A DNA stretch of 64,000 bases, taken from Actinobacteria bacterium OK074. Its GTDB lineage: Bacteria; Actinomycetota; Actinomycetes; Streptomycetales; Streptomycetaceae. Shown here one piece after another: positions 1 through 64,000 of this stretch. Each line of letters starts with the position of its first letter. The first letter of the stretch is position 1. The notes under the pieces were generated by a model. The model saw nothing but the letters and a program-made list of their open reading frames with translations, was not told the DNA's origin and ran no database searches. The stretch spans positions 1 through 64,000 of the forward strand of contig LJCV01000258.1 in the NCBI GenBank assembly GCA_001298575.1, read 5' to 3'. A program made the position numbers and the translations under genes.

Positions 1-45
1 GGGGGGGGGGGGGGGGGGGGGGGGGGGGCGGGGGGGGCCCCCTCC
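1..45. other. Homopolymeric G run at window edge
   Basis: The first 28 bases are all G, followed by C and seven more G before C-rich sequence begins. Further G runs occur at 95-105. No gene is visible before about position 400. Such a run at the very edge is more likely a contig or assembly end effect than biology. Confidence 0.6.
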
Positions 46-220
46 GCCGCGGCACGGCCCGCGCTGGTACGGCGGCGTCCGGCACTGGGGTAGGGGGGGG
101 GGGGGCAGGGGTAGAGGCGGTAGCGGAGGGTGATCGCGTCAGTGCGGCGTTAGGGATGGGCCGCGGCTGATCAAAGAGCCGTATACGGGCGGCGGTTGAC
201 GGGGATTTCGGTCTTAGCGT

Positions 221-352
221 CGGAGCGCCACCCGATCGGAGCGCCATCTGGCCGGAGCGCCCCCTGATCGGAGCGCCCCCTGATCGGGGCAGCCCCCTGA
301 CCGAGGCAGCCCCACGGTCGCGAGGCAACCCGCGATCGAGGCACCCCACGAT
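221..352. repeat. Degenerate 16-17 bp tandem repeat, eight units
   Basis: Eight head-to-tail units start at about 221, 237, 253, 269, 285, 302, 321 and 337. The first four begin CGGAGCGCC and the last three begin CGAGGCA; most end in GAT. Units three and four are identical. The array ends about 50 bp before the aminotransferase-like gene at 402 and probably lies in its 5' leader or promoter. No protein product is supported here. The rest of 46-401 holds nothing else recognisable. Confidence 0.7.
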
Positions 353-401
353 CGCAACCACCCCCACCAGCGGGCCACACCCACCCGCCGAGGAGACGCC
401 C

Positions 402-1760
402 ATGACCACCACCGTGCCCGCACCTGCCCCTGCCCCTGCCCCCACCCCCACGGCCGGCCCCCTCGGCGGCGACCGGCGCACCGATGCCCTCGAAAAGGAC
501 ATCATGCGTTTCCGCACGGTGTCGGGCCCCGACCTGACCACCCGCAACGACGCCTACCTCGCCTGGCAGCTCGACCGCCAACAGGCCGACCTGTGGCCGT
601 ACTTCCGCCACTACGAGACCCCCGCCCTCACCACCCGCGCCACCGTCGTCTCCGACACCGGAGTCGTCACCGACGGCCCCAACTTCGGTGGCCAGGACTA
701 CCTTTCGCTCACCTCCCACCCCGCCGTCCGCGACGCCGCCCACCAGGCCCTGCGCGACTACGGCCCGCTCACCGCCGGTTCCCCCGCGCTGGGCGGCGCG
801 ACCCCGATCAGCCGCGCCCTGGAGGCCGGGCTCGCCGAGGCGCTGCGCACCGAGCACGTGGCGCTCTTCCCCACCGGCTGGGCCTCCGGCTTCGGCACCA
901 TCCGGGCCCTGATGCACCGCCGCGACCACATCCTCCTCGACAAGCTCTCCCACGACTCCCTGCGCCAGGGCGCCGCCGCCAGCGGGGCGACGGTGGAGTT
1001 CTTCCGCCACCTCGACAACGACGCCGTACGACGGCACCTGTCCGGCATCCGCGCGAACGACACCAAGAACGCCGTCCTGGTCGTCACCGAGGGCGTCTTC
1101 TCCATGGACTCCGACACCCCGCACCTGGCCGAACTCCTCGGTGTCTGCCGGGAGTTCGGGGCCCAGCTGATGGTCGACGTGGCCCACGACTTCGGCGCCA
1201 TGGGCGAGCACGGTGGCGGGCAGCCGGAGGTGCACGGGATCCTCGGCGAGGTCGACTTCGTCGTCGGCGCCTTCTCCAAGACCTTCGCCACCACCGGCGG
1301 CTTCCTGGCCACCCCGTCCGCCTCCGCGCGGGAGTTCGTGCGGATGTTCGGCGGCCCGCAGACCTTCTCCAGCGCCATCACGCCCGTACAGACCGCGGTC
1401 GCCCTCGCCGCGCTCGGCGTCGTCACCTCGCCGGAGGGCGCCCGGCGCCGGGCGGCGGTCGCGGCCGTCGCCACCCGGCTGCGCGCGGGGCTGACCGCCC
1501 GCGGTCTGGAGGTCATGGGCGACGTGGTCTGCCCGGTCGTCCCCGTCCTCATCGGGGACACCCCTACGGGCCGTACGGCCTCGGGTCTCATCGCCCGCGC
1601 CGGGCTCGTCGCCCACCTCGTCGAGCAGCCCGCGGTAGCCTCCGACGCGGCCCGCTTCCGCATGCAGGCCATGGCCGACCACACCGACGACGACGTCGAC
1701 ACCGCGATCGACATCCTCGACACCTGCATCCGCGAGGCCCGGCGGACGACCGCCCGCTGA
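402..1760 (+). CDS. Alpha-oxoamine synthase family PLP enzyme (class I/II aminotransferase fold)
   Basis: A 452-residue fold-type I PLP enzyme of the family containing 8-amino-7-oxononanoate synthase, 2-amino-3-ketobutyrate CoA ligase and serine palmitoyltransferase. These enzymes condense an amino acid with an acyl-CoA and release CO2. Visible signatures are the YLSLTSHPAV entry motif, the D-V-A-H-D cofactor region, and GAFSKTFATTGG with the probable Schiff-base lysine. The first ~20 residues are Pro/Ala low complexity, as is common in Streptomyces. The start ATG is preceded by GAGGAG. It stands alone and converges with the ABC genes, so the substrate cannot be deduced. A biotin role is not supported because no bio genes are nearby. 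Confidence 0.8.
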   Translation: MTTTVPAPAPAPAPTPTAGPLGGDRRTDALEKDIMRFRTVSGPDLTTRNDAYLAWQLDRQQADLWPYFRHYETPALTTRATVVSDTGVVTDGPNFGGQDYLSLTSHPAVRDAAHQALRDYGPLTAGSPALGGATPISRALEAGLAEALRTEHVALFPTGWASGFGTIRALMHRRDHILLDKLSHDSLRQGAAASGATVEFFRHLDNDAVRRHLSGIRANDTKNAVLVVTEGVFSMDSDTPHLAELLGVCREFGAQLMVDVAHDFGAMGEHGGGQPEVHGILGEVDFVVGAFSKTFATTGGFLATPSASAREFVRMFGGPQTFSSAITPVQTAVALAALGVVTSPEGARRRAAVAAVATRLRAGLTARGLEVMGDVVCPVVPVLIGDTPTGRTASGLIARAGLVAHLVEQPAVASDAARFRMQAMADHTDDDVDTAIDILDTCIREARRTTAR

Positions 1761-1777
1761 GGGCCCCGCGGGTGCCG

Positions 1778-1796
1778 CCACCGGCTCAGCCGGTGG
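1778..1796. terminator. Convergent hairpin terminator
   Basis: CCACCGGC and GCCGGTGG form a perfect 8-bp stem with a 3-nt loop. The loop carries the stop codon of the minus-strand ABC gene, and the hairpin lies 17 bases after the plus-strand PLP enzyme stop. There is no U-tract, which is usual for Streptomyces terminators. Confidence 0.5.
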
Positions 1797-3141
1797 TCCC
1801 GGACCCGCCGTCGTCGTCCTGGTCCAGGCGGTACTCCTGCGGCTCCGCGTCGTAGGAGTACAGCTCGGCGTAGCGGCCCCAGTCGGTGGCCGTCTCCAGC
1901 TGGGCGGTGACCTGTTCGCTGGTGAAGTGGTGGGCGAGGAGGTCGCGGAAGAAGCCGGCGCGCAGGGGCCTGCCGGGGTGCTGGTGCAGGCTGCGGGCGA
2001 TCAGCTGGACCAGCGGGGCCCGCATGACCGCCGCCGCGAAGATCTTCTTCGACTCCTGGACGTCCGCGCCCGCGAAGGCGGTGCCCGCCTCGGTGAGCAG
2101 CAGGTCGTCGCCGCCGAGGGTGGTGAAGCCGAGCAGGTCGAGGGCGTCGACCTGGGGGAGCAGGTCGTCGACCTCCAGGCCGAGGTCGTCGGCGAGTTCG
2201 GCGAGGTCGCAGCGGCCACCCTGGTGGGCCACCATCTCGGCCAGGCCGGACAGCCCGTCGACGCTGGCCCGCGGCAGCGGGGTGTTGGCCGGGGTGCGCT
2301 TGTCCAGCTCAATTCCCTCCGCCCGGCCGGGAGTTCGGCCCTCCTTCTGGCGGCCGGTCATGGTCCGGTAGACGCGGTCGATGAGATCCTCGAAGGCGTC
2401 CGAGGTACGGTCGCGGGGGCGGTCGAGGCCGACCTCGAAGACCTCGCGGATGGTGCCGTAGGGGCGGGCGCCGAGGACGACGATCCGGTCGGCCATCAGC
2501 ACCGCCTCCTCGATGTTGTGCGTGACCAGCACGATCGCCCGGGTCGGGAACTGGCCCGACTCCCACAGCTCCATCAGCTCGCCGCGCAGATTCTCGGCGG
2601 TCAGGACGTCGAGGGCGGAGAACGGCTCGTCCATCATCAGCACGTCCGGCTCGACGACCAACGCCCGTGCGAAGCCCACGCGTTGCCGCATCCCGCCGGA
2701 CAACTCCTTCGGATACGCCGACTCGAAGCCGTCCAGGCCGATGAGGTCGATGGCCTGACGGGCGGACTCGGCGCGCTCCTTGGGACCAACCCCCTTGGCC
2801 TCCAGGCCGAGTTCGACGTTCTGCTGCACGGTCAGCCAGGGCAGCAGCGCGAAGGTCTGGAAGACCATGGCCGTACCCGGGTTGGCGCCGGTGAGCGGGG
2901 TGTTCTTGTACGTGACGGTGCCGGAACTGGCGGGTACGAGACCGGCCAGGCAGCGCAGCAGCGTCGACTTGCCCGAGCCCGACTTGCCGAGCAGCGCGAC
3001 GACTTCGCCCGCGCGGACCTGGAGGTCGATGCCGGACAGGACGGGCAGTTCGCCGTCGGCACCCGCGTAGGACTTGGTCAACCCGACGGTCTCGAGGAGC
3101 AGTTCACCGTCGGTAAGGGTGGGAGTGGTGGTCATCGCCAT
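1786..3141 (-). CDS. ABC transporter ATP-binding protein, nitrate/sulfonate/bicarbonate type, with C-terminal AAA-associated domain
   Basis: About 451 residues. The N-terminal half is an ABC ATPase: Walker A GKSGSGKST, signature LSGGMRQR, Walker B DVLMMDEPF, and a switch His in VTHN. The C-terminal ~150 residues form the AAA-associated winged-helix-like domain found on some NrtD/SsuB-like ATPases. I chose the ATG at 3141 because GGAG lies 6 nt upstream; a TTG at 3153 would also be in frame. It follows the fused permease gene after a 34-nt gap, so the two form an operon. No periplasmic binding protein is adjacent, so the substrate (oxyanion, sulfonate or similar) is unknown. Confidence 0.88.
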   Translation of the reverse strand: MAMTTTPTLTDGELLLETVGLTKSYAGADGELPVLSGIDLQVRAGEVVALLGKSGSGKSTLLRCLAGLVPASSGTVTYKNTPLTGANPGTAMVFQTFALLPWLTVQQNVELGLEAKGVGPKERAESARQAIDLIGLDGFESAYPKELSGGMRQRVGFARALVVEPDVLMMDEPFSALDVLTAENLRGELMELWESGQFPTRAIVLVTHNIEEAVLMADRIVVLGARPYGTIREVFEVGLDRPRDRTSDAFEDLIDRVYRTMTGRQKEGRTPGRAEGIELDKRTPANTPLPRASVDGLSGLAEMVAHQGGRCDLAELADDLGLEVDDLLPQVDALDLLGFTTLGGDDLLLTEAGTAFAGADVQESKKIFAAAVMRAPLVQLIARSLHQHPGRPLRAGFFRDLLAHHFTSEQVTAQLETATDWGRYAELYSYDAEPQEYRLDQDDDGGSGTTG

Positions 3142-3175
3142 GGCTGGCTCCAAGTGCTGTGCTGTGGAGGGAAGT

Positions 3176-4936
3176 TCAGAGGGAGTAGCGCGACTCGGCC
3201 AGCCGGTACAGGCGGCGCCAGAAGAAGCGGTTCAGGCAGACGACGTAGAGGCTCATCACCGCGACGCCCGCGATCAGCTGGGGGAAGTCGCCGTGCTCGG
3301 TGGCCTGCGCGATGTAGGCGCCGAGGCCGGTCGCCACCAGCGTCGTACCGCCGAAGCCGACGACCTCGGAGACGATCGAGGCGTTCCAGGCACCGCCCGA
3401 GGCGGTGATCCCGCCGGTGACGTACGACGGGAAGATCCCGGGGATGATCAGCCGCTTCCAGCGCTGCCAGCCCCGCACGCCCAAGTCGTCCATGGCCTCG
3501 CGCAGGTCGGAGGGGATGGCCATGGCACCGGCGATGGAGTTGAACAGGATGTACCACTGGGCGCCGAGCGCCATGAGGAACACGCCGCCGATGTTGATGC
3601 TCAGCCCCGTCTTCAGGAAGAACCAAACGGCCAGCGGGAAAAGGAAGTTGGCGGGGAAGGAGGCCAGCACCTGCACCACGGGCTGCGCGATGCGGGTCAG
3701 CTTCGGCGAGAACCCGATCTTCACGCCGACCGGCACCCAGACCAGGGTCGCGACGGTGACCAGCACGACGACCCGGGCGAGGGTGGCGAGCCCGAGCAGC
3801 AGCGGTTCGCCGAACACGCCGAGCCCGGTGCGGTCGTAGAGGTAGTGGCCGAGGTCGACGAGCCCCCACAGGATCAGCCCGCCGGCGACGACGGTGAAGG
3901 CGATGTCCCCGGTGCGCTGCCGGGCGCGGTCGACGACGAACGACCGGTCGTCGACACCGAGGAGGCGCCCCGCCCGGCCCAGGGCCTGCCCGGCGGGACG
4001 CAGTGCGCGGCCCAGGAGTCGGGGCCAGTGCGAGCGGCGCAGAAAGTCCAGGACGTACGACCGCTGCACCTCACTGGCCTCGGACTGCTCGTTCTTGAAA
4101 CGCTCGGCCCAGGCGGTCAGCGGGCGCCAGAACAGGAAGTTCACGCCGATGACCATGACCGCCATGGTGAGGATGGCCCAGCCGACCTTGCCGAGGTCGC
4201 CGGCGGCGATGGCGGCACCGGCGTAACTGCCCACGCCGGGAAGGGCGTAGTCGTTGTCGCCGAGGGTGACGGCCTCGGAGGCGACGAGGAAGAACCAGCC
4301 GCCGCCGAAGCTCATCATGCCGTTCCAGACCAGGCCGATCATCCCGGAGGGCAGTTCCACCTTCCAGAACCGCATCCAGCGGGTGAAGCCGAACGACCGT
4401 GACAGCTCGTCGAGTTCGCGGGGGAGCGAGGTGAGCGAGTAGTAGAAGCTGAACGTCATGTTCCACGCCTGCGAGGTGAAGATCGCGAAGATCGAGGCGC
4501 ACTCCAGGCCCAGCATCGAGCCGGGGAACAGGGCGACGAACCCGGTCACGGCCACCGTCAGGAAGGCGAGGACGGGGACGGACTGGAGGATGTCCAGCGC
4601 CGGGATCAGGATCCGTTCCAGGCGGCGGGACTTCGCGGCCGTGTAGGCGTAGACGAAGGTGAAGACGGTGGACAGGGCGAGTGCGACGAACATGCGCAGC
4701 AGGGAACGGGCCGCGTCGTAGGGGAGTTGGCCGACGCCGGTGTCCACGTGGGTGGAGCGGCTGGGGGTGAAGGAGACCGTGGTCCCCTTCCCGACCCGCA
4801 GGGCGAGGTAGAGCAGCACCAGCACGGCGGCGGCGACCACCACGTCCACCCACGAGAAACGGGACAGCCGGCCCGCGAACCGGGCGGAGAACGACGACCG
4901 GGTGGCGGGCGGGGGTGTGCTCGTCCGGAACGACAT
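3176..4936 (-). CDS. ABC transporter permease with two fused BPD-type domains
   Basis: About 586 residues containing two copies of the binding-protein-dependent permease domain. The first has the EAA-like loop ELSRSFGFTRWMRFWKVELP; the second has REAMDDLGVRGWQRWKRLIIPG. Most family members are single-domain subunits, so this is a natural fusion giving a complete membrane half from one gene. The ATG at 4936 is preceded by GGAGG at 8 nt; a GTG at 4957 is in frame but has no ribosome site. It is the first gene of the operon with the ATPase at 1786-3141. Together they resemble nitrate/sulfonate/bicarbonate uptake systems. Confidence 0.85.
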   Translation of the reverse strand: MSFRTSTPPPATRSSFSARFAGRLSRFSWVDVVVAAAVLVLLYLALRVGKGTTVSFTPSRSTHVDTGVGQLPYDAARSLLRMFVALALSTVFTFVYAYTAAKSRRLERILIPALDILQSVPVLAFLTVAVTGFVALFPGSMLGLECASIFAIFTSQAWNMTFSFYYSLTSLPRELDELSRSFGFTRWMRFWKVELPSGMIGLVWNGMMSFGGGWFFLVASEAVTLGDNDYALPGVGSYAGAAIAAGDLGKVGWAILTMAVMVIGVNFLFWRPLTAWAERFKNEQSEASEVQRSYVLDFLRRSHWPRLLGRALRPAGQALGRAGRLLGVDDRSFVVDRARQRTGDIAFTVVAGGLILWGLVDLGHYLYDRTGLGVFGEPLLLGLATLARVVVLVTVATLVWVPVGVKIGFSPKLTRIAQPVVQVLASFPANFLFPLAVWFFLKTGLSINIGGVFLMALGAQWYILFNSIAGAMAIPSDLREAMDDLGVRGWQRWKRLIIPGIFPSYVTGGITASGGAWNASIVSEVVGFGGTTLVATGLGAYIAQATEHGDFPQLIAGVAVMSLYVVCLNRFFWRRLYRLAESRYSL

Positions 4937-5109
4937 CACAGGAACCTCCAGCCGCACGGCACGACGACCGGAGGGCGGTGCGCGGGCGCGGCGAGAAAAG
5001 GGTGGTGAGGAGGGAGAAGGGGGCGCTACGGGCCGGGGGGCGCCCCGGGGGCAGCGGAGTCCGTCACGGCTGGGGCCGCGGCCGTATGGGCACGCGGGAC
5101 CGCATGGCT

Positions 5110-5145
5110 GTGGTGGCCGTGGTAGCCGTGGTGGCCGTCATGGCC
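5110..5145. repeat. Four-copy 9-bp tandem repeat in a 520-bp gene-free gap
   Basis: GTGGTGGCC, GTGGTAGCC, GTGGTGGCC and GTCATGGCC lie head to tail. They sit in the gap between the divergent ABC permease (start 4936) and the TerC-like gene (start 5461). I found no convincing coding region in 4937-5460; short open frames there are low-complexity Thr/Ala or Arg/Pro translations. Both promoters must lie here, but I could not assign -35/-10 boxes. Confidence 0.55.
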
Positions 5146-5460
5146 GGAAGTGAATCAGAGACCTCGGCGACTGCCGTGGAGGCAGCGGCATGGACTGGGT
5201 GGGTCGATATCCACGGGTGCCTCCGTTCGGTGGTGTCGTTCCGGTGGTGGACAGGCGGGTGCCGTGCCGACAGGTAGTGTGCCGCTTCTTGCGTGGATAC
5301 GCAAATAGTGGTCCGGGGGCGGCGGTGTCGGAGTGCGTGCCCGACACCCCGGCGACAGCCGGACATGGTAGACAACGCCGTTGGGGGAACGGGTCGTTGG
5401 CGTCTTACGCATCACGTCGAGCCCGTACGGAGACGGAAACGGAAACGGAATGAGTGGCCC

Positions 5461-6564
5461 GTGCTTCTGAAGACCTTTCGCTGGTCGTTCGTGGTCACCG
5501 CGGTCGGCCTGGCCGCGGGCGTGCTCTACGACGGCTGGGCGGCCCTCGGGATCGTGGCGATCCTCGCCGTGCTGGAGGTGTCGCTGTCGTTCGACAACGC
5601 GGTGGTCAACGCCGGGGTCCTGAAAACGATGTCGGCCTTCTGGCAGAAGATCTTCCTGACGGTGGGCGTCCTGATCGCGGTCTTCGGGATGCGGCTGGCG
5701 TTCCCGGTGGTCATCGTCGCCGTCACGGCCAGGAAGAACCCGGTCGACGCGGTCGACCTGGCGCTGACCGACAAGGACCAGTACCAGCAGCTGGTCACCG
5801 ACGCCCACCCGGCAATCGCGGCCTTCGGCGGCATGTTCCTGCTGATGATCTTCCTGGACTTCATCTTCGAGGACCGGGACATCCAGTGGCTGTCCTGGCT
5901 GGAACGCCCGCTGGCCAAGCTGGGCAAGGTCGACATGCTGTCGGTCTGCATCGCCCTCGTCGTCCTGCTGATCACGTCCTTCACCTTCGCCACCCAGGCC
6001 CACCAGCACGGCGGCACCCACGCCGACAAGGCGCAGACGGTCCTGGCCGCGGGCATCGCGGGCCTGATCACGTACCTGGTGGTCGGCGGCCTGTCGGGCT
6101 ACTTCGAGGACCGCTTGGAGGACGACGAGGAGGCAGCCGAAGGAGGGGCCAAGTCGGCGGTGCTGCTGGCGGGCCGGGCGGCGTTCTTCATGTTCCTCTA
6201 CCTGGAGGTCCTGGACGCGTCGTTCTCCTTCGACGGCGTGATCGGCGCCTTCGCCATCACCAACGACATCGTCCTGATGGCGCTGGGCCTCGGCATCGGC
6301 GCGATGTACGTCCGCTCACTGACGGTCTACCTGGTCCGCCAGGGCACCCTCGACGACTACGTCTACCTGGAACACGGCGCCCACTACGCGATCGGCGCCC
6401 TCGCCGTGATCCTCATGGTCACCATCCAGTACGAGATCAACGAGGTCATCACCGGCCTCGTGGGTGTTGTCCTGATCGGCTGGTCCTTCTGGTCCTCGGT
6501 CCGCCGTAATCGGGGGTTGGCGGAGGAGGAGGAGGGGGAGCGGGAAGCGGTTACGGTGCGGTAG
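5461..6564 (+). CDS. DUF475/TerC-like integral membrane protein
   Basis: About 367 residues and seven to nine hydrophobic segments. The family hallmarks are acidic residues inside membrane segments: EVSLSFDNAVVNAGV near the N-terminus and LEVLDASFSFDGVIGAFA in the second half, an internal repeat typical of TerC-type proteins. TerC-like proteins are linked to metal (Mn/tellurium) handling or export; the DUF475 branch has no firm function. I chose the GTG at 5461 (MLLKTFRWSF), which begins just before the first membrane segment; only a weak GGAA lies upstream. The C-terminus is a short acidic tail. It is monocistronic, divergent from the ABC operon. Confidence 0.8.
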   Translation: MLLKTFRWSFVVTAVGLAAGVLYDGWAALGIVAILAVLEVSLSFDNAVVNAGVLKTMSAFWQKIFLTVGVLIAVFGMRLAFPVVIVAVTARKNPVDAVDLALTDKDQYQQLVTDAHPAIAAFGGMFLLMIFLDFIFEDRDIQWLSWLERPLAKLGKVDMLSVCIALVVLLITSFTFATQAHQHGGTHADKAQTVLAAGIAGLITYLVVGGLSGYFEDRLEDDEEAAEGGAKSAVLLAGRAAFFMFLYLEVLDASFSFDGVIGAFAITNDIVLMALGLGIGAMYVRSLTVYLVRQGTLDDYVYLEHGAHYAIGALAVILMVTIQYEINEVITGLVGVVLIGWSFWSSVRRNRGLAEEEEGEREAVTVR

Positions 6565-6652
6565 CGGGGCGGGGTGCCGTAGCCGGGCGGGGCCGGACAT
6601 GACGAGGGCGGAGCCCGAAAGCCCCGCCCGAACCCCACCGAGCCAACCCGCC

Positions 6653-7084
6653 TCACGGCCAAACAAGGCAATACGGCTGATGCCCCGCCTCATGCAACCG
6701 ATGGCTGAAGTCCTGCCATTCCCGCAGCAGTTGGTACAAGTTGAACGCATCGCGAGGTCCGCCCCGGTCCGGCACCGTCGACCAGATGAAGGCCGCCGCG
6801 CCCACCGCCTCCTCGCCGATTCCGCGCAGGGGGTCGACGACCGTCATGGGGAGCTTGACCACCGCGTAGTCGGGGTGCAGGACGACCAGTTCGAGGGGCG
6901 GGACCTTGTGGAGGGGTACGCCTTCGATGCCCGTCAGGACCATCGCGGCCATCGTCTCCGGCTTGATCTTGGTGAACATGCCGCCCATGCCCAGCTCGTC
7001 GCCGCCGAGTTCCTCGGGGCGCATCGAGATCGGGACGCGGGCCGCCGTGGCGCCGTCCGGCGCGCCGAAGTATTTGTACGTCAC
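6653..7084 (-). CDS. Conserved hypothetical protein
   Basis: About 143 residues from a GTG start (MTYKYFGAPDG). The frame stays open further upstream, but that extension is low-complexity Gly/Arg/Gln, so the true start is probably 7084, with GGTGGGG just before it. The product is soluble, has no signal peptide, and shows ordered sequence such as PLELVVLHPDYAVVKLP, AFIWSTVPDR and NLYQLLREWQDFSHRLHEAGH. I do not recognise a catalytic motif. It converges with the TerC-like gene and faces away from hemL. Confidence 0.6.
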   Translation of the reverse strand: MTYKYFGAPDGATAARVPISMRPEELGGDELGMGGMFTKIKPETMAAMVLTGIEGVPLHKVPPLELVVLHPDYAVVKLPMTVVDPLRGIGEEAVGAAAFIWSTVPDRGGPRDAFNLYQLLREWQDFSHRLHEAGHQPYCLVWP

Positions 7085-7958
7085 CCCCACCCGACCACCA
7101 TTCCCGCTCCCGTCCCGCAGCCGCTCGACCCGTCGGCCGAACCGCTCGGGGTCACCGCTCTGCACACCCTGCCTGTCCTGTACGCCAGGTATGCCCTGCG
7201 CGCCGCTTTGTCCGACGCCCTGCACGCTGCCCGGCAGAGCTGAACCCTGGGGGCGTGTCTCGGTCGTCTCCTCCGCGTCGCGCCGGTGCCTTCCCCGCCG
7301 GGCACGCCGAGGACCCAGGTCGTCAGTCCCCTCGCCCAGTCCGCCACCGCGATGCATATCTCCACCCGACTGCTTTTCTAGGATGCGTGGCCCCCGCCGC
7401 GCAACCCGATCATCGTGTCAGTGACCTCCCCCACGTCCGGCCGCCGAAACGTGCGTCCAAACACCAGTCCGCGGGAAAAAATCACGGCTTCGACACCGTC
7501 GATCAGTGCGCGTCGGCCGGGCCGTCCGCACGGTGCCGCCAAGCTCCGTCCGTCCGTACGACGCCCCGGTTCTCCTCTTCTCCTCCTTACCTCTCAGTCT
7601 CTCAGACGTATCCGAGCTGACGTGCGCTCATTCGGGGAGGGAACAAGGAGGTATCCCACAGCTTCCCGAGGGTTCCCGCGGGGGGTGCCAGGGGAGCCCC
7701 GAAACATCTGCGGGTCCCCGGGGAGCCACGGGCAGGTTCCCACGCGTTCCCGTGAACCCCCACAGCTCCCTGCGGCTTCCCACAGGTCCACCGCGGCTTC
7801 GCACAGCCGCCCGAAGACCGGCCGGCCCCCGACGAGGGGAGCACCCCGGGCCGCAACGCACCCGCAACCCCGCCCACCCCCTGGCCTACGCTGAGGGAAT
7901 CACCAGCGAGGAGCCGGAGAAGTCCCGTACATCCGAGAAGTCGGAGAATCAGCAGGTC
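7085..7958. other. Long hemL upstream region with repeated TTCCC/CACAG words
   Basis: About 870 bp without a credible gene. Between 7650 and 7810 the sequence repeatedly uses short words: CCCACAGCTTCCC, GTTCCCGCGG, GTTCCCACGCGTTCCC, CCACAGCTCCC, CTTCCCACAGG. They are not a clean tandem array. The hemL frame is open through this stretch, but its translation is Arg/Gly/Pro low complexity unlike any HemL N-terminus. The region may hold the hemL promoter and a leader; no box could be assigned. Confidence 0.4.
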
Positions 7959-9353
7959 ATGAGCGAACGACCCCAGCACCCCGAGGCGGCAGCCGCCTCG
8001 GCCGCGGCGGCAGTGCCCCCGCCACCCCCGCCGTCCCCGCCGTACCCCTACCCCTATGACGCCCCCGTCTCCCAGGGCCTCTTCGACCGTGCCGCGGCCG
8101 TCACCCCCGGTGGCGTCAACTCCCCGGTGCGGGCCTTCCGGGCCGTCGGCGGCACCCCCCGGTTCATGGTCTCCGGCAAGGGCGCGTACCTCACCGACGC
8201 GGACGGGCGCGACTACGTCGACCTGATCTGCTCCTGGGGGCCGATGATCCTGGGGCACTCGCGCCCCGAGGTGATCGCCGCCGTCCAGGACGCCGTCTTG
8301 CGCGGCACCTCCTTCGGTACGCCCGGCGAGGGCGAGGTCGCGCTCGCCGAGGAGATGGTCGCCCGGATCGCTCCGCTCGACCAGGTGCGGCTCGTCTCCA
8401 GCGGCACCGAGGCCACCATGTCCGCGATCCGGCTCGCCCGCGGGTTCACCGGGCGCGCCAAGATCGTGAAGTTCGCCGGGTGTTACCACGGTCACGTCGA
8501 CGCGCTCCTCGCCGCCGCCGGGTCCGGTCTCGCCACCTTCGCGCTGCCCGACACCCCGGGTGTCACGGGCGCCCAGGCCGGCGACACCATCGTCCTGCCC
8601 TACAACGACCTCGACGCCGTCCGCGCCGCCTTCGCCGCCCACCCCGGCGAGATCGCCTGCGTCATCACCGAAGCCTCCCCGGGCAACATGGGCGTCGTCC
8701 CGCCCGTCGACGGGTTCAACCAGGGCCTCAAGAACCTGTGCACGAGCAACGGCGCGCTGTACATCTCCGACGAGGTCATGACCGGCTTCCGCACCAGTCG
8801 CTCCGGCTGGTACGGCATCGACGGCGTCGCCCCCGACCTCATGACCTTCGGCAAGGTCATGGGCGGCGGCTTCCCCGCCGCCGCGTTCGGCGGCCGGGCC
8901 GACGTCATGGCGCACCTCGCGCCCGTCGGGCCCGTCTACCAGGCCGGCACCCTCTCCGGGAACCCCGTCGCCACCGCCGCCGGTCTCGCCCAGCTGCGCC
9001 TGCTCGACGACGCCGCCTACGCCAGGATCGACGCCGTATCGGCCGAGATCCAGGGGCTGGTCACCGCCGCGCTCAGCAAGGAAGGCGTCGCCCACCGGGT
9101 GCAGCACGCCTCCAACATGTTCTCGGTCTTCTTCACCGACCGGCCCGTCCTCACCTACGAGGACGCGAAGGCGCAGGAGTCCTTCCGGTTCACCGCCTTC
9201 TTCCACTCCTTCCTCTCCCAGGGCGTCTACCTGCCGCCCTCCTCCTTCGAGGCGTGGTTCGTGTCCACGGCCCACGACGACCGCGCGGTCCAGCGCATCG
9301 CCGACGCCCTCCCGGCGGCGGCCCGAGCAGCGGCGGAGGCGACCGCGGCATGA
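7959..9353 (+). CDS. hemL: Glutamate-1-semialdehyde 2,1-aminomutase
   Basis: Converts glutamate-1-semialdehyde to 5-aminolevulinate in the C5 route to haem, vitamin B12 and other tetrapyrroles. Fold-type I PLP enzyme; visible signatures are [24 protein letters not shown] at the entry, [33 protein letters not shown] and [12 protein letters not shown] with the PLP lysine. The predicted 464 residues exceed the usual ~430 because of a Pro/Ala/Tyr-rich N-terminal segment; the ATG at 7959 is the best available start, with a weak AGCAGG upstream. Its stop overlaps the ATG of the following phosphatase gene by 4 nt (ATGA), so the two are co-translated. The same gene order is known in S. coelicolor. 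Confidence 0.93.
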
Positions 9354-10024
9354 GTGAGATCACCGTCGTCCATGTCATGCGGCACGGCGAGGTCGCCAAC
9401 CCGGAGGGTGTGCTCTACGGCCGCCTCGCCGGGTACCACCTCTCCGAACTCGGGCGCCGGATGGCCGACCGGGTCGCCGAGCACCTCTCCTCCCGCGACA
9501 TCACCCACGTCGTCGCCTCCCCGCTGGAGCGCGCCCAGGAGACCGCCACCCCGATCGCCAAGGCGCACGGGCTGGGGCTGGCCACCGACGAGCGGCTCAT
9601 CGAGGCCGGCAACGTCTTCCAGGGGAAGACCTTCGGGGTCGGGGACGGGGCGCTGCGCCGCCCGGAGAACTGGAAGCACCTCGTCAACCCGTTCAAGCCC
9701 TCCTGGGGCGAGCCCTACGTCGACCAGGTCGTCCGCATGATGGGGGCCGTCGACGCCGCCAAGGACGCCGCCCGCGGGCACGAAGCGGTGTGTGTCAGCC
9801 ACCAGTTGCCGATCTGGATCCTGCGCAGCTACGTGGAGAAGCGGCGGCTGTGGCACGACCCGCGCAAGCGGCAGTGCACCCTCGCCTCGCTGACCACGTT
9901 CACCTATCAGGACGACCGGATCGTCTCCGTCGGCTACAGCGAGCCCGCCCGCGACCTCGTCCCGGCGCATCTCCTCGCGGGCGCCAAGCCGGTCAAGGGG
10001 AAGTCGAAAGCCTTCGGAGCCTGA
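9350..10024 (+). CDS. Histidine phosphatase (phosphoglycerate mutase-like)
   Basis: A 224-residue branch-1 histidine phosphatase. The catalytic RHG motif is in [13 protein letters not shown] near the N-terminus; [20 protein letters not shown] gives the second conserved Arg region, and [14 protein letters not shown] holds the second catalytic His. The domain hydrolyses phosphomonoesters; genuine glycolytic mutase activity is unlikely for this short form. It overlaps hemL by 4 nt (ATGA), so it is translationally coupled. The physiological substrate is unknown. Confidence 0.85.
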
Positions 10025-10165
10025 AGCCCACTTAAAAAACCCCGCCCCGTGCGCCCACAACCGACTCTCAGGTAACAGCTACACCGGGCATTGCGTAACA
10101 ACTCCCGCCGTACCCCTGTTTCTTCGTAACAGTCGCCTCATACGACGACATGGGCGGAACCCCCG

Positions 10166-10217
10166 CCGTGGTCGCGCCCTCTCATCGGGTGCCCCGCCCC
10201 GCAGGGCGCGACCACGG
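10166..10217. promoter_or_regulatory. Perfect 15-bp inverted repeat in leader of lipoprotein gene
   Basis: CCGTGGTCGCGCCCT (10166-10180) pairs perfectly with AGGGCGCGACCACGG (10203-10217) across a 22-nt loop. The right arm ends 19 nt before the ATG at 10237, just upstream of the Shine-Dalgarno. It could be an RNA stem affecting translation or an operator. Three GTAACA words lie further upstream (about 10072-10130). Confidence 0.55.
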
Positions 10218-10236
10218 ACGAAAGCAGGGGGACCGC

Positions 10237-11553
10237 ATGAGCGGCATACACGACCACCGCAAGCACGCCGCCACGCGACGGGACGTCGGAAGGCGGGAAC
10301 TCCTCGGGGTCGGGGCCGCGGTCGCCGCCACCGTGGGGCTCGCCGCGTGCGGCACCCAGGTGTGGGACGGCGGACACGCCTCCGGCGGTTCCGCCAAGGG
10401 CTCGACCCCCGGCACCACGGGCACCAAGAGCCTCGTCCGCCCCATCGGCGACGGCTCCACCGCCCGCACCGGCAACCAGCCCCACCAGCCCGCCGCCCCC
10501 AAGCCGCTCGAAGCGGGCGAGACCCCGCCGCAGTTCGTGATCTTCTCCTGGGACGGCGCCGGCGAGGTCGGCACCGGCCTCTTCCCCCGCTTCCTCGAAC
10601 TCGCCAAGCAGCACGAGGCGGGCATGACCTTCTTCCTCTCCGGGCTCTACCTCCTGCCCGAGGCCAAGAAGCGCACGTACCTCCCGCCGAACAACGCCCC
10701 CGGCGCCTCCGACATCGGCTATCTCACCGACGAGCACGTCAAGGCCACCCTCGGGTACGTCCGCCAGGCATGGCTCGACGGCCACGAGATCGGCACCCAC
10801 TTCAACGGCCACTTCTGCTCCGGCTACGGCACCGTCGGCAACTGGACGCCCAAGCAGTGGGCCGACGAGATCCGCCAGGCCAAGTCCTTCGTCAAGGAGT
10901 GGCGCACCAACACCGGCTGGAGCGACCTGCCGTCCCTGCCGTTCGACTACGACAAGGAACTCGTCGGCGGCCGTACCCCCTGCCTGCTCGGCCAGGACAA
11001 CCTGCTGCCCACCGCCCGCGAACTCGGCTGGCGCTACGACGCCTCCTCGCCCGGCGGCCAGCAGATCTGGCCCCGCAAGAAGCTCGGCGTCTGGGACCTG
11101 CCCCTCCAGGCGGTGCCCTTCCCCGGCCACAGCTTCGAGGTGCTGTCGATGGACTACAACATGCTCGCCAACCAATCGGTCAACTCCACGAAGGCACCGG
11201 CGTACAACTACCCGGGCTGGCGCACCCAGGCCGCGCAGGCGTACATCGCCGGGTTCCAGCGGGCCTACGAGACCAACCGCGCCCCCTTCTTCATCGGCAA
11301 CCACTTCGAGACCTGGAACGGCGGCATCTACATGGACGCCGTCGAGCAGGCGTTCCAGCACATCGCGGCCGAGAAGGAGAAGGGCGCCGACGTCCGGCTG
11401 GTCTCCTTCCGGCAGTTCGTGGACTGGCTCGACGTGCAGAAGCCCGAGGTGCTGGCCCAGCTCCAGACGCTGAATGTGGGCGAGCAGCCGGCCGGTGGCT
11501 GGAAGACGTTCCTGAAGGGAAGTGCGAAGACTCCCGCCGCCGCCTCTTCCTGA
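10237..11553 (+). CDS. Tat-exported lipoprotein with polysaccharide-deacetylase-like domain
   Basis: A 438-residue lipoprotein. The N-terminus has GRRELLG, a twin-arginine-like motif, followed by a hydrophobic stretch and the lipobox VGLAAC, predicting Tat export and lipid anchoring. After a Gly/Ser/Thr linker comes a NodB-like domain: VIFSWDGAG corresponds to the metal-binding TFDDG motif with one Asp kept, and HEIGTHFNGH supplies the HxxxH metal ligands. Such domains remove acetyl groups from cell-wall or surface glycans; the changed first motif makes activity uncertain. The ATG at 10237 has GGGGGA six nt upstream. It precedes the cytochrome c maturation genes. Confidence 0.75.
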   Translation: MSGIHDHRKHAATRRDVGRRELLGVGAAVAATVGLAACGTQVWDGGHASGGSAKGSTPGTTGTKSLVRPIGDGSTARTGNQPHQPAAPKPLEAGETPPQFVIFSWDGAGEVGTGLFPRFLELAKQHEAGMTFFLSGLYLLPEAKKRTYLPPNNAPGASDIGYLTDEHVKATLGYVRQAWLDGHEIGTHFNGHFCSGYGTVGNWTPKQWADEIRQAKSFVKEWRTNTGWSDLPSLPFDYDKELVGGRTPCLLGQDNLLPTARELGWRYDASSPGGQQIWPRKKLGVWDLPLQAVPFPGHSFEVLSMDYNMLANQSVNSTKAPAYNYPGWRTQAAQAYIAGFQRAYETNRAPFFIGNHFETWNGGIYMDAVEQAFQHIAAEKEKGADVRLVSFRQFVDWLDVQKPEVLAQLQTLNVGEQPAGGWKTFLKGSAKTPAAASS

Positions 11554-11561
11554 CCCCGGAG

Positions 11562-11584
11562 ACCCCGCCTGAAATGCGGGTTTC
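11562..11584 (+). terminator. Weak hairpin between lipoprotein gene and resA
   Basis: CCCGC and GCGGG form a short stem around a 7-nt loop, followed by TTT. It lies 10 nt after the lipoprotein stop and 55 nt before resA. It may attenuate or end the upstream transcript. Confidence 0.3.
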
Positions 11585-11638
11585 CGCCCACAAGGGGGGT
11601 GCCCAAGATCCTCGGAACGGACATGCGAAACTTTTCAC

Positions 11639-12280
11639 ATGAGTGCCGCCCGCCGCGCCCCCCAGCGCCTCAACCGCACCACGATCACCGATAGCCCAGG
11701 CCGTCGCCGCCTGCTCCTCGCCGCCGCCGGGACGGCGATGGCGTTCGCCCTCACCGCCTGCGGCAACGGCGGTACCTCCGGCGGATCCGGCAACACCAAC
11801 TTCATCGCGGGCAAGGACGGCATCGACACCGTCACCAAGGGCGAGCGCGAGGCCGCGCCCGACCTGTCCGGCAAGACCATCGACGGCAAGACCCTCGACA
11901 CCGCCGACTACAAGGGCAAGGTCGTCGTACTGAACGTGTGGGGCTCGTGGTGTGCCCCCTGCCGGGCCGAGGCACCCAACCTCGTCAAGGTCGCCGAGGC
12001 CACCGCGAAGGACGGCGTCCAGTTCATCGGCATCAACACCCGGGACACCAGCACCAGCCCGGCGGTCGAGTTCGAGAAGTCGTACGACGTCCCGTACCCG
12101 AGCCTGTACGACCCCACCGGGAAGCTGCTGCTCCGCTTCAAGACGGGCACCCTGAACCCGCAGGCCATCCCCTCCACGATCATCGTGGACCGGGACGGCG
12201 ACATCGCGGCACGCACGCTTCAGCCGCTCAGCGAAGAACTGCTGCGCAAGATGCTCAAGCCCGTGCTGGCGGAAAAGTGA
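11639..12280 (+). CDS. resA: Thioredoxin-fold lipoprotein for cytochrome c maturation (ResA/TlpA-like)
   Basis: A 213-residue extracytoplasmic thiol-disulfide oxidoreductase. The N-terminus carries a twin-arginine-like GRRRLLLAAAG stretch, a hydrophobic core and the lipobox FALTAC. The thioredoxin domain begins near residue 75; NVWGSWCAPCRAEAPNL has the CxxC pair, and IPSTIIVDRDG carries the cis-proline. ResA keeps the CXXCH cysteines of apocytochrome c reduced for haem attachment. It is the first gene of resA-resB-ccsB. Only 14 nt separate its stop from the resB start; a ccdA gene, which normally supplies it with electrons, is not present there. Confidence 0.88.
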   Translation: MSAARRAPQRLNRTTITDSPGRRRLLLAAAGTAMAFALTACGNGGTSGGSGNTNFIAGKDGIDTVTKGEREAAPDLSGKTIDGKTLDTADYKGKVVVLNVWGSWCAPCRAEAPNLVKVAEATAKDGVQFIGINTRDTSTSPAVEFEKSYDVPYPSLYDPTGKLLLRFKTGTLNPQAIPSTIIVDRDGDIAARTLQPLSEELLRKMLKPVLAEK

Positions 12281-12294
12281 GCCGCGGAGAAGTG

Positions 12295-14133
12295 ATGAGT
12301 ACGACGAACGACACCGGCAGCCCCACAGCAGAAGACACAGCAGCAGAGAAGCCCACCACCGAGGCCGAGGAGCTCGGCGCCGCCGGTTCCCAGCTCTCCA
12401 CCGCCCCCGTCGAGTCCACCGTGATGCCCGGCTCCTTCGGCGGCTCCCGCACCCCGGGGCTGAGCGGCTGGATCGGCTGGAGTTGGCGCGAAACCGTCGG
12501 CTGGGCGCGCTGGTTCTGGCGGCAGCTGACCTCGATGCGGGTCGCGCTGATCCTGCTCTTCCTGCTCTCCCTCGGCGCGATCCCCGGCTCGCTGATCCCG
12601 CAGACCGCGGTCGACGCGCTGAAGGTGCAGGACTTCCAGTCCGCCCACAAGACGCTCGCCCCGATCTACGAGAAGCTCGGCCTGTTCCACGTCTACACCT
12701 CGGTGTGGTTCTCGGCGATCTACATCCTGCTGTTCGTCTCCCTCGTCGGCTGCATCATCCCGCGCAGCTGGCAGTTCGTCGGCCAGCTCCGGGGCCGTCC
12801 CCCGGGCGCCCCCCGCCGCCTCAACCGCCTTCCCGCCTACGCCACTTGGCGCACCGACGCGAGCCCCGAGCAGGTCCGCGCGACCGCCCTGCGGGTGCTG
12901 AAGAAGCGCCGCTTCCGCGCCCATGTCGACGGGGACGCGGTCGCCGCCGAGAAGGGGTACGTGCGCGAGTTCGGCAACCTCTCCTTCCACATCGCGCTCA
13001 TCGTGCTGCTGATCTCCTTCGGCTGGGGCCAGCTGTACAAGTCCGAGGGCGACAAGCTGGTCATCGAGGGCGACGGGTTCTCCAACACCCTCATCCAGTA
13101 CGACGACTTCCAGTCCGGCTCCCTCTTCACGTCGGACGACCTGGTGCCGTTCAGCTTCAACCTGAAGAAGTTCACCGGCACCTACGAGCGCACCGGCCCG
13201 GAGCGGGGCACCCCGCGCACGTACGAGGCGGCCATCACGTACAGCAAGGGCGCCGAGGGCAGGACGCACGACACCACCATCAAGGTCAACGAGCCGCTGC
13301 ACATCGGCGACTCGAAGGTGTACCTGGTCAGCCACGGGTACGCGCCCGTGGTCACCGTCCGGGACGCCAAGGGCAAGGTCGTCTTCCACCAGGCCGTGCC
13401 GCTGCTGCCGCTGGACTCCAACGAGACCTCGCAGGGCGCCGTCAAGGTCCTCGACGGCTACACCGACGCCCAGGGCAAGAGCGAGCAGCTCGGCTTCGCC
13501 GCGTTCTTCGTGCCGACCTTCGCGGGCGCGGGCGCCAAGACGATGTTCAGCCAGTTCCCGGGGCTGGACAACCCGGTGCTCGCGGTCTCCGCCTACCACG
13601 GCGACCTCGGCGTCGACTCGGGCATCCCGCAGAACGTCTACCAGCTCGACACCAAGAACCTCACCCAGTACAAGGACGCCAAGGGCAACATCCTCAAGGC
13701 CCGGCTCAAGCCCGGCCAGACGATGAAACTGCCGAACGGCAACGGCTCCATCACCTTCGACAAGGAGGTCAAGGAGTGGGCCGGCTTCCAGATCGTCCAG
13801 GAGCCCGGCACCGGCTGGGCACTGGGCGGCGCGCTCACCGCGATCTTCGGCCTGGCCGCGTCCCTGTTCATCAGCCGCCGCCGCGTGTGGGTGCGGGCGG
13901 CGACCGGCCCGGACGGCGTCACCGTCGTCGAGATGGCGGGCCTGGGCCGCAGCGAGTCCGCGAAGGTCCCGGAGGAACTGGGCACCCTGGCGGGCCTGGT
14001 GCACGACGAGGCCCCCACCCACGACGACACGGCCACCGCGGCCGACCCCGACGAGACCCCAGACGCCGACCCCGTTCAGGAGCCGGGCGCCACCACCCCC
14101 GTACCTGCCGCTGAAGGGGCACAGAAGCAGTGA
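12295..14133 (+). CDS. resB: Cytochrome c biogenesis protein ResB
   Basis: A 612-residue membrane subunit of the system II haem-export/ligation complex. It has a hydrophilic N-terminal ~80 residues, then membrane segments around LTSMRVALILLFLLSLGAIP and FSAIYILLFVSLVGCI, a third at LSFHIALIVLLISFGWGQ, a large extracytoplasmic domain, and a last segment before FISRRRVWV. The C-terminal tail is acidic and Thr/Pro-rich. The ATG has GGAG 5-6 nt upstream. Its stop overlaps the GTG of ccsB by 4 nt. It works with CcsB to move and attach haem to c-type cytochromes on the outer face of the membrane. Confidence 0.92.
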   Translation: MSTTNDTGSPTAEDTAAEKPTTEAEELGAAGSQLSTAPVESTVMPGSFGGSRTPGLSGWIGWSWRETVGWARWFWRQLTSMRVALILLFLLSLGAIPGSLIPQTAVDALKVQDFQSAHKTLAPIYEKLGLFHVYTSVWFSAIYILLFVSLVGCIIPRSWQFVGQLRGRPPGAPRRLNRLPAYATWRTDASPEQVRATALRVLKKRRFRAHVDGDAVAAEKGYVREFGNLSFHIALIVLLISFGWGQLYKSEGDKLVIEGDGFSNTLIQYDDFQSGSLFTSDDLVPFSFNLKKFTGTYERTGPERGTPRTYEAAITYSKGAEGRTHDTTIKVNEPLHIGDSKVYLVSHGYAPVVTVRDAKGKVVFHQAVPLLPLDSNETSQGAVKVLDGYTDAQGKSEQLGFAAFFVPTFAGAGAKTMFSQFPGLDNPVLAVSAYHGDLGVDSGIPQNVYQLDTKNLTQYKDAKGNILKARLKPGQTMKLPNGNGSITFDKEVKEWAGFQIVQEPGTGWALGGALTAIFGLAASLFISRRRVWVRAATGPDGVTVVEMAGLGRSESAKVPEELGTLAGLVHDEAPTHDDTATAADPDETPDADPVQEPGATTPVPAAEGAQKQ

Positions 14134-15266
14134 GCACAGGAAGCACCGGAAGCACGGCCACCGACGTGGTGAGCCTTGCCATCGCCACCAACGAGCACCT
14201 GGCGAACCTGAGCAACACGCTCATCTACTCCGCGATGGCCGTCTACACCCTGGCGTTCTTCGCGTACATCGCCGAGTGGACCTTCGGCAGCCGCAGCAAG
14301 ATCGGTCAGACGGCCGCCGCGCTCACCCCGCAGGGCCAGAAGGCCGCCGCCGCGAAGAAGGCCGCCGCCCCCGCGGTGACCGTCAAGCAGGGCGGCTCCA
14401 CCACCGTCCTGGAGCGCCCCCAGGTCGTCACCCGCTCCGCGCCCGGCACCCGTGACGTGCCGGACGGCCCCGGCGCGCACGGCGGCGACGAGAAGGGCGA
14501 CCTGTACGGCCGGATCGCGGTCTCCCTCACGGTGCTGGCGTTCCTCGTCGAACTCGCCGGCGTCGGCGCCCGCGCGGCCTCCGTGGAGCGGGCCCCGTGG
14601 GGCAACATGTACGAGTTCAACCTCACGTTCTCCACGGTCGCGGTCGCGGTGTACCTCACCCTGCTCGCGCTGAAGAAGAACATCCGCTGGCTCGGCCTGT
14701 TCCTGGTCACCACCGTCCTGCTGGACCTCGGCCTCGCGGTCACCGTCCTGTACACGGCGAGCGACCAGCTGGTCCCGGCGCTGCACTCGTACTGGCTGTA
14801 CATCCACGTCTCGACGGCGATCCTGTGCGGCGCGGTCTTCTACGTCGGCGCGGTCTCCACGCTGCTGTACCTCTTCCGCGACTCCTACGAGAACAAGCTG
14901 GCCACCGGCGGCAAGCCGGGCACCTTCGCCACCTCGGTGATGGAACGCCTGCCCGCCTCGGCGACGCTCGACAAGTTCTCCTACCGCATCAACGCGGCCG
15001 TCTTCCCGCTGTGGACGTTCACGATCATCGCGGGCGCGATCTGGGCGGGCGACGCCTGGGGCCGCTACTGGGGCTGGGACCCCAAGGAGACCTGGGCGTT
15101 CATCACGTGGGTCGCGTACGCCTGCTACCTGCACGCGCGCGCCACGGCCGGCTGGAAGGGCCGCAAGGCGGCGTACATCGCGCTCATCGCCTTCGGCTGC
15201 TTCCTCTTCAACTACTACGGCGTGAACATCTTCGTGAGCGGAAAGCACTCGTACGCGGGGGTGTGA
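14130..15266 (+). CDS. ccsB: Cytochrome c biogenesis protein CcsB/CcsA
   Basis: A 378-residue polytopic membrane protein, partner of ResB in the system II cytochrome c synthetase. The haem-binding tryptophan-rich WWD-type motif is seen as WGRYWGWDPKETWAF near residues 310-323, and conserved histidines lie in LHSYWLYIHVSTAI and in YACYLHARAT. A charged, Ala/Lys-rich cytoplasmic loop of ~90 residues separates the first membrane segment from the rest. The GTG start overlaps the resB stop (GTGA). Confidence 0.92.
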   Translation: MSTGSTGSTATDVVSLAIATNEHLANLSNTLIYSAMAVYTLAFFAYIAEWTFGSRSKIGQTAAALTPQGQKAAAAKKAAAPAVTVKQGGSTTVLERPQVVTRSAPGTRDVPDGPGAHGGDEKGDLYGRIAVSLTVLAFLVELAGVGARAASVERAPWGNMYEFNLTFSTVAVAVYLTLLALKKNIRWLGLFLVTTVLLDLGLAVTVLYTASDQLVPALHSYWLYIHVSTAILCGAVFYVGAVSTLLYLFRDSYENKLATGGKPGTFATSVMERLPASATLDKFSYRINAAVFPLWTFTIIAGAIWAGDAWGRYWGWDPKETWAFITWVAYACYLHARATAGWKGRKAAYIALIAFGCFLFNYYGVNIFVSGKHSYAGV

Positions 15267-15326
15267 CGCGCTGCTCAGGCGGCCTTCGCGGAGTCGATTC
15301 GACTTCCGCGCACGGAACGACAGATT

Positions 15327-15827
15327 ATGGCGGACATGGCAGAGAACGTCTTCTTCGACATCACCATCGACGACCAGCCCGCGGGCCGCATCGTCTTCAA
15401 GCTCTACGACGACGTCGTCCCCGAGACGGCGCGGAACTTCCGGGAGCTGGCCACCGGCCAGCACGGCTTCGGCTACGAGGGCTCGTCCTTCCACCGGGTC
15501 ATCCCGGACTTCATGCTCCAGGGCGGCGACTTCACCCGGGGCGACGGCACCGGCGGCAAGAGCATCTACGGCGAGAAGTTCAAGGACGAGAACTTCCAGC
15601 TCAAGCACGACAAGGCCGGCCTGCTCAGCATGGCCAACGCGGGCCCGAACACCAACGGTTCGCAGTTCTTCATCACCACCGTGGTGACGTCCTGGCTGAA
15701 CGGCAAGCACGTCGTGTTCGGCGAGGTCGTCGAGGGCCTGGACCTCGTGAAGACGATCGAGTCGCTCGGCAGCTCGTCCGGGACCGTCAAGTCCAAGGTC
15801 ACCATCGCCAAGAGCGGCACGGTCTGA
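15327..15827 (+). CDS. Peptidyl-prolyl cis-trans isomerase, cyclophilin A type
   Basis: A 166-residue single-domain cyclophilin that catalyses proline isomerisation. It has no signal peptide and is cytoplasmic. Active-site motifs are [15 protein letters not shown] and [10 protein letters not shown]; the cyclosporin-binding Trp is at [12 protein letters not shown]. The segment [17 protein letters not shown] is almost identical to eukaryotic cyclophilin A and unlike the usual bacterial PpiA/PpiB forms. A cyclosporin-sensitive, eukaryote-like cyclophilin is already known from S. chrysomallus. ATGs at 15327 and 15336 are both possible; neither has a strong ribosome site. Confidence 0.92.
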
Positions 15828-15857
15828 GCCAGGCCCCCAGTACCGCGCAGTAACCCC

Positions 15858-15888
15858 GCCTGCCGTCCTCCTCACGAGGGCGGCAGGC
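15858..15888. terminator. Bidirectional hairpin terminator
   Basis: GCCTGCCGTCCTC and GAGGGCGGCAGGC form a 13-bp stem with one mismatch and a 5-nt loop. It lies 30 nt after the cyclophilin stop and overlaps the 3' end of the minus-strand binding-protein gene, so it can serve both converging transcripts. Confidence 0.7.
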
Positions 15889-17419
15889 ATTCCTTCGCCG
15901 GGGGCTTGTCCTCCGGCCAGGCGATCCGCACGAACCGCGCCCCGCCGTCCGCCGTCACCTCCACGATCGGCACGGCCTTGTCGTACGGGTTGCCGTGCAC
16001 GTCGAGGCAGATCCAGCCGCTCGCGCCGTCGACCTTCTGCGAACCCTTCATCAGGGACCACTCGTTGACGACGTCGGCGAGCCTGGGCGCGGCCCTCCCG
16101 GCCGGGGTGGCCTCGCGCAGGCCCTGTACGGCGAGGGTCATGGCGTCGTAGGCGATGATCGACTGCCCGTCGTCCAGGGTGACCTGACCGATCGGCCCGA
16201 CGGGTTCCGTGCCGGCGCGGGCCACCAGGGCCTGGAGGCGTTGTGCCCCCGCCGGGCTGCCGCCGGTCTTCGGCGGGTCGGTCCGCCACTCGTCGGGGTG
16301 GGCCAGCGCCGCGTACCGCACGGACAGGTTCCGGCGCAGGGCCGCGCGGTCGAGCTTCTGGTCGCCGGTGAGGTAGGCGCCCTCGTCGCCGGTCAGCAGG
16401 GTCAGCTTCCGGTCGGTGCAGCCGCGTTTGCCCAACTCGTTGATGAACTGCCGCAGTTGGGTGTGGCGCCCGGCGAACAGGATGGTGTTCATGGACTTCG
16501 GGGTGTCGCACACCAGATGGGTGATCTGCCGGAAGGCGTTGGCGGTGGTGCCCTCTTCGTTGCGGTTGGCGGGCGGGGTGAACGGCCAGGGCTGGTACGG
16601 CGATCCGGCCAGCAGTTTCTCGAAGGAGGACTGGAGGGTCCGGGTGTACGGGTCGCCCGGCTTGTCGTAGACCAACACCGCTCGGCCCGCGGCGAGTTGG
16701 GCGAAGGAGGCGAGCGCGCGGGCCTCGTCGGTGTTGGTGGGGGAGACCCGGGCCAGCCCCGGGAAGGGGTCCTTGCCGTCCTGCCCGTTGGCGAGTTCGT
16801 TGGACGTGATGGAGGACCCGACGACGGGGATGCCGCGCGCGGTCAACGCCCGTACGGCGGCGGTGTTGTTGTCGGTGCTGAGCCCTATCCCGGTGACCGC
16901 CCGCAGCCGGTCCGAACCGGTGGTCATGGCGGCCAGCTGGTCCACCACCCGCTGCCAATGCGCCCCGTCCGAACCGGTGTTGGCGAGCACGAGCCGGATC
17001 GGCGGGGGCTCCCCGGTGCTGTCGTGGTTGGCCTGGTACTGGGCGAGATAGGCGCCCTGGAGTTCGTGCAGCACGTCACTGAGGCTCTCCGGGTCGTTGG
17101 CCGTGAACGGCTCGACGAGCGCGACGGTGACGTAACTCCCGGGCTTGAGGCGCCTGTTCTCGCGGTCCACCGCCTTGATCGCCTCGGCGAGGCGGGCGCG
17201 CCCGAAGTCGTACGCCGTGCTGGAGACCCCGACGCATTCGTCGGCGCCCGCCGGGCGGACCACCCCGGGGGCGCAGGAGCGGTCGGTCCTGGTGGCCGTC
17301 AGGCCGCCCCAGACGCCGAGGGCCGCGAGCAGCGCGGCCAGCGTCAGGGCGACGTAGCGGCGGAACCGGATCTCCCACACGTCCTCGCGCAGCCAGGTCC
17401 ACAGCCTCCGCATGCTCAT
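15872..17419 (-). CDS. Membrane-anchored periplasmic-binding-fold (LivJ-type) protein
   Basis: A 515-residue protein. Residues ~1-20 are basic and cytoplasmic (MSMRRLWTWLREDVWEIRF), residues ~22-42 form one membrane segment, and the rest is extracytoplasmic with a type I periplasmic binding fold (VALVEPF, IRLVLANTGSDGAHW, AVTGIGLSTDN, GIPVVGSSIT, VSPTNTDEARA). The fold normally captures amino acids or similar ligands for ABC uptake. Here no permease is present, there is no lipobox, and the gene overlaps the upstream ATPase gene by 4 nt (ATGA). This suggests a sensor role rather than transport; the ligand is unknown. Confidence 0.72.
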   Translation of the reverse strand: MSMRRLWTWLREDVWEIRFRRYVALTLAALLAALGVWGGLTATRTDRSCAPGVVRPAGADECVGVSSTAYDFGRARLAEAIKAVDRENRRLKPGSYVTVALVEPFTANDPESLSDVLHELQGAYLAQYQANHDSTGEPPPIRLVLANTGSDGAHWQRVVDQLAAMTTGSDRLRAVTGIGLSTDNNTAAVRALTARGIPVVGSSITSNELANGQDGKDPFPGLARVSPTNTDEARALASFAQLAAGRAVLVYDKPGDPYTRTLQSSFEKLLAGSPYQPWPFTPPANRNEEGTTANAFRQITHLVCDTPKSMNTILFAGRHTQLRQFINELGKRGCTDRKLTLLTGDEGAYLTGDQKLDRAALRRNLSVRYAALAHPDEWRTDPPKTGGSPAGAQRLQALVARAGTEPVGPIGQVTLDDGQSIIAYDAMTLAVQGLREATPAGRAAPRLADVVNEWSLMKGSQKVDGASGWICLDVHGNPYDKAVPIVEVTADGGARFVRIAWPEDKPPAKECLPPS

Positions 17420-19674
17420 CGCCCCCCGTGCTCGTCGTCGGGTGTGCCCGGTGCGGCGCCCTCGCGCGGGGCCACCAACGGCCGTCCGGCGAGGGCGTCC
17501 CGCGGCCAGTCCCGGGAGGCCCGCCACAGCACGGTGGTGGACTCCGGGCGCAGATTGGACAGTTGCTCCAGCTCGAACCGGAGCCGCTCGGCGACCCGCG
17601 GCTCGGGCAGCACCAGCGGATCCGTCAACTGCCAGACCGCGTACAGCAGTCGGCGCACCCGCAGATGCAGGACGGCGTCCACGCCGGCCGGCGGTCGCCA
17701 CTCGGCGTCGCGTTCGCCGAGCGCCACGGCGGCACGGTCGTCGCGGTGCGCCCCGGCCCCGGTGAAGGTGAAGTCGTGCCCGTCGTCCGGGTCGTGGGCG
17801 TGGTAGTACGGCGCCGACGCGATGAACACCAGCGTGCCGAGCCAGGCGGCCGGGGCGGTGTCCGGAAAGCTGTCGCGCAGGTGCGCCACCGCCAGGTCGG
17901 CGTGGCCGAGGGCGAGTTCGTGGTGCAGCCGGTACCCGGCGGCCGTCTCGGAGCCGTCGGCACTGTAGTGGTCGATGAGGGTTTGGTGGGCCGAGCGCCA
18001 GCGGGTGTGGTCCCGGTCCTGGTGGTGCAGCCGCAGCAGGAGCAGGGCGCGCAGGAAGGGGTCGCCGACGAACTGCCCGGCGGCGGGCGGCCAGCCGTCG
18101 GTGGCGAGCCGCTCGGCGAGGTCGAGGACCCCGGCCGCGCCGAAGTCCTCCGGCAGGTGCGCCTCGGCCAGCGCGCGGGCGGAGGCGTCGTCGTGCGCGG
18201 CGGCCAGCAGTGTCAGTTCGTCGAGCCGGCCGCCGGGCACCAGCCGGTCCAGGAGTTCCAGGTGGGTGGGGCGGCCGTCGTGGTCGTCCTGGACGGCGAC
18301 GTGGGCGGTCAGCAGCGCGCCCAAGGAGGCGGCGGGCGGCGGCAGTTCGGGCAGGTTCCGGGCGGCGGAGCGAGCCAGCAGGGCGCAGCCGAGCGGGTTG
18401 CCGCCGGTCAACCGGTGGATGGCGGGCGGGAGTTGGGGCGGCATGGTGATGCCCTGGCAGACCGCGCCGACCAGGTGGAGGGTGTCGTCCGGGGTCAGCG
18501 GCGGCAGCGTCACCAGCAGCGCCCGGGTCGAAGGGGTGGCGCCCGGCGTCCAGTTGGTGTGCCGGGTGAGTTCCGGCAGCGACTGCCGTCGTGCGTGCCG
18601 CAGGGCGAGCGCGGCGGTACCGGCGGCGCGCAGGCCGGGGGTGGAGCGGATCCAGGAGTCGGGCGAGGCGTCGCCCGGGGCACCGGCCTCGGGTCTCTCC
18701 GCGGGGGGCGGGCCGACGTACCCGCGCAGGGCGGCGAAGAACACGACCTGGTCGGCGATGCCGTCGGCCCGGTCGCGCAGCACACATTCCATCAGGCCGT
18801 GCCCGGCGGGCTCCTGCACGTTGTCGACGAGCACGACCGGGCGGCCCACGTGCCGCGAACGCCGGATCGCGCCGCCGTACGCCTCGTCGAGGTCGGCGAG
18901 CAGGGCGCGGACGAGATACCGCTCCGCGTGCCGCCGGGAGTCGCCGCCCGCGCGGAACTGCTGGGAGAGGAAGATCAGCCCGAGCTTCGGGTTGCCGCCC
19001 GCGTTCGGGTAGTCGCGGTACCAGGTGGCCGCCCGCCGCAGCCGCCGGTGCGTGGGCGAGACCCCCTCCGAGAACGCCTCCAGGGTGGCCTCGATCACGG
19101 GCGCGACGACCGGTCCGGTGCCCGACATGGACGCCAGCAACTTCGAGATCACCTTGCTCACCCAGCGCCCGGCGAACCCCTCGAAGAACGGTTTCGCGTC
19201 GTTCAGCAGCAGGATCCGCTCGGCCTCGCGGCGGATCCGCGGCTCGTCCGTGTGGCGCCAGCCACTGGCCGCGACGGCGAGCAGCCCCGAGGCCAGCCGC
19301 GGGAAGTGGATCCGGCCGGTACCGCCGCGCACCGGCCCGGCGAGCTGCTCGGCGACGGTGGTGAGTGCGTGCGCGAGCGGCGACCAGGAGGCGGCGGGGC
19401 GGTCGCCCGGCGGGCCCGCGAACGGTGGGGCCTCGCCGTCCATGAACGCGACGGGCGTGATGCCGAGGTAGGCGGCGTGCAGTCCGCCGAGCACGGCGCT
19501 CTTGCCTAGGCCGCGGCCACCGGCGAACACGACGAAGGGCAACGAGGCTTCTGGGCCGAAGGGTTCGAAGGGGGAGGTTCGTAGGCGGGAGGGTTGCAGC
19601 CCTACGAGGCGTGGGGCGAGGCCCGGTGGTTCCGTGTCGAACAGCGCGCCTCGTCCGTGCAGTTGGCTGTGCAC
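17416..19674 (-). CDS. Large P-loop ATPase (STAND-like), partner of anchored ligand-binding protein
   Basis: A 752-residue cytoplasmic protein. The P-loop is FAGGRGLGKSAVL near residue 52; the Walker B-like strand is RPVVLVDNVQ, and a later HRLTGGNPLGCALLARSA region resembles the winged-helix/sensor part of STAND ATPases, where a GxP-type motif follows the NTPase core. The C-terminal half is Leu/Ala/His-rich and probably helical repeats. The GTG start has GGGGGGAG five nt upstream. It overlaps the binding-protein gene by 4 nt. I read the pair as a ligand-sensing two-component module, but no characterised homologue comes to mind. Confidence 0.65.
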   Translation of the reverse strand: MHSQLHGRGALFDTEPPGLAPRLVGLQPSRLRTSPFEPFGPEASLPFVVFAGGRGLGKSAVLGGLHAAYLGITPVAFMDGEAPPFAGPPGDRPAASWSPLAHALTTVAEQLAGPVRGGTGRIHFPRLASGLLAVAASGWRHTDEPRIRREAERILLLNDAKPFFEGFAGRWVSKVISKLLASMSGTGPVVAPVIEATLEAFSEGVSPTHRRLRRAATWYRDYPNAGGNPKLGLIFLSQQFRAGGDSRRHAERYLVRALLADLDEAYGGAIRRSRHVGRPVVLVDNVQEPAGHGLMECVLRDRADGIADQVVFFAALRGYVGPPPAERPEAGAPGDASPDSWIRSTPGLRAAGTAALALRHARRQSLPELTRHTNWTPGATPSTRALLVTLPPLTPDDTLHLVGAVCQGITMPPQLPPAIHRLTGGNPLGCALLARSAARNLPELPPPAASLGALLTAHVAVQDDHDGRPTHLELLDRLVPGGRLDELTLLAAAHDDASARALAEAHLPEDFGAAGVLDLAERLATDGWPPAAGQFVGDPFLRALLLLRLHHQDRDHTRWRSAHQTLIDHYSADGSETAAGYRLHHELALGHADLAVAHLRDSFPDTAPAAWLGTLVFIASAPYYHAHDPDDGHDFTFTGAGAHRDDRAAVALGERDAEWRPPAGVDAVLHLRVRRLLYAVWQLTDPLVLPEPRVAERLRFELEQLSNLRPESTTVLWRASRDWPRDALAGRPLVAPREGAAPGTPDDEHGGR

Positions 19675-19730
19675 CGCGTCTCCCCCCGATGGCGACGGTT
19701 GTTGGCTGCGGGTGGGTGGGGGCTGGTCGC

Positions 19731-19835
19731 GCAGTTCCCCGCGCCCCTAAAGCCGGGGCTGCGCCCCGCTTTTTAGGGGCGCGGGGCTGCATCTAATATG
19801 CGGCTCCGCCGCGTGGGCGCGAGCAACCACAACGA
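19731..19835. repeat. Streptomyces-type dispersed intergenic repeat with long inverted repeat (copy 1)
   Basis: Arms GCAGTTCCCCGCGCCCCTAA(A) at 19731-19751 and TTTAGGGGCGCGGGGCTGC at 19772-19790 form a long imperfect hairpin. The following segment (GCGGCTCCGCCGC...GGGCGCGAGCAACC) recurs at 54031-54085. This family of GC-rich palindromic elements is common between Streptomyces genes. Here it lies downstream of the hypothetical gene at 19881-20165 and may act as its terminator. Confidence 0.7.
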
Positions 19836-19880
19836 ACCCGCACACGCCAACGCACCCAACCCCCTACCCCACTCCGCGCG

Positions 19881-20165
19881 TTACTCCTCCCCATCCCCCG
19901 GATCCACCTCGAACCGCAACAGATCCATCTCGTCCAGCAACGCCTCCGGCGGCCGATGCGAGGTCATCGCATGCCGCTCGATCCCCACGGCCGCCCACCC
20001 CGTGAGCACCATGACCAGGACACGGAGCCCGTCAGAGCCGTACTCGGACAGGATGTCATCCGCGGTCTCCATGGCCCGCTGCGCGATCCGCTCCTCCGGA
20101 TAGAGCCCCACCACTTCGCGCAACAGCCGGACGGAGACCCCGGAGATGTCGGGCGTCATGGCCAT
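19881..20165 (-). CDS. Small hypothetical protein
   Basis: About 94 residues from ATG at 20165 (MAMTPDISGVSVRLLREVVGL); GAGG lies 11 nt upstream. In-frame GTGs at 20195/20192 and a longer open frame also exist. The product is acidic and mainly helical with no signal peptide; recognisable stretches are YPEERIAQRAMETADDILSEYG and VLVMVLTGWAAVGIERHAM. I do not recognise a family. It sits between the PucR gene and the ATPase pair on the same strand, but the hairpin repeat follows it, so it is probably a separate transcript. Confidence 0.5.
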   Translation of the reverse strand: MAMTPDISGVSVRLLREVVGLYPEERIAQRAMETADDILSEYGSDGLRVLVMVLTGWAAVGIERHAMTSHRPPEALLDEMDLLRFEVDPGDGEE

Positions 20166-20288
20166 CAACCGTCGGTCCTCGGCTTCGTCCACCACCTCAC
20201 CGTACGCAATCGGGTGACTTCTGTCCGTCCCTCTCGCAGAAATATCCACAACCTGGGGGCACGGCCGGGACACCGGCCGTGCGAGCGG

Positions 20289-21620
20289 TCACGCCACCGT
20301 CCGCAGCCCGCCCGCCGCGGCCGCCGGTACGCCCCGGACGATCCGGTGCGCGCACAGCGCCGTCAGCAGGTCGCCGAGCAGGTCCGGATCGTCGACGTCG
20401 AGGTCGAGGAGGGTCTCGATGCGTTCGAGGCGCTGGTAGAGGGACTGGCGGCCGATGTGCAGCAGCGTCGCCGTACGGGTGGGGGAGCAGCCGTTGCGGA
20501 GGTGGACCTCCAGCGTGCGGGTCAGGTCGCTGGGGTGGGCCGACTCCCAGGCCAGCAGCGGGCCCAGGGTGTGCTGGACGAGCGCGGTGAGGCGGTCGCG
20601 GTTGGCGGCGAGGCCGCCGCGGGTGAGTTCGCGTTCGAGGGTGAGGGCGCGCGAGGAGGTCACCAGCGGGCCCGGCGCGGCGGACGGCTGGGTGGACGGC
20701 TGCGCGGACGGCACGGTCAGCGCCAGCTCCAGCGTCGTCCGGGCGGCCCGCAGCGTCTCGCTCCAGCGCAGCCAGCCCGCGCCGGGAAAGGACGGCATGC
20801 CGACGGCGGCGGAGGCACCCCCGGCGGTGGCCCGGCCCGTGCCGCCGACCGCGTGCCCCACCGCGACCGTCAGCCCCGGTTCGGCGACCGCGCGGAACGC
20901 CTCCTGCACGGCCCGTACGGGATCGCGGGGGCTGCCGCTCTCGGGGCGGGACAGCAGGGCGAGGACGTCGCCGGGGAACGCGGCGGCCAGCACGCCACCG
21001 CCGCCCAGCGCCCGGACCGCCCGCTCGACGACGCCCGTGTCGCGGGCCCCGTGCACCGACACGCCGATCAGCCGCGCCCCGGGGCCCGGCTGGAACCCGG
21101 CGAGCGCGGCCCGCGCCTCCACCTCGGGCTGGTTGAGGGCCTGGCCGTCGGCGAGGTCGGCGAGCAGGGCGGCGGCGTGGTCGCCGCCCCAGGGCCGTAC
21201 GACCGTACGGCCGGACAGGCCGCGCGCGACGATCGCCCGGTTGGCGGCCTCGGTGATGCGCACGAACGGCACCACCCGGTGCAGCGCGAGCAGCGGCAGC
21301 CCGAGGCGCTCGGCCTCGTCGGTGACCTCGGCGGGCATCCCCGTCAGCGCCCGGCCGATCTCGACGGCGAGCCCGGCGGCGCCCCGGGCGGCCAGCTCGC
21401 GCACGTAACGGCGGCGGGTGCCCTCGTCGGTGTCGGTGAGGCCGAAGCCGTTGGTGAGCAGGAGTTCGCCGCCGTCGAGGAAGTTGGCGCCCTCGTAGAC
21501 CTCGGAGGAGTGGACCCAGCGCACGGGCCGGTCCAGGGAGCCGGCGCCGGCCAGCAGGGCGGGTTCGGCGGCGCGGACGGGGTCGAGGGCGAGGATCTCG
21601 CGGAGGGTGAGGGCGGGCAC
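20289..21620 (-). CDS. PucR family transcriptional regulator
   Basis: A 443-residue regulator. The N-terminal PucR (purine catabolism) sensor domain covers about residues 1-130 (LTLREILALD, RWVHSSEVYEGANFLDGGELLLTNG). The C-terminal helix-turn-helix is at GCSPTRTATLLHIGRQSLYQRLERIE. The middle is Ala/Gly-rich. The GTG start has AGGAGG six nt upstream. It is divergent from a cytosine deaminase gene, with a 131-bp gap, and PucR proteins typically control purine, pyrimidine or amino-acid use, so it is a likely regulator of that gene pair. Confidence 0.85.
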   Translation of the reverse strand: MPALTLREILALDPVRAAEPALLAGAGSLDRPVRWVHSSEVYEGANFLDGGELLLTNGFGLTDTDEGTRRRYVRELAARGAAGLAVEIGRALTGMPAEVTDEAERLGLPLLALHRVVPFVRITEAANRAIVARGLSGRTVVRPWGGDHAAALLADLADGQALNQPEVEARAALAGFQPGPGARLIGVSVHGARDTGVVERAVRALGGGGVLAAAFPGDVLALLSRPESGSPRDPVRAVQEAFRAVAEPGLTVAVGHAVGGTGRATAGGASAAVGMPSFPGAGWLRWSETLRAARTTLELALTVPSAQPSTQPSAAPGPLVTSSRALTLERELTRGGLAANRDRLTALVQHTLGPLLAWESAHPSDLTRTLEVHLRNGCSPTRTATLLHIGRQSLYQRLERIETLLDLDVDDPDLLGDLLTALCAHRIVRGVPAAAAGGLRTVA

Positions 21621-21751
21621 GGGAACCTCCTGGGCGCGTCCGGTCGCTCGAACGCCCGGTCGGGGGGCCCGACACTTCGTCCGGGGCCGGGCTGCCCGGA
21701 GAGTACTTTCCGCACGTTGCCCCGGTGTTTCCGGCGACGCAGAGTGAAGAC

Positions 21752-22201
21752 ATGGATCACGCGCAGGCACACAGCTGGCTCGCCACCGCCGTCGCCGAGG
21801 CCCGCACCGGCCTGGCCGAGGGCGGCATCCCCATCGGCGCCGCGCTCTACGGCCCCGACGGCACCCTCCTGGGCCGCGGCCACAACCGCCGCGTCCAGGA
21901 CGGCGACCCCTCCACGCACGCGGAGACGGCCGCGTTCCGCGATGCGGGACGGCAGCGCTCGTATCGCGGTACGACGATGGTGACGACGCTCTCGCCCTGC
22001 TGGTACTGCTCGGGGCTGGTCCGGCAGTTCGGGATCTCCCGGGTGGTGGTCGGCGAGGCGGCCACCTTCCACGGCGGGCACGACTGGCTGGCCGAGCACG
22101 GCGTGGAGATCGTGTTGCTGGACGACGCCGAGTGCGCCGCGCTGATGCGCGACTTCATCGAGAAGAATCCCGAACTCTGGAACGAGGATATTGGTGAGTG
22201 A
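21752..22201 (+). CDS. Cytosine deaminase, yeast (FCY1) type
   Basis: A 149-residue zinc hydrolase predicted to convert cytosine to uracil plus ammonia. Zinc and proton-transfer ligands are His56-Ala-Glu58 (STHAETAAF) and Cys83/Cys86 (SPCWYC). The C-terminus NPELWNEDIGE and the segment VVVGEAATFHGG...GVEIVLLDD closely mirror yeast Fcy1, which also ends in EDIGE and is of similar size; this is not the amidohydrolase-type bacterial CodA. It is divergent from PucR and overlaps the following oxygenase gene by 8 nt. An NCS1 permease for bases lies 6 kb downstream. Confidence 0.85.
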   Translation: MDHAQAHSWLATAVAEARTGLAEGGIPIGAALYGPDGTLLGRGHNRRVQDGDPSTHAETAAFRDAGRQRSYRGTTMVTTLSPCWYCSGLVRQFGISRVVVGEAATFHGGHDWLAEHGVEIVLLDDAECAALMRDFIEKNPELWNEDIGE

Positions 22202-23216
22202 GACGAGTGGGGCCCCCGTGGCCCCCACGGTTTCTGCGGCCCCCATGGCTTTCGTGGCGCCCCGGGTCCCGACCATCGACCTGGGCCCCTGGCTGAGCGG
22301 CGACGCCGAGGCCCGCGCCGGCATCGCCCGTACCGTCGACGAGGCCCTCCAGAGCGCCGGGTTCCTGCTGGTCACCGGCCACGGGGTGGACCCGTCGCTG
22401 CGCACCCGGATCCGCGAGGCCGCCCGCGCGTTCTTCGCGCTGCCGGTGGAGACCAAGCAGGCGTACGAGGCGAAGGTCGGCGGGCGCGGCTGGCTCGGCC
22501 CGGGCGCCGAGGCCAACGGCTACTCCGAGGGCACCGAGACCCCGCCCGACCTCAAGGAGTCCCTGACCTTCGCCACGCACGAGCCGTACGACGACCCGGC
22601 CGTCAACGCCGAGTGGTACGCGCCCAACGTCTGGCCCGAAGAGGCCCCGGAACTACGGGAGTTGTGCGAGGAGTACCTGGAGCGGATGGCGGAGCTGGAG
22701 AAGCAGCTGTTGTCGCTGCTCGGCGAGGCGCTCGGCCTCGAAGCCGATTTCTTCTCCCGGCACATGGCCCACCCGACGTACGGCTTCAACATCAACTGGT
22801 ACCCGGCGGCGGAGGAGATCGGCGAGCCTCAGCCGGGCCAGTTCCGTATCGGCCCGCACACGGACTTCGGCACCGTCACGATCCTGGACCGGCAGGCGGG
22901 CAAGGGCGGACTCCAGGTCTACACCGACGAGGGCGGCTGGGAGGACGCGCCGTTCGACCCGGCCGCGTTCACCATCAACATCGGGGATCTGATGGCCCGT
23001 TGGACCGGCGACCGCTGGCGCTCCGGCCGCCACCGGGTGCTGCCGCCGCCCGCGGACGCCCCGGCGGAGGAGCTGATGTCGCTCGTCTACTTCGGCGAGT
23101 GCACACCGGGGACGGTCGTCGAGTCGGTCCCGGCACCAGTGGGGCGGGTGGCGTACGCGGCGGTGGACTCGCATGTGTATCTGCGGGAGAAGCTGGACTC
23201 GATCAGCGTGGGGTGA
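22194..23216 (+). CDS. 2-oxoglutarate/Fe(II)-dependent oxygenase, isopenicillin N synthase-like
   Basis: A 340-residue IPNS-family dioxygenase. The N-terminal DIOX_N region has VPTIDLGPWLSG and GFLLVTGHGVDPSL. The iron triad is His222-x-Asp224 (GPHTDFG) and His280 (SGRHRVL). GTG at 22194 has GAGG seven nt upstream inside the end of the cytosine deaminase gene, so the two are translationally coupled. In fungi, oxygenases of this superfamily oxidise thymine and pyrimidine nucleosides; a role in pyrimidine breakdown here is inference from context. Other options include amino-acid or small-metabolite hydroxylation. Confidence 0.8.
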   Translation: MSETSGAPVAPTVSAAPMAFVAPRVPTIDLGPWLSGDAEARAGIARTVDEALQSAGFLLVTGHGVDPSLRTRIREAARAFFALPVETKQAYEAKVGGRGWLGPGAEANGYSEGTETPPDLKESLTFATHEPYDDPAVNAEWYAPNVWPEEAPELRELCEEYLERMAELEKQLLSLLGEALGLEADFFSRHMAHPTYGFNINWYPAAEEIGEPQPGQFRIGPHTDFGTVTILDRQAGKGGLQVYTDEGGWEDAPFDPAAFTINIGDLMARWTGDRWRSGRHRVLPPPADAPAEELMSLVYFGECTPGTVVESVPAPVGRVAYAAVDSHVYLREKLDSISVG

Positions 23217-23506
23217 GTCTGCCGGGGCGCCGGTGTGACCGGTGGCGACCCGGTGGCCGTTCTGGGGGACGGCTGCCGGGCCACCGGCGTACGGCACGGT
23301 CAGGATCTCCAGGCTGTGGCCGTCCGGGTCGGGTCGACGGGTACGAACGGGCCGAAGGGGGCGCCGACTTCGCGGCATGAGGGCCATGTTGTGACCTTGG
23401 TCACGCGGGTTGCGTCGTCAGGGACTTGGCGGTGAGGTGTCAGACAACTCCGTTTCGATGCTGCCGTTCATGACTCCCGATGAGCCCCCCCACCACGAGG
23501 AGTGCG

Positions 23507-24742
23507 ATGAGTGACATCCTTGCCGACGCCCAGGAGGCGTCCGGCCTGGCCGAGTACCCCTTCCCCCGGGACCTGAAGTGTCCCTTCGACCCGCCCCCGG
23601 AGCTGCGTCGGCGCCATGTCGAGGAGCCGGTGTCCAAGGTGCGGCTCTGGGACGGCACCACGCACTGGCTCGTGACCCGCTACGAGGACCAGAAGGCGCT
23701 CTACGCCGACCAGCGGCTCAGCGTCGACACCACGAAGCCGGGCTTCCCCTACCTGAACGAGGCGTTCCGGGAGACCGCGGCGAAGACCCCGCCGTCGTTC
23801 CTGAACATGGACGACCCCGAGCACGCCCGGATCCGCCGGATGGTGACGGCGCCGTTCGCGATCAAGCGGATCGAGGCGATGCGCCCGGCGATCCAGCGCA
23901 TGACGGACGACCTGATCGACAAGATGCTCGCGGGCCCCAACCCGACCGACTTCGTCGAGGCGCTGGCCCTGCCCCTGCCCTCGCTGGTGATCTGCGAACT
24001 GCTCGGAGTCCCCTACGAGGACCACGACTTCTTCCAGAGCAACAGCAAGGTGGGCCTGCGCCGGGACGTGACCGCGGAGGCGGTGCGGGCGTCCTTCGGC
24101 GCGATCTTCCAGTACCTGGACAAGAAGCTGGACGAGAAGATCGCCGACCCGGCCGAGGACATGCTCTCCGAGCTGGGCGCACGGGTGCAGGCGGGCGAAC
24201 TCACCAAGCAGGACGCCACCATGCTGGGCATCCTGCTGCTCGGCGCCGGCCACGAGACCAGCGCCAACATGCTCGCCCTGGGCGTCCTGGCCTTCCTGGA
24301 GCACCCCGAGCAGCTCGCGATCGTCCGCGACACCGACGACCCGAAGGTCCTCGCCAAGGCCGCCGACGAGATGCTGCGCTACCTCACGGTCGTCCACAGC
24401 GGCCAACGCCGCCTGGCGCTGGAGGACTTGGAGGTCGGCGGCCAGCAGATCCGCGCGGGGGAGGGCCTGATCATCCCCGGCGCCACGGGCAACTGGCAGT
24501 CCGACGTCTTCCCCGAGCCGGAGAAGCTGGACATCAACCGCGACTCCCGCCTCCACATGGCCTTCGGCTTCGGCATCCACCAGTGCCTCGGCCAGCCCCT
24601 GGCCCGCCTCGAACTCCAGGTGGTCTACAGCACGTTGTTCCGCCGCATCCCCCAACTCCGCCTGGCCGTCGAGCGGGAGACGCTGCCGTACAAGGACGAC
24701 GGGATCGTGTACGGGGTTTATGAGATGCCGGTGGCCTGGTAG
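23507..24742 (+). CDS. Cytochrome P450 (CYP105-like)
   Basis: A 411-residue soluble bacterial P450. The I-helix oxygen-activation motif is GAGHETS, the K-helix E-R pair is in DEMLRYLT, and the haem-binding loop is FGFGIHQCLGQPLARLE with Cys360. The N-terminal YPFPRDLKCPFDPPPELRR is typical of the CYP105-type grouping. The ATG at 23507 has GAGGAG four nt upstream. No ferredoxin gene follows, so electrons must come from elsewhere. It precedes a second P450 by about 100 nt. The substrate is unknown. Confidence 0.88.
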   Translation: MSDILADAQEASGLAEYPFPRDLKCPFDPPPELRRRHVEEPVSKVRLWDGTTHWLVTRYEDQKALYADQRLSVDTTKPGFPYLNEAFRETAAKTPPSFLNMDDPEHARIRRMVTAPFAIKRIEAMRPAIQRMTDDLIDKMLAGPNPTDFVEALALPLPSLVICELLGVPYEDHDFFQSNSKVGLRRDVTAEAVRASFGAIFQYLDKKLDEKIADPAEDMLSELGARVQAGELTKQDATMLGILLLGAGHETSANMLALGVLAFLEHPEQLAIVRDTDDPKVLAKAADEMLRYLTVVHSGQRRLALEDLEVGGQQIRAGEGLIIPGATGNWQSDVFPEPEKLDINRDSRLHMAFGFGIHQCLGQPLARLELQVVYSTLFRRIPQLRLAVERETLPYKDDGIVYGVYEMPVAW

Positions 24743-24847
24743 TAGCGGATGTAGTGGATACGGGCGGAGGGGTCGCGGGCCTGGCATCGGGTGTGACAAC
24801 GCCCGGTGGGGGGCGCGCCCGTGGCCCCCGTGCGTCACACTGGTCGT

Positions 24848-26143
24848 ATGGTCGACAAAGTGGACTTAACTGAGCCCGTGGCCCCCGTCGGGGGCGTTGA
24901 CGGGGAATCGTCCGACGATCGCTTCGACGATCACGCGGAACCGGCGGACCTGTTCGACGACCGGTTCTGGCGCGACCCCTATCCCCTCTATGCCCGGCTG
25001 CGGCGCGCAGCGCCCGTCCGGCCGGTTGTGACGCCCGACGGGCTGCGGATGTGGCTGGTCACCCGGTACGAGGACGCCCGGGGGCTGCTCTCCGATCCGC
25101 GGCTGTCCAAGGATCTGAGCACCGCCGGGCCGCTGTTCCGGCGGCACACCGCGGAGGGGACGGTCGCGCGGTACGACAACAGCGCCGTCAGCAAGCACAT
25201 GCTGCGCGTCGACCCGCCCGACCACACCCGGCTGCGCAAGCTCGTCGGCAAGGCGTTCACACCGCGGCGGGTGGAGCGGCTGCGGCCCCGGGTGGAGGCC
25301 GTGTCCGCGCAACTGCTCGACGCCGTCGAGGGACGGGGCGAGGTCGATCTCGTCGGCGAGTACGCCTTCCGGATAGCCATCACCGTCATCTGCGAACTGC
25401 TCGGACTGCCCGGCGACGACCAGGAGCAGTTCCGCGTCTGGACGCAGGACTACAACGACACCGGCCACCCCGAGCGGTACACCGCCGCCTCGCACGCCAT
25501 CGCCGGATACGTCACCGAACTCATCGCCGACAAACGGCGCCACCCCGGCGACGACCTCATGTCCGCGCTGATCGAGGCCAGCGACGCCGAGGACCGGCTC
25601 TCGTCCGACGAACTCGTCGCCACCGTCTTCCTGTTGCTCAGCGCGGGCCACGAGACCACCGTCAACCTCATCGCCAACGGCATGCTCGCCCTCGTCGACC
25701 ACCCCGAGCAGATGTCCCAACTCCGCGGCGACCCGGGGCTGTTGCCGTCCGCCGTGGAGGAGTTCCTGCGCTACGACAGCCCGGTCAACACCTCCACCTA
25801 CCGCTACACCACCGAGCCCGTGACCGTCGGCGAAGTCACCGTCCCCGAGGGCGAGTTCGTCCTCGTCGCGCTCGCCTCCGCCAACCGCGACCCGGGCCGC
25901 TTCACCGAACCCGACCGGCTCGACATCACCCGCTCGGCCCAGGGGCACGTCTCGTTCGGGCACGGCATCCACTACTGCCTCGGCGCCCCGCTGGCCCGCC
26001 AGGAGGCCGAAGTCGCCTTCGGGGACTGGCTGAAGCGGTACGGCAGCATCGAACTCGCCCACCCGGACGAGGCCCTGACATACCGTCACAGTCTGCTCAT
26101 GCGGGGGCCGGTGGCGCTTCCGCTGCGAGTCACCCCCGCATAG
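24848..26143 (+). CDS. Cytochrome P450 (CYP107-like)
   Basis: A 431-residue soluble P450. Motifs are SAGHETTVN in the I helix, EEFLRYDSPV in the K helix, and SFGHGIHYCLGAPLARQEAEVA around Cys377. The ATG at 24848 lacks an obvious ribosome site; the gene may be leaderless or begin further upstream. Codon 7 is TTA (24866-24868), the rare leucine codon that in Streptomyces makes translation depend on the bldA tRNA. It lies 105 nt after the first P450 and upstream of the kinase gene. No redox partner is adjacent. Confidence 0.87.
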   Translation: MVDKVDLTEPVAPVGGVDGESSDDRFDDHAEPADLFDDRFWRDPYPLYARLRRAAPVRPVVTPDGLRMWLVTRYEDARGLLSDPRLSKDLSTAGPLFRRHTAEGTVARYDNSAVSKHMLRVDPPDHTRLRKLVGKAFTPRRVERLRPRVEAVSAQLLDAVEGRGEVDLVGEYAFRIAITVICELLGLPGDDQEQFRVWTQDYNDTGHPERYTAASHAIAGYVTELIADKRRHPGDDLMSALIEASDAEDRLSSDELVATVFLLLSAGHETTVNLIANGMLALVDHPEQMSQLRGDPGLLPSAVEEFLRYDSPVNTSTYRYTTEPVTVGEVTVPEGEFVLVALASANRDPGRFTEPDRLDITRSAQGHVSFGHGIHYCLGAPLARQEAEVAFGDWLKRYGSIELAHPDEALTYRHSLLMRGPVALPLRVTPA

Positions 26144-26365
26144 AACAACCGTTGCTGGGGTGCGACGTCCGCGCGGGGCGGCCTCTTCCTCCCCCGGGGA
26201 GGAGCGGACGACGCCGGTGCCGTCGTATTCAGAAGGAGCTGTCCCGAAGGGGCAGACCTGTGGGCCAATCCGTCCCGCACGGGCGGGAATTGGCCATCCC
26301 GTCCGGACCACGGTCCTATGCTGAGCTGGCCCGTGGAGGGCACCGGCCGGGACCGGGAGGGAATT

Positions 26366-28213
26366 GTGGCAGCTCTGGAGCCGGACGACCCGCGCTCCGT
26401 CGGGGACTACCAGCTGCTGAGGCGGCTCGGCTCGGGCGGCATGGGCCGGGTCTACCTCGGCCGTTCCCCGGGCGGCCGGGCCGTCGCCGTCAAGGTTGTG
26501 CACGCCGAACTCGTCCGGCACCCGGAGTTCCGCTCCCGGTTCCGCCGCGAGGTCGAGGCCGCCCGGCTGGTCAGCGGCGCCTTCACCGCACCCGTCGTCG
26601 ACGCCGACCCCGACGCCCCGCTGCCCTGGCTGGTCACCAGCTACATCGCCGGGCCCTCCCTCCAGGAGGCGGTCCTGGACCGGGGCCCGCTGCCCGCGCC
26701 CGCCGTGCTCGCGCTGGCCGCCGGGCTCGCCGAGGCGCTGACCAGCATCCACGCCGTCCACCTCGTGCACCGCGACCTCAAACCCTCCAACGTGCTGCTC
26801 GCCGACGACGGCCCCCGCGTCATCGACTTCGGCATCGCCCGCAGCGTCGAGTCCGAGACCATCACCCGTGCCGGACTCATGGTCGGCTCGCCCGGGTTCA
26901 TGTCCCCCGAACAGGTCGCCGGCGGCGGGGACGTGACCGTGGCCAGCGACGTCTTCTCCCTCGGCGCGGTCCTCGCCTACGCCGCCACCGGCGGCAACCC
27001 CTTCGGCGACGGCTCCACCCCCGCGCTCCTCTACCGCGTGGTCCACGACGAACCCGACATCGCCGCGATCACCGACCCGGACCTCGCCGAACTCGTCGCC
27101 CTGTGCCTGGCCAAGGACCCGGCCCAGCGCCCGACCCCGCGCGAGGTCCTGTCCCGGTTCGGCCCCACGGCAGCGCTTCCGGCCGCCGCCGACCCGCGCG
27201 GCGACCTCGTCCGCGTGCCGGCCCGGCCCAGCGAGCGCCAACTCGACTTCGCCGAGGCCCCGGTGCCGTCGTACGGCACGGCGCTGCTGCGCGGCGGCAG
27301 CGGCGGCGGGGGAGTCCGGGGAGGCGGGGGTCAACCGCTCGCGCTCCCGAGCCGGGAGGCGCCCGCGCCGCTCCCCATGAACGGCCCCCACGGCACGGCC
27401 CTGCACCCCGACCCCTACGAGGCGGTCACCCACAACAACCTTGTGGTTCCGCCGAGTTCGCCCCGTTCCCGCCGCACGGTCCTCTTCTCCGGCCTCGGTC
27501 TCGTCGTGGCCGCCGCCGCGGCCGTCTCCGTCGGCCATGTCCTCAACTCCCGCGACGACTCCGGCACCGACGCGGACGACGGCCCCGTCGAGGCGAAGGT
27601 GACCGTGCCCAACCCGGTCGGGGCCTGGGCGCTGGACGAGACCTCCGGCAGCGTCGCCCTCGACAGCGCGGGCACGCACAACGGCACGGCCAGCGCGGTG
27701 AGTTGGGGAGCGGGCCAGGACGGGGCCGCGCTGTTCGACGGCGGCTCCAGCCAGATCGCCACCCAGGGGCCGGTGCTCAGGACCGGCAAGGGCCGCAGCT
27801 TCACCGTGTCGGCATGGGTGTGCCTGGACCGCACACCGGAGTTCTACGCCACCGCCGTCAGCCAGGACGCGGGCACCGTCAGCGGGTTCTACCTCCAGTA
27901 CTCGATCGCCGAGAACCGCTGGGCCTTCGCCCGCCCCGACCGGCGCGCGGTCTCCTACAGCGTCCCCCGGATCGGCGTCTGGACCCACCTGATCGGCGTC
28001 TGCGACGGCCCCCGCCGCCAACTGCGCCTGTACGTCGACGGAGTTCAGCAGGCGGGCATCAACGACGACAACCCGGTCGCCTCCTACGGCGGCCTGATCA
28101 TCGGCCGCGCCACCAGCGGCGGCGCCCCGTCGGACTTCTTCCCCGGCTCGATCAGACAGGTCCAGGTATTCCAGAGGGCCTTGACCCCGGCACAGGTCAA
28201 GGCCCTTCTGTGA
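26366..28213 (+). CDS. Receptor-type Ser/Thr protein kinase with extracellular LamG-like domain
   Basis: A 615-residue protein. The kinase domain spans residues ~14-275: glycine loop GSGGMGRVY, catalytic Lys43 (VAVKVV), HRDLKPSN with Asp136, DFG at 153-155 and GSPGFMSPEQ. A Pro/Gly-rich linker leads to one membrane segment (VLFSGLGLVVAAAAAVSVG, ~372-392). The outer ~210 residues form a concanavalin A-like/LamG domain (GAWALDETSGSVALDSAG, FTVSAWVCLD, LRLYVDGVQQ), a fold that often binds carbohydrate. GTG at 26366 has GGGAGG five nt upstream. It most likely senses an external polymer and phosphorylates cytoplasmic targets. Confidence 0.88.
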   Translation: MAALEPDDPRSVGDYQLLRRLGSGGMGRVYLGRSPGGRAVAVKVVHAELVRHPEFRSRFRREVEAARLVSGAFTAPVVDADPDAPLPWLVTSYIAGPSLQEAVLDRGPLPAPAVLALAAGLAEALTSIHAVHLVHRDLKPSNVLLADDGPRVIDFGIARSVESETITRAGLMVGSPGFMSPEQVAGGGDVTVASDVFSLGAVLAYAATGGNPFGDGSTPALLYRVVHDEPDIAAITDPDLAELVALCLAKDPAQRPTPREVLSRFGPTAALPAAADPRGDLVRVPARPSERQLDFAEAPVPSYGTALLRGGSGGGGVRGGGGQPLALPSREAPAPLPMNGPHGTALHPDPYEAVTHNNLVVPPSSPRSRRTVLFSGLGLVVAAAAAVSVGHVLNSRDDSGTDADDGPVEAKVTVPNPVGAWALDETSGSVALDSAGTHNGTASAVSWGAGQDGAALFDGGSSQIATQGPVLRTGKGRSFTVSAWVCLDRTPEFYATAVSQDAGTVSGFYLQYSIAENRWAFARPDRRAVSYSVPRIGVWTHLIGVCDGPRRQLRLYVDGVQQAGINDDNPVASYGGLIIGRATSGGAPSDFFPGSIRQVQVFQRALTPAQVKALL

Positions 28214-28236
28214 GCGGATGATTGACGGCCCGTGAG

Positions 28237-29631
28237 TTATTGAGAGGCTTTACGGCCGCGCAGTGCGGCGTAGAGCACCGCGCTCAGCGCGAACCCGACC
28301 AGGGGCGTGATGTCACCGAAGGCGGGGTGGTGCTTGGGCACCCAGCCGACGTAGTCCTCCTGGTTGGAGAAGAGCGGGACGGACACCGCGACGCCGATCA
28401 ACAGGGCGGCGAAGCCGGGCCAGTTGGTGAAGGAGGAGTCACCGAGCCGGCGCGCGAGTTCCGCGTCCTGAGCCGTCCGGGACTGGAACCACCGCTCGAC
28501 CAGCACGACCCCCAGCCAGGGTGCGACCCAGTACGCGATGACCAGGAGGAACGCCTCGTAGGCCGAGCCCGCGTCGGACAGCGAGGCCCACGCCGCCGCC
28601 GTACCGGCGACACCGGACACCACGACCAGCACGCTGCGGTTCAGCCACTCGGGCAGCTTCAGGCCGAGAGCGGTGATCGAGATCGCGCCGGAGTACACGT
28701 TGAGGGCGTTGGCCGAGATCGCGCCCAGGATGATGGCGATCAGCACCAAGTCGCCCAGCCAGCCCGGGAGATGACCGGTGAAGGCGGCCGTCGGGGTGGC
28801 GTCCTTCGGGGCGAGGATGGTGGCCGAGGCCGCACCCATGACGGCGACGAGCGTGACCGACACGAACAGTCCGACCGCCGGGTAGAGGACGGTCCTGAAC
28901 TTGTCGGCCGTGCGCGGCAGGTAGCGCGAGTAGTCGGTGGCGTACGGGTTCCAGCCCGCCGCGTACCCCCAGGCCGCGCTGAGCGCGAGCAGGAAGCCGC
29001 CGATGCCGCCGCCCGAACCGCCGCCGCCGAGGTGCGCGTCCTTGAAGGTCCACACGGCGGCCAGCAGGAAGATCACCGCGAGGGCGGGGAAGGCGTACTT
29101 CTCGAAGGTGTGCACGAAGTTGTGGCCGATGAAGCCGATGAGGATCTCGACCACGACCACGAGGAGGAGCGAGGGCAGCGGGCGCAGCCCGGTGAGCGTG
29201 TTCAGCGCGAAGGCCGCGCTCACACTGTTCACCGCGAACCAACCGACGCCCGCGACAAGGCCGTTGGCCGCGGCGGGAAGCATGTTGCCGCGGAACCCGA
29301 AGGAGAGGCGCCCGATCACCATCTGCGGCACACCGAACCGCGGCCCGTCGAGCGACAGCACGCCCTGCGTGACCGCCCCGAGCGCCGTACCCAGCACGAT
29401 CGCACCGGTGGCCTGCCAGAAGCTGAGCCCGAAGAACAGGACCGCGATCACGCCGATGTAGACGGTCGCGAACTCGATGTTCGGGGACGCCCAGGTCCAC
29501 AGGAGCTGGAGCGGAGTCCCGTGCCGTTCGGCATCGGGAATGGGGTCCGAGCCCGCCGTCTCTACGGCGATGACCCGGTCGCCGTACTCGGGTACGGTCG
29601 GTGCGGTGGTGCTGGCGGGAGCGGTCGTCAT
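28237..29631 (-). CDS. NCS1 family cytosine/purine-type permease
   Basis: A 464-residue transporter with about 12 hydrophobic segments. NCS1 markers are GTPLQLLWTWASPNIEFATVYIG near the N-terminus, FGVPQMVIGRLSFG, and AAGWNPYATDYSRYLP in the middle. The family imports cytosine, purines, allantoin or thiamine-like bases by H+/Na+ symport. It converges with the kinase gene. The cytosine deaminase at 21752-22201 makes cytosine an attractive substrate, but the genes are not contiguous. Confidence 0.86.
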   Translation of the reverse strand: MTTAPASTTAPTVPEYGDRVIAVETAGSDPIPDAERHGTPLQLLWTWASPNIEFATVYIGVIAVLFFGLSFWQATGAIVLGTALGAVTQGVLSLDGPRFGVPQMVIGRLSFGFRGNMLPAAANGLVAGVGWFAVNSVSAAFALNTLTGLRPLPSLLLVVVVEILIGFIGHNFVHTFEKYAFPALAVIFLLAAVWTFKDAHLGGGGSGGGIGGFLLALSAAWGYAAGWNPYATDYSRYLPRTADKFRTVLYPAVGLFVSVTLVAVMGAASATILAPKDATPTAAFTGHLPGWLGDLVLIAIILGAISANALNVYSGAISITALGLKLPEWLNRSVLVVVSGVAGTAAAWASLSDAGSAYEAFLLVIAYWVAPWLGVVLVERWFQSRTAQDAELARRLGDSSFTNWPGFAALLIGVAVSVPLFSNQEDYVGWVPKHHPAFGDITPLVGFALSAVLYAALRGRKASQ

Positions 29632-29763
29632 GCGAGGTAAGTGTCCGGGCGGGGGGTGGGTCCCGACAGGGGCGCGATGTCCGCTTCGGGGGGCTGGGGG
29701 GCGTACAGAACGTCTGGGTCGGCGTTGGGGGCCTTGCGGGTCCTGGCCATCGGGGCTCGCTCG

Positions 29764-29814
29764 TCACTCAGCCTGGTTCATCACTCAGCCTTGTTCATCA
29801 TCCAGCCTTGTTCA
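29764..29814. repeat. Three-copy 17-bp tandem repeat
   Basis: Units at 29764-29780, 29781-29797 and 29798-29814 read TCACTCAGCCTGGTTCA, TCACTCAGCCTTGTTCA and TCATCCAGCCTTGTTCA. The array abuts the 3' end of the minus-strand DUF6879 gene and lies upstream of the divergent permease gene start (29631). Confidence 0.75.
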
Positions 29815-30453
29815 TCACCGCGAGCCGCGAAATCCCGTTGGAGCACCGGACACCCGGGGCGGGGCCAGGGTGACGATCTCCCGGTCGAAGAAATCGTGGA
29901 ATCCCTCGCCACGCTCATAAAGCGCATCGAATCCGACGTTCGTTTCCCGGATCAGTGAGCGGTCGGTATAACGGTTGGCTCCGGCCGCATTCCCGTCCTC
30001 GTCGTAAACGACCTCATACATGGCTGCATCGCCGAGGACCACTACTTCTGGAACCGGTCGACTCCGCTCGATGTTCGAAATATCGCGAGCGTCGAGAACC
30101 TTGATGTCGTCGCCCAGTTCCACGCGTACGCGCAGGACGAAGAACTCCCATTGCACATAGGGTGTGACCGGGAATTCCACGACGCGAAGGCGGCGGTGTG
30201 TGACGCCCAGTTCCGAAGCCCGCCGGATTTCCCGGGCGTAGTCCTCGCGCCTCTCGTCGGCCAGGGACAGGGCCCTCTCCCAGTCGCCGACGGCGAAGGC
30301 ATCCCAGCTCGGGAAGCCGAGCTCCTTGAAGTGCTGGCCGCGCTCAAGCTTGTTGAGGAAGCCGATCCCGCTGGTGTAGACCTGGCCCAAGTCCGCGTGG
30401 TACGTGGGGCGATCCAGGCGTTCGGAGGTGCCGCCGGGAAAGGAGTCAAACAC
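29815..30453 (-). CDS. DUF6879 family protein
   Basis: A 212-residue soluble protein resembling the DUF6879 family common in Streptomyces: FPSWDAFAVGDWERALSLADERRE, RRLRVVEFPVTPYVQWEFFVLRVRVELGDDIKVLDA and a Tyr/Asp-rich C-terminal third. GTG at 30453 overlaps the stop of the preceding small gene, so they are translationally coupled. Family function is unknown; members often sit near XRE/DUF397 regulators, as here. The stop codon abuts the 17-bp repeat array. Confidence 0.65.
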   Translation of the reverse strand: MFDSFPGGTSERLDRPTYHADLGQVYTSGIGFLNKLERGQHFKELGFPSWDAFAVGDWERALSLADERREDYAREIRRASELGVTHRRLRVVEFPVTPYVQWEFFVLRVRVELGDDIKVLDARDISNIERSRPVPEVVVLGDAAMYEVVYDEDGNAAGANRYTDRSLIRETNVGFDALYERGEGFHDFFDREIVTLAPPRVSGAPTGFRGSR

Positions 30454-30715
30454 TGGGGATGTCCGGCTTCGCCGCGATGAGCATGTTCCTGGGGATGACC
30501 ACGAGGCGTTCGTCCGACCCGATCGAGACTCCGGCGGGCAGGTCGGTGCCGAGCGACTGGGTGAGGTCCCGGCCGATGACAGCGATGTCGCCATTGGTGA
30601 GTTCCCAGATGTCCGGGCAGTCAGGAGTACCGGTTGTGTTTCCCAACTCCTGGGGTGTCTTTCCCAGTCGCCGTTTGAAACTGGTGTACGGATCCGCTTC
30701 CCATGGCCTGGACAT
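30446..30715 (-). CDS. Small hypothetical protein coupled to DUF6879
   Basis: About 89 residues from ATG 30715, which has AGGAGG eight nt upstream; a GTG at 30721 is less well placed. Sequence features include WEADPYTSFKRRLGKTPQELG, TNGDIAVIGRDLT and RLVVIPRNMLIAAKPDIPSV. No known motif was recognised. Its last codons overlap the DUF6879 start by 8 nt. The pair may act together as an accessory regulatory or conflict module; this is inference from position only. Confidence 0.6.
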   Translation of the reverse strand: MSRPWEADPYTSFKRRLGKTPQELGNTTGTPDCPDIWELTNGDIAVIGRDLTQSLGTDLPAGVSIGSDERLVVIPRNMLIAAKPDIPSV

Positions 30716-30844
30716 TTCCACCGCCTCCTCGATCGGTCGAGAAACTTCACTGTAGCGCGCAACGGGCCTCCCTGACCATGTGTTGGACCCGGCGTGCAGG
30801 GGTAGCGGATCGGGAAGAAAATAACGCAGCGCCCGGCGGGCGAT

Positions 30845-30889
30845 TCTTTTCAGCTGTGTGGCCGGATCTTTTCAGCTGCGCTGTCCGGA
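30845..30889 (+). promoter_or_regulatory. Two 22/23-bp direct repeats upstream of the NLR module
   Basis: TCTTTTCAGCTG is followed by a similar 10-11 nt tail ending CCGGA in both units (30845-30866 and 30867-30889). Each contains the palindrome CAGCTG. They lie 26-70 nt upstream of the GTG start at 30915 and are a plausible operator or tandem activator site. Confidence 0.5.
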
Positions 30890-30914
30890 TAATCACGTGA
30901 ACGGAGGGATGGCT

Positions 30915-31325
30915 GTGGACCCAGAAGTGACCTCGCTCGCACAGAGCGCGGGTGCCACCTTGGTCACGTTGATGGCGACCGATGCCTGGCACCGTGCGCG
31001 TGACGGGATCACGCAGCTCTGGCGCCGCACGCAACCCGAGCGCGCCGAGACCGTCGCCGCCGAACTGGAGGCCGGTCGCGAGGACGTGCTGGCTGCCATG
31101 GCGGCGGACGACCAGGAGACCCTGCATGAACTACGCCTTCAATGGCAGGGGTTGGTTCGGCGGCTGCTCGTAGCCCGGCCCGCCGCCGTCGAGGAACTGC
31201 GTGCACTGCTGGACCGACTCGATCCCGGTGGCTCGGCCGCCCGGCAGATCACCCAGCACGCCACCGCGTCCGGTCGGGCCCGGGTCTACCAAGCGGGACG
31301 TGACCAGCACATCGCAGAGCGATGA
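30915..31325 (+). CDS. Small helical Bell-like protein with C-terminal amyloid-type signalling motif
   Basis: A 136-residue protein. Residues ~1-105 are predicted helical: a hydrophobic N-terminal helix (SLAQSAGATLVTLMATDAW) and charged amphipathic helices. This resembles the Bell domain reported as a putative membrane-active cell-death effector beside bacterial NLRs. The last 16 residues carry RVYQAGRDQHI, nearly repeated at the N-terminus of the next gene's product (RVYQSRGDQHI). Such paired C-/N-terminal motifs are the hallmark of bacterial amyloid signalling sequences (BASS). GTG at 30915 has GGAGG at 7 nt; the ATG at 30909 is too close. It overlaps the NLR gene by 4 nt. Domain assignment is by resemblance only. 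Confidence 0.65.
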   Translation: MDPEVTSLAQSAGATLVTLMATDAWHRARDGITQLWRRTQPERAETVAAELEAGREDVLAAMAADDQETLHELRLQWQGLVRRLLVARPAAVEELRALLDRLDPGGSAARQITQHATASGRARVYQAGRDQHIAER

Positions 31326-33415
31326 CGGGTGGGACGGACGGCCACGCCGAGGATCAGGGACGCGTCTACCAGTCGCGGGGCGACCAGCACATCAGCGAGC
31401 ACCACCACTACGGCGGTGACGGGCCGGAGCACGGTGGACCGGACTCGGTGCGACGCCCGGCGGTCGGCCGGCCCCCCGTCGCGCTCCGCGACCGCAGCGA
31501 CGTGATGGAACGCCTGCGGGCGAGCGTCGAGGCGGAGCGCGGCGGCCAGGTCTACGTGCTGTACGGCATGGGCGGCTCGGGCAAGACGGCGGTCGCCTGC
31601 GCCCTGTTCCAGGAGATCACCGGAGAACAGGGCCGGGTGGGCCTGTGGGTCAACGCCTCCGACCGCGCGAGCCTGCGCGCCGGCATGCTCGCCGCACGCA
31701 ACGGCCTCAGACCTGCCGCCGATCTCGTCTGGACGTATCTCGACCGTTCCGCCGAACCCTGGTTACTGGTCCTGGACAACACCGACGAGCCGGAGATCCT
31801 GCGGGACGGCAACTGGCTGCGCACCAGCCCGCGCGGCATCGTCGTGGTGACCACACGGCGAGCGGCGGCCCGGTGGTGGCCGGGCGCCGAGTTGCAGTAC
31901 ATCGGCGTACTGCCCCGGGAGGATGCCGCGCTCGTGCTGCGCGATCTCGCACCGCACAGCGGTACGACGGAGCAGGCGGCGCGGGTCGCGGACCGGCTCG
32001 GGCGGCTGCCGCTCGCCCTCACCCTGGCGGGCGGCTTCCTCTCCCACCAGGTCATCGACCCCTGGACGATGGACACCTACGGGGACCAACTCGACGGAGA
32101 CGAACGGGTCCAGCTGATCGACCGGGGAGCCGACGCGCTGTCCGCGGCGGACCCCCGGCATCTGGTCGGCCTGACCTGGCAGCTGACCCTCGACGCGTTC
32201 GAGGCGCGCGGGCTGCCCGAAGCGGCGGCCCTGCTCAGACTGCTGGCCCGGCTCGCCGCCGAGCCACTGCCGCTGACTCTGCTCAACCACGCCGACATCG
32301 GCGCCGTACTGCCTCGTGCCCGAACCGAGACGGCCCTCAGAGCGCTCCTCGACCAGTCGTTGTCCGAACTGGTCGACGCCGCGGGCGCGCGCTGCGTCCA
32401 GAGTCACGGCATCCTGCTCGACAGCGTCTCGGCGGCGACCCCCGCGGACCTGGTGCCCGTCCTCGACACGACAGCCGTCCGGCTGCTCGACGCGGCCGTG
32501 CCCGGCGTGCCCGACGCGGGCCCGCACGATCCGCGACTGCGCCTGCTGGTACCTCACGCGCTGGCCCTGCTGGGGCACATCGGCGGGCCGTCCGCCGCCG
32601 ACGCCGTGGCCGTCGCGACGCGGCTGTCGGTCGCCCTGCACCGGACCGGTGACTACCTCTCCGCCTGGGAGACCGCCCGAAGCACGGCGGACCTCGCACA
32701 GCGACTCCTCGGCGCGGACCACCGTACGGTCCTTGCCGCCCGTTCCAGGGCGGGGCGGGCACTGTTCCGGCTGGGCAGATACGCCGAAGCCGAAGCGGCA
32801 CTCCGCGCGGTCCGGGACGCCCAGGAGCGCCTGTTCGGCGCCGACGACCCCGACACCACCGACAGTGGCTATGGACTCCAGCTCGTGCTGGCGAACCTCG
32901 GCAGACGCGAGGAATCCGTCGCGCTGCTCCGCGACACCGTCGCCGGGCGGTGCTCGACACTGGGCCCTACGCATCCGCTGACCCTGCGGGCCCGCGCCGG
33001 CCTGCTGGAGATGCTGCCCGCCGCCGACGTGGTCACCGAGGAGGGCGGCACACTGCTCACGCTGCCGTCGGAATGCGATCGGTCCCTCGGTCCCGACCAC
33101 ACCGTGACACTGGGCGCCCGGCACAACCACGCGTGGGCGCTGTACCTCTTGGGCCGCTTCGACGAGGCCGACCAGGAGATCCGGCTGGTCGCCGAGACGT
33201 ATGTGCGGCGCTTCGGGCCCGAGTACCCGATTGTTCTCGCCGCCCGGCAACTCCTCTCCCGTACCCGGGCCGCGCTCGGACACGTGGAGGAGGGAATCGC
33301 GCTGATGACCGACGTCGTCGAGCGCCGGGAACGCGGCCTCGGCCCCGAACACCCCTTCACGGCCGCGAGCCGGCAACTGCTGGACGCCTACCGGTCAGGG
33401 CGATGGCGGCCGTAG
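31322..33415 (+). CDS. STAND/NB-ARC NTPase with TPR repeats (bacterial NLR-like)
   Basis: A 697-residue NLR-like receptor. Residues 14-24 (RVYQSRGDQHI) match the C-terminus of the preceding small protein; a His/Gly-rich linker follows. The NTPase has Walker A GMGGSGKT (82-89), Walker B WLLVLDNTDE (~147-156), VVVTTR sensor 1, and RLGRLPLALTLAGGFL, the GLPLA-type motif of NB-ARC. From ~430 to the end are tetratricopeptide repeats (HRTVLAARSRAGRALFRLGRYAEAEAALR and others). The TPRs would bind the trigger and the N-terminal motif would seed the partner. Codon 148 is TTA, implying bldA-dependent translation. It starts inside the stop of the small gene (ATGA). Confidence 0.8.
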   Translation: MTGGTDGHAEDQGRVYQSRGDQHISEHHHYGGDGPEHGGPDSVRRPAVGRPPVALRDRSDVMERLRASVEAERGGQVYVLYGMGGSGKTAVACALFQEITGEQGRVGLWVNASDRASLRAGMLAARNGLRPAADLVWTYLDRSAEPWLLVLDNTDEPEILRDGNWLRTSPRGIVVVTTRRAAARWWPGAELQYIGVLPREDAALVLRDLAPHSGTTEQAARVADRLGRLPLALTLAGGFLSHQVIDPWTMDTYGDQLDGDERVQLIDRGADALSAADPRHLVGLTWQLTLDAFEARGLPEAAALLRLLARLAAEPLPLTLLNHADIGAVLPRARTETALRALLDQSLSELVDAAGARCVQSHGILLDSVSAATPADLVPVLDTTAVRLLDAAVPGVPDAGPHDPRLRLLVPHALALLGHIGGPSAADAVAVATRLSVALHRTGDYLSAWETARSTADLAQRLLGADHRTVLAARSRAGRALFRLGRYAEAEAALRAVRDAQERLFGADDPDTTDSGYGLQLVLANLGRREESVALLRDTVAGRCSTLGPTHPLTLRARAGLLEMLPAADVVTEEGGTLLTLPSECDRSLGPDHTVTLGARHNHAWALYLLGRFDEADQEIRLVAETYVRRFGPEYPIVLAARQLLSRTRAALGHVEEGIALMTDVVERRERGLGPEHPFTAASRQLLDAYRSGRWRP

Positions 33416-33435
33416 CGCCTACGACGGGACGGGAG

Positions 33436-33473
33436 CGGCCCGCCTCCCCCGACATGGACGGGGAGGCGGGCCG
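33436..33473. terminator. Perfect 14-bp hairpin, bidirectional terminator
   Basis: CGGCCCGCCTCCCC (33436-33449) pairs perfectly with GGGGAGGCGGGCCG (33460-33473) around a 10-nt loop. It lies between the converging NLR gene and the DUF397 gene. Confidence 0.8.
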
Positions 33474-33491
33474 TTCCGCTGAGGGCTGCGA

Positions 33492-33695
33492 TCAGGGCTG
33501 GTCGAGTCGGCCCCGCGCGTCACCGACGAAGACGGCGAACGCCTCCGGAGCGAACAGCAGCGCCGGGCCGTGCGGGTTCTTGGAGTCCCGTACGGCTATG
33601 GCGGCGTGGGTGCGGGTCACGTCGGCGACCTCGACACAGGAACCGCCATGCTGGTCGCTGTAGGAGGACTTCTTCCACAGGTGCTCGGCCGCCAC
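33492..33695 (-). CDS. DUF397 protein
   Basis: About 67 residues in the family that follows XRE regulators throughout Streptomyces. The diagnostic sequences are WKKSSYSDQHGGSCVEVAD near the N-terminus and VRDSKNPHGPALLFAPEAFAVFV. The start is uncertain. GTG at 33695 gives a normal-length protein but has a poor ribosome site; the frame is open back to the XRE stop at 33725, and an unusual start nearer to it is possible. It is co-transcribed with the XRE gene. DUF397 proteins are thought to act with their XRE partner. Confidence 0.75.
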   Translation of the reverse strand: MAAEHLWKKSSYSDQHGGSCVEVADVTRTHAAIAVRDSKNPHGPALLFAPEAFAVFVGDARGRLDQP

Positions 33696-33724
33696 GTCGG
33701 GGGCCGTCAGTTGCGTGTTGATGG

Positions 33725-34591
33725 CTACTCGATCTCTCGTGCTAGTTGGTGCAGGAAACCGGCTGTTGCCGAGGGGCCCAGGGCTTCGGCGCGCATGGCG
33801 TCGAACCTCTGGCTGTGCTTCCAGACATCGATCTCCTTGTCGGTGACCGTGATGGCACCCGAGATGTCCGACTGGACGATCGGGGCTACGGAAGAATCGA
33901 AGTCCAGGACCGCGAAGTTGATGTCGGCTCGGTAGCAGACGAGCTTCTGCGGGAGGATCTGGACCGTCACGTTGTCCTGTTGTGCGAGCCGTTCGATCTC
34001 CTCGTACTGCTCCTTCATCACCTCCGGGCCGCCGATCATCCGGCGCAGCGCCGACTCGTCGAGGATGACGCGCAGGCTCAGCGGGCTGTCCTCGCGGGTG
34101 ATGAGCCGCTTGCGCTCCAGTCGCAGTCGGATGTTGTTCTCGACGAACGCCGTGGTGGTTTCCTCGACGGACTTCCCGGTCAGGAACATCGACCGCATGT
34201 AGCCCTCGGTCTGGAGCAGGCCGAAGACGTACGAGGGTTGCCAGGCCCGCATCGCACGCGCGTCTGCCTCCAGCCCCGCGTACAACGACATGCCGGACGG
34301 CATCGTGTCCCGGTACGGGATGTACGGGTCGCGGCTGAGGGAATCCCGGTGCAGCACCAGGAGGGCGTCCCGGTCGTCGATGTCGTCCACGCCGTACCGG
34401 TCGAGAAGCTTCTCCAGGTCCTCCACTCGCGGGAGGTTGTTGTGCCCCGTCTCGACGCGGCCGAGCTTGGTGTCGCTGAAACCGAGCCCTGCGACGGCCT
34501 GCTGAATGGTCAGTCCGGCCTTCTCCCGCAAGCGTCGGAGCTCCTTGCCCAGTGCCCGCCGTCGGAACGTCGGCCCCCTTCGTGCTGCCAC
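33725..34591 (-). CDS. XRE family regulator with C-terminal DUF5753-like domain
   Basis: A 288-residue regulator. The helix-turn-helix is at residues ~10-65 (FRRRALGKELRRLREKAGLTIQQAVAGLGFSDTKLGRVETGHNNLP). The rest matches the ligand/effector domain usual in these Streptomyces regulators (YAGLEADARAMRAWQPSYVFGLLQTEGYMR, SLRVILDESALRR). GTG at 34591 has GAGAGG eight nt upstream; the ATG at 34624 would add a non-conserved extension. It pairs with DUF397 downstream and is divergent from the HATPase operon, which it may control. Confidence 0.85.
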   Translation of the reverse strand: MAARRGPTFRRRALGKELRRLREKAGLTIQQAVAGLGFSDTKLGRVETGHNNLPRVEDLEKLLDRYGVDDIDDRDALLVLHRDSLSRDPYIPYRDTMPSGMSLYAGLEADARAMRAWQPSYVFGLLQTEGYMRSMFLTGKSVEETTTAFVENNIRLRLERKRLITREDSPLSLRVILDESALRRMIGGPEVMKEQYEEIERLAQQDNVTVQILPQKLVCYRADINFAVLDFDSSVAPIVQSDISGAITVTDKEIDVWKHSQRFDAMRAEALGPSATAGFLHQLAREIE

Positions 34592-34914
34592 CTGTGTGTC
34601 CTCTCCAAGTCCATGTTGGCCCATGGCGCGCGCGTGTCCAGAGTTTTTCACTCCCTGTCCCCCCGCACCAAGCCCCTGCTGATGCAGTGGCATGTGCCAA
34701 TTTTGCCGCAACCTAAGACTGGCTTGCATGTTAATTCACGAATAAGTCACGCTGATTGAGCGCTGAGTGATCGGGAGCCATTGCCCGAGGCATGGGCGCG
34801 TTGGGGAGCCATGTGCTGGTCCCCCGTGGCACGGGTGCCCCCTCGCGTGCGGCTCGGCTTCGTCCGTCGGGCCGCACGCATCCCCTCACCACCGCACGAA
34901 AGAAGGTGCCGGCG
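34592..34914. other. Divergent promoter region, relatively AT-rich
   Basis: About 320 bp between the XRE gene and the next plus-strand genes. Bases 34697-34760 are markedly richer in A/T than their surroundings (AATTTTGCC, TTAATTCACGAATAAGTCA), which suits a regulatory site for the XRE protein. I see no coding potential. Confidence 0.4.
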
Positions 34915-34971
34915 ATGGCCCTCACCCCTGACGCCAAGTCCTCTGGTCGAGACGGCAGTTCGCAGTGGTGA
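34915..34971 (+). CDS. 18-codon leader ORF upstream of HATPase gene
   Basis: ATG at 34915, preceded by AAGAAGG at 8 nt, opens an 18-codon frame (begins MALTPDAKSSGRDG, ends SSQW). Its TGA (34969-34971) overlaps the GTG starts of the HATPase gene at 34965/34968. The next gene has no ribosome site of its own, so this ORF probably delivers ribosomes to it by coupling. It could alternatively be the true N-terminus if a frameshift separates it from the HATPase frame. Confidence 0.5.
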   Translation: MALTPDAKSSGRDGSSQW

Positions 34972-35468
34972 CGGGCCGCGCAGGCAACTGCCTGTCAGTG
35001 GCCCGCGCGACGGAGCCGGCCGATGCCTCGGTCGCCTTGGTCGCGCGCCGCATCGCCACCCCCGGTTTCGAAGTCGCGTTCCTCCCGGAGCGGTTCCGTG
35101 TGCGGACCATGCGCCGGATCACCGCTGCCTACGTGCGCCACTGCGGTCTGTCGGTCCTGCTGGACGATGCTCTGCTTGTCGTGTCCGAGTTGGTCGGCAA
35201 TGCCGTCGAGCACGGTGGGGGGCATCCGGTGGGGCTGCGGGTGGCGGCCCTCGTCGACGAGCTGCGTATCGAGGTCGCCGACGGGAATCCGGTTCCGGCC
35301 CGCCGGAGGGTTGCCGGTGAGGCCGACGAGGACGGCCGCGGCCTGCTGCTCGTCGACGCCGTCGCGCGGGAGTGGGGTGTCAGCCCCGACGGCACGATGA
35401 CGTGGTGCTCTCTGGCGATCCCTGAAAACGTGATTCCTGAACTCGCGCTGCCCGATGGGGAATTGTGA
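34965..35468 (+). CDS. HATPase-type (RsbW-like) ATP-binding protein
   Basis: A 167-residue single-domain GHKL ATPase of the anti-sigma/serine-kinase group very numerous in Streptomyces. The N box is VVSELVGNAVEHGG and the G box region DEDGRGLLLVDAVAREWGV; the end is WCSLAIP. Such proteins bind ATP and may sequester or phosphorylate anti-sigma antagonists; a specific partner is not evident. The start is weak and depends on the leader ORF. Its stop overlaps the next gene start by 4 nt. Confidence 0.78.
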   Translation: MVTGRAGNCLSVARATEPADASVALVARRIATPGFEVAFLPERFRVRTMRRITAAYVRHCGLSVLLDDALLVVSELVGNAVEHGGGHPVGLRVAALVDELRIEVADGNPVPARRRVAGEADEDGRGLLLVDAVAREWGVSPDGTMTWCSLAIPENVIPELALPDGEL

Positions 35469-35872
35469 GGGCCACGATCGCGGCCGATGCCGTCGCCCGG
35501 CTGCTGAGCCGTCCGGCCCCGGACAACAGGGAGACGCTGGACCTGCTCTTCGCCGGCCTGCGCCGGGTGCTCGTGCGCGAGGCCGTCGGTGAGCAGGTGT
35601 ACGACGACCTGGAGGCTGTCCTCGGCGAGTACGCGCGCCCGGGTCCGTACGAGGTCTCGGTGGCCGTCGCGGCCCGGCTCCGGGAGGTGGCCGCCACCCT
35701 CGTAGAAGAGGTGGTGGCGTATGTCGTGGAGCCGTATCCCGTAGGGGCGGTGGAACGCCTGACCGCAGTGTGCGCCGAGCAGCCGTGCGCGCGGGACGCC
35801 CGCGGCCATCTCGTCCGCCTCGCCCTCGCCGTCCTTGAGATTCTCGATCTGCTGGGGGACGACGTCCTGTGA
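35465..35872 (+). CDS. Small helical hypothetical protein
   Basis: 135 residues, GTG start overlapping the HATPase stop (GTGAGG). Mostly helical and acidic: AADAVARLLSRPAPDNRETLDLLFAGLRRVLV, VAVAARLREVAATLVEEVVAYV, LVRLALAVLEILDLLGDDVL. It loosely resembles small natural-product-cluster-associated proteins of the DUF6415 type, but I am not sure. Its stop overlaps the next gene by 4 nt. The gene order suggests it works with the HATPase. Confidence 0.6.
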   Translation: MRATIAADAVARLLSRPAPDNRETLDLLFAGLRRVLVREAVGEQVYDDLEAVLGEYARPGPYEVSVAVAARLREVAATLVEEVVAYVVEPYPVGAVERLTAVCAEQPCARDARGHLVRLALAVLEILDLLGDDVL

Positions 35873-36018
35873 AGCATGCTGCCTTACGGGACGCCGGGCC
35901 CGTCGTCCTCGTCGTAAGCCTGTTGGTCGTGCTGGTGGTGCTGGATGTCGCCGCGCACGCCGTCGCCAGGCGGCGTTGGACCGGGCGGGCGCGGGACGAG
36001 GGGAAGCGGTGGCCGTGA
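35869..36018 (+). CDS. 49-residue single-pass membrane protein
   Basis: A tiny gene: GTG at 35869 overlaps the preceding stop, and the TGA at 36016-36018 overlaps the next gene's start. The product begins MKHAALRDAG, has one strong membrane segment (PVVLVVSLLVVLVVLDVAAH, residues 11-30) and a basic C-terminal tail (AVARRRWTGR). Codon 6 is TTA (35884-35886), so translation may require the bldA tRNA. No family recognised. The position within an overlapping operon supports it being real. Confidence 0.6.
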   Translation: MKHAALRDAGPVVLVVSLLVVLVVLDVAAHAVARRRWTGRARDEGKRWP

Positions 36019-36473
36019 CCGTCGCGAGGATCGTTCTCGCGCCCCGGGAGAAGCACGTTCTTGAGGGGCTGGCCGACGGCGGCACGCTCGCCGAGGTCGC
36101 GCTGGGCCTGGGGATCCGGCCGGGCACAGCGTCGGACTATCTGCGGACGGCCAAGCGCAAACTGCGGGGCGCGGACGAGGACGCGACGGCCCTCGCCATC
36201 GCCTACGCCACCCTCGCCCTCGATCCGCCCGAGCCTCTGGAACTGGGCGAGTTGTACATTCCGCGCCAGCAACGGGACCTCGTACCCCTGGCTGTGGCGG
36301 GCATGCGGGCCGCCGACATGGCCGTCGAGCTGCGGCGCCCGGTCGACGTCGTCCGGCGGGATGTCCGTGGGCTGACGGCGAACCTGCGGGCCCGCAGTCC
36401 GGCCCATCTCGTCAAGCGGGCGTGGCAGTACCGGCTGGTCACGGCGGAACAGGTGCTCGCATGGCTGCGGTGA
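36009..36473 (+). CDS. Small LuxR-like HTH protein
   Basis: 154 residues from GTG at 36009 (AGGGG about 5 nt upstream); GTG at 36015, which overlaps the previous stop, is the alternative. The N-terminal half is a LuxR/GerE-like helix-turn-helix: LAPREKHVLEGLADGGTLAEVALGLGIRPGTASDYLRTAKRKLRG. The rest is helical with a second HTH-like stretch (VPLAVAGMRAADMAVELRRPVDVVRRDVRGL). No receiver or sensor domain is attached. It closes the operon begun by the leader ORF at 34915. Confidence 0.7.
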   Translation: MAVTVARIVLAPREKHVLEGLADGGTLAEVALGLGIRPGTASDYLRTAKRKLRGADEDATALAIAYATLALDPPEPLELGELYIPRQQRDLVPLAVAGMRAADMAVELRRPVDVVRRDVRGLTANLRARSPAHLVKRAWQYRLVTAEQVLAWLR

Positions 36474-36541
36474 GCGAGCGCGACCGAGAGAGTCGCGAGG
36501 GGGCGGGACCGCCGTCGACCGGATGCGCCGGCCATCAACTC

Positions 36542-36868
36542 TCAGCCCTCGTCCTCCGCCTTCCCCCGCCCCTCCCTCCGCCTGTTCTCCGCGTCCAGGT
36601 TCTTCAGGAAGTCGGGGTTGTCGTCCGGGGCGACCCAGGTGTGGCCCGTAGGGGACGCGGCGGTGGCGTCCGGTCCGTAGCCCGGGCGGCGCTTGCCCGC
36701 CAGGAGCCAGGCCAAGGGGCCCACCAGGACCTCCCCGAACAGCAGAATCACCACCACCCACCCCAACTTCGGCAAGCCCCGTACCTCGTTCTCCGGGGTG
36801 TTCAGGCAGTCGACGAAGGCGTAGATCCACAGCGCCAGAACCAGCAGGAAGGGCAGATACCTCAGCAT
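36542..36868 (-). CDS. PLD nuclease N-terminal (PLDc_N) domain membrane protein
   Basis: 108 residues. Two membrane segments, LRYLPFLLVLALWIYAFVDCL and LGWVVVILLFGEVLVGPLAWLLAG, surround the motif NTPENEVRGLPKLGW typical of PLDc_N proteins. The C-terminal tail is hydrophilic (GYGPDATAASPTGHTWVAPDDNPDFLKNL). Despite the name, no nuclease domain is present. Divergent from mqnL with 90 bp between. Confidence 0.8.
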   Translation of the reverse strand: MLRYLPFLLVLALWIYAFVDCLNTPENEVRGLPKLGWVVVILLFGEVLVGPLAWLLAGKRRPGYGPDATAASPTGHTWVAPDDNPDFLKNLDAENRRREGRGKAEDEG

Positions 36869-36958
36869 GGCCGTACGGTCCCCCCGGAGAAGCGGCAGGG
36901 GCGCGGAACACCGCCCCGGTGACGCGCCCAGAGTAGCCGTTGACCGATACTGGAACGC

Positions 36959-38416
36959 ATGGCTTACGACGATCTTCGCTCCCTCCTCCGCGCGCTGGAA
37001 CGCGAAGGCGACCTCAAGCGTGTCAAGGCCGAGGTCGACCCGTATCTGGAGGTCGGGGAGATCGTCGACCGGGTGCAGAAGGCCGGCGGGCCCGCGCTGC
37101 TCTTCGAGAACGTGAAGGGCGCGGCCATGCCGCTGGCCATGAACGTGTTCGGCACCGACCGCCGCCTCCTCAAGGCCCTCGGGCTGAAGTCCTACGACGA
37201 GATCAGCGAGAAGATCGGCGGGCTGCTGAAGCCCGAGCTTCCGCACGGGTTCGTCGGGGTTCGTGAAGCCTTCGGCAAGCTCGGGTCGATGGCCCACGTC
37301 CCGCCGAAGAAGGTCAAGTCCGACAGCGCGCCCGTACAGGAGGTCGAACTCCACGGCGACGAGGTCGACCTCGACCTGCTGCCCGCGCTGTTCACCTGGC
37401 CGCAGGACGGCGGCTCCTTCTTCAACCTCGGGCTCACCCACACCAAGGACCCCGTCAGCGGCGTCCGCAACCTCGGGCTCTACCGGCTCCAGCGGCACGA
37501 CAAGCGCACCATCGGCATGCACTGGCAGATCCACAAGGACAGCCGCAACCACTACCAGGTCGCCGCCCGGCGCGGGGAGCGGCTGCCCGTCGCCATCGCC
37601 TTCGGGTGCCCGCCCGCCGTGTCGTACGCCGCCACCGCGCCCCTCCCCGGCGACATCGACGAGTACCTCTTCGCCGGGTTCGTCGCGGGCAAGCGGATCG
37701 AGATGGTCGACTGCAAGACGGTGCCCCTGCAGGTGCCCGCGCAGGCCGAGGTCGTCATCGAGGGCTGGCTGGAGCCCGGCGAGATGCTCCCCGAGGGGCC
37801 CTTCGGCGACCACACCGGCTTCTACACCCCGCAGGAACCCTTCCCCGCGCTGACCATCGACTGCGTGACTATGCGTCGACGGCCGCTGCTCCAGTCGATC
37901 GTCGTCGGTCGGCCTCCTACCGAGGACGGGCCCCTCGGACGTGCCACCGAGCGGTTCTTTCTGCCGCTGCTGAAGATCATCGTTCCGGACATCGTGGACT
38001 ACCACCTCCCCGAGGCCGGTGGCTTCCACAACTGCGCGATCGTCTCGATCGACAAGAAGTACCCGAAGCACGCGCAGAAGGTCATGCACGCGGTCTGGGG
38101 CGCGCACATGATGTCGCTGACCAAGCTGATCGTCGTCGTCGACGCCGACTGCGACGTCCACGACCTGCACGAGGTCGCCTGGCGCGCCCTCGGCAACACG
38201 GACTACGCCCGCGATCTGTCGGTCGTCGAAGGGCCCGTCGATCATCTTGACCATGCCTCCTACCAGCAATTTTGGGGTGGGAAGGCGGGGATCGACGCCA
38301 CCAAGAAGTGGGTGGAGGAGGGGTACACCCGGGACGGCGGGTGGCCGGAGATGGTCCTCTCGGACCCGGATACGGCGGCCCTGGTCGACCGCCGCTGGAA
38401 GGAGTACGGACTGTGA
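36959..38416 (+). CDS. mqnL: UbiD-family decarboxylase of the futalosine menaquinone pathway
   Basis: A 485-residue UbiD-fold decarboxylase that needs prenylated FMN. In the futalosine route it removes the carboxyl group from the 1,4-dihydroxy-6-naphthoate-derived intermediate. Characteristic stretches are NLGLYRLQRHDKRTIGMHWQIHKDSRNHY, EGPFGDHTGFYTP and GFHNCAIVSIDKKYPKHAQKV. Its stop overlaps the GTG of the prenyltransferase gene (4 nt), and the flavin prenyltransferase follows, so all the partners are together. Gene name follows S. coelicolor order. Confidence 0.88.
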   Translation: MAYDDLRSLLRALEREGDLKRVKAEVDPYLEVGEIVDRVQKAGGPALLFENVKGAAMPLAMNVFGTDRRLLKALGLKSYDEISEKIGGLLKPELPHGFVGVREAFGKLGSMAHVPPKKVKSDSAPVQEVELHGDEVDLDLLPALFTWPQDGGSFFNLGLTHTKDPVSGVRNLGLYRLQRHDKRTIGMHWQIHKDSRNHYQVAARRGERLPVAIAFGCPPAVSYAATAPLPGDIDEYLFAGFVAGKRIEMVDCKTVPLQVPAQAEVVIEGWLEPGEMLPEGPFGDHTGFYTPQEPFPALTIDCVTMRRRPLLQSIVVGRPPTEDGPLGRATERFFLPLLKIIVPDIVDYHLPEAGGFHNCAIVSIDKKYPKHAQKVMHAVWGAHMMSLTKLIVVVDADCDVHDLHEVAWRALGNTDYARDLSVVEGPVDHLDHASYQQFWGGKAGIDATKKWVEEGYTRDGGWPEMVLSDPDTAALVDRRWKEYGL

Positions 38417-39315
38417 GCAGTGCCTCCGCAGCCATTCCCCAGCCGGGGCGCACCAAGGCATTCCTTCGCCTTGTCATGATCGAACACTCCGTCTTCGCGC
38501 TGCCGTTCGCGTACATCGCCGCCCTCAGCGCGATGTTCCAGCTGGACAAGAACGTCCACTGGGGACGGCTGCTGCTGGTCACCGTCTGCATGGTCGGCCT
38601 GCGCACGTTCGCCATGGCGGTGAACCGGATCATCGACCGCGAGATCGACGCGCGGAACCCGCGCACGGCGCAGCGCGAACTGGTGACGGGCGCGATGAGC
38701 GTGCGGCACGCGTGGACGGGCGCGCTGATCGCCCTCGTCGTCTTCCTCGGTTCGGCGGCGCTGCTCAACCCGTTGTGCCTGGCGCTCGCCCCCGTCGCCG
38801 TCGTCCCGATGGTGCTCTACCCCTACGGGAAACGCTTCACGAACTTCCCGCAGGCCATCCTGGGGCTTGCCCAGGCGATGGGCCCGATCGGCGGCTGGCT
38901 GGCGATCACCGGGGAGTGGTCGTGGGACGCGGTGATCCTGGGGCTGGCCGTGGGCGTGTGGATCGGCGGGTTCGACCTGATCTACGCCTGCCAGGACGTC
39001 GAGACGGACCGCGAGATCGGCGTCATGTCGGTGCCGGCGCGGTTCGGGATCCCGGCGGCGGTGTGGGGGGCACGGGTCTGCCACACCGTGACGACCGCGC
39101 TGTTCGTCTGGTACGCGCTGGCCACCGGGGCCGGGGTGTTCTTCTGGCTGGGGCTGGTGATCGTGGCGGGGGCGTTCGGGTACGAGCACACGATCGTGCG
39201 GCCGCACGATCTGTCGCGGCTGAACCGGGCGTTCTTCAGCGTCAACGGGTTCATCGGGATCGCGCTTTTCGTGTGTGCTCTGCTCGACCTGCTGGTTCGT
39301 GGTCTGACGGTCTGA
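38413..39315 (+). CDS. mqnP: UbiA-family prenyltransferase (menaquinone)
   Basis: A 300-residue polytopic membrane enzyme that attaches a polyprenyl chain to the naphthoate ring. The first Asp-rich diphosphate-binding motif is NRIIDREIDARNPRT; the second is CQDVETDREIG. About eight or nine membrane segments. The start GTG overlaps the mqnL stop. It belongs to the MqnP branch by context. Confidence 0.88.
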   Translation: MSSASAAIPQPGRTKAFLRLVMIEHSVFALPFAYIAALSAMFQLDKNVHWGRLLLVTVCMVGLRTFAMAVNRIIDREIDARNPRTAQRELVTGAMSVRHAWTGALIALVVFLGSAALLNPLCLALAPVAVVPMVLYPYGKRFTNFPQAILGLAQAMGPIGGWLAITGEWSWDAVILGLAVGVWIGGFDLIYACQDVETDREIGVMSVPARFGIPAAVWGARVCHTVTTALFVWYALATGAGVFFWLGLVIVAGAFGYEHTIVRPHDLSRLNRAFFSVNGFIGIALFVCALLDLLVRGLTV

Positions 39316-39385
39316 TGACCGTTCCTGGCCGCAAGAGCCTCGCGCCGGGCCGGGCACCCGTCCTCAACTAGATCCGGCCCGCCGG

Positions 39386-39397
39386 TAGGCTCAGGGT
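39386..39397 (+). promoter_or_regulatory. -10 box for leaderless mqnM
   Basis: TAGGCT at 39386-39391 is 6 nt upstream of the mqnM GTG. Spacing fits a transcript starting at the start codon. The -35 box is weak (CTCAAC 17 nt further up). Confidence 0.4.
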
Positions 39398-40078
39398 GTG
39401 AACGCAGGAGAAACGCAGCGCGCGCCTTGGATCGTGGGGGTGTCCGGAGCCTCCGGTACGCCGTACGCGGCTGCCGTGCTGCGCGCGTTGCTCGCGGCGG
39501 GGGAGAGCGTCGACCTGGTGGTCAGCCGGGCCTCGCGGCTCACGCTGCTCGACGAGACCGGGATCGCCTACCGCGACGCGCACTGGCGGGACGACCTGCG
39601 CGCCTGGCTGTCCCGGGGCGCCGACGGCAAGCCGGACACGTTCGTCACCGACATGGACGCCGATGCCGTACGGCACTGGAGCCCCGGTGACCTTGCCGCC
39701 GGGCCGTCGTCGGGGTCGTATCCGGCGAAGGGCATGCTGATCGTGCCCGCGTCGACGGCCTGTGTCGCGGGGGTCGCGCTCGGGCTGTCCAAGGACCTGT
39801 TGCAGCGGGCCGCGAGTGTCACGCTCAAGGAGCGCCGGCCGCTCGTCGTCGCCGTACGGGAGACGCCGTTGAACGGGCAGACCCTGCGGCACCTGGTGAC
39901 CCTCGACGACGCGGGCGCGAGCGTGGTGCCCGCGTCGCCCGCGTTCTACGCGGGGGCCACGCACATCCAGGACCTGGTGGACTTCGTCGCCGGGCGGGTG
40001 CTGGACGCGGCGGGCGTCGGGCACCGGCTCTACCGCCGGTGGGAGGGGGATCTTGGCGGCGGGTCCCGTACGGCATGA
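39398..40078 (+). CDS. mqnM: UbiX-family flavin prenyltransferase
   Basis: A 226-residue flavoprotein that makes prenylated FMN for the UbiD enzyme. Motifs: VGVSGASGTPYAAAVLRAL at the flavin loop, IVPASTACVAGVALGLSKDLLQRAASVTLKERRPLVVAVRETPL, and HLVTLDDAGASVVPASPAFYAG. It follows mqnP after 82 nt and probably has its own leaderless promoter. Together with mqnL and mqnP it completes the late futalosine steps. Confidence 0.88.
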   Translation: MNAGETQRAPWIVGVSGASGTPYAAAVLRALLAAGESVDLVVSRASRLTLLDETGIAYRDAHWRDDLRAWLSRGADGKPDTFVTDMDADAVRHWSPGDLAAGPSSGSYPAKGMLIVPASTACVAGVALGLSKDLLQRAASVTLKERRPLVVAVRETPLNGQTLRHLVTLDDAGASVVPASPAFYAGATHIQDLVDFVAGRVLDAAGVGHRLYRRWEGDLGGGSRTA

Positions 40079-40212
40079 CGGTCCCCGGGTCGGACGACAC
40101 CGGGACCGGTACGGGCGCTGGTGCCGGCCCTGGCACCTCGCCGGGCCCCCAGGGTTTGCAACACCCCATTACTTTTCGGATTCAGCGGATTCAGCGGAAG
40201 GCTTTCGATCGC

Positions 40213-40671
40213 ATGGACGCGGTGGACAGGCAGCTCATCCAGGCTCTCAGGGAGAACGGCCGGGCTTCCTACGCGGAGCTGGGACGGCTCGTCGGGCTGT
40301 CGGGACCCAGCGTCACCGACCGGATCAACCGGCTGGAGGCGGCCGGGGTCATCACCGGCTACCGGGCCACCGTCGACTCCGCCTCGCTCGGCCTCGGCGT
40401 CACCGCGCTGATCGGGATCTCGCTCTCCGACGCCGCCGACCACGAGGACGTGGCGCGGCGGCTGAAGGACCTGAGCGAGATCGAGGACTGCTGGTTCATC
40501 GCGGGCGACGACTCGTTCATGCTCAAGGTGCGGGTGTCGGACGTGGACGGTCTGGAGAAGACCATCCGACGGCTGTCCGGCACGACGGGGGTCTCCCGGA
40601 CCCGTACGACGGTCGTGCTGTCCACGAAGTGGGAGAACCGGGTGGGGGAGCTGCCCGAGGAGGAGTACTAG
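40213..40671 (+). CDS. Lrp/AsnC family regulator
   Basis: A 152-residue Lrp-type protein. The N-terminal helix-turn-helix (DAVDRQLIQALRENGRASYAELGRLVGLSGPSVTDRINRLEAAGVI) is followed by the ligand-binding RAM domain (LGVTALIGISLSDAADH, DDSFMLKVRVSDVDGLE). ATG at 40213 matches the usual start; the open frame extends upstream into the mqnM end. It is embedded between mqnM and mqnE, as in S. coelicolor, so it may tune menaquinone synthesis. Confidence 0.85.
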   Translation: MDAVDRQLIQALRENGRASYAELGRLVGLSGPSVTDRINRLEAAGVITGYRATVDSASLGLGVTALIGISLSDAADHEDVARRLKDLSEIEDCWFIAGDDSFMLKVRVSDVDGLEKTIRRLSGTTGVSRTRTTVVLSTKWENRVGELPEEEY

Positions 40672-40712
40672 GGGAGTACTAGGGGAGTACTGAGGCGTAC
40701 TAGGGGGGTAGT
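40660..40712. repeat. GAGTACTAGGG repeat cluster around the Lrp stop codon
   Basis: GAGTACTAGGG is repeated at an 11-bp period, followed by GAGTACTGAGG and CGTACTAGGGG. The Lrp stop TAG at 40669-40671 lies in the first unit. Only four imperfect copies; a second mini-repeat (GATCGGTG) lies at 40773-40800. Confidence 0.5.
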
Positions 40713-40818
40713 CGAGGGCGCGTCCGGGGGTGGGGGCGTCGGCGGCGTACGGTTGAGCAGGTCCCTCTTGCGGTGATCGGTGATCGGTGTCGTGATCGGT
40801 GTGGTGAAAGGTGTGGGC

Positions 40819-41982
40819 ATGGACGTCGGGCTCAAGCGCGAGCTGGAGGAGAAGGTCAGGGCCGGTGAGCGGCTGACCCGCGAGGACGGCGTCGCGCTCT
40901 ACGAGTCGGACGACCTGGCCTGGCTGGGCGGGCTCGCCCACGAGGTGCGGACGCGGAAGAACGGCGACGTCGTCCACTTCAACGTCAACCGGCACCTCAA
41001 CATGACCAACGTGTGCACGGCGTCCTGCGCGTACTGCTCCTTCCAGCGCAAGCCGGGGGAGAAGGACGCGTACACGATGCGCATCGAGGAGGCGGTGAAG
41101 CTCGCCAAGGCGATGGAGGGCGAGAACCTCACCGAGCTGCACATCGTCAACGGGCTGCACCCGAACCTGCCGTGGCGCTACTACCCGCGCTCGCTGCGGG
41201 AGTTGAAGGCCGCGCTGCCGGACGTCTCGCTGAAGGCGTTCACGGCGACGGAGATCCACCACTTCGAGACGATCAGCGGGCTGTCGGCCTCCGAGATCCT
41301 CGACGAACTCATCGACGCGGGTCTTGAGTCGCTGACCGGCGGCGGTGCGGAGATCTTCGACTGGGAGGTACGGCAGCACATCGTCGACCACCGCACGCAC
41401 TGGGAGGACTGGTCGCGCATCCACCGGCTCGCGCACGAGAAGGGTCTCAAGACCCCGTGCACGATGCTGTACGGCCACATCGAGGAGCCGCGGCACCGGG
41501 TGGACCACGTGCTGCGGCTGCGGGAGTTGCAGGACGAGACCGGCGGCTTCCAGGTCTTCATCCCGCTGCGGTACCAGCACGACTTCGTGGACGTGAAGGA
41601 CGGGAAGGTGCGTAATCGCCTTCAGTCGCGTACACAGATGGCGACGGGTGCGGAGGCACTGAAGACCTTCGCGGTGTCCCGGCTGCTGTTCGACAATGTG
41701 CCGCACGTCAAGGTCTTCTGGGTGATGCACGGCGTCCAGACCGCGCAACTGGCGCTCCAGCACGGCGCCGACGACATGGACGGCTCGGTGGTGGAGTACA
41801 AGATCACCCACGACGCGGACAACTACGGCACCCCGAACAAGCTGACGCGCGAGGACCTGCTGGACCTCATCCGCGACGCGGGCTTCCGCCCGGTGGAGCG
41901 GAACACTCGGTACGAGGTGATCCGGGAGTACGCGGGGGCGGATCCGTCGCGCCGGGAGTCGCCGCAGCCTATGCGGGTGTGA
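40819..41982 (+). CDS. mqnE: Aminofutalosine synthase, radical SAM
   Basis: A 387-residue radical SAM enzyme that joins 3-(1-carboxyvinyloxy)benzoate with the adenosyl group of SAM to give 6-amino-6-deoxyfutalosine. The [4Fe-4S] ligands are in CTASCAYCSF (CxxxCxxC); further motifs are HIVNGLHPNLPW and GGGAEIFDWEVRQHI. ATG at 40819 has AAAGG about 6 nt upstream. It lies downstream of the Lrp gene. Its TGA stop is the end of the first unit of a 9-bp tandem repeat. Confidence 0.9.
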   Translation: MDVGLKRELEEKVRAGERLTREDGVALYESDDLAWLGGLAHEVRTRKNGDVVHFNVNRHLNMTNVCTASCAYCSFQRKPGEKDAYTMRIEEAVKLAKAMEGENLTELHIVNGLHPNLPWRYYPRSLRELKAALPDVSLKAFTATEIHHFETISGLSASEILDELIDAGLESLTGGGAEIFDWEVRQHIVDHRTHWEDWSRIHRLAHEKGLKTPCTMLYGHIEEPRHRVDHVLRLRELQDETGGFQVFIPLRYQHDFVDVKDGKVRNRLQSRTQMATGAEALKTFAVSRLLFDNVPHVKVFWVMHGVQTAQLALQHGADDMDGSVVEYKITHDADNYGTPNKLTREDLLDLIRDAGFRPVERNTRYEVIREYAGADPSRRESPQPMRV

Positions 41983-42109
41983 GGGGTGTGAGGGGTGTGA
42001 GGGGTGTGAGGGGTGTGAGGGGTGTGAGGGGTGTGAGGGGTGTGAGGGGTTTGCGGGGTGCGAGGGGTGCGAGGGGTGCGAGGGGTTTGCGGGGTGTGAG
42101 GGCTTTGCG
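41975..42109. repeat. 15-copy 9-bp tandem repeat containing the mqnE stop codon
   Basis: Eight perfect GGGTGTGAG units (41975-42046), then GGGTTTGCG, three GGGTGCGAG, GGGTTTGCG, GGGTGTGAG and a last degenerate unit. TGA at 41980-41982 inside unit one ends mqnE. The long run of near-identical units indicates recent slippage expansion. Units have no spacers, so it is not a CRISPR array. Confidence 0.9.
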
Positions 42110-42162
42110 GGCCCACTCGCCCGTCCGAAAGTGGCCAACCGTCGACCGCCCCGCCCCTTGGT

Positions 42163-42198
42163 TTGAACCCCTTCCAAACTAAGGGTTACCTTACTTCC
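42163..42198 (+). promoter_or_regulatory. Leaderless promoter of the GNAT gene
   Basis: TTGAAC (42163-42168), an 18-bp spacer, TACCTT (42187-42192), then 6 nt to the ATG at 42199. Both boxes match the Streptomyces housekeeping consensus well, and the spacing places +1 at or near the ATG; no ribosome site is present. Confidence 0.65.
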
Positions 42199-42750
42199 AT
42201 GTCTTCGACGCCCCTCACGTTCCAACTGGACCCACCCGTCACCCCCGCCCTCCGCGACGAGATCCTCCGGATGTGGACCGACGTGTCCAACGCGGGTGGC
42301 GCCGTCGGGTTCGTCGCGCCGGTGACCGCGGAGGAGATACGGCCCGAGCTGGTGAAGCAGTTCGTGGCGATGGTCGAGGGGCGCGGCCGGCTGCTCGTCG
42401 GGCGGGACGGTGACGGTGCGGTCGGCGGTGACGGTGCGGTCGTCGCGTCCGTGTTCATCGCGCAGAACACCCACCGCCTCATGCGCCACTGGGTGTGGCT
42501 GCACACCGTCATGGTGCACCCGGAGCGGCAGGGGCACGGCTACGGCCGCGAGCTGCTCCAAGCCGCCGCCGACGCCGCCCGCACCCTCCCCGGCATCACC
42601 GCGATCCGCCTCGGCTGCCGCGGCGGCCACGGCCTGGAGAACTTCTACGCCTCCTGCGGCTACAAGGAGGTCGGCCGCGTCCCCGACGCGATCCGGGTCG
42701 CCGAGGGGGACTACCGGGACGACATCGCCATGCTGCTGCCCCTGATGTGA
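42199..42750 (+). CDS. GNAT family N-acetyltransferase
   Basis: A 183-residue acyltransferase. The acetyl-CoA binding region is WLHTVMVHPERQGHGYGRELLQAAADAAR (Q/RxxGxG/A), followed by IRLGCRGGHGLENFYASCGYKEVGRVP, the usual C-terminal strand and helix of single-domain GNATs. The leaderless start at 42199 is supported by the promoter spacing. The substrate is unknown. Confidence 0.82.
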   Translation: MSSTPLTFQLDPPVTPALRDEILRMWTDVSNAGGAVGFVAPVTAEEIRPELVKQFVAMVEGRGRLLVGRDGDGAVGGDGAVVASVFIAQNTHRLMRHWVWLHTVMVHPERQGHGYGRELLQAAADAARTLPGITAIRLGCRGGHGLENFYASCGYKEVGRVPDAIRVAEGDYRDDIAMLLPLM

Positions 42751-42878
42751 ACCACGCCCCCGGGGCCCCGCATTCAAGATCCACCCACCGGCGTGCTTCA
42801 CTGGACGACGGCCCTGGATGACGGCCTTTGCGGACGTTGGAAACGTTCGGAGCATTCGGAACGGAAGAGTGGATTGAG

Positions 42879-43229
42879 ATGTTCCGCTACACGATGATGC
42901 GCCTCGGGATCTTCGTGGGCTGCCTGCTGGCCGTCTGGGGGCTCGTCTACTTCGGCCTTGTCCCGCGCGGCTTCGGCGCCTCCAACGACATGTGGATCGT
43001 GCTGCTCGCGCTGCTGGTCTCCGCGCCGATCAGCTTCGTCGTACTGCGCGGCGAGCGCGACCGGGCGGCGGTCCAGGTCGCCGCGCGGGTCGACCGCATG
43101 AAGGCGAACCTGGACGCGAACCGCAGCCAGGAGGACGAGGAGGACGACGTGGCACGGGATGTGACACGGGGCGTCGCGCGCACGGAGGAGAGCGAGCCGG
43201 CGCAGCCCGCACAGGGTCAGCCTTCCTGA
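42879..43229 (+). CDS. DUF4229 membrane protein
   Basis: 116 residues. Two membrane segments, MFRYTMMRLGIFVGCLLAVWGLVYFG and MWIVLLALLVSAPISFVVL, are followed by an acidic cytoplasmic tail (RMKANLDANRSQEDEEDD). This matches the DUF4229 family seen widely in Actinobacteria near menaquinone genes. Function unknown. ATG at 42879 has GGATTGAG upstream. Confidence 0.75.
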   Translation: MFRYTMMRLGIFVGCLLAVWGLVYFGLVPRGFGASNDMWIVLLALLVSAPISFVVLRGERDRAAVQVAARVDRMKANLDANRSQEDEEDDVARDVTRGVARTEESEPAQPAQGQPS

Positions 43230-43308
43230 CCAACCGGGTCAGCCTTCCTGACCAGGGGTCCACGGAGTTCCACAGGCTTACCCGGGGTCCACCTCCGCAC
43301 GGCCCAAC

Positions 43309-43321
43309 TACTCTTGCCCCC
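43309..43321 (+). promoter_or_regulatory. -10 box for leaderless TetR gene
   Basis: TACTCT at 43309-43314 lies 7 nt before the ATG at 43322. No ribosome site is seen. Upstream is a 22-nt direct repeat with GTCAGCCTTCCTGAC, a short palindrome, at about 43216-43252. Confidence 0.35.
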
Positions 43322-43966
43322 ATGGGCGCTGTGAAGACCAAACGGATGCCGCGGGCGGTGCGCGAGCGGCAGATGCTGGACGCCGCCGTGCGCACCTTCG
43401 GCCAACGGGGCTACCGTTCCGCCTCCATGGACGAGATCGCCGAACTCGCGGGCGTCTCCAAGCCGTTGGTGTACCTGTACCTGAACTCCAAGGAAGACCT
43501 CTTCACCGCCTGCATCCGCCGTGAGGCCGCCGCGCTCGTCAAGGCCGTCCGCGGTGGCGTGCGGCCCGAACTGCCCGCCGACCGGCAACTCTGGGACGGA
43601 CTGGGGGCGTTCTTCACGCACACCGCCGAACACCCCGACGGCTGGGCCATCCTGCACTTCCAGGCGCGCACGCATGGTGAGCCCTTCGCCGCGGAGGTCG
43701 CCGGGATGCGGTGCGAACTCGTCGCGTTCGTCACGGAGTTGATCCTGGCCGCCGCGCGGGAGGCGCACCGCGACCCGGACCTGCCCGCGCGCGAGGTCGC
43801 CGGGCTGGCCGAGGCGCTGGTCGGCGCGGCGGAGTCCCTCGCGGCGTGGGCGAACGCCACCGAGGGCGTGTCCGCGCGGCAGGCCGCGGCGACGCTGATG
43901 AACTTCGCCTGGGCGGGCCTGGGCAACATGATGCGCGGCAGCTCCTGGACCCCGCCGGCGGCCTGA
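43322..43966 (+). CDS. TetR family regulator
   Basis: A 214-residue regulator. The N-terminal helix-turn-helix is MLDAAVRTFGQRGYRSASMDEIAELAGVSKPLVYLYLNSKEDLF. The C-terminal effector domain is helical. No divergent target is obvious; the gene precedes the deaminase-like operon by 190 nt. It could regulate itself or that operon. Confidence 0.87.
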   Translation: MGAVKTKRMPRAVRERQMLDAAVRTFGQRGYRSASMDEIAELAGVSKPLVYLYLNSKEDLFTACIRREAAALVKAVRGGVRPELPADRQLWDGLGAFFTHTAEHPDGWAILHFQARTHGEPFAAEVAGMRCELVAFVTELILAAAREAHRDPDLPAREVAGLAEALVGAAESLAAWANATEGVSARQAAATLMNFAWAGLGNMMRGSSWTPPAA

Positions 43967-44155
43967 ACCGCCCTCTCCGCCACGGCGGTTGCCCTCGTGT
44001 GAGGGAACTGGGAACCGTCTGTGTGCGATACCGCGTGCCCCCTTGTGAACTCCGGCGTCGGGAGCACAATGCCGGTACCCCTCCGGGTGCCCGGTGTCCC
44101 ACGCGACACGACGTTCGCGGCACCCGTCGGGGGAACGGGGAAGGAGCCGCAGCCG

Positions 44156-46435
44156 ATGCTGCCTGCTGTCATGTGCCATGGCCCGGGACGCGAACGTCCA
44201 GGAAGCCGTGCGTTGTTGAAGGCGTCCGCCTGGGCGACCGCCGTACTGCTGAGCGCAACTCCGGTGCTGTTGCCGGGGGTTGCGACGGCGGAACCGGGGG
44301 CGGCGGCGCGGGCCGTCGTCGCTGCGGGCAAGAAACCGACGCCGTCCGGCCGGTCGTTGACACAGCTCGACGACTGGTTCGACACCCCCGTCGGCCGGAT
44401 GGCGCTCGTCGCCCGGGAGGCGAGGCGCCTGGAGAACAAGCCCCTGCGGAACATGGCCGTCGGTTTCGTGGACATCACCGGCCTGGAGGATCTGGACACC
44501 GCGGGCTACGAGATCGTGGACGTCGACGAGTTGAAGGGGTCCGACCCCGCGCTCTACCAGCAGCTCGGGCTCGCCGACCGCCCGCAGATCCAGAAGTTCG
44601 CCATCATCCGGCAGTCCAACAACGCGTCCAGCAAGGTGTCCGAGAACCACTCCGAAGTCCTCATGATCAAACGGGAGTTGCCCTACCTCGGGGTCAGGGA
44701 CTCCAACCGGGTCTTCTTCGTGGGCAGCGACCGTTCGCCCTGCAAGAGCTGCGCTCCGCAGATCCCGAAGGACGCGGACGTGGTCTACGGCGTCAAGGAC
44801 GGCAAGGGCTCGACCACGGAGCTGGAGGAACGCATCGCGGCGGCCAAGTCCGGTGTGGAGAAGGACGGGACGTTCAAGAAGGAGGTGGCGCAGGAGCGGG
44901 CGCGGATCGAGGAGCGCAAGAAAGCGGCACCGCGGCGCAAGGCGCGACTGGCCAAGCAGACACGGACGTTCTTCCAGACGGACCCCGGGACGAGCGGCAG
45001 TTGCGGCCTCGGCCTTGGTTCCCACCCCTCCGGCGTCCAGCAGGCGGCCTTCACCTCCACCTCCACCTCCCGTGCCGTACCGGCCGACTGCGGCGACAGC
45101 GACGAGTCGAAGTCCGGCACCGCGGCCGGCGTACCCCAAAGCGGCCTGGTCACAGCGCTTTCGCAGCCCGTCGCCCAAGCCCCCGGCGGCATCGACTTCT
45201 CCTCCCTCCAGCTCCGCTACCTCTCCGACCCCGGCGACGGCAGCGGACTCCAGTACTCCTTCCAGGCCCCCACCTCCACCACCGGCGGCACCGCCCCGGT
45301 GGAGGGCGTCGACGCCGCCCGGCTCACCTCGGACGCGTTCTTCGTCTGGCTCGAACTGCACCCCTCGACGTTCTGGGTGAACCTCAACCCGACCGAACCC
45401 GACCGCATCGTCGACGCCGACATGGGCCGTACCGACGTCGGCCGGATCATGCTCCAGGCGGACCTGCGGCTGAAGAAGGACGTCGGCGCGCTCATCCACC
45501 CGGACACCGCGCTCGGCAAGAAGTACTACGCCCGACTCGACGGCACCTGCTCCTCGTCACGGGTGTGGATCGTGCCCGCAGCCGCCGACGTCCGCCGCGA
45601 CGGCGACAAGCTGTACATCCTCAAGGCGCCGCTCAAGGTCAAGATGGAGTCCGAGTACCTCCAACTCCCGGCCGACCAGGAGTCGTTGGGCAGCTGCCCG
45701 AAGGAGGACGACGCCACCCGCGCGCACAACGAGGCGCTCTTCCGCAGCCTGGTCCTGCCGGAGCTGACAAAGCGGGTGAACACCGCCGCGGCCTACGCCG
45801 ACCTCCGCCGCGTCTACCTCGCCCGCGTCGCCGCCCAGTGGTACCGCGACCTCAGCCAGTCCCAACAGACCACCTACGGGGGCCTGGTCGACCAGGGGGA
45901 CATCAACTCCTGGAAGACCAGGACCACTTGGAAGCCCAAGGACACCTTCGACCGGTACGTCCGCTCGTACACGAAGGGCGACTACCACGTCACCCGCACG
46001 GTGACCAAGGGCAACTACCGCTACACGTACACCTATGTCTACGGCGGCGTCGACCTCACCTCCGTGCCGCTGCACCAGGTCTCCGACAGCTCCTTCGACA
46101 CGCACTACTCGGGCCTGTCCAAGGACGTCGACGCCTCCCTGACCCACCCCTCCGGCGGCGGCGACTCCGGCGCGCTGTGGCTCGGCTCCCCGACTCCGCT
46201 CCAGGCGGCCGGACTTGACGCACCGGACGCCGGATCCACCTCCTGGCTACGGGACGTGACGGCACCCCGCGTGCTGCTGCCGGTCCTGCTCGTCCCGCTC
46301 GCCGTCCTCCTGCTGTGGCGCCGCAGCCGCCGTCTCTCCACCGCCGGTACGGCAAGTCCCTTGCGCCGGGCGGCCGTTCAACGAGATCGACGAGATCAGC
46401 GAGATCGCCGAGTTCCACGAGGGAGGAAGCCGTGA
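44156..46435 (+). CDS. Secreted, C-terminally anchored protein with zinc-deaminase-like motif
   Basis: 759 residues. A basic N-terminus and hydrophobic core (LKASAWATAVLLSATPVLLPG) ending ATA-EPG form a signal peptide. A domain at ~115-205 carries NHSEVLM (His165, Glu167) and RSPCKSCAP (Cys196, Cys199), the HxE...PCxxC zinc pattern of the cytidine-deaminase-like superfamily, which includes many polymorphic-toxin deaminases. A long extracytoplasmic region follows, then one membrane segment (VLLPVLLVPLAVLLLW, ~706-721) and a basic tail. ATG at 44156 has AAGGAG at 9 nt. Its stop overlaps the next gene by one base. Activity and substrate are unproven; no Streptomyces homologue comes to mind. Confidence 0.68.
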   Translation: MLPAVMCHGPGRERPGSRALLKASAWATAVLLSATPVLLPGVATAEPGAAARAVVAAGKKPTPSGRSLTQLDDWFDTPVGRMALVAREARRLENKPLRNMAVGFVDITGLEDLDTAGYEIVDVDELKGSDPALYQQLGLADRPQIQKFAIIRQSNNASSKVSENHSEVLMIKRELPYLGVRDSNRVFFVGSDRSPCKSCAPQIPKDADVVYGVKDGKGSTTELEERIAAAKSGVEKDGTFKKEVAQERARIEERKKAAPRRKARLAKQTRTFFQTDPGTSGSCGLGLGSHPSGVQQAAFTSTSTSRAVPADCGDSDESKSGTAAGVPQSGLVTALSQPVAQAPGGIDFSSLQLRYLSDPGDGSGLQYSFQAPTSTTGGTAPVEGVDAARLTSDAFFVWLELHPSTFWVNLNPTEPDRIVDADMGRTDVGRIMLQADLRLKKDVGALIHPDTALGKKYYARLDGTCSSSRVWIVPAAADVRRDGDKLYILKAPLKVKMESEYLQLPADQESLGSCPKEDDATRAHNEALFRSLVLPELTKRVNTAAAYADLRRVYLARVAAQWYRDLSQSQQTTYGGLVDQGDINSWKTRTTWKPKDTFDRYVRSYTKGDYHVTRTVTKGNYRYTYTYVYGGVDLTSVPLHQVSDSSFDTHYSGLSKDVDASLTHPSGGGDSGALWLGSPTPLQAAGLDAPDAGSTSWLRDVTAPRVLLPVLLVPLAVLLLWRRSRRLSTAGTASPLRRAAVQRDRRDQRDRRVPRGRKP

Positions 46436-46881
46436 TGTCCGACGACGAACAGAACCCTGTCCCTGTCCCCGTCCCCGCGCCCACCCTCGCCGCCGCCGAC
46501 GATCCCGAACGCCGTCCTCGCCCCTACCTCCGGCTGATGGCCGCCGTCGGGGCCGTCGGACTTGTGGCCGCCGCGGTCGCCGTCATCGTCTCCGTCTCCA
46601 CCGACCCCGTGTTCCAACTGCCGGAGAGCGTACCGACGTTGCCCAGCGTCCTCCCGACCGGCACCACCCTGCCCAGCATCCCCGACATCCCGGTCCTGCC
46701 CAGCGATCTGCCGACCGACTACACGACCAACCTCCCCACCTCCATCCCCACCGAGGACTTCCCGACCTCCCTGCCGAGCAACCTCCTGCCCGGCTACGAC
46801 CTCCCCAGCTACGACCTCCCCAGCGACCTCCCGACGGACCTGCCGTCCCTGTCGCTTCCCCAGGCCGGAGGCGGCCAGTGA
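46435..46881 (+). CDS. Small membrane protein with Pro/Thr/Ser/Leu-rich ectodomain
   Basis: 148 residues: a Pro/Val-rich cytoplasmic start, one membrane segment (LMAAVGAVGLVAAAVAVIVSV), and an outer ~85 residues of repeated short LP(S/T) units such as LPTDLPSLSLP and NLPTSIPTEDFP. The ectodomain is probably extended or cell-wall spanning. ATG overlaps the previous stop (TGATG) and has GGGAGG upstream; its stop overlaps the PrsW start. No family recognised. Confidence 0.68.
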   Translation: MSDDEQNPVPVPVPAPTLAAADDPERRPRPYLRLMAAVGAVGLVAAAVAVIVSVSTDPVFQLPESVPTLPSVLPTGTTLPSIPDIPVLPSDLPTDYTTNLPTSIPTEDFPTSLPSNLLPGYDLPSYDLPSDLPTDLPSLSLPQAGGGQ

Positions 46882-48458
46882 CCCCCACCCCCGAAGCGAT
46901 TCCCCCGACTTCTCTGGTGCCGTCGATGCCCACACGCCCACCGGGCGCCCCGAGTTCGGGCCCGAGCCCGAGCCCACGCGTCCCGCGGCACGGCATCGCG
47001 AGCGCGATTGCCGTCGCCGGTGTGCTGTCCGTGGCGTACGCGATCGGCCAGATCCTGTACTGGGCCGCGCCCGACATCGTCTCGCCGTCCCCGTGGGTGA
47101 AGGTCTGGCTGCTGCCGGAGCCGACGCCGTTCCGGGTGACCCGGTACCTGCTCGTCGCGGGCTGGTGCGTCGCCGCCGCGCTCGCCCTCGTCCTGCTGCT
47201 CACCCGCCGCCACGCCACCACGGCCGACGCCGACGCGGTACGCTCCGAACTCCCCTTCCTCCTCCAACTCGCCACCCGTACCTGCCAGTTCGGCATCCTC
47301 GGCGCGCTCCTGCTGCCCTTCGCCGCGATGCCACTCGCCGCTCTCGGCAGCAACTTCCCCCAACTCCTGCTCTGCCTGCCCACCACCGCGGCGGCCCTGT
47401 TCCTCGTCCACCGGGCGCAGTTGTACCGCCGGATGCCCGGCTGGCTGCTGCTGTCCGGCTTCGGCTGGGGCGTGCTGATCGGCGGCGGCTTCGGGCTCGT
47501 CATGATCACCTGGTTCCAGCGGTACGGCGCCGGGTACTTCCTCGACTTCAGGCGCCCGCGCGGCAGTATCCGCGAGATCTACACGCTGTTCTGCCTCAAC
47601 GGCGCCGTCGTCACGGAGTTGGGCAAGGCCGCCGGGGTCGCCGTCCTCTTCCTGCTCTTCCGGCGGCACATCGACGGCGTGGTCTCCGGGGTGGTGCTCG
47701 GCGCGGCCGTCGGGCTCGGGTTCAACCTCACCGAAACCGTCCACTACTTGGGGTTCATTCAGTCCGCGCACCACCCCGCGCAGTTCTGGGACCGCCAGGT
47801 GGTCGGGCTGTTCGCGGCGCACGTGGCGTTCACCGCGCTCGTCGGGGCCGGGTTCGGCGCGGCCCGCTGGCTGCCGGAGCGGCGGGACCGGTGGGTGGCC
47901 GTCGGCGGCGGACTGCTCGCCGCGGTGGGCGGGCACTTCGAGACGGACGTGGTGCTGATGCGGCTCGACCAGCACCGGGGCGAGTGGTTCGGCCACCACG
48001 AGACCCTGAGCCTGCTCCTGGGGATCCCCCTGATGACCCTCATCACCTCGGGCGTCTTCGTCGTGCTGTACGTGCTGATCCTGCGGCGGGGGCTGCGCGC
48101 CCAGGCGGCGGGGCTGGCCCGTGCCCTGCACGCGGAGTCGGGGCTGTCCGGTGGGCCCGCCCGCGCGGCCGTCACCGCCCCCGAGATTCCCCTACTGCTC
48201 TCCCCGCGCCGCCGCCTGCTCCTGGAACTGCGGGTCTGGCGCCGCGACGGCACCGCCGGGCTACGGCACCTCGTCCGCTTCCAACAGGCCCAGCTCGACC
48301 TCGCCACCCAACACTGGCACCGGGAACGCGACGGCGCCGACATCTTCGTACCCGACGATCATCAACTCCGCGCGAGGGTGCTGGAGTTGAAGGGGCTGGG
48401 GACCGCCGCGGCGACCCCGTCCGGGCAGGCCCCGCCGGCACAGGAGGCACTCTCGTGA
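46878..48458 (+). CDS. PrsW-family intramembrane metalloprotease
   Basis: 526 residues with about nine membrane segments. Motifs of the CPBP/PrsW glutamic protease superfamily are present: TELGK (Glu247, Lys250) for the EExxK motif with only one Glu, GFNLTETVHY (FxxxE, Glu286), and FAAHVAF (His315). PrsW-type proteases cut membrane-anchored anti-sigma factors or other membrane proteins. The C-terminal ~120 residues are cytoplasmic and charged. The GTG overlaps the previous stop. Context suggests the neighbouring anchored proteins as possible substrates. Confidence 0.78.
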   Translation: MTPTPEAIPPTSLVPSMPTRPPGAPSSGPSPSPRVPRHGIASAIAVAGVLSVAYAIGQILYWAAPDIVSPSPWVKVWLLPEPTPFRVTRYLLVAGWCVAAALALVLLLTRRHATTADADAVRSELPFLLQLATRTCQFGILGALLLPFAAMPLAALGSNFPQLLLCLPTTAAALFLVHRAQLYRRMPGWLLLSGFGWGVLIGGGFGLVMITWFQRYGAGYFLDFRRPRGSIREIYTLFCLNGAVVTELGKAAGVAVLFLLFRRHIDGVVSGVVLGAAVGLGFNLTETVHYLGFIQSAHHPAQFWDRQVVGLFAAHVAFTALVGAGFGAARWLPERRDRWVAVGGGLLAAVGGHFETDVVLMRLDQHRGEWFGHHETLSLLLGIPLMTLITSGVFVVLYVLILRRGLRAQAAGLARALHAESGLSGGPARAAVTAPEIPLLLSPRRRLLLELRVWRRDGTAGLRHLVRFQQAQLDLATQHWHRERDGADIFVPDDHQLRARVLELKGLGTAAATPSGQAPPAQEALS

Positions 48459-48937
48459 CGACCAGTATGCGTCCCGCCCTCGTCGGACGGCTGGCCGCGC
48501 TCGCCGCCGCCACCGTGCTGCTCGTCCTCGGTACGTCCGCGCCCGCGTCCGCGCAGTGCGCGGCCCCTACGTATCACGGGGGTCTGCCCGTACGGGTCGG
48601 GGCCTGCCCGGAGGGGGTCGCCGGGGGCGCGTCGGGCGGGGTGTGGGCGGTCGTCGTCCTCGCGGTGGGGCTGTGGATCGCGTACGCCCGGTCCCGCTCG
48701 GGGGCCACGACGGAGGCGGATCTGGGCGTGATCGATGCGGTGTTCGGCGCGGCGGCGGAGGCGACCGCGGCGGAGGCGACCGCTGCGGAGGCAGCCGCTG
48801 ATGAGGCCGAGGAGGGCACTCCGTACGAGCACCCCCCTCACCCGGGAGCCACGGAACCCGAGCCCACGGAACCCGGGCCCACCGCACCGGGTCCCCCGGA
48901 GTCCGGGCCGCAGGGAACCCCTCCGGGAACCCCTTAG
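48455..48937 (+). CDS. Small secreted/anchored protein, Pro/Glu-rich C-terminus
   Basis: 160 residues. A signal peptide (LAALAAATVLLVLGTSAPASA) is followed by a short Cys-containing segment (QCAAPTYHGGLPVRVGACPEG, two Cys), a membrane segment (GVWAVVVLAVGLWIAYA), an Ala/Glu-rich region with AEATA repeats, and a Pro/Glu/Thr tail. GTG at 48455 overlaps the PrsW stop and has AGGAGG eight nt upstream. It ends the four-gene operon. Function unknown. Confidence 0.65.
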   Translation: MTTSMRPALVGRLAALAAATVLLVLGTSAPASAQCAAPTYHGGLPVRVGACPEGVAGGASGGVWAVVVLAVGLWIAYARSRSGATTEADLGVIDAVFGAAAEATAAEATAAEAAADEAEEGTPYEHPPHPGATEPEPTEPGPTAPGPPESGPQGTPPGTP

Positions 48938-49003
48938 CCCAGTCGAGCCAGTGCCGACCGCCGAGCAGCCCGGCTACCGACTGCCCGGCCGTCGGTCGCC
49001 CGC

Positions 49004-49918
49004 CTAATCCAGATACCCCCACGCCCCCGCCATCCCCCGCAACCCCTCCGGGATCTCCTCCGGTCGTGGCAGGGGCCTGCCCGGCTGGACCGTGCCCGTC
49101 TTGATCTTGTCCTTCCAGTCGCCGATGCCCTTGGCGAAGTCGCCGTGGTCGTGGCGGCCGTACTCCGTCATCGTCGGTTCCCAGCCGATGTCGAGGAAGT
49201 CGCAGACCGCGCGGGTGGTCTTCTCGGGGTCGGCGGTGAGGTCCTCGTAGCGGACCGTGTGGCCGGGGATGGCGTCCCGGGCCTGCTCCAGGGCCTGCAT
49301 GAACTCGCGGGTGTGGCGCACCGCTTCGTCCATGGGGCGGGTCTCGGGCGCGCCCTCGTGCCAGGAGCGGGCGATCGAGTACGGGTGCCGGATCAGGAAG
49401 AGGAAGCGCGCGTCCGGCCAGGCGGTGGCGAGGCGTTCGGCGACGAAGACGTTGCTCGGGGTCTTCTCCACCAGGAATTCCTTGCCGCTGACGGCGAGTT
49501 CGCGGTGCAGCAGGCGGTCCCAGAGGATGTGCTCGACGTCGGCGATGTTGTGCCCGGCGGCCTGCATGGCCTGACTGGCGGGCTCGGTGGTGAACTTGAC
49601 GGTGATGCGCCGGAAGTGGGTCTCGTGCGGGGAGTGCAGCCGGGAGTGGCTGTTGAGCAGGACCCGCAGGAGGGTCGAGCCGGAGCGGGGCGGGGAGAGG
49701 ACGAACACCGGTTGCCGCAGCAGCCGGTCGGTTTCCGGCCGGGCGGGCGGGCGCGCCATGGCGGCGACCCGGCCGACGGGCTGTGTCCCGTCGGCACCCG
49801 AACCACCGTCGCCGGTACCGGAGTTGAGGGGCCTGCGCGCCCTGCTGACGCGCAGGCCGGTACAGCTCTCGAAGGCGGTCTTCGCCTTCTGCTTCAGGTT
49901 GCTGTTCTTCTGTGGCAT
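49004..49918 (-). CDS. Sulfotransferase family protein
   Basis: A 304-residue PAPS-dependent sulfotransferase-type protein. The 5'-phosphosulfate loop is VLSPPRSGSTLLRVLLNSH; the 3'-phosphate-binding region is RFLFLIRHPYSIARS. The end has a DWKDKIKTG-like region conserved in such enzymes. The N-terminal ~50 residues are basic and low complexity. It lies 116 nt after the polysialyltransferase-like gene on the same strand, suggesting sulfation of a surface glycan. Confidence 0.8.
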   Translation of the reverse strand: MPQKNSNLKQKAKTAFESCTGLRVSRARRPLNSGTGDGGSGADGTQPVGRVAAMARPPARPETDRLLRQPVFVLSPPRSGSTLLRVLLNSHSRLHSPHETHFRRITVKFTTEPASQAMQAAGHNIADVEHILWDRLLHRELAVSGKEFLVEKTPSNVFVAERLATAWPDARFLFLIRHPYSIARSWHEGAPETRPMDEAVRHTREFMQALEQARDAIPGHTVRYEDLTADPEKTTRAVCDFLDIGWEPTMTEYGRHDHGDFAKGIGDWKDKIKTGTVQPGRPLPRPEEIPEGLRGMAGAWGYLD

Positions 49919-50034
49919 CTGTGGATTACCTGTCCCAGTTCAGGTAAGGCCGACCCGGAGGCGGGCCGACTCGCGTGTGACACGAGACCCACATGTAACT
50001 CAGATACCTGTGACGTACCCATGCGTGGCGTACG

Positions 50035-51027
50035 TCAGCTGTTGGTGACCTCTTCCAGGAAGGCCGCCGCCCGCGGTGACGCGTCCGGTTCCAGCCAGCC
50101 CGTCACGTCGGCGGCCACACTGATCTCCACGCTCGTGCCGGTGAGCACAAGAGGCAGTGTGTGCAGGACCGTTGACGGCAGCGTCACCAATGTTTGCGCG
50201 ACCGGTCCCCTCAACAGCTCCAGTTCCAGCGGGATTTCGGGTCGGACGATCTCCAGTGAGCCGAGGTCGGCGAGCCGGGACAGCTTGGCGGGCTGTTCGC
50301 GGCGGTGCGCGAAGTACCGCTCGGCGCCGAGCCGTTGGGCCAGTGCGGCGACCTCGGTGACGTAGCGGCCGGGGTCGATCAGGCCGGTCTCGGCGAGGGA
50401 GGTGCCGATCAGGTCGGTGCCGGGGCGCACCTGGGGCGGGCCGAAACGGCGGCGCGCCCAGGAGTAGTTGTTGACCGAGACGACCCCGCCGGGCGGCAGC
50501 CGCAGGTTCTGGGTGAGGCAGGAGAAGACCTCAAGTCGCCTGCCGTGCCCGGGAGTCAGCCGCCGTCCCGCGCGGGCGGCGGTGGCCGAGGGGCGCCCGG
50601 CGTGGTGCCAGCGGACCAGCGGCTCCCCGGCGAGCAGTTCGCGGGAGAGCTCCAGGGTGGCGGTGCCGTCGTCGACCAGGACGACGTCACGGGTACGGGC
50701 GAGCGGCAGCAGCCGTTGGATCATGCCGGAGAAGGGGTCGCCGATGACCAGCCGCCCGGCCGTCGCCAGCTTCGGCGTGAGCGTGGCCAGGGCGCGGGAG
50801 AGCGGCACCGGGTTGCGGCGCACGTCGTGCAGGACGACGGTCAGGCCCTCGCCGCGCGCCACCTCGGCCATCGCGTCCAACTGCCGCCGGGTGCCCGCGT
50901 CCCGGGGCAGCAGCACGGCGACCTCGCACCGCGCCCGGCGGGCCGCCCCGCGCCGCTCGCCGAGCGCCCACTCCAGGAGATTGAGCACCTGGGCGGGCGA
51001 CTCGACGAGCGCGAGGGTACGGGTCAC
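50035..51027 (-). CDS. Polysialyltransferase-like glycosyltransferase
   Basis: 330 residues, resembling the alpha-2,8-polysialyltransferase (POLYST) family. Features are LALVESPAQVLNLLEWA at the N-terminus, VIGDPFSGMIQRLLPLA and DVVLVDDGTATLELSRELL in the middle. GTG at 51027 has GGGAG six nt upstream. It follows the DUF6716 gene after ~61 nt. In S. coelicolor, related genes are linked to Kdn-containing teichulosonic acids; the same class of polymer is a guess here. Confidence 0.65.
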   Translation of the reverse strand: MTRTLALVESPAQVLNLLEWALGERRGAARRARCEVAVLLPRDAGTRRQLDAMAEVARGEGLTVVLHDVRRNPVPLSRALATLTPKLATAGRLVIGDPFSGMIQRLLPLARTRDVVLVDDGTATLELSRELLAGEPLVRWHHAGRPSATAARAGRRLTPGHGRRLEVFSCLTQNLRLPPGGVVSVNNYSWARRRFGPPQVRPGTDLIGTSLAETGLIDPGRYVTEVAALAQRLGAERYFAHRREQPAKLSRLADLGSLEIVRPEIPLELELLRGPVAQTLVTLPSTVLHTLPLVLTGTSVEISVAADVTGWLEPDASPRAAAFLEEVTNS

Positions 51028-51088
51028 CGTGAACTCCCGGAATTCCTGCGGCGTTTGGCCATCTGTACGGACCGGTGTCCGGGTCTGT

Positions 51089-52381
51089 TCACATCTGGCC
51101 CCAGCGCCGCAGCGTCGGGGCGACCTTCTGATAGCCCACCCGGTAAAGGGACTTGGCGCTCTTGCGAGCGGCGCGGCGGACCGCGGCCTTCATGCGGTTC
51201 GCGTCGTTCGCGCCCAGCGGCACCGGCAGCGGACGGCCCTTCTCGTCGAAGCCGTTGCGCTCCAGCAGGCCGCCCAGGTAGACCCCGGCCTTCTGCGGTG
51301 TGTAGTACGGCCGCAGCGTGGGCAGCGGTCCGGAGGCGCGCAGCGCGGCGATCCGGGCGCGGGCGGCGGCGTACGGGTCGGACTTGCCGATGCCCTGCGC
51401 GGCCGTCCAGGCGGGGTCGGGCTGCGGCAGGGCGCCGTCGTCGAGTTCGTCCCAGGAGGCGAGGCAGCCGGAGTGCACGAAGTAGTGGTTGCCGTGCGCC
51501 TCGCGGACCCCGAAGTCGCTGAGGATGGCGGTGGGGATGCCGCGGTGCATCGACTCCAGCGCGGCGGTGGAGCTGACCGTCACCAACAGGTCGGTACGGT
51601 CCAGGACTTCGCCCATGTTGCCGTAGACGAGCTGGAGGTTCGGCGGCGCGGGCTCCGCCAACTCGTCGATGAGGAGCTGGTAGGGGTCGGCCTCGACGTG
51701 CGTGGTGTGCTCGCCCGGCAGCGAGCGCAGCTTCATCAGGACGAGCCGGTCGGGGTGGCGGCGGGCGTGCGCGGCGGCGCGCTCCAGCAGCTTGGTGCGG
51801 GACGCCTTGCCCTTGGGCACGGACGGCTGCACGGCGAAGGTGAGCGTGAACGGCCGGTCCTCGGACGGCTGGTAGGGGTCGCCGTCCAGGAAGGGCAGCG
51901 CGCATTCCACGACCGAGGACTGGTCCATGCCGATGCTGGCCAGCGCGGTGCCGAACCGGTCCGCGTCGTAACGGGAGTTGGCCAGGATGATGTCCGAACC
52001 GGCCCTGGTCATCAGGCCGTCGATCATCTTCTCGTAGACGACGCCGACGTATCCGGTGACCACGACCGGCCGGTGCTCGCGCCCCTCCCAGGCCAGCCCC
52101 AGGCTGTGGATGAGCGACAGGACCGTACCGCCGACGATGGCCATGACGACGACGTCGGCGTCCGCGAACTCCGCGCAGTCGACCAACTCGGTGGCGGGCA
52201 GCTCGCGTTGGGTGTCCGGGACGATGCCGACCTCGGCCAGCTGGCGCTCGGTCGGGGTGGAGCGGCTGCGCAGGAAGTAGGCGTCCAGGGCGGCTCCCGG
52301 CGCGATCTGCCGGGCCACGGACGCACCCCACTTCCAGCGGGTGTCCGAGTCAGCGAGTACGGCGATGCGTCTGGTCGGCAT
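51089..52381 (-). CDS. DUF6716 putative glycosyltransferase
   Basis: 430 residues. The N-terminus RIAVLADSDTRWKWGASVARQI and later TVSSTAALESMHRGIPTAILSDFGVREAHGN suggest a GT-B-like nucleotide-sugar enzyme, matching proteins annotated DUF6716 putative glycosyltransferase. ATG at 52381 has AGGAAGGG upstream; an in-frame ATG at 52417 is possible. It is the first gene of the three-gene set with the polysialyltransferase-like and sulfotransferase genes. Confidence 0.7.
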   Translation of the reverse strand: MPTRRIAVLADSDTRWKWGASVARQIAPGAALDAYFLRSRSTPTERQLAEVGIVPDTQRELPATELVDCAEFADADVVVMAIVGGTVLSLIHSLGLAWEGREHRPVVVTGYVGVVYEKMIDGLMTRAGSDIILANSRYDADRFGTALASIGMDQSSVVECALPFLDGDPYQPSEDRPFTLTFAVQPSVPKGKASRTKLLERAAAHARRHPDRLVLMKLRSLPGEHTTHVEADPYQLLIDELAEPAPPNLQLVYGNMGEVLDRTDLLVTVSSTAALESMHRGIPTAILSDFGVREAHGNHYFVHSGCLASWDELDDGALPQPDPAWTAAQGIGKSDPYAAARARIAALRASGPLPTLRPYYTPQKAGVYLGGLLERNGFDEKGRPLPVPLGANDANRMKAAVRRAARKSAKSLYRVGYQKVAPTLRRWGQM

Positions 52382-52613
52382 GGCTCGGGAGCCCTTCCTG
52401 GCGTGCATGCTGTTCATGCGGTGTGAGGGGTGAACATGAGGTTGACACTGCGGTGCAGGAGGTGTGCAGAGGGTAGGTGCGAGGTCTGAGCATGGTATGA
52501 GAGATTGCTCTCCTCATGCTGTGCGGGGGTGTGGAACGGCTGTGCCTCACCCCTCAACTCTGCTGGCCACACCGGAAGTTCCCCGGGCGGCCGGACCAAC
52601 GAGCCGCCGACGC

Positions 52614-53759
52614 TCAGGGAATGTTCGTCTTCTGTTCATGTGAAGGTTCCCCGGAGGTCCACTCGCGCGTCCCGCCGGTGGGCCCGCACGTCTCTCCGCC
52701 GAGGCCCCGTGCCGCCTCGTCGAGATCGCCGAGATCGCCGAGGTCGTCGAGATTCCGCATCGCTCCACTGAGGTGCGGCCGGGCCCGCCCGGCCTCGGCC
52801 TGCCCAGCCTCCCCGCTCCCGCCCCCGCTCCACAACTCGAAACGCCCGTCGTCGGCGGCGGCGTACGTCACGGTCGACGGCAGCGGCAGCGGCGCCCGGA
52901 AGTCGGCGCGGACCCGGACCCCGGGCCCGGTGCGCGCGCTCTGCTCGGCGAGGCACCGCGCGACGCTCCACATCCCGTGCGCGATGGCCGCGGGAAACCC
53001 GAACAGGCGGGCGGCGAAGGGGTAGAGGTGGATGGGGTTGCAGTCGCCGGAGACGCGGGCGTAGCGTCGGCCGACGTCGTGCGCGAGGCGCCATTCGGCG
53101 CGGGTGGGGAGGGCCGGCTCGGGCGCCGCGGTGGGACCGGCGTTCGCGGCCCGGGGCGCCTTCCCGGTTCCGTCCGGTCGCCGCCCCCGCCGGTCCTTGG
53201 CCACATACGTACTGCTCGACTCCCATACGACCCTGCCGTCGCCGTCCCGGAACTCCGTTCGCAAGGTGACCGCGGTGCCCGCGCGATGGGGCGCCAACTC
53301 CTCTGCCCCTACGGCGATTTCGTACTCCCCGTGGGCGCTGAGCGACCGCCGTCGGGTGATCTCGACGGAGGTGTGCACGAGCCCGAGCAGGGGCAGCGGG
53401 AAGCGCCGGGCGGCCATGATCCGCAGTGCGAGCGGGAAGGCGAGGACGTGCGGATAGGTGAGGGGGAGGGCGTCGGCGCCGGCCGCGGTGGCCTCGGTGG
53501 GGAACCCGCACACGCGCTCGTAGGCGGCGAGGTGGGCGAGATCGATCCGGACGCCGGGGAGGGTGAGCCGGGCGGGCGCCCAACTCCCGTCCGTGCGGGC
53601 CCGTTTGAAGGGGGAGAGGAGGGCGCCGCGCAGGAGGAGGGGGAAGAGCGCCGGAGAGGTCGAGAGGCGGGGGAGTGGGGGAGCGGATCGGGGGTAGGCG
53701 GACCGGGTCCCGGTCTCGACGTGGGCGGCGGTGCCGGGCGGAAGACGGTGATCGACCAT
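52614..53759 (-). CDS. MaoC-like dehydratase
   Basis: 381 residues with hot-dog fold. The catalytic Asp/His hydratase motif is GDCNPIHLYPFAARLFGFPAAIAHGMW near residue 260. The N-terminal half looks like a second, degenerate hot-dog. The C-terminal ~55 residues are Gly/Asp-rich, encoded by 9-bp near-repeats (LGDLGDLDE), and look non-essential. Members hydrate enoyl-CoA or act as dehydratases in fatty-acid metabolism. An operator-like palindrome lies upstream (53798-53820). It is divergent from an acyl-CoA ligase gene, which fits lipid metabolism. Confidence 0.8.
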   Translation of the reverse strand: MVDHRLPPGTAAHVETGTRSAYPRSAPPLPRLSTSPALFPLLLRGALLSPFKRARTDGSWAPARLTLPGVRIDLAHLAAYERVCGFPTEATAAGADALPLTYPHVLAFPLALRIMAARRFPLPLLGLVHTSVEITRRRSLSAHGEYEIAVGAEELAPHRAGTAVTLRTEFRDGDGRVVWESSSTYVAKDRRGRRPDGTGKAPRAANAGPTAAPEPALPTRAEWRLAHDVGRRYARVSGDCNPIHLYPFAARLFGFPAAIAHGMWSVARCLAEQSARTGPGVRVRADFRAPLPLPSTVTYAAADDGRFELWSGGGSGEAGQAEAGRARPHLSGAMRNLDDLGDLGDLDEAARGLGGETCGPTGGTREWTSGEPSHEQKTNIP

Positions 53760-53797
53760 GGTGCAGCCCCCTGTTTGGTCGCATGGCGCCGTGCTCT

Positions 53798-53820
53798 TTA
53801 CTCCAGAGTAAGGTTACCTT
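53798..53820. promoter_or_regulatory. Operator-like palindromes upstream of MaoC gene
   Basis: TTACTC-CA-GAGTAA (53798-53811) is a perfect 6-bp inverted repeat; AAGGT-T-ACCTT (53810-53820) is an overlapping 5-bp one. They lie 39-61 bp upstream of the MaoC start, and are a likely site for a TetR-type regulator of lipid genes. Confidence 0.5.
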
Positions 53821-54030
53821 CGGTAAGCCCGGCAAATGCACGCCAAAGATGAAAAAGATTCAGGATAAGTCGGACCCGGGTCCGTTTCCAGGGCCCCATC
53901 CGGAGGCTGCACATCCTCGCCCCGGAATCGCCCCGCGATCGTCACAGAGCGCGCACCGGGGAGCCGTACGATCGCGAGCCTGACTTACGGTGACGGTCGG
54001 CTGTAACCCTGCTTGGCCCGGGCCCCGAAA

Positions 54031-54085
54031 GAGGCGCGGGGCTGTATCGATGTGCGGCTCCGCCGCCTGGGCCCGAGCAACCGAA
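54031..54085. repeat. Dispersed intergenic repeat, copy 2
   Basis: GAGGCGCGGGGCTGTATCGA, then GCGGCTCCGCCGCCTGGGCC and GAGCAACC match the segment at about 19776-19833 with few changes. The long left palindromic arm is missing here. It lies in the 411-bp gap (53760-54170) between the MaoC and acyl-CoA ligase genes, where I see no gene. Confidence 0.65.
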
Positions 54086-54170
54086 ACGGGCCTTCAGTCG
54101 CCCGAAGACATCAAGCAACCGAGTTCCTGGGCGAACGGCCGAATCGCACCGCGCATCCCCGGGAGCCGCC

Positions 54171-56087
54171 GTGACCACCTCGCACCACCCCGCTTCGTCT
54201 GCCGAAGGCATCACCCCCACCCTCGTGGCCCCGGAGATCAAGCGCCTGGACGGCGTCGTACGCGAGGTCGCCGTCCCCCCACTGGTCACCCCCGTCACCC
54301 ACGGCTCCCTCGCCGACATCCCCTTCGACACCGCGGCGGCACACCCCGCCGACGAGATCCTCAGCCGCCGTGACCAGGACGGCAGTTGGCGGCCGGTCAC
54401 GGCGGAGGAGTTCGCCGCGCAGGTGCTCGCCGTCGCCAAGGGGCTGATCGCCGAGGGCCTGATGCCGGGCGACCGGCTGGCGATCATGGCGCGCACGACC
54501 TACGAGTGGACGTTGCTGGACTTCGCGGCGTGGGCGGCGGGCCTGGTCACGGTCCCCATCTACCCGACGTCGTCGGTCTTCCAGGTCCGCTGGATCCTCC
54601 AGGACTCGGGCGCGGTGGCGCTCGCGACGGAGACGACCGCGCAGGCCGCCGCCCTCGGCCCGGAACGCGACCGGCTGCCCGACCTCGCCCATCTGTGGAT
54701 CTTCGAGAAGGACCACGTCGACCGCCTGGCGGAGCGCGGCCGTGACCTCTCGGACCACGAAGTCGCCGTACGGCGTGGGGTGTTGGGCCCCGACACGCTG
54801 GCGACGGTCGTCTACACCTCGGGCACCACGGGCCGCCCCAAGGGCTGCGCGCTGACGCACGGCAACTTCTTCAACGAGGTCGACAATGCCGTCGAGTTGC
54901 TCTACCCGGTCTTCAAGTCCCGTACGAAGGAAGAGGCTTCGATCCTGCTCTTCCTGCCGCTCGCGCACATCTTCGGCCGCATGGTGGCAATCGCGTGCCT
55001 GCGCGCGCGAGTTCGCCTCGGCCACGCGGCCAGCCTCCGCTCCGAGGAACTGCTCGCCGACCTCGCGGGCTTCAAGCCGACCTGCCTGATAGCCATCCCG
55101 TACGTCCTGGAGAAGGTCTACAACACGGCCCGTGCCACCGCCGAACGCATGGGCCGGGCCTCGTCGTTCGACCGCGCGGCGGCGCTCGCGCGCAAGTACG
55201 GCGAGGCGGCGGAGGCGCGGCAGCACGGCGAGGGCGGCGGCCCGAGCCGCGCGCTGAAGGTGGCCCGCACGTTCTACGACCCGCTGATCTACCGCCGGAT
55301 CCGCAACGCCCTTGGCGGCAGGGTCCGTTACGCGATCTGCGGCGGCTCCCCGCTGGGCCGCCCGCTCGCCGCGTTCTACGCGGGCGCCGGCATCGAGATC
55401 TACGAGGGCTACGGCCTGACCGAGGCGACCGCGGCGGCCACCTGCACACCGCCGCTCAAACCCCGCATGGGCACGGTGGGTTGGCCGATACCGGGCGCGA
55501 AGGTCCGGATCGCGGCGGACGGCGAGATCCTGCTGTGGGGCCCCACGGTCTTCCGCGGCTACTGGGAACCGCACGCGGGCGGCCTGACCCCGGCGACCAC
55601 GGACGGCTGGTTCCGCACGGGCGACATCGGCAGCCTCGACGACGACGGCTACCTGACGATCACCGGCCGCAAGAAGGAGATCATCATCACCGCGGGCGGC
55701 AAGAGCGTGGCCCCCGCGCCGCTGGAGAACTGGCTGCGCGCCCACCCGTTGATCTCCCAGGCGGCCCTGGTCGGCGACCGCCGCCCCTACGTCGCCGCCC
55801 TGCTGACCCTGGACCCCGACGGCATCACCCACTGGCGCCACATGAACGGCAAGCACGGCGTCCCCGCCCAACTCCTGCGCGAGGACCACGACTTGAGGGC
55901 GGTCCTGCAACGCGCGATCGACGAGGCCAACAAACTCGTCTCCCGCCCCGAGTCCATCCGCCGCTTCACCGTCCTCCCGGGCGACTTCACGGAGGAGTCC
56001 GGACACCTGACCCCGTCGATGAAGCTGCGGCGGGAGACGATCGCGGAGGAGTTCGCGGGGGCGATCGAGGAGATGTACGACAGCTGA
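54171..56087 (+). CDS. Long-chain acyl-CoA synthetase (AMP-forming)
   Basis: 638 residues of the ANL superfamily. The ATP/AMP motifs are YTSGTTGRPKGCALTHGN (P-loop), YEGYGLTEATAAAT and GWFRTGDIGSLDDDGYLTITGRKKEIIITAGGKSVAP (A8 region, with the catalytic Lys at SMKLRRETI). These enzymes activate fatty acids as acyl-adenylate then acyl-CoA. GTG at 54171 has GGGAG 5 nt upstream. Divergent from the MaoC gene. Confidence 0.9.
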   Translation: MTTSHHPASSAEGITPTLVAPEIKRLDGVVREVAVPPLVTPVTHGSLADIPFDTAAAHPADEILSRRDQDGSWRPVTAEEFAAQVLAVAKGLIAEGLMPGDRLAIMARTTYEWTLLDFAAWAAGLVTVPIYPTSSVFQVRWILQDSGAVALATETTAQAAALGPERDRLPDLAHLWIFEKDHVDRLAERGRDLSDHEVAVRRGVLGPDTLATVVYTSGTTGRPKGCALTHGNFFNEVDNAVELLYPVFKSRTKEEASILLFLPLAHIFGRMVAIACLRARVRLGHAASLRSEELLADLAGFKPTCLIAIPYVLEKVYNTARATAERMGRASSFDRAAALARKYGEAAEARQHGEGGGPSRALKVARTFYDPLIYRRIRNALGGRVRYAICGGSPLGRPLAAFYAGAGIEIYEGYGLTEATAAATCTPPLKPRMGTVGWPIPGAKVRIAADGEILLWGPTVFRGYWEPHAGGLTPATTDGWFRTGDIGSLDDDGYLTITGRKKEIIITAGGKSVAPAPLENWLRAHPLISQAALVGDRRPYVAALLTLDPDGITHWRHMNGKHGVPAQLLREDHDLRAVLQRAIDEANKLVSRPESIRRFTVLPGDFTEESGHLTPSMKLRRETIAEEFAGAIEEMYDS

Positions 56088-56192
56088 GGGCCGCGCCCGG
56101 CCCTGGTGGTCCCCGTGCCCGATCCGGCGACCCCAGTACCTCCCTCTCAGCGCCCGATGCCCCAGTACCCGATGCCCCCAGTGCCCGGAGCC

Positions 56193-56894
56193 TCAGTACC
56201 CGACGGTGAAGCGCCGCTGGACGAAGCGCGGCAGCTCGGCTTCGTCGACGAGCGCGACGGCGGCGTCCTCCGCGGAGATACGGCTGTGCCCGTCCGCGTC
56301 GAGCACCAACTGGTCCCCACCGATCCGGAACCGCCCCGTGCGCTCGCCGGGAGCGATCTCCTGCGCCGGACTGAAATAGGTCCACAGCCGGTTGGAGGCG
56401 CGCAACACGTCCAGCGCGTCCCGGCCTCCGCGCACGGCCGCCGCGTACTCCCGCGGCAGCCCGAGCCCGTCGAGCGTCGCGTCCAACCACTCCTCGGAGT
56501 CCGCCGCGACGACACCGGGCGCTATCTCCAGACTGCCCGTGCCGCCGACCACGATCAGCCGGGTCCGCGGCCGGCTCTCCAGCGCCTTGAGCAGGGCCTG
56601 GGCGGCACGGACGTAGACCGTGGGGTCGGCGATCGAGCGCGCCACGGTGTCGGCGATGTCCCGCCCGGCGTTCCCGGGCTGGTAGCTGCTGATCAGCACG
56701 TCGAGACCGGGCAGTACGGCGGCGACGGCGTCGGCGTCGTGAATGTCGAGGCTCTCCCACTCGATCCGGTCGCGCTCCTCGCGGATCAGCGTGGCATCCC
56801 GGGTGAACGCCCGGACGTGGTGGCCCCGTTGAAGGGCTTCGGCGACGATCCGACTGCCGATGGTGCCGCTCGCGCCGATGACTCCGATGTGCAT
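56193..56894 (-). CDS. NmrA-like NAD(P)-binding protein
   Basis: 233 residues with a Rossmann fold. The dinucleotide loop is IGVIGASGTIGSRIVAEALQRGHHVRAFTRD; VVGGTGSLEIAPG follows. No catalytic YxxxK is seen, so it belongs to the NAD(P)H-binding NmrA/HSCARG-type group rather than classical SDR reductases. The C-terminus resembles related proteins (GRISAEDAAVALVDEAELPRFVQRRFTVGY). It is divergent from a TetR regulator that probably represses it. Confidence 0.8.
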   Translation of the reverse strand: MHIGVIGASGTIGSRIVAEALQRGHHVRAFTRDATLIREERDRIEWESLDIHDADAVAAVLPGLDVLISSYQPGNAGRDIADTVARSIADPTVYVRAAQALLKALESRPRTRLIVVGGTGSLEIAPGVVAADSEEWLDATLDGLGLPREYAAAVRGGRDALDVLRASNRLWTYFSPAQEIAPGERTGRFRIGGDQLVLDADGHSRISAEDAAVALVDEAELPRFVQRRFTVGY

Positions 56895-56984
56895 GACTCT
56901 CCCCTGGTCGTGACAGCGTGCTGTAACTATACGGTGTGAAGTTTAAATACGGGAGGCAGTAACGGAACGCTGTACGGTGGTCGC
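56895..56984. promoter_or_regulatory. Shared divergent promoter region with TetR operator candidate
   Basis: ACAGC-GT-GCTGT (56913-56924) is an inverted repeat near the NmrA-like start. TACGGT at 56973-56978 lies 6 nt before the TetR GTG, fitting a leaderless transcript. The sequence GCTGTA recurs in both halves and may be the half-site for the TetR protein. Confidence 0.45.
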
Positions 56985-57797
56985 GTGGAGAGCGTGAGAG
57001 GGCCAGGACACCCGGCGAGCCCCGGAGGCGGCACGGTCGGCGGCTCGGGGAGAGGGCCGACGGCGGGCAGCCGCCGGGAACGGCTGCGGGCCGAGACGAC
57101 GGCGGAGATCAAGAAGACCGCCCTGGAACTGATGGCCGCCGACGGCCCCGACGCGATCACACTGCGCGCCATCGCCCGCGAGATGGGCATGACCGCGAAC
57201 GCCATCTACGGCTACTTCGCCACCCGCGACGACCTGGTCACCGTACTGATCAGGGACGTGTACACGGCGCTGGCGGACGTGGTGGACGCGGTGTTCTCCC
57301 CGTCGGCAGCCGAGGCCGAGCGGGCCCCGGCGGCCCGGATCCAGTCATGGGCACACGCCTTCCGGAACTGGGCGCTGGCCAACCCCGAGGGCTTCCGGCT
57401 GGTCTACGGCGACCCCGTCCCCGGCTACTGCACGCCACCCGGCGGCGCCGCCCCGGACGCCGCGCTCCGCGTCTGCACCGGCCTCGTCGGCATCGCGCAC
57501 ACCGCCTGGCCGTACGCCCAACACCTCTACGCGGACAGTGACTTCGACTGGTCCGACTTCGACCCCGGCCTGCTGGCCAAGGTCCGCCCGGTCTACCCCG
57601 ACCTCCCCCCGGCCGCGGTGGCACTGGCGCTGCGCATCTGGGGCCGCCTGCACGGGATGGTGTCGCTGGAGGTCTACGGCCACCTGAGCACCCAGACCAC
57701 CAGCCCCGACAAACTCTTCCGCGAGGAACTGGCAGCACTCGTACGGTCGTTGGGGCTGGAGCCGACGGCGGGGCCCACCGCCCGGCCGTCCGCCTGA
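56985..57797 (+). CDS. TetR family regulator
   Basis: 270 residues. The HTH is LELMAADGPDAITLRAIAREMGMTANAIYGYFATRDDLV (about residues 41-80), followed by a TetR C-terminal domain with WAHAFRNWALANPEGFRLVYG typical of the TetR_C_13/WHG group. The first ~30 residues are Gly/Pro-rich. GTG start appears leaderless. Divergent NmrA-like gene is the likely target. Confidence 0.88.
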   Translation: MESVRGPGHPASPGGGTVGGSGRGPTAGSRRERLRAETTAEIKKTALELMAADGPDAITLRAIAREMGMTANAIYGYFATRDDLVTVLIRDVYTALADVVDAVFSPSAAEAERAPAARIQSWAHAFRNWALANPEGFRLVYGDPVPGYCTPPGGAAPDAALRVCTGLVGIAHTAWPYAQHLYADSDFDWSDFDPGLLAKVRPVYPDLPPAAVALALRIWGRLHGMVSLEVYGHLSTQTTSPDKLFREELAALVRSLGLEPTAGPTARPSA

Positions 57798-58055
57798 CCC
57801 GCAACGGCCAGGACGCCTGCGAACTTCGAGAAGCGCGCAGCCGGACTCCGGGCACCCGAGAGGCGCTCAGCCGCAGCTCACACGGGCGGCATGAGCACGG
57901 CCCGCACACAGGTTGAGTACGGGTACTCATCCCAGGCCGCGCCCTTTGGCTCACGGTGGAGGTCACCCCCGGACCGACACCGCCCGCCTGATCGACCGAC
58001 CGGCTGACCAACTCGGCCGCCCGATCGATCGATCGACGACCCGAAGGACCCCTCG

Positions 58056-58760
58056 ATGCCGCCTGCCTCCCGCCCGCGCCGCCTGTTCGCGCTCGCCACG
58101 GACAACCGGGTCGCCCGGGTCTACCTGGCCGCCGTAGCCGCCTCTGCCCTGATCATGCTCCTGTTCCCGGACAACGCCTTCGCCCCGAGCCCGCTGCTGC
58201 TGACGGCACCGTTGTCGTTCCTGACCGTGGTCCTCCCGTTCGGCCCGGGCACGGAGGGCGGCGGGTTGGCCGAGGCGGCGGCGATCGGCTTCTGGCTGGT
58301 ATGGCTGGTTCTCTGCGCCTTCGTAAACGCTGCCGTGCTAGGGGCGTTGGCCGAGCGCGGACCCCGTCAGGAGCAGGAGCAGGACACGGACTCGGACACG
58401 GCGGCCCCGGACCCCGTACGCCCCCGCCCGCAGCGGGTACGGGCCTTGCTGGCGCCCGCGGTGGACAACTGGCTCGCGCGCGGGTATCTCGCCGTGGTCA
58501 TGGCCGCGTTGGGATTCTTCCTGGCGGCGGCATACGTACTGCCGGACCCGGGTTTCGCCGGCATCTGGCCGCTGATGGCCACGGCACCGCTCAGCATCGC
58601 CGCCCTGCTGGTGGCGACCCCCGCCGAGTACTCCTCGCTCGGCTGGCTCAACCCGCTGCTCTTCTCGGCGGGTTCGGCCCTGTCCGGCCTGTTCAACGCC
58701 GTACTGCTGGGCCGATTCGCCCGCAGGCTGCGGACGGGGGACCCGCGCCCGGCGGCGTGA
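58056..58760 (+). CDS. SCO4225-like integral membrane protein, internally duplicated
   Basis: 234 residues with about six membrane segments in two related halves: NRVARVYLAAVAASALIML...LLTAPLSFL and NWLARGYLAVVMAALGFFL...MATAPLSIA, separated by a charged loop. This pattern matches a family named for SCO4225. Function unknown. ATG at 58056 has GGACCCC and no clear ribosome site; the preceding 258 bp contain GATCGATCGATCGA and no gene. Confidence 0.7.
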   Translation: MPPASRPRRLFALATDNRVARVYLAAVAASALIMLLFPDNAFAPSPLLLTAPLSFLTVVLPFGPGTEGGGLAEAAAIGFWLVWLVLCAFVNAAVLGALAERGPRQEQEQDTDSDTAAPDPVRPRPQRVRALLAPAVDNWLARGYLAVVMAALGFFLAAAYVLPDPGFAGIWPLMATAPLSIAALLVATPAEYSSLGWLNPLLFSAGSALSGLFNAVLLGRFARRLRTGDPRPAA

Positions 58761-58837
58761 CCGGGCTCGGGCAGCGCGAGGGCCGCCGCCATCGCTCCCA
58801 CGCGACGACGGCGGCCCTGACTCAGTTGCCTACCGCA

Positions 58838-59716
58838 CTACTTGACGTCGACGTAGTCGGACGCCGACTTCGACGCGGCCGTGCTGGTGTTGGTCGCGAA
58901 GGTGAAGCGGTAGTACCCGTCGGCCTTGGCCACGGTGATGGCCTTGAGCGCGCCGCCGGTGCCGCTGGTGACCGTCTTGAGGGTGGTGTAGGTGTCGCTG
59001 GTCTTGGGGCGGTACTGGAGCAGCACCTTCTGCCCGGTGTAGCTGGCGTACGTGCCGTCGTTCCAGTTGGCGCGCGTCAACTTGCCGGTGACGGTGATGT
59101 TCTTGCCCTTCTTCACCGGCTCCGGGGTGGCGTTGAGGGTCAGCCGGGACACCTTCTTGATGTGGGTGGTGGCGACGTCGTCGTCGTAACTGGCGTTCGC
59201 GTAAAGGTCGTAGCCGCCCAGGAACAGCTTCCAGGTCCCGGCGACGCCGTTCTTCTTCAGGTCGGTGGCGGCGTTGATGGGGAAGACGGCCGTGCATCTG
59301 TAGGTGCCGGTCTGGGTGGTCGACTCGACGCAGTCGGGGTCGTCGGTGGTGCCCAGGCCGCCGGTGATGGTGTCCGTGCTGGAACTGTCGGTGCCCTGCC
59401 AGAGGAAGGCTTCCGTGAGCGCGACACCGCTCGAACTGGTCGCGGTGTACGTGACGGTGACGGACGTCTTCGTCGTGGTCCCGAGGACGATGTCCTTGCC
59501 GCCGTTGATGACCGCGTTCGAGAACTTCATGCTGCCCAGCGCGTCGTTCGGGCGAACGGTCTGCGGGGCAAGGGAGTTGGCCTTCGCACCGAAGGCGCTG
59601 AGCTTCGCCGCGGCACCCGCACCCGGGTGCTCCGCCGCCTGGGCGGCCACCGGCAGGGCCAGCGCGGACAGGACGGCGGCACCGGACAGAGCGGCACCGG
59701 CAACTTGCATACGCAT
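58838..59716 (-). CDS. Secreted protein with Ig/beta-sandwich-like repeats
   Basis: 292 residues. Signal peptide LSGAAVLSALALPVAAQA-AEH. The mature protein is Thr/Ser-rich and beta-predicted, with two to three domain-like units (SVTVTYTATSSSG, HIKKVSRLTLNATPEPVKKGKNITVTGKL, YTTLKTVTSGTGGALKAITV) and ends KSASDYVDVK, a tail common to Streptomyces secreted proteins. Likely cell-wall or extracellular; function unknown. Confidence 0.75.
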   Translation of the reverse strand: MRMQVAGAALSGAAVLSALALPVAAQAAEHPGAGAAAKLSAFGAKANSLAPQTVRPNDALGSMKFSNAVINGGKDIVLGTTTKTSVTVTYTATSSSGVALTEAFLWQGTDSSSTDTITGGLGTTDDPDCVESTTQTGTYRCTAVFPINAATDLKKNGVAGTWKLFLGGYDLYANASYDDDVATTHIKKVSRLTLNATPEPVKKGKNITVTGKLTRANWNDGTYASYTGQKVLLQYRPKTSDTYTTLKTVTSGTGGALKAITVAKADGYYRFTFATNTSTAASKSASDYVDVK

Positions 59717-59939
59717 AGGAATCCCCCCAGGGAACGAGAGAGGCCCGCCGAAGTCTCCCTCCGGCCGGGCCTGTTGATGTTCGAATCGTACGGATCAAGT
59801 GGGCTGCCTGTGTAGATCCTTTGGGCAATAAGTGTGTAACGGGACCTAGTTGGCCCTACCGGACGTTCACGAGATCGTCAACGAGCGGTGGCCGAAGGGT
59901 TTTTCACCCGCGACCCGGCCGGGCCATACCTCCGGCCGC

Positions 59940-59951
59940 TACGGTCCTGCC
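59940..59951 (+). promoter_or_regulatory. -10 box for leaderless NACHT gene
   Basis: TACGGT at 59940-59945 lies 6 nt before the ATG at 59952, and no ribosome site is present. The arrangement equals that of the TetR gene at 56985. No clear -35 box. Confidence 0.4.
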
Positions 59952-62900
59952 ATGGGACAAGAGGGGGAACGCCGGGCGGAAACGGACGGCGAGCGGCCGG
60001 TCTCCGCGGAGGGCGACACCGCGATGGCGGCGGTGGCGGGGGACGGCGGCGCGGAGGTGCAGGCGGGGACGATTGGGACCCTGAACGTGCACCTGCCTTC
60101 GATTCCGGGGCCGATTCCGGGGCCGGGGCCGGGGTCGGGGTCGGAACCGCCCGCGCTGTCCCCGGCGGACCTGGCCGAAGCCCTACGGCACTACGCGACC
60201 CGGGTTCGCGAGTGCTACGGCGGCCTCGACCTGGAGGTCCTGATCCCCCTGGAGGAGGGGGAGCACCCGGCGGTCGCCCTGAACGAGGTGTTCGTCCCAC
60301 CGAGCGTGCGCGCGGACCCGCCGCCGGTCGAACTGCCGCGTGACATAAGGCAGTTGCTCGTCGACTCGGGCGACTGGCCGTCCAGCCTGCCGCCGGGCCT
60401 GGAGCGGGAGGCCCTGGAGCGCGCCCGCCAGGCGTACGCGGAGCGTCCCGCTCGTGACGTGCTGGAACTCCTCGCCGACCCGGCCGCCGACCGGATCGTG
60501 CTGCTGGGGGATCCCGGAGCGGGGAAGTCGACGTTGGCGCGGCACTTGGCGTTGGCGCTGACGACGGAGGGGCTCGCCCCCGGCGATCCGTTGGGCGGGC
60601 TGGCGGGCCGGGTGCCGTTCGTCGTGGAGTTGCGGGAGTACGCGGCGGGGTCCTGGCGGGACCAGACGTTCGAGGATTTCTTCGCGTACCTGGCGATGAA
60701 AGGCATGGCGCCATCCGCCCGGGTCACGGAACACCTGCTGGCACAAGGCCGTGCCGTGGTCGTCTTCGACGGCCTCGACGAACTCTTCGACCCGGCGGCA
60801 CGCGAACAAGTCGCCCACCGCATCGCGGACTTCACGGCGCGGCACGTGGGGGTGGGGGTGCGGGTGGTGGTGACCTCGCGGGTCATCGGCTACCGGCGGG
60901 GTGTGCTCGAACGCGCGGCCTTCGAACATCACATGATCCAGGACCTCACGAAAGAGCAGATCGCGCAGTTCGCGAGGCAGTGGTACGCGACGGCGTACCC
61001 GCATGACGAGGAGCGCGCCCGACGGCTGTGCACGCGCGTGACGGACGCGGTTGCCCACTCCCGGCCGGTGGCCGAACTGGCGGGCAATCCGCTGCTGTTG
61101 ACGATCCTCGCCATCATCGGCCGGCGCCGCGATCTGCCTCGCGACCGCCAGGGCGTCTACCGCCATGCGATCGCCGTCCTGGTGGCCCACTGGGACGAGC
61201 ACGCGAAGCACTTGCGTGCGGCCGATGACGTGGAGGCGCTGTCGTATCTCGGGGACGAGGACCGGCATGAGCTGCTGCGGCTGGTCGCTCGACGGATGCA
61301 GGACGGGGCCGGGGGTATCGCGGGGAACCACATTCACCAGGGCGAACTGCTGGCCACGTTCAGGGAATACCTGTGCGAGCAGTACGAACTACCGGTCGCG
61401 CAGGCGGTTTCGGCCGCGCGGACGATGGTGCGGCAGTTCAGGGAACGGAACTTCATCCTGGCTCATTACGGGGGCGGGGTGTACGGGTTCGTGCACCGGG
61501 CGTTCCTGGAGTACCTCGCGGCGGAGGACATCGACCGGCGGTACACCCGCTACCGGGAGTGGACCCAGGAGGAGTTGATCGAGGAGATCTTCGCGGGGCA
61601 TGCGGAGGATCCGGCCTGGCACGAGGTGTTGCTGTTGTTGGCGGGGCAGTTGGGGGAGCGGGAGGCCGGGGCCGCGATTGACCGGTTGTTGGAGATGCAT
61701 CGGCGTCGGGTACCGGACACATGGGGTGCGCCGTTGCTGCTGCTGAGTGTGCGGGCCTTGGCGGAGGTGCGCAGGATCGGTGTGCTGGCCTCGCAGAGCC
61801 GGGCTGTCGTGGACGGGATCATCGCCTTCTTGGAGGGGGCGTACGTCGGATCCGAATTCATTGTATCCAGCGATGGACTCCCGACAGCTCTGGCCGCTTT
61901 CCCACCTCATTGGAGCGGACGAAGCCGGATCCTGCGCTGGTACCACTTGCGAGTTCAGTTCAACGCTTTGGGGGTGGAGCCGGGGCCGGTCGCCTCCATT
62001 CTCTATCAAGGCTCCGAAGTGCCGCAGGCCATGGCGGCACACGCCCGCTCCATCCCCGCTCGCGCCGAAATGCTGAGGGTATTGGTGATGCGATGGGGAT
62101 CCGTGGAGAATATCCGTACGCTGGTCCGGTCTCGGGCGAGCGCGGATCCCAGTGACGCCGTCCGTAATGTCGCGTTGCATTTTCTGTCCGAAGGCAGGGG
62201 CCGCGGAAAACCCAAGGCGATCCGCGACCGTTCGGTTGCCGATTCCCTATCCGGGAAGCGGGCCTTGGCCCCGTCCGGCAAGGACGGTGACGGGAGTCCG
62301 GCGTGGACGCCGTTGACCGTCGAACTCGCGCTCTCGGCAGAGGACGAGGGGAAGCGGGCCGGTGCGGCGTCCGCGCTGAGTGAATGCTTCGACGACGCTG
62401 AGACGCGAACCCTGTTGTGTCGCCTCGCAGTCGAGGACCCGTCCGGTCTCGTGCGTTCGGTGGCGCTTCAGGAACTATTGCTCCTGTGCGGCGACGACGA
62501 ACACGTACAAGCGCTGCTGTGCAGCGAGGTGCTGGGGGACCCGGAGGAGCGTGCGCGGCGGGTGGCATTGGAGCTGATCGTTCAGGCGGGTGGGTGGGAA
62601 TTCGTGGGCCGCCTGAAGAATGGTGAGGCTGACACCTGGGAAATGGCTCGCCGTATCGCTGTGGATGATCCGCATGAAGGGATACGTTCAATGGCGTGCA
62701 ACGTGTTGTGGCGGATGGCGGCGCACCGTGCCGGGACCGAGGAGATTCTTCGCGACCGTGCTGTGGTGGACTCCAGCCGCGATGTCCGGCACACGGCCCT
62801 TCGCGGGCTGATATCCGCGAGAGGCGATGAGGCGGACACCTGGCAACTGGTCCGTAAACGTGTGGTCGAAGACCCTGACGAGGTCGTCCGGGGGAGCGCT

Positions 62901-63464
62901 TTGGCGCAATTGTGTCGCCACCGGAGCCATGAGACGGATGTCTGGGAGCTGGCATTCAACCACCTCGCGCAAGAGCCGAGCGACGTCGGCCGTGCCGAGG
63001 TGCTGCGGTTGTTGAGGTATTACAGCGGCGAGGAAGCGACCGTATGGGCTTTGCTCCACGAGAGCGCGTCCGCGGACAGGGCTGCCTCTGTTCGTATGGC
63101 GGCCCTGACGCTGTTGGCCACGGGCAACAGTGAAAATCCCGTCACCCGGAACGTGATCCGGAACCGGGCCACGTCCGATCCCGATCACAGAGTCCGAGTC
63201 GAGGCGCTGCGCTGGTGGGCCGTCCACGAGCCGGACGAAACCGGCGCCGAACTCCTGCGGGACCGAGCCGTCGCCGACCCCGACCCACAGCCACGGATCG
63301 CCGCACTCCAGTCCCTGGCCTTCGGCTGGCCCGCCCACCTCCCAACGCTGCCGCTGCTCCGGGAACGGGCCGACACCGACGAGGACGAGGACGTACGGAA
63401 CGAAGCCGTACGAGCCCTCGCCGCAGCCGAAGCGCTCGCGCCCCTGGCCGACCAACTCCCTTGA
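59952..63464 (+). CDS. NACHT NTPase with HEAT-repeat C-terminus (bacterial NLR)
   Basis: 1170 residues. Residues 35-49 (EVQAGTIGTLNVHLP) form a short beta-type motif before a Pro/Gly linker, resembling motifs at the N-terminus of other bacterial NLRs. The NACHT NTPase has Walker A GDPGAGKST (186-194), Walker B VVVFDGLDEL (269-278), VTSR sensor 1 and LAGNPLLLTILAI. The following FVHRAFLEYLAAEDI is the usual NACHT winged-helix end. From ~780 to the end are HEAT-like ~35-residue repeats. Bacterial NACHT proteins of this type defend against phages. No partner gene is adjacent downstream. Leaderless start at 59952 is likely; an ATG at 60024 is the alternative. Confidence 0.85.
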   Translation: MGQEGERRAETDGERPVSAEGDTAMAAVAGDGGAEVQAGTIGTLNVHLPSIPGPIPGPGPGSGSEPPALSPADLAEALRHYATRVRECYGGLDLEVLIPLEEGEHPAVALNEVFVPPSVRADPPPVELPRDIRQLLVDSGDWPSSLPPGLEREALERARQAYAERPARDVLELLADPAADRIVLLGDPGAGKSTLARHLALALTTEGLAPGDPLGGLAGRVPFVVELREYAAGSWRDQTFEDFFAYLAMKGMAPSARVTEHLLAQGRAVVVFDGLDELFDPAAREQVAHRIADFTARHVGVGVRVVVTSRVIGYRRGVLERAAFEHHMIQDLTKEQIAQFARQWYATAYPHDEERARRLCTRVTDAVAHSRPVAELAGNPLLLTILAIIGRRRDLPRDRQGVYRHAIAVLVAHWDEHAKHLRAADDVEALSYLGDEDRHELLRLVARRMQDGAGGIAGNHIHQGELLATFREYLCEQYELPVAQAVSAARTMVRQFRERNFILAHYGGGVYGFVHRAFLEYLAAEDIDRRYTRYREWTQEELIEEIFAGHAEDPAWHEVLLLLAGQLGEREAGAAIDRLLEMHRRRVPDTWGAPLLLLSVRALAEVRRIGVLASQSRAVVDGIIAFLEGAYVGSEFIVSSDGLPTALAAFPPHWSGRSRILRWYHLRVQFNALGVEPGPVASILYQGSEVPQAMAAHARSIPARAEMLRVLVMRWGSVENIRTLVRSRASADPSDAVRNVALHFLSEGRGRGKPKAIRDRSVADSLSGKRALAPSGKDGDGSPAWTPLTVELALSAEDEGKRAGAASALSECFDDAETRTLLCRLAVEDPSGLVRSVALQELLLLCGDDEHVQALLCSEVLGDPEERARRVALELIVQAGGWEFVGRLKNGEADTWEMARRIAVDDPHEGIRSMACNVLWRMAAHRAGTEEILRDRAVVDSSRDVRHTALRGLISARGDEADTWQLVRKRVVEDPDEVVRGSALAQLCRHRSHETDVWELAFNHLAQEPSDVGRAEVLRLLRYYSGEEATVWALLHESASADRAASVRMAALTLLATGNSENPVTRNVIRNRATSDPDHRVRVEALRWWAVHEPDETGAELLRDRAVADPDPQPRIAALQSLAFGWPAHLPTLPLLRERADTDEDEDVRNEAVRALAAAEALAPLADQLP

Positions 63465-63601
63465 CAGGAAGGTCGATCAGGCGCCCGCGTCGCGAGACGG
63501 CTCGCCGAGGCTCAACTCGCCTCCTGGGGCGTCCCGTACGTGCCGACGAACGTCACCGCGCACCCGGCAAGACAGTGTGGGCCGAACTCCCGCTCCGCTG
63601 A
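63465..63601 (+). pseudogene. Decayed HATPase-type gene remnant
   Basis: One frame reads ARRLAEAQLASWGVPY, as in the first helix of RsbW-like Streptomyces HATPases; another reads GKTVWAELPLR then stop, which resembles the last strand of the same family. The intervening ~80 residues, including the N and G boxes, are missing, and the two pieces are in different frames. No start codon or ribosome site. It directly follows the NACHT stop. Confidence 0.55.
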
Positions 63602-63623
63602 GCCGAGTTGTGCCCGCCCCGGC

Positions 63624-64000
63624 TCACTCCCCCCGCAACGCCTCGAACGCCCTGTCCAGCAACGCGTCCAGGTCCGCCCGCCCCTCCGACCGAGTCCACT
63701 GCTCCACCGCGATGTTGAGGCACTCCACCGCCGCCGCCGCGCGGACCAGCGTACGCACCGGCGGCACGGCGGACGCGGGCTCTCCGGCCCGTTCGGCCAG
63801 GGCGCGGGCCAGGGCGTCGCGCCAGCGGACCTGCTTCTCGCGGCGGCCGGCCGCGAGTGCGGGGGTCTCCTCCAGGAGGCGGGCGAGGGGGAGGACGTCC
63901 TCCGGGGCCTGGCGGAAGGGGCCGAGGTTCAGCCGCATCGCGTGGCGCAGCGCCGCCCACTCGTCCTCGGCCGGCGGCCAGGACCGTACGGCGTCGGCGG
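63624..64000 (-). CDS. TetR-type regulator, 5' end outside the window
   Basis: A C-terminal fragment of at least 125 residues, open to the window edge. Sequence such as EWAALRHAMRLNLGPFRQAPEDVLPLARLLEETPALAAGRREKQVRWRDALARALAERAG and VRAAAAVECLNIAVEQWTRSEGRADLDALLDRAFEALRGE fits the C-terminal domain of TetR/AcrR regulators of the MftR-like group. The HTH is not in the window. Convergent with the NACHT gene remnant. Confidence 0.7.
   Translation of the reverse strand, partial: ADAVRSWPPAEDEWAALRHAMRLNLGPFRQAPEDVLPLARLLEETPALAAGRREKQVRWRDALARALAERAGEPASAVPPVRTLVRAAAAVECLNIAVEQWTRSEGRADLDALLDRAFEALRGE

What the first reader, a model, noticed from the sequence alone, without database searches (positions are those of the whole stretch)
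44156..48937. Four-gene operon: anchored deaminase-like protein, two small membrane proteins and a PrsW protease
All four genes overlap. The first product has a signal peptide, a HxE...PCxxC zinc-deaminase pattern outside the cell and a C-terminal membrane anchor; the third is a PrsW-type intramembrane protease. Deaminase folds of this type occur in polymorphic toxins, and PrsW cleaves anchored proteins. Inference: regulated release or maturation of a surface deaminase toxin or nucleotide-modifying enzyme, with the small proteins as immunity, chaperone or substrate.
Basis: partly seen in the sequence, partly recalled or inferred. Interest (0 to 1): 0.72.

Follow-up and report, generated by a model that had tools for sequence, protein, structure and literature searches.

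The report
Tethered deaminase toxin with PrsW module
A soil actinomycete carries a four-gene unit that most likely makes a surface-tethered bacterial weapon whose outward-facing tip is a nucleic-acid deaminase, made together with a three-gene membrane module that in other strains carries quite different toxins, so it matters as an undescribed way for bacteria to display and swap toxins.

Summary
Four overlapping genes (44156-48937) encode a secreted 759-aa protein with HSE...PCKSC and a C-terminal anchor (P1), a one-TM protein with PTDLP-type repeats (P2), a PrsW-family protein, and a small Cys/TM protein (P4). The deaminase reading is supported: zinc ligands are invariant in 17 of 17 aligned sequences (window included), and the window's group matches one hitting Pfam XOO_2897-deaminase (97.4%, E 1e-11; nuclease control 0.2%). 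The larger finding is a modular family: a conserved ~350-aa core without a Pfam family joins different N-terminal toxin-like domains (deaminase, REase-like, others) to a C-terminal sortase (LAxTG) or membrane anchor, reversing classical polymorphic-toxin polarity. 69 of 70 nuclease-type members have a candidate immunity gene upstream; one deaminase member has SUKH-4; the window has none recognised. P2-PrsW-P4 is a separate module: complete at 8 loci beside core toxins, and at 2 loci with P4 fused to a nuclease or Rhs toxin. Against simple protease release: the window's PrsW has TELGK instead of EExxK, four relatives have lost most catalytic residues, and 12 of 19 deaminase-type loci show no PrsW in the DNA held. 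PrsW-toxin coupling is known (Zhang 2012), but as fusions.

The parts
44156..46435 (+). P1: secreted, membrane-anchored deaminase-core protein (759 aa)
   Evidence: homologues
44156..44290 (+). predicted Sec signal peptide of P1 (aa 1-45, ...GVATA|EP)
   Evidence: read from the sequence (no signal-peptide program was available)
44444..44845 (+). N-terminal deaminase domain (about aa 97-230)
   Evidence: alignment A5; hhalign to XOO_2897-deam-positive relatives 97.4%, E 1.3e-11
44648..44656 (+). HSE motif, H165-S166-E167 (zinc ligand and catalytic Glu by family rule)
   Evidence: invariant in 17 of 17 aligned, window included
44738..44752 (+). PCKSC motif, zinc ligands C196 and C199
   Evidence: both Cys invariant in 17 of 17 aligned, window included
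44993..45175 (+). linker with two invariant Cys (C283, C312) and a GLxxAL-like motif, shared by deaminase-type members and some with other N-terminal domains
45176..46225 (+). conserved core domain (aa 341-690; GGIDFS...WVNLNP...YADLRRVY), no Pfam match over cut-off, no PDB sequence match
   Evidence: alignment A1; 82 of 392 genus genomes
46256..46312 (+). C-terminal transmembrane anchor of P1 (aa 701-719) before a basic tail
   Evidence: hydropathy
46435..46881 (+). P2: N-terminal TM and long P/T/L-rich repeat tail (DLPTDLPS type)
   Evidence: P2-like ORFs in L017, L124, L140, L146, L147, L148, L149, L160, L170
46878..48458 (+). P3: PrsW-family membrane protein; TELGK in place of EExxK, His315 and H353xxxD357 kept
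   Evidence: Pfam PF13367 E 6e-23; motifs; motif definition PMC4602095 (passages)
48455..48937 (+). P4: signal peptide - Cys...Tyr...Cys - TM - tail; a similar unit forms the N-terminus of toxins in L160 and L170
   Evidence: alignment A10: C35, Y40, C51 invariant in 8 of 8; L146 copy; L170; fusions

Best explanation
P1 is a polymorphic toxin built back to front. After Sec export the C-terminal TM helix tethers it to the producing cell, the conserved core acts as stalk or receptor/translocation part, and the N-terminal nucleic-acid deaminase sits at the outward tip, to be passed into a neighbouring (probably related) cell, where it would edit DNA or RNA. P2-PrsW-P4 is a separate toxin-trafficking module that has been recruited beside this toxin. 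In two other strains its P4 is fused directly to a nuclease or an Rhs toxin, and there PrsW keeps a full EExxK motif. Shown here: the gene module, the deaminase homology with conserved zinc ligands, different toxin-like domains on one constant core, and candidate immunity genes in relatives. Inferred: surface display, delivery into neighbours, nucleic acid as substrate, and what PrsW does (release by cleavage, conduit, or non-catalytic scaffold).
For: Zinc ligands invariant in 17 of 17 aligned N-termini (window included; the other 16 are 20-38% identical to it). 8 of those 17 match PF14440 XOO_2897-deam at E<=0.1, best 6e-19; L133 and L135 pass its cut-off. Window group vs L133/L135 group: hhalign 97.4%, E 1.3e-11; vs nuclease group 0.2%. 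One core family carries several N-terminal domains: 19 deaminase-type, 70 REase-like and 6 other rows of 95; L146 (deaminase) and L147 (REase-like by eye) have 86% identical cores, but the N-termini match clearly only over ~54 aa of linker. Candidate immunity: 69 of 70 nuclease-type rows have a C0-family gene or a C1-family (DUF6333) gene one or two genes upstream; that label changes 6 times on the N-domain tree and 10 on the core tree (difference not tested); L135 has SUKH-4 (E 2e-18). The operon-type PrsW was found in 9 of 382 genus genomes: 7 beside a core gene and 2 beside a P4-toxin fusion, Endonuclea_NS_2 in L160 and Rhs with Tox-HNH-EHHH in L170. The search profile was itself built from 8 of these 9 loci; L170 was the independent find.
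Against: The window's own deaminase domain hits no Pfam deaminase model (E<=1; E<=0.1). The AlphaFold2 models of the domain and of the core are poor (pLDDT 42 and 45), so the fold is not shown. No immunity family was found among seven neighbouring window proteins. 12 of 19 deaminase-type loci show no PrsW in the 3.3-4.9 kb held on each side (L030 and L134 are cut at one side); L125 lacks it although its core is 86% identical to that of L124, which has it. PrsW active-site residues are incomplete in the window and mostly lost in four relatives. No delivery route into a target cell is known for this core.
Confidence: 0.7

Rival explanations
1. Regulated release: PrsW, with P2/P4 as partners, cuts P1's membrane anchor and sheds the deaminase.
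For: Operon-coupled genes; PrsW lies next door in 8 of 25 non-nuclease rows (none with a LAxTG-like signal) and in 0 of 70 nuclease-type rows, 67 of which carry such a signal (Fisher 9e-6, rows not independent). The window PrsW keeps E247, K250, His315 and H353xxxD357.
Against: First Glu of EExxK is Thr/Ser in all four of the closer group (window, L017, L124, L140); L146-L149 have lost the Lys and both His sites, and three of them the Glu too. 12 of 19 deaminase-type loci show no PrsW.
Confidence: 0.35
2. PrsW is a largely non-catalytic membrane scaffold, chaperone or membrane-side immunity for the tethered toxin; catalysis decayed once the toxin had its own signal peptide.
For: EELGK, His and HxxxD/N where P4 is fused to the toxin (L160, L170); TELGK-type or less where the toxin is a separate secreted protein. 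The C-terminal part of PrsW is still conserved across nine sequences.
Against: The window-type PrsW keeps most motif residues, which would be odd for a dead enzyme; only ten module sequences were compared.
Confidence: 0.35
3. P2-PrsW-P4 is a signalling (regulated proteolysis) unit that controls toxin expression rather than delivering it.
For: The prototype PrsW cuts an anti-sigma factor (PMC4602095, passages).
Against: P4 is physically fused to toxins in L160 and L170; no sigma or anti-sigma gene stood out by eye directly beside PrsW in the loci printed (part of that output was cut).
Confidence: 0.1
4. Not a weapon: a surface enzyme that edits or salvages extracellular nucleic acids or nucleosides, or acts on incoming phage or plasmid DNA.
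For: No immunity family found beside the window copy; surface nucleases and deaminases could act on free DNA.
Against: Different catalytic domains on one core and candidate immunity genes in relatives; no match to PADLOC defence models.
Confidence: 0.13

Closest known systems
PrsW-dependent polymorphic toxin pathway (Zhang et al. 2012, PMC3482391)
   Same: PrsW-family membrane protein coupled to nuclease or deaminase toxins, sometimes through RHS repeats; proposed processing and extrusion role (passages seen).
   Different: There PrsW is N-terminally fused to C-terminal toxins. Here PrsW is a separate gene in a P2-PrsW-P4 module, and P1's toxin domain is N-terminal on a tethered core protein. 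P2, P4 and the core are not mentioned in the passages I saw.
XOO_2897-like deaminase toxins (Pfam PF14440)
   Same: HxE...CxxC, profile-profile homology; SUKH immunity is listed for this family (PMC3482391 table, passage) and found beside L135.
   Different: The window sequence itself is not detected by the Pfam model; the domain sits at the N-terminus.
Sortase-anchored LAxTG surface proteins of Streptomyces (NCBIfam strep_LAETG)
   Same: L020 scores 28.6 against a cut-off of 30 for strep_LAETG and 16.1 against 15.9 for LPXTG_anchor; 67 of 70 nuclease-type rows have a LAxTG-like signal, one of them MADTG.
   Different: The window and the other deaminase-type rows have no such signal (0 of 25 non-nuclease rows).
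Umbrella toxins of Streptomyces (PMC11062931, search listing only)
   Same: Polymorphic toxins of the same genus.
   Different: Secreted protein complexes (abstract start in the listing); that the present core, P2 and P4 are no part of them is recalled, not tested.

Membership tests
Deaminase superfamily, XOO_2897-like (PF14440) | zinc-site motif HxE ... CxxC | tested here: met
   invariant in 17 of 17 aligned, window included; spacing between the two Cys varies in some members
Deaminase superfamily, XOO_2897-like (PF14440) | match of the window protein to the curated profile | tested here: not met
   no hit at E<=1 or E<=0.1; 8 of 17 aligned sequences match
Deaminase superfamily, XOO_2897-like (PF14440) | homology to members of the family | tested here: met
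   hhalign 97.4%, E 1.3e-11 to the L133/L135 group, both over the Pfam cut-off
Deaminase superfamily, XOO_2897-like (PF14440) | deaminase fold | tested here: inconclusive
   AF2 model pLDDT 42; weak profile hits in PDB to dCMP deaminase, APOBEC-3F and a nucleoside deaminase, E 0.26-2.5, beside two unrelated ones
Deaminase superfamily, XOO_2897-like (PF14440) | deamination of nucleic acid | not testable with these tools
   needs an assay
Polymorphic toxin system | variable toxin domain on a constant trafficking region | tested here: met
Polymorphic toxin system | toxin domain at the C-terminus | tested here: not met
   toxin-like domain is N-terminal, anchor C-terminal
Polymorphic toxin system | linked immunity gene | tested here: inconclusive
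   candidates at 69 of 70 nuclease-type rows and one SUKH-4; none found at the window
PrsW-dependent toxin pathway (Zhang 2012) | PrsW domain fused N-terminally to the toxin | tested here: not met
   separate genes at all ten module loci
PrsW-dependent toxin pathway (Zhang 2012) | PrsW coupled to toxin | tested here: met
   9 of 9 genomes with this PrsW subfamily have a core-toxin or P4-toxin gene beside it; 8 of the 9 loci were in the profile
PrsW peptidase family (PF13367) | profile score over cut-off | tested here: met
   81.8 vs 23.5 bits
PrsW peptidase family (PF13367) | active-site motif EExxK | tested here: not met
   TELGK in window; EESAK in the second genomic copy on C103; EELGK in L160 and L170
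PrsW peptidase family (PF13367) | conserved His and HxxxD | tested here: met
   His315 and H353xxxD357 in window

The most novel reading that the evidence does not exclude
A new class of 'inside-out' polymorphic toxins of filamentous actinomycetes: the toxin domain is at the outward N-terminal tip of a cell-tethered core protein, with two interchangeable tethering schemes (sortase LAxTG with a cytosolic immunity partner, or a TM anchor that can be served by a three-gene PrsW module). The module moves between toxin classes, and its protease turns into a pseudoenzyme when uncoupled from the toxin chain.
Probability: 0.4. Interest if true: 0.85.

Novelty: new variant of a known kind. Interest (0 to 1): 0.66.

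Why it matters
It links scattered genes (annotated 'hypothetical protein' in four of six plasmid records found) that occur in about a fifth of the Streptomyces-type genomes sampled (82 of 392, four of them with fragments only) into one modular toxin family with a testable core, candidate immunity families (including DUF6333) and a defined three-gene PrsW module. That makes the old proposal of a PrsW-dependent toxin route directly testable, and offers a natural series of intact, altered and apparently dead PrsW proteins. Nucleic-acid deaminases of this kind can also be useful base-editing tools (recalled).

Tried and rejected
AlphaFold2 of the deaminase domain (2 sequences) and of the core (4 sequences) gave models too poor to use; a Foldseek search with the core model gave no match at E<=0.001. 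Core profile against PDB sequences: nothing. Nuclease-type profile against PDB: one odd hit (4m7o, E 2e-5), not followed. PADLOC: nothing. Phage records: nothing. The idea that P2/P4 are immunity proteins was set aside once P4 was found fused to toxins. The idea that PrsW marks all deaminase members was rejected (7 of 19 deaminase-type rows have it, plus L147). A first PrsW alignment included a wrong-strand frame for the second genomic copy and was redone. The count of five N-domain changes on the core tree is the least that six labels allow, so I do not use it as evidence; the swap argument rests on named pairs.

Rows left out of the 95-row tree: L114 (same contig and protein as L030); L150 (nearly full-length core, deaminase-type by motif, missed by my gene caller); the plasmid loci L151-L153; the second end copy in G646; and short or broken pieces in G015, G571, G587, G756, G693, G536, G026 and G591. 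L025 and L131 have ends that run out of the usual frame, and the called starts of L132, L146, L074 and the window were too far downstream, so their N-termini were read from the extended frame. Genes were called by my own GC-frame script. 'TM' in the tree labels means only 'no LAxTG-like signal'. 'Deaminase-type' labels rest partly on the motif itself; L133 and L135 are the members I saw over the Pfam cut-off. The two BLAST clusters of 13 and 5 also held L139 and L142, which lack the motif and carry another domain.
Full report
Observation. The four genes are present with the stated coordinates, overlapping by 1-4 nt, all on the + strand. P1 has a Sec-type signal (by eye), H165-S166-E167, P195-C196-K-S-C199 and one C-terminal TM helix followed by basic residues. 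P3 is a PrsW-family protein over the Pfam cut-off. The genome is 10.7 Mb in 318 contigs. I take it as Streptomyces-like because two genomes of its genus sample coincide with Streptomyces records: a G613 contig has the length and the core protein of L030, and a G702 contig has the length and match position of plasmid NZ_CP081497.1. It has one copy of P1 and two PrsW-family genes, the window's and one on contig C103.

P1 is a member of a modular family. A search of 100 related genomes found P1 in 14, its own included. In the 12 relatives fetched with long matches (L017-L028) and in three named loci (L030 Streptomyces morookaense, L031 Micromonospora sp. MP36, L032 Actinoplanes cyaneus), the part shared by all is aa ~341-690, which I call the core (L025 breaks off inside it). 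L030 also matches the window upstream of the core, from aa 96. A 13-row core profile (A1) finds the core in 82 of 392 genomes of the same genus (four of them fragments only), 8 of 394 of a class-wide sample (7 of them in the same genus) and 1 of 121 in the family of G252. Full-length members scanned gave no Pfam match over cut-off in the core and the core profile no PDB sequence match. Of six plasmid relatives, four are annotated 'hypothetical protein', one record has no annotation and one has no gene listed there.

N-terminal domains. By BLAST linkage and inspection, the 95 rows kept for the tree divide into 70 REase-like ('NUC'), 19 deaminase-type and 6 others (L031, L032, L074, L139, L142, L147). 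The NUC domain has invariant R200, D203, E214 and K216 (L020 numbering), the D...ExK pattern, in 21 of 21 aligned, with only weak matches to Tox-REase-9 (2 of 21, best E 0.0015) and Tox-REase-7 (2 of 21, best E 0.033). The deaminase type has H, S, E and both Cys invariant in 17 of 17 aligned, window included. 8 of 17 match PF14440 at E<=0.1, and L133 and L135 exceed the cut-off. The window itself does not match, but its group (window, L127, L128, L136) aligns to the L133/L135 group at 97.4% (E 1.3e-11), against 0.2% for the nuclease group and for the L139/L142 group; two other motif-bearing groups gave only 16% (L149) and 35% (L148/L146). A PDB search with the deaminase profile gives six weak hits: dCMP deaminase first (E 0.26), two APOBEC-3F sequences, a nucleoside deaminase, and two unrelated proteins. 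The loose motif hits 1 of 789 other called genes, itself apparently a deaminase. I take deaminase homology as shown by sequence and the fold as not shown: the AlphaFold2 model was poor.

Different domains on one core, and immunity. The sharpest case is L146 versus L147: cores 86% identical, L146 with HTE...CGKC, L147 with a D...KEVK pattern that looks REase-like (by eye; no Pfam hit over cut-off), and clear similarity outside the core only over ~54 aa of linker (BLAST E 9e-8). L139 and L142, with another domain, sit among deaminase-type rows on the core tree (the L139 core is 71-73% identical to those of L135 and L131). The total of five N-domain changes on the tree is merely the minimum for six labels and is not evidence. 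Among NUC rows, 69 of 70 have a gene of family C0 or C1 (single-linkage clusters) one or two genes upstream; a C1 member is DUF6333 (E 9e-78). The C0/C1 label changes 10 times on the core tree and 6 on the N-domain tree, as expected if the gene travels with the toxin domain; I did not test the difference. L135 (deaminase) has a SUKH-4 immunity gene directly upstream (E 2e-18); SUKH immunity is listed for XOO2897 deaminases by Zhang et al. 2012 (PMC3482391, passage). These are marks of a polymorphic toxin, except that the toxin domain is N-terminal. That fits a protein whose C-terminus is its tether: 67 of 70 NUC rows have a LAxTG-like sorting signal and none of the 25 others does; the printed tails of most of those end in a hydrophobic helix and basic residues (L131 runs on). 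At the window none of seven neighbouring proteins scanned is a known immunity family: a radical-SAM enzyme, a GNAT, DUF4229, TetR, a sulfotransferase, DUF6716 and one without a match.

The P2-PrsW-P4 module. PrsW lies beside the core gene in 8 of 95 rows: window, L017, L124, L140, L146, L147, L148, L149, that is 8 of 25 non-NUC rows and 0 of 70 NUC rows (Fisher 9e-6; rows are related, so this overstates independence). In window and L017 the order is core-P2-PrsW-P4; in L124 and L140 it is P2-PrsW-P4-core; L146-L149 also have P2-PrsW-P4-core. P2-like ORFs there: L146, L147, L148, L149. P4-like ORFs: L147-L149, L146. P4-like proteins share signal peptide, C35, Y40, C51 and a following hydrophobic stretch in 8 of 8 aligned. 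A profile of four PrsW proteins (A8) finds this subfamily in 6 of 199 genus genomes, 5 beside a core (four of the six are the profile's own rows). A nine-row profile (A9) finds 9 of 382, 7 beside a core (eight of the nine are its own rows). The two exceptions are informative. In L160 the order is P2-PrsW-P4, with P4 fused to an Endonuclea_NS_2 domain (E 2.6e-14) and a weak SUKH-like gene next (E 0.0013, below cut-off). In L170 it is P2-PrsW-P4 with P4 fused to a 1321-aa Rhs protein ending in Tox-HNH-EHHH (E 7e-7). So in all nine genomes the module lies beside a toxin or core-toxin gene, and P4 looks like a delivery part.

Is the PrsW active? The PrsW motifs are EExxK, a His in TMH5 and HxxxD (PMC4602095, passages). 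L160 and L170 have EELGK, the His, and HFAND or HFSNN. The second genomic PrsW (C103) has EESAK. The window, L124 and L140 have TE[LC]GK and L017 SEVGK, with the His and HxxxD kept. L146-L149 have lost the motif-1 Lys and the two His sites, and only L147 keeps a motif-1 Glu; a Glu of another motif (window E286) is kept in all. Release by cleavage is therefore possible but weakened at the window and unlikely in L146-L149. In addition, 12 of 19 deaminase-type rows show no PrsW in the 3.3-4.9 kb held on each side; L030 (upstream) and L134 (downstream) are cut short there. L125 lacks the module although its core is 86% identical to that of L124.

Mechanism (steps marked). Shown: operon, modularity, deaminase homology, module conservation. 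From established families (Zhang 2012 passages and recall): deaminase toxins of this clade act on nucleic acids; SUKH and similar genes give immunity. Inferred: P1 is exported by Sec and tethered; the core binds or spans toward a neighbour; the deaminase enters a neighbouring cell and edits its nucleic acid; PrsW-P4-P2 assists display, release or passage. I put the toxin reading at 0.7, catalytic PrsW release at 0.35 and a non-catalytic PrsW role at 0.35.

Literature. Searches for PrsW, deaminase and polymorphic toxin, XOO_2897 with deaminase, Streptomyces, sortase and polymorphic toxin, PrsW with RsiW, N-terminal toxin domain, DUF6333, PrsW with toxin and immunity protein and LAXTG with toxin returned, in the listings shown, one directly relevant paper, PMC3482391, of which I saw the abstract, outline and passages. 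It describes PrsW N-terminally fused to C-terminal toxins, including through RHS repeats. I found no description of this core, of P2 or P4, or of N-terminal toxin domains on C-terminally tethered proteins in those listings and passages; subscription papers and preprints are not held.

Verdict. New variant of a known kind.

Noticed in passing
L160:6199-9456: P2-like, PrsW with intact EELGK, P4-like protein fused to a DNA/RNA non-specific endonuclease, then a weakly SUKH-like gene: the module without the core.
   Followed up: yes
L170:4601-10598: P2-like, PrsW with intact EELGK, and a P4-like N-terminus on a 1321-aa Rhs protein ending in Tox-HNH-EHHH.
   Followed up: yes
L170:1775-4597 and L160:4437-6341: A PQQ-repeat protein (with a full kinase domain in L170, a trace below cut-off in L160) lies directly before P2 in both core-less modules; possible regulator.
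   Followed up: no
L024:9694-10416 and other C1 genes: DUF6333-type genes (C1 cluster) lie one or two genes upstream of 28 nuclease-type core genes; a candidate immunity family without any paper in the library searched.
   Followed up: partly
L124 versus L125: Cores 86% identical, yet one has the whole P2-PrsW-P4 module upstream and the other has none, although the genes on the other side are shared; recent gain or loss.
   Followed up: partly
G646:C1:52468-53505 (L082) and 11487329-11488366: Two same-score nuclease-type copies near both ends of an 11.5-Mb contig on opposite strands, as if in terminal inverted repeats.
   Followed up: no
L031:11161-11607, L032:11302-11754: Micromonosporaceae members have a small hydrophobic, probably multi-TM protein overlapping the core gene by 4 nt, a different membrane partner from the PrsW module.
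   Followed up: no
L139, L142 N-termini: An N-terminal domain of unrecognised family on the same linker and core; probably another toxin fold.
   Followed up: no
window:21752-22201: ORF that looks like an ordinary cytoplasmic nucleoside/tRNA deaminase; the only other hit to the motif among 789 genes.
   Followed up: no
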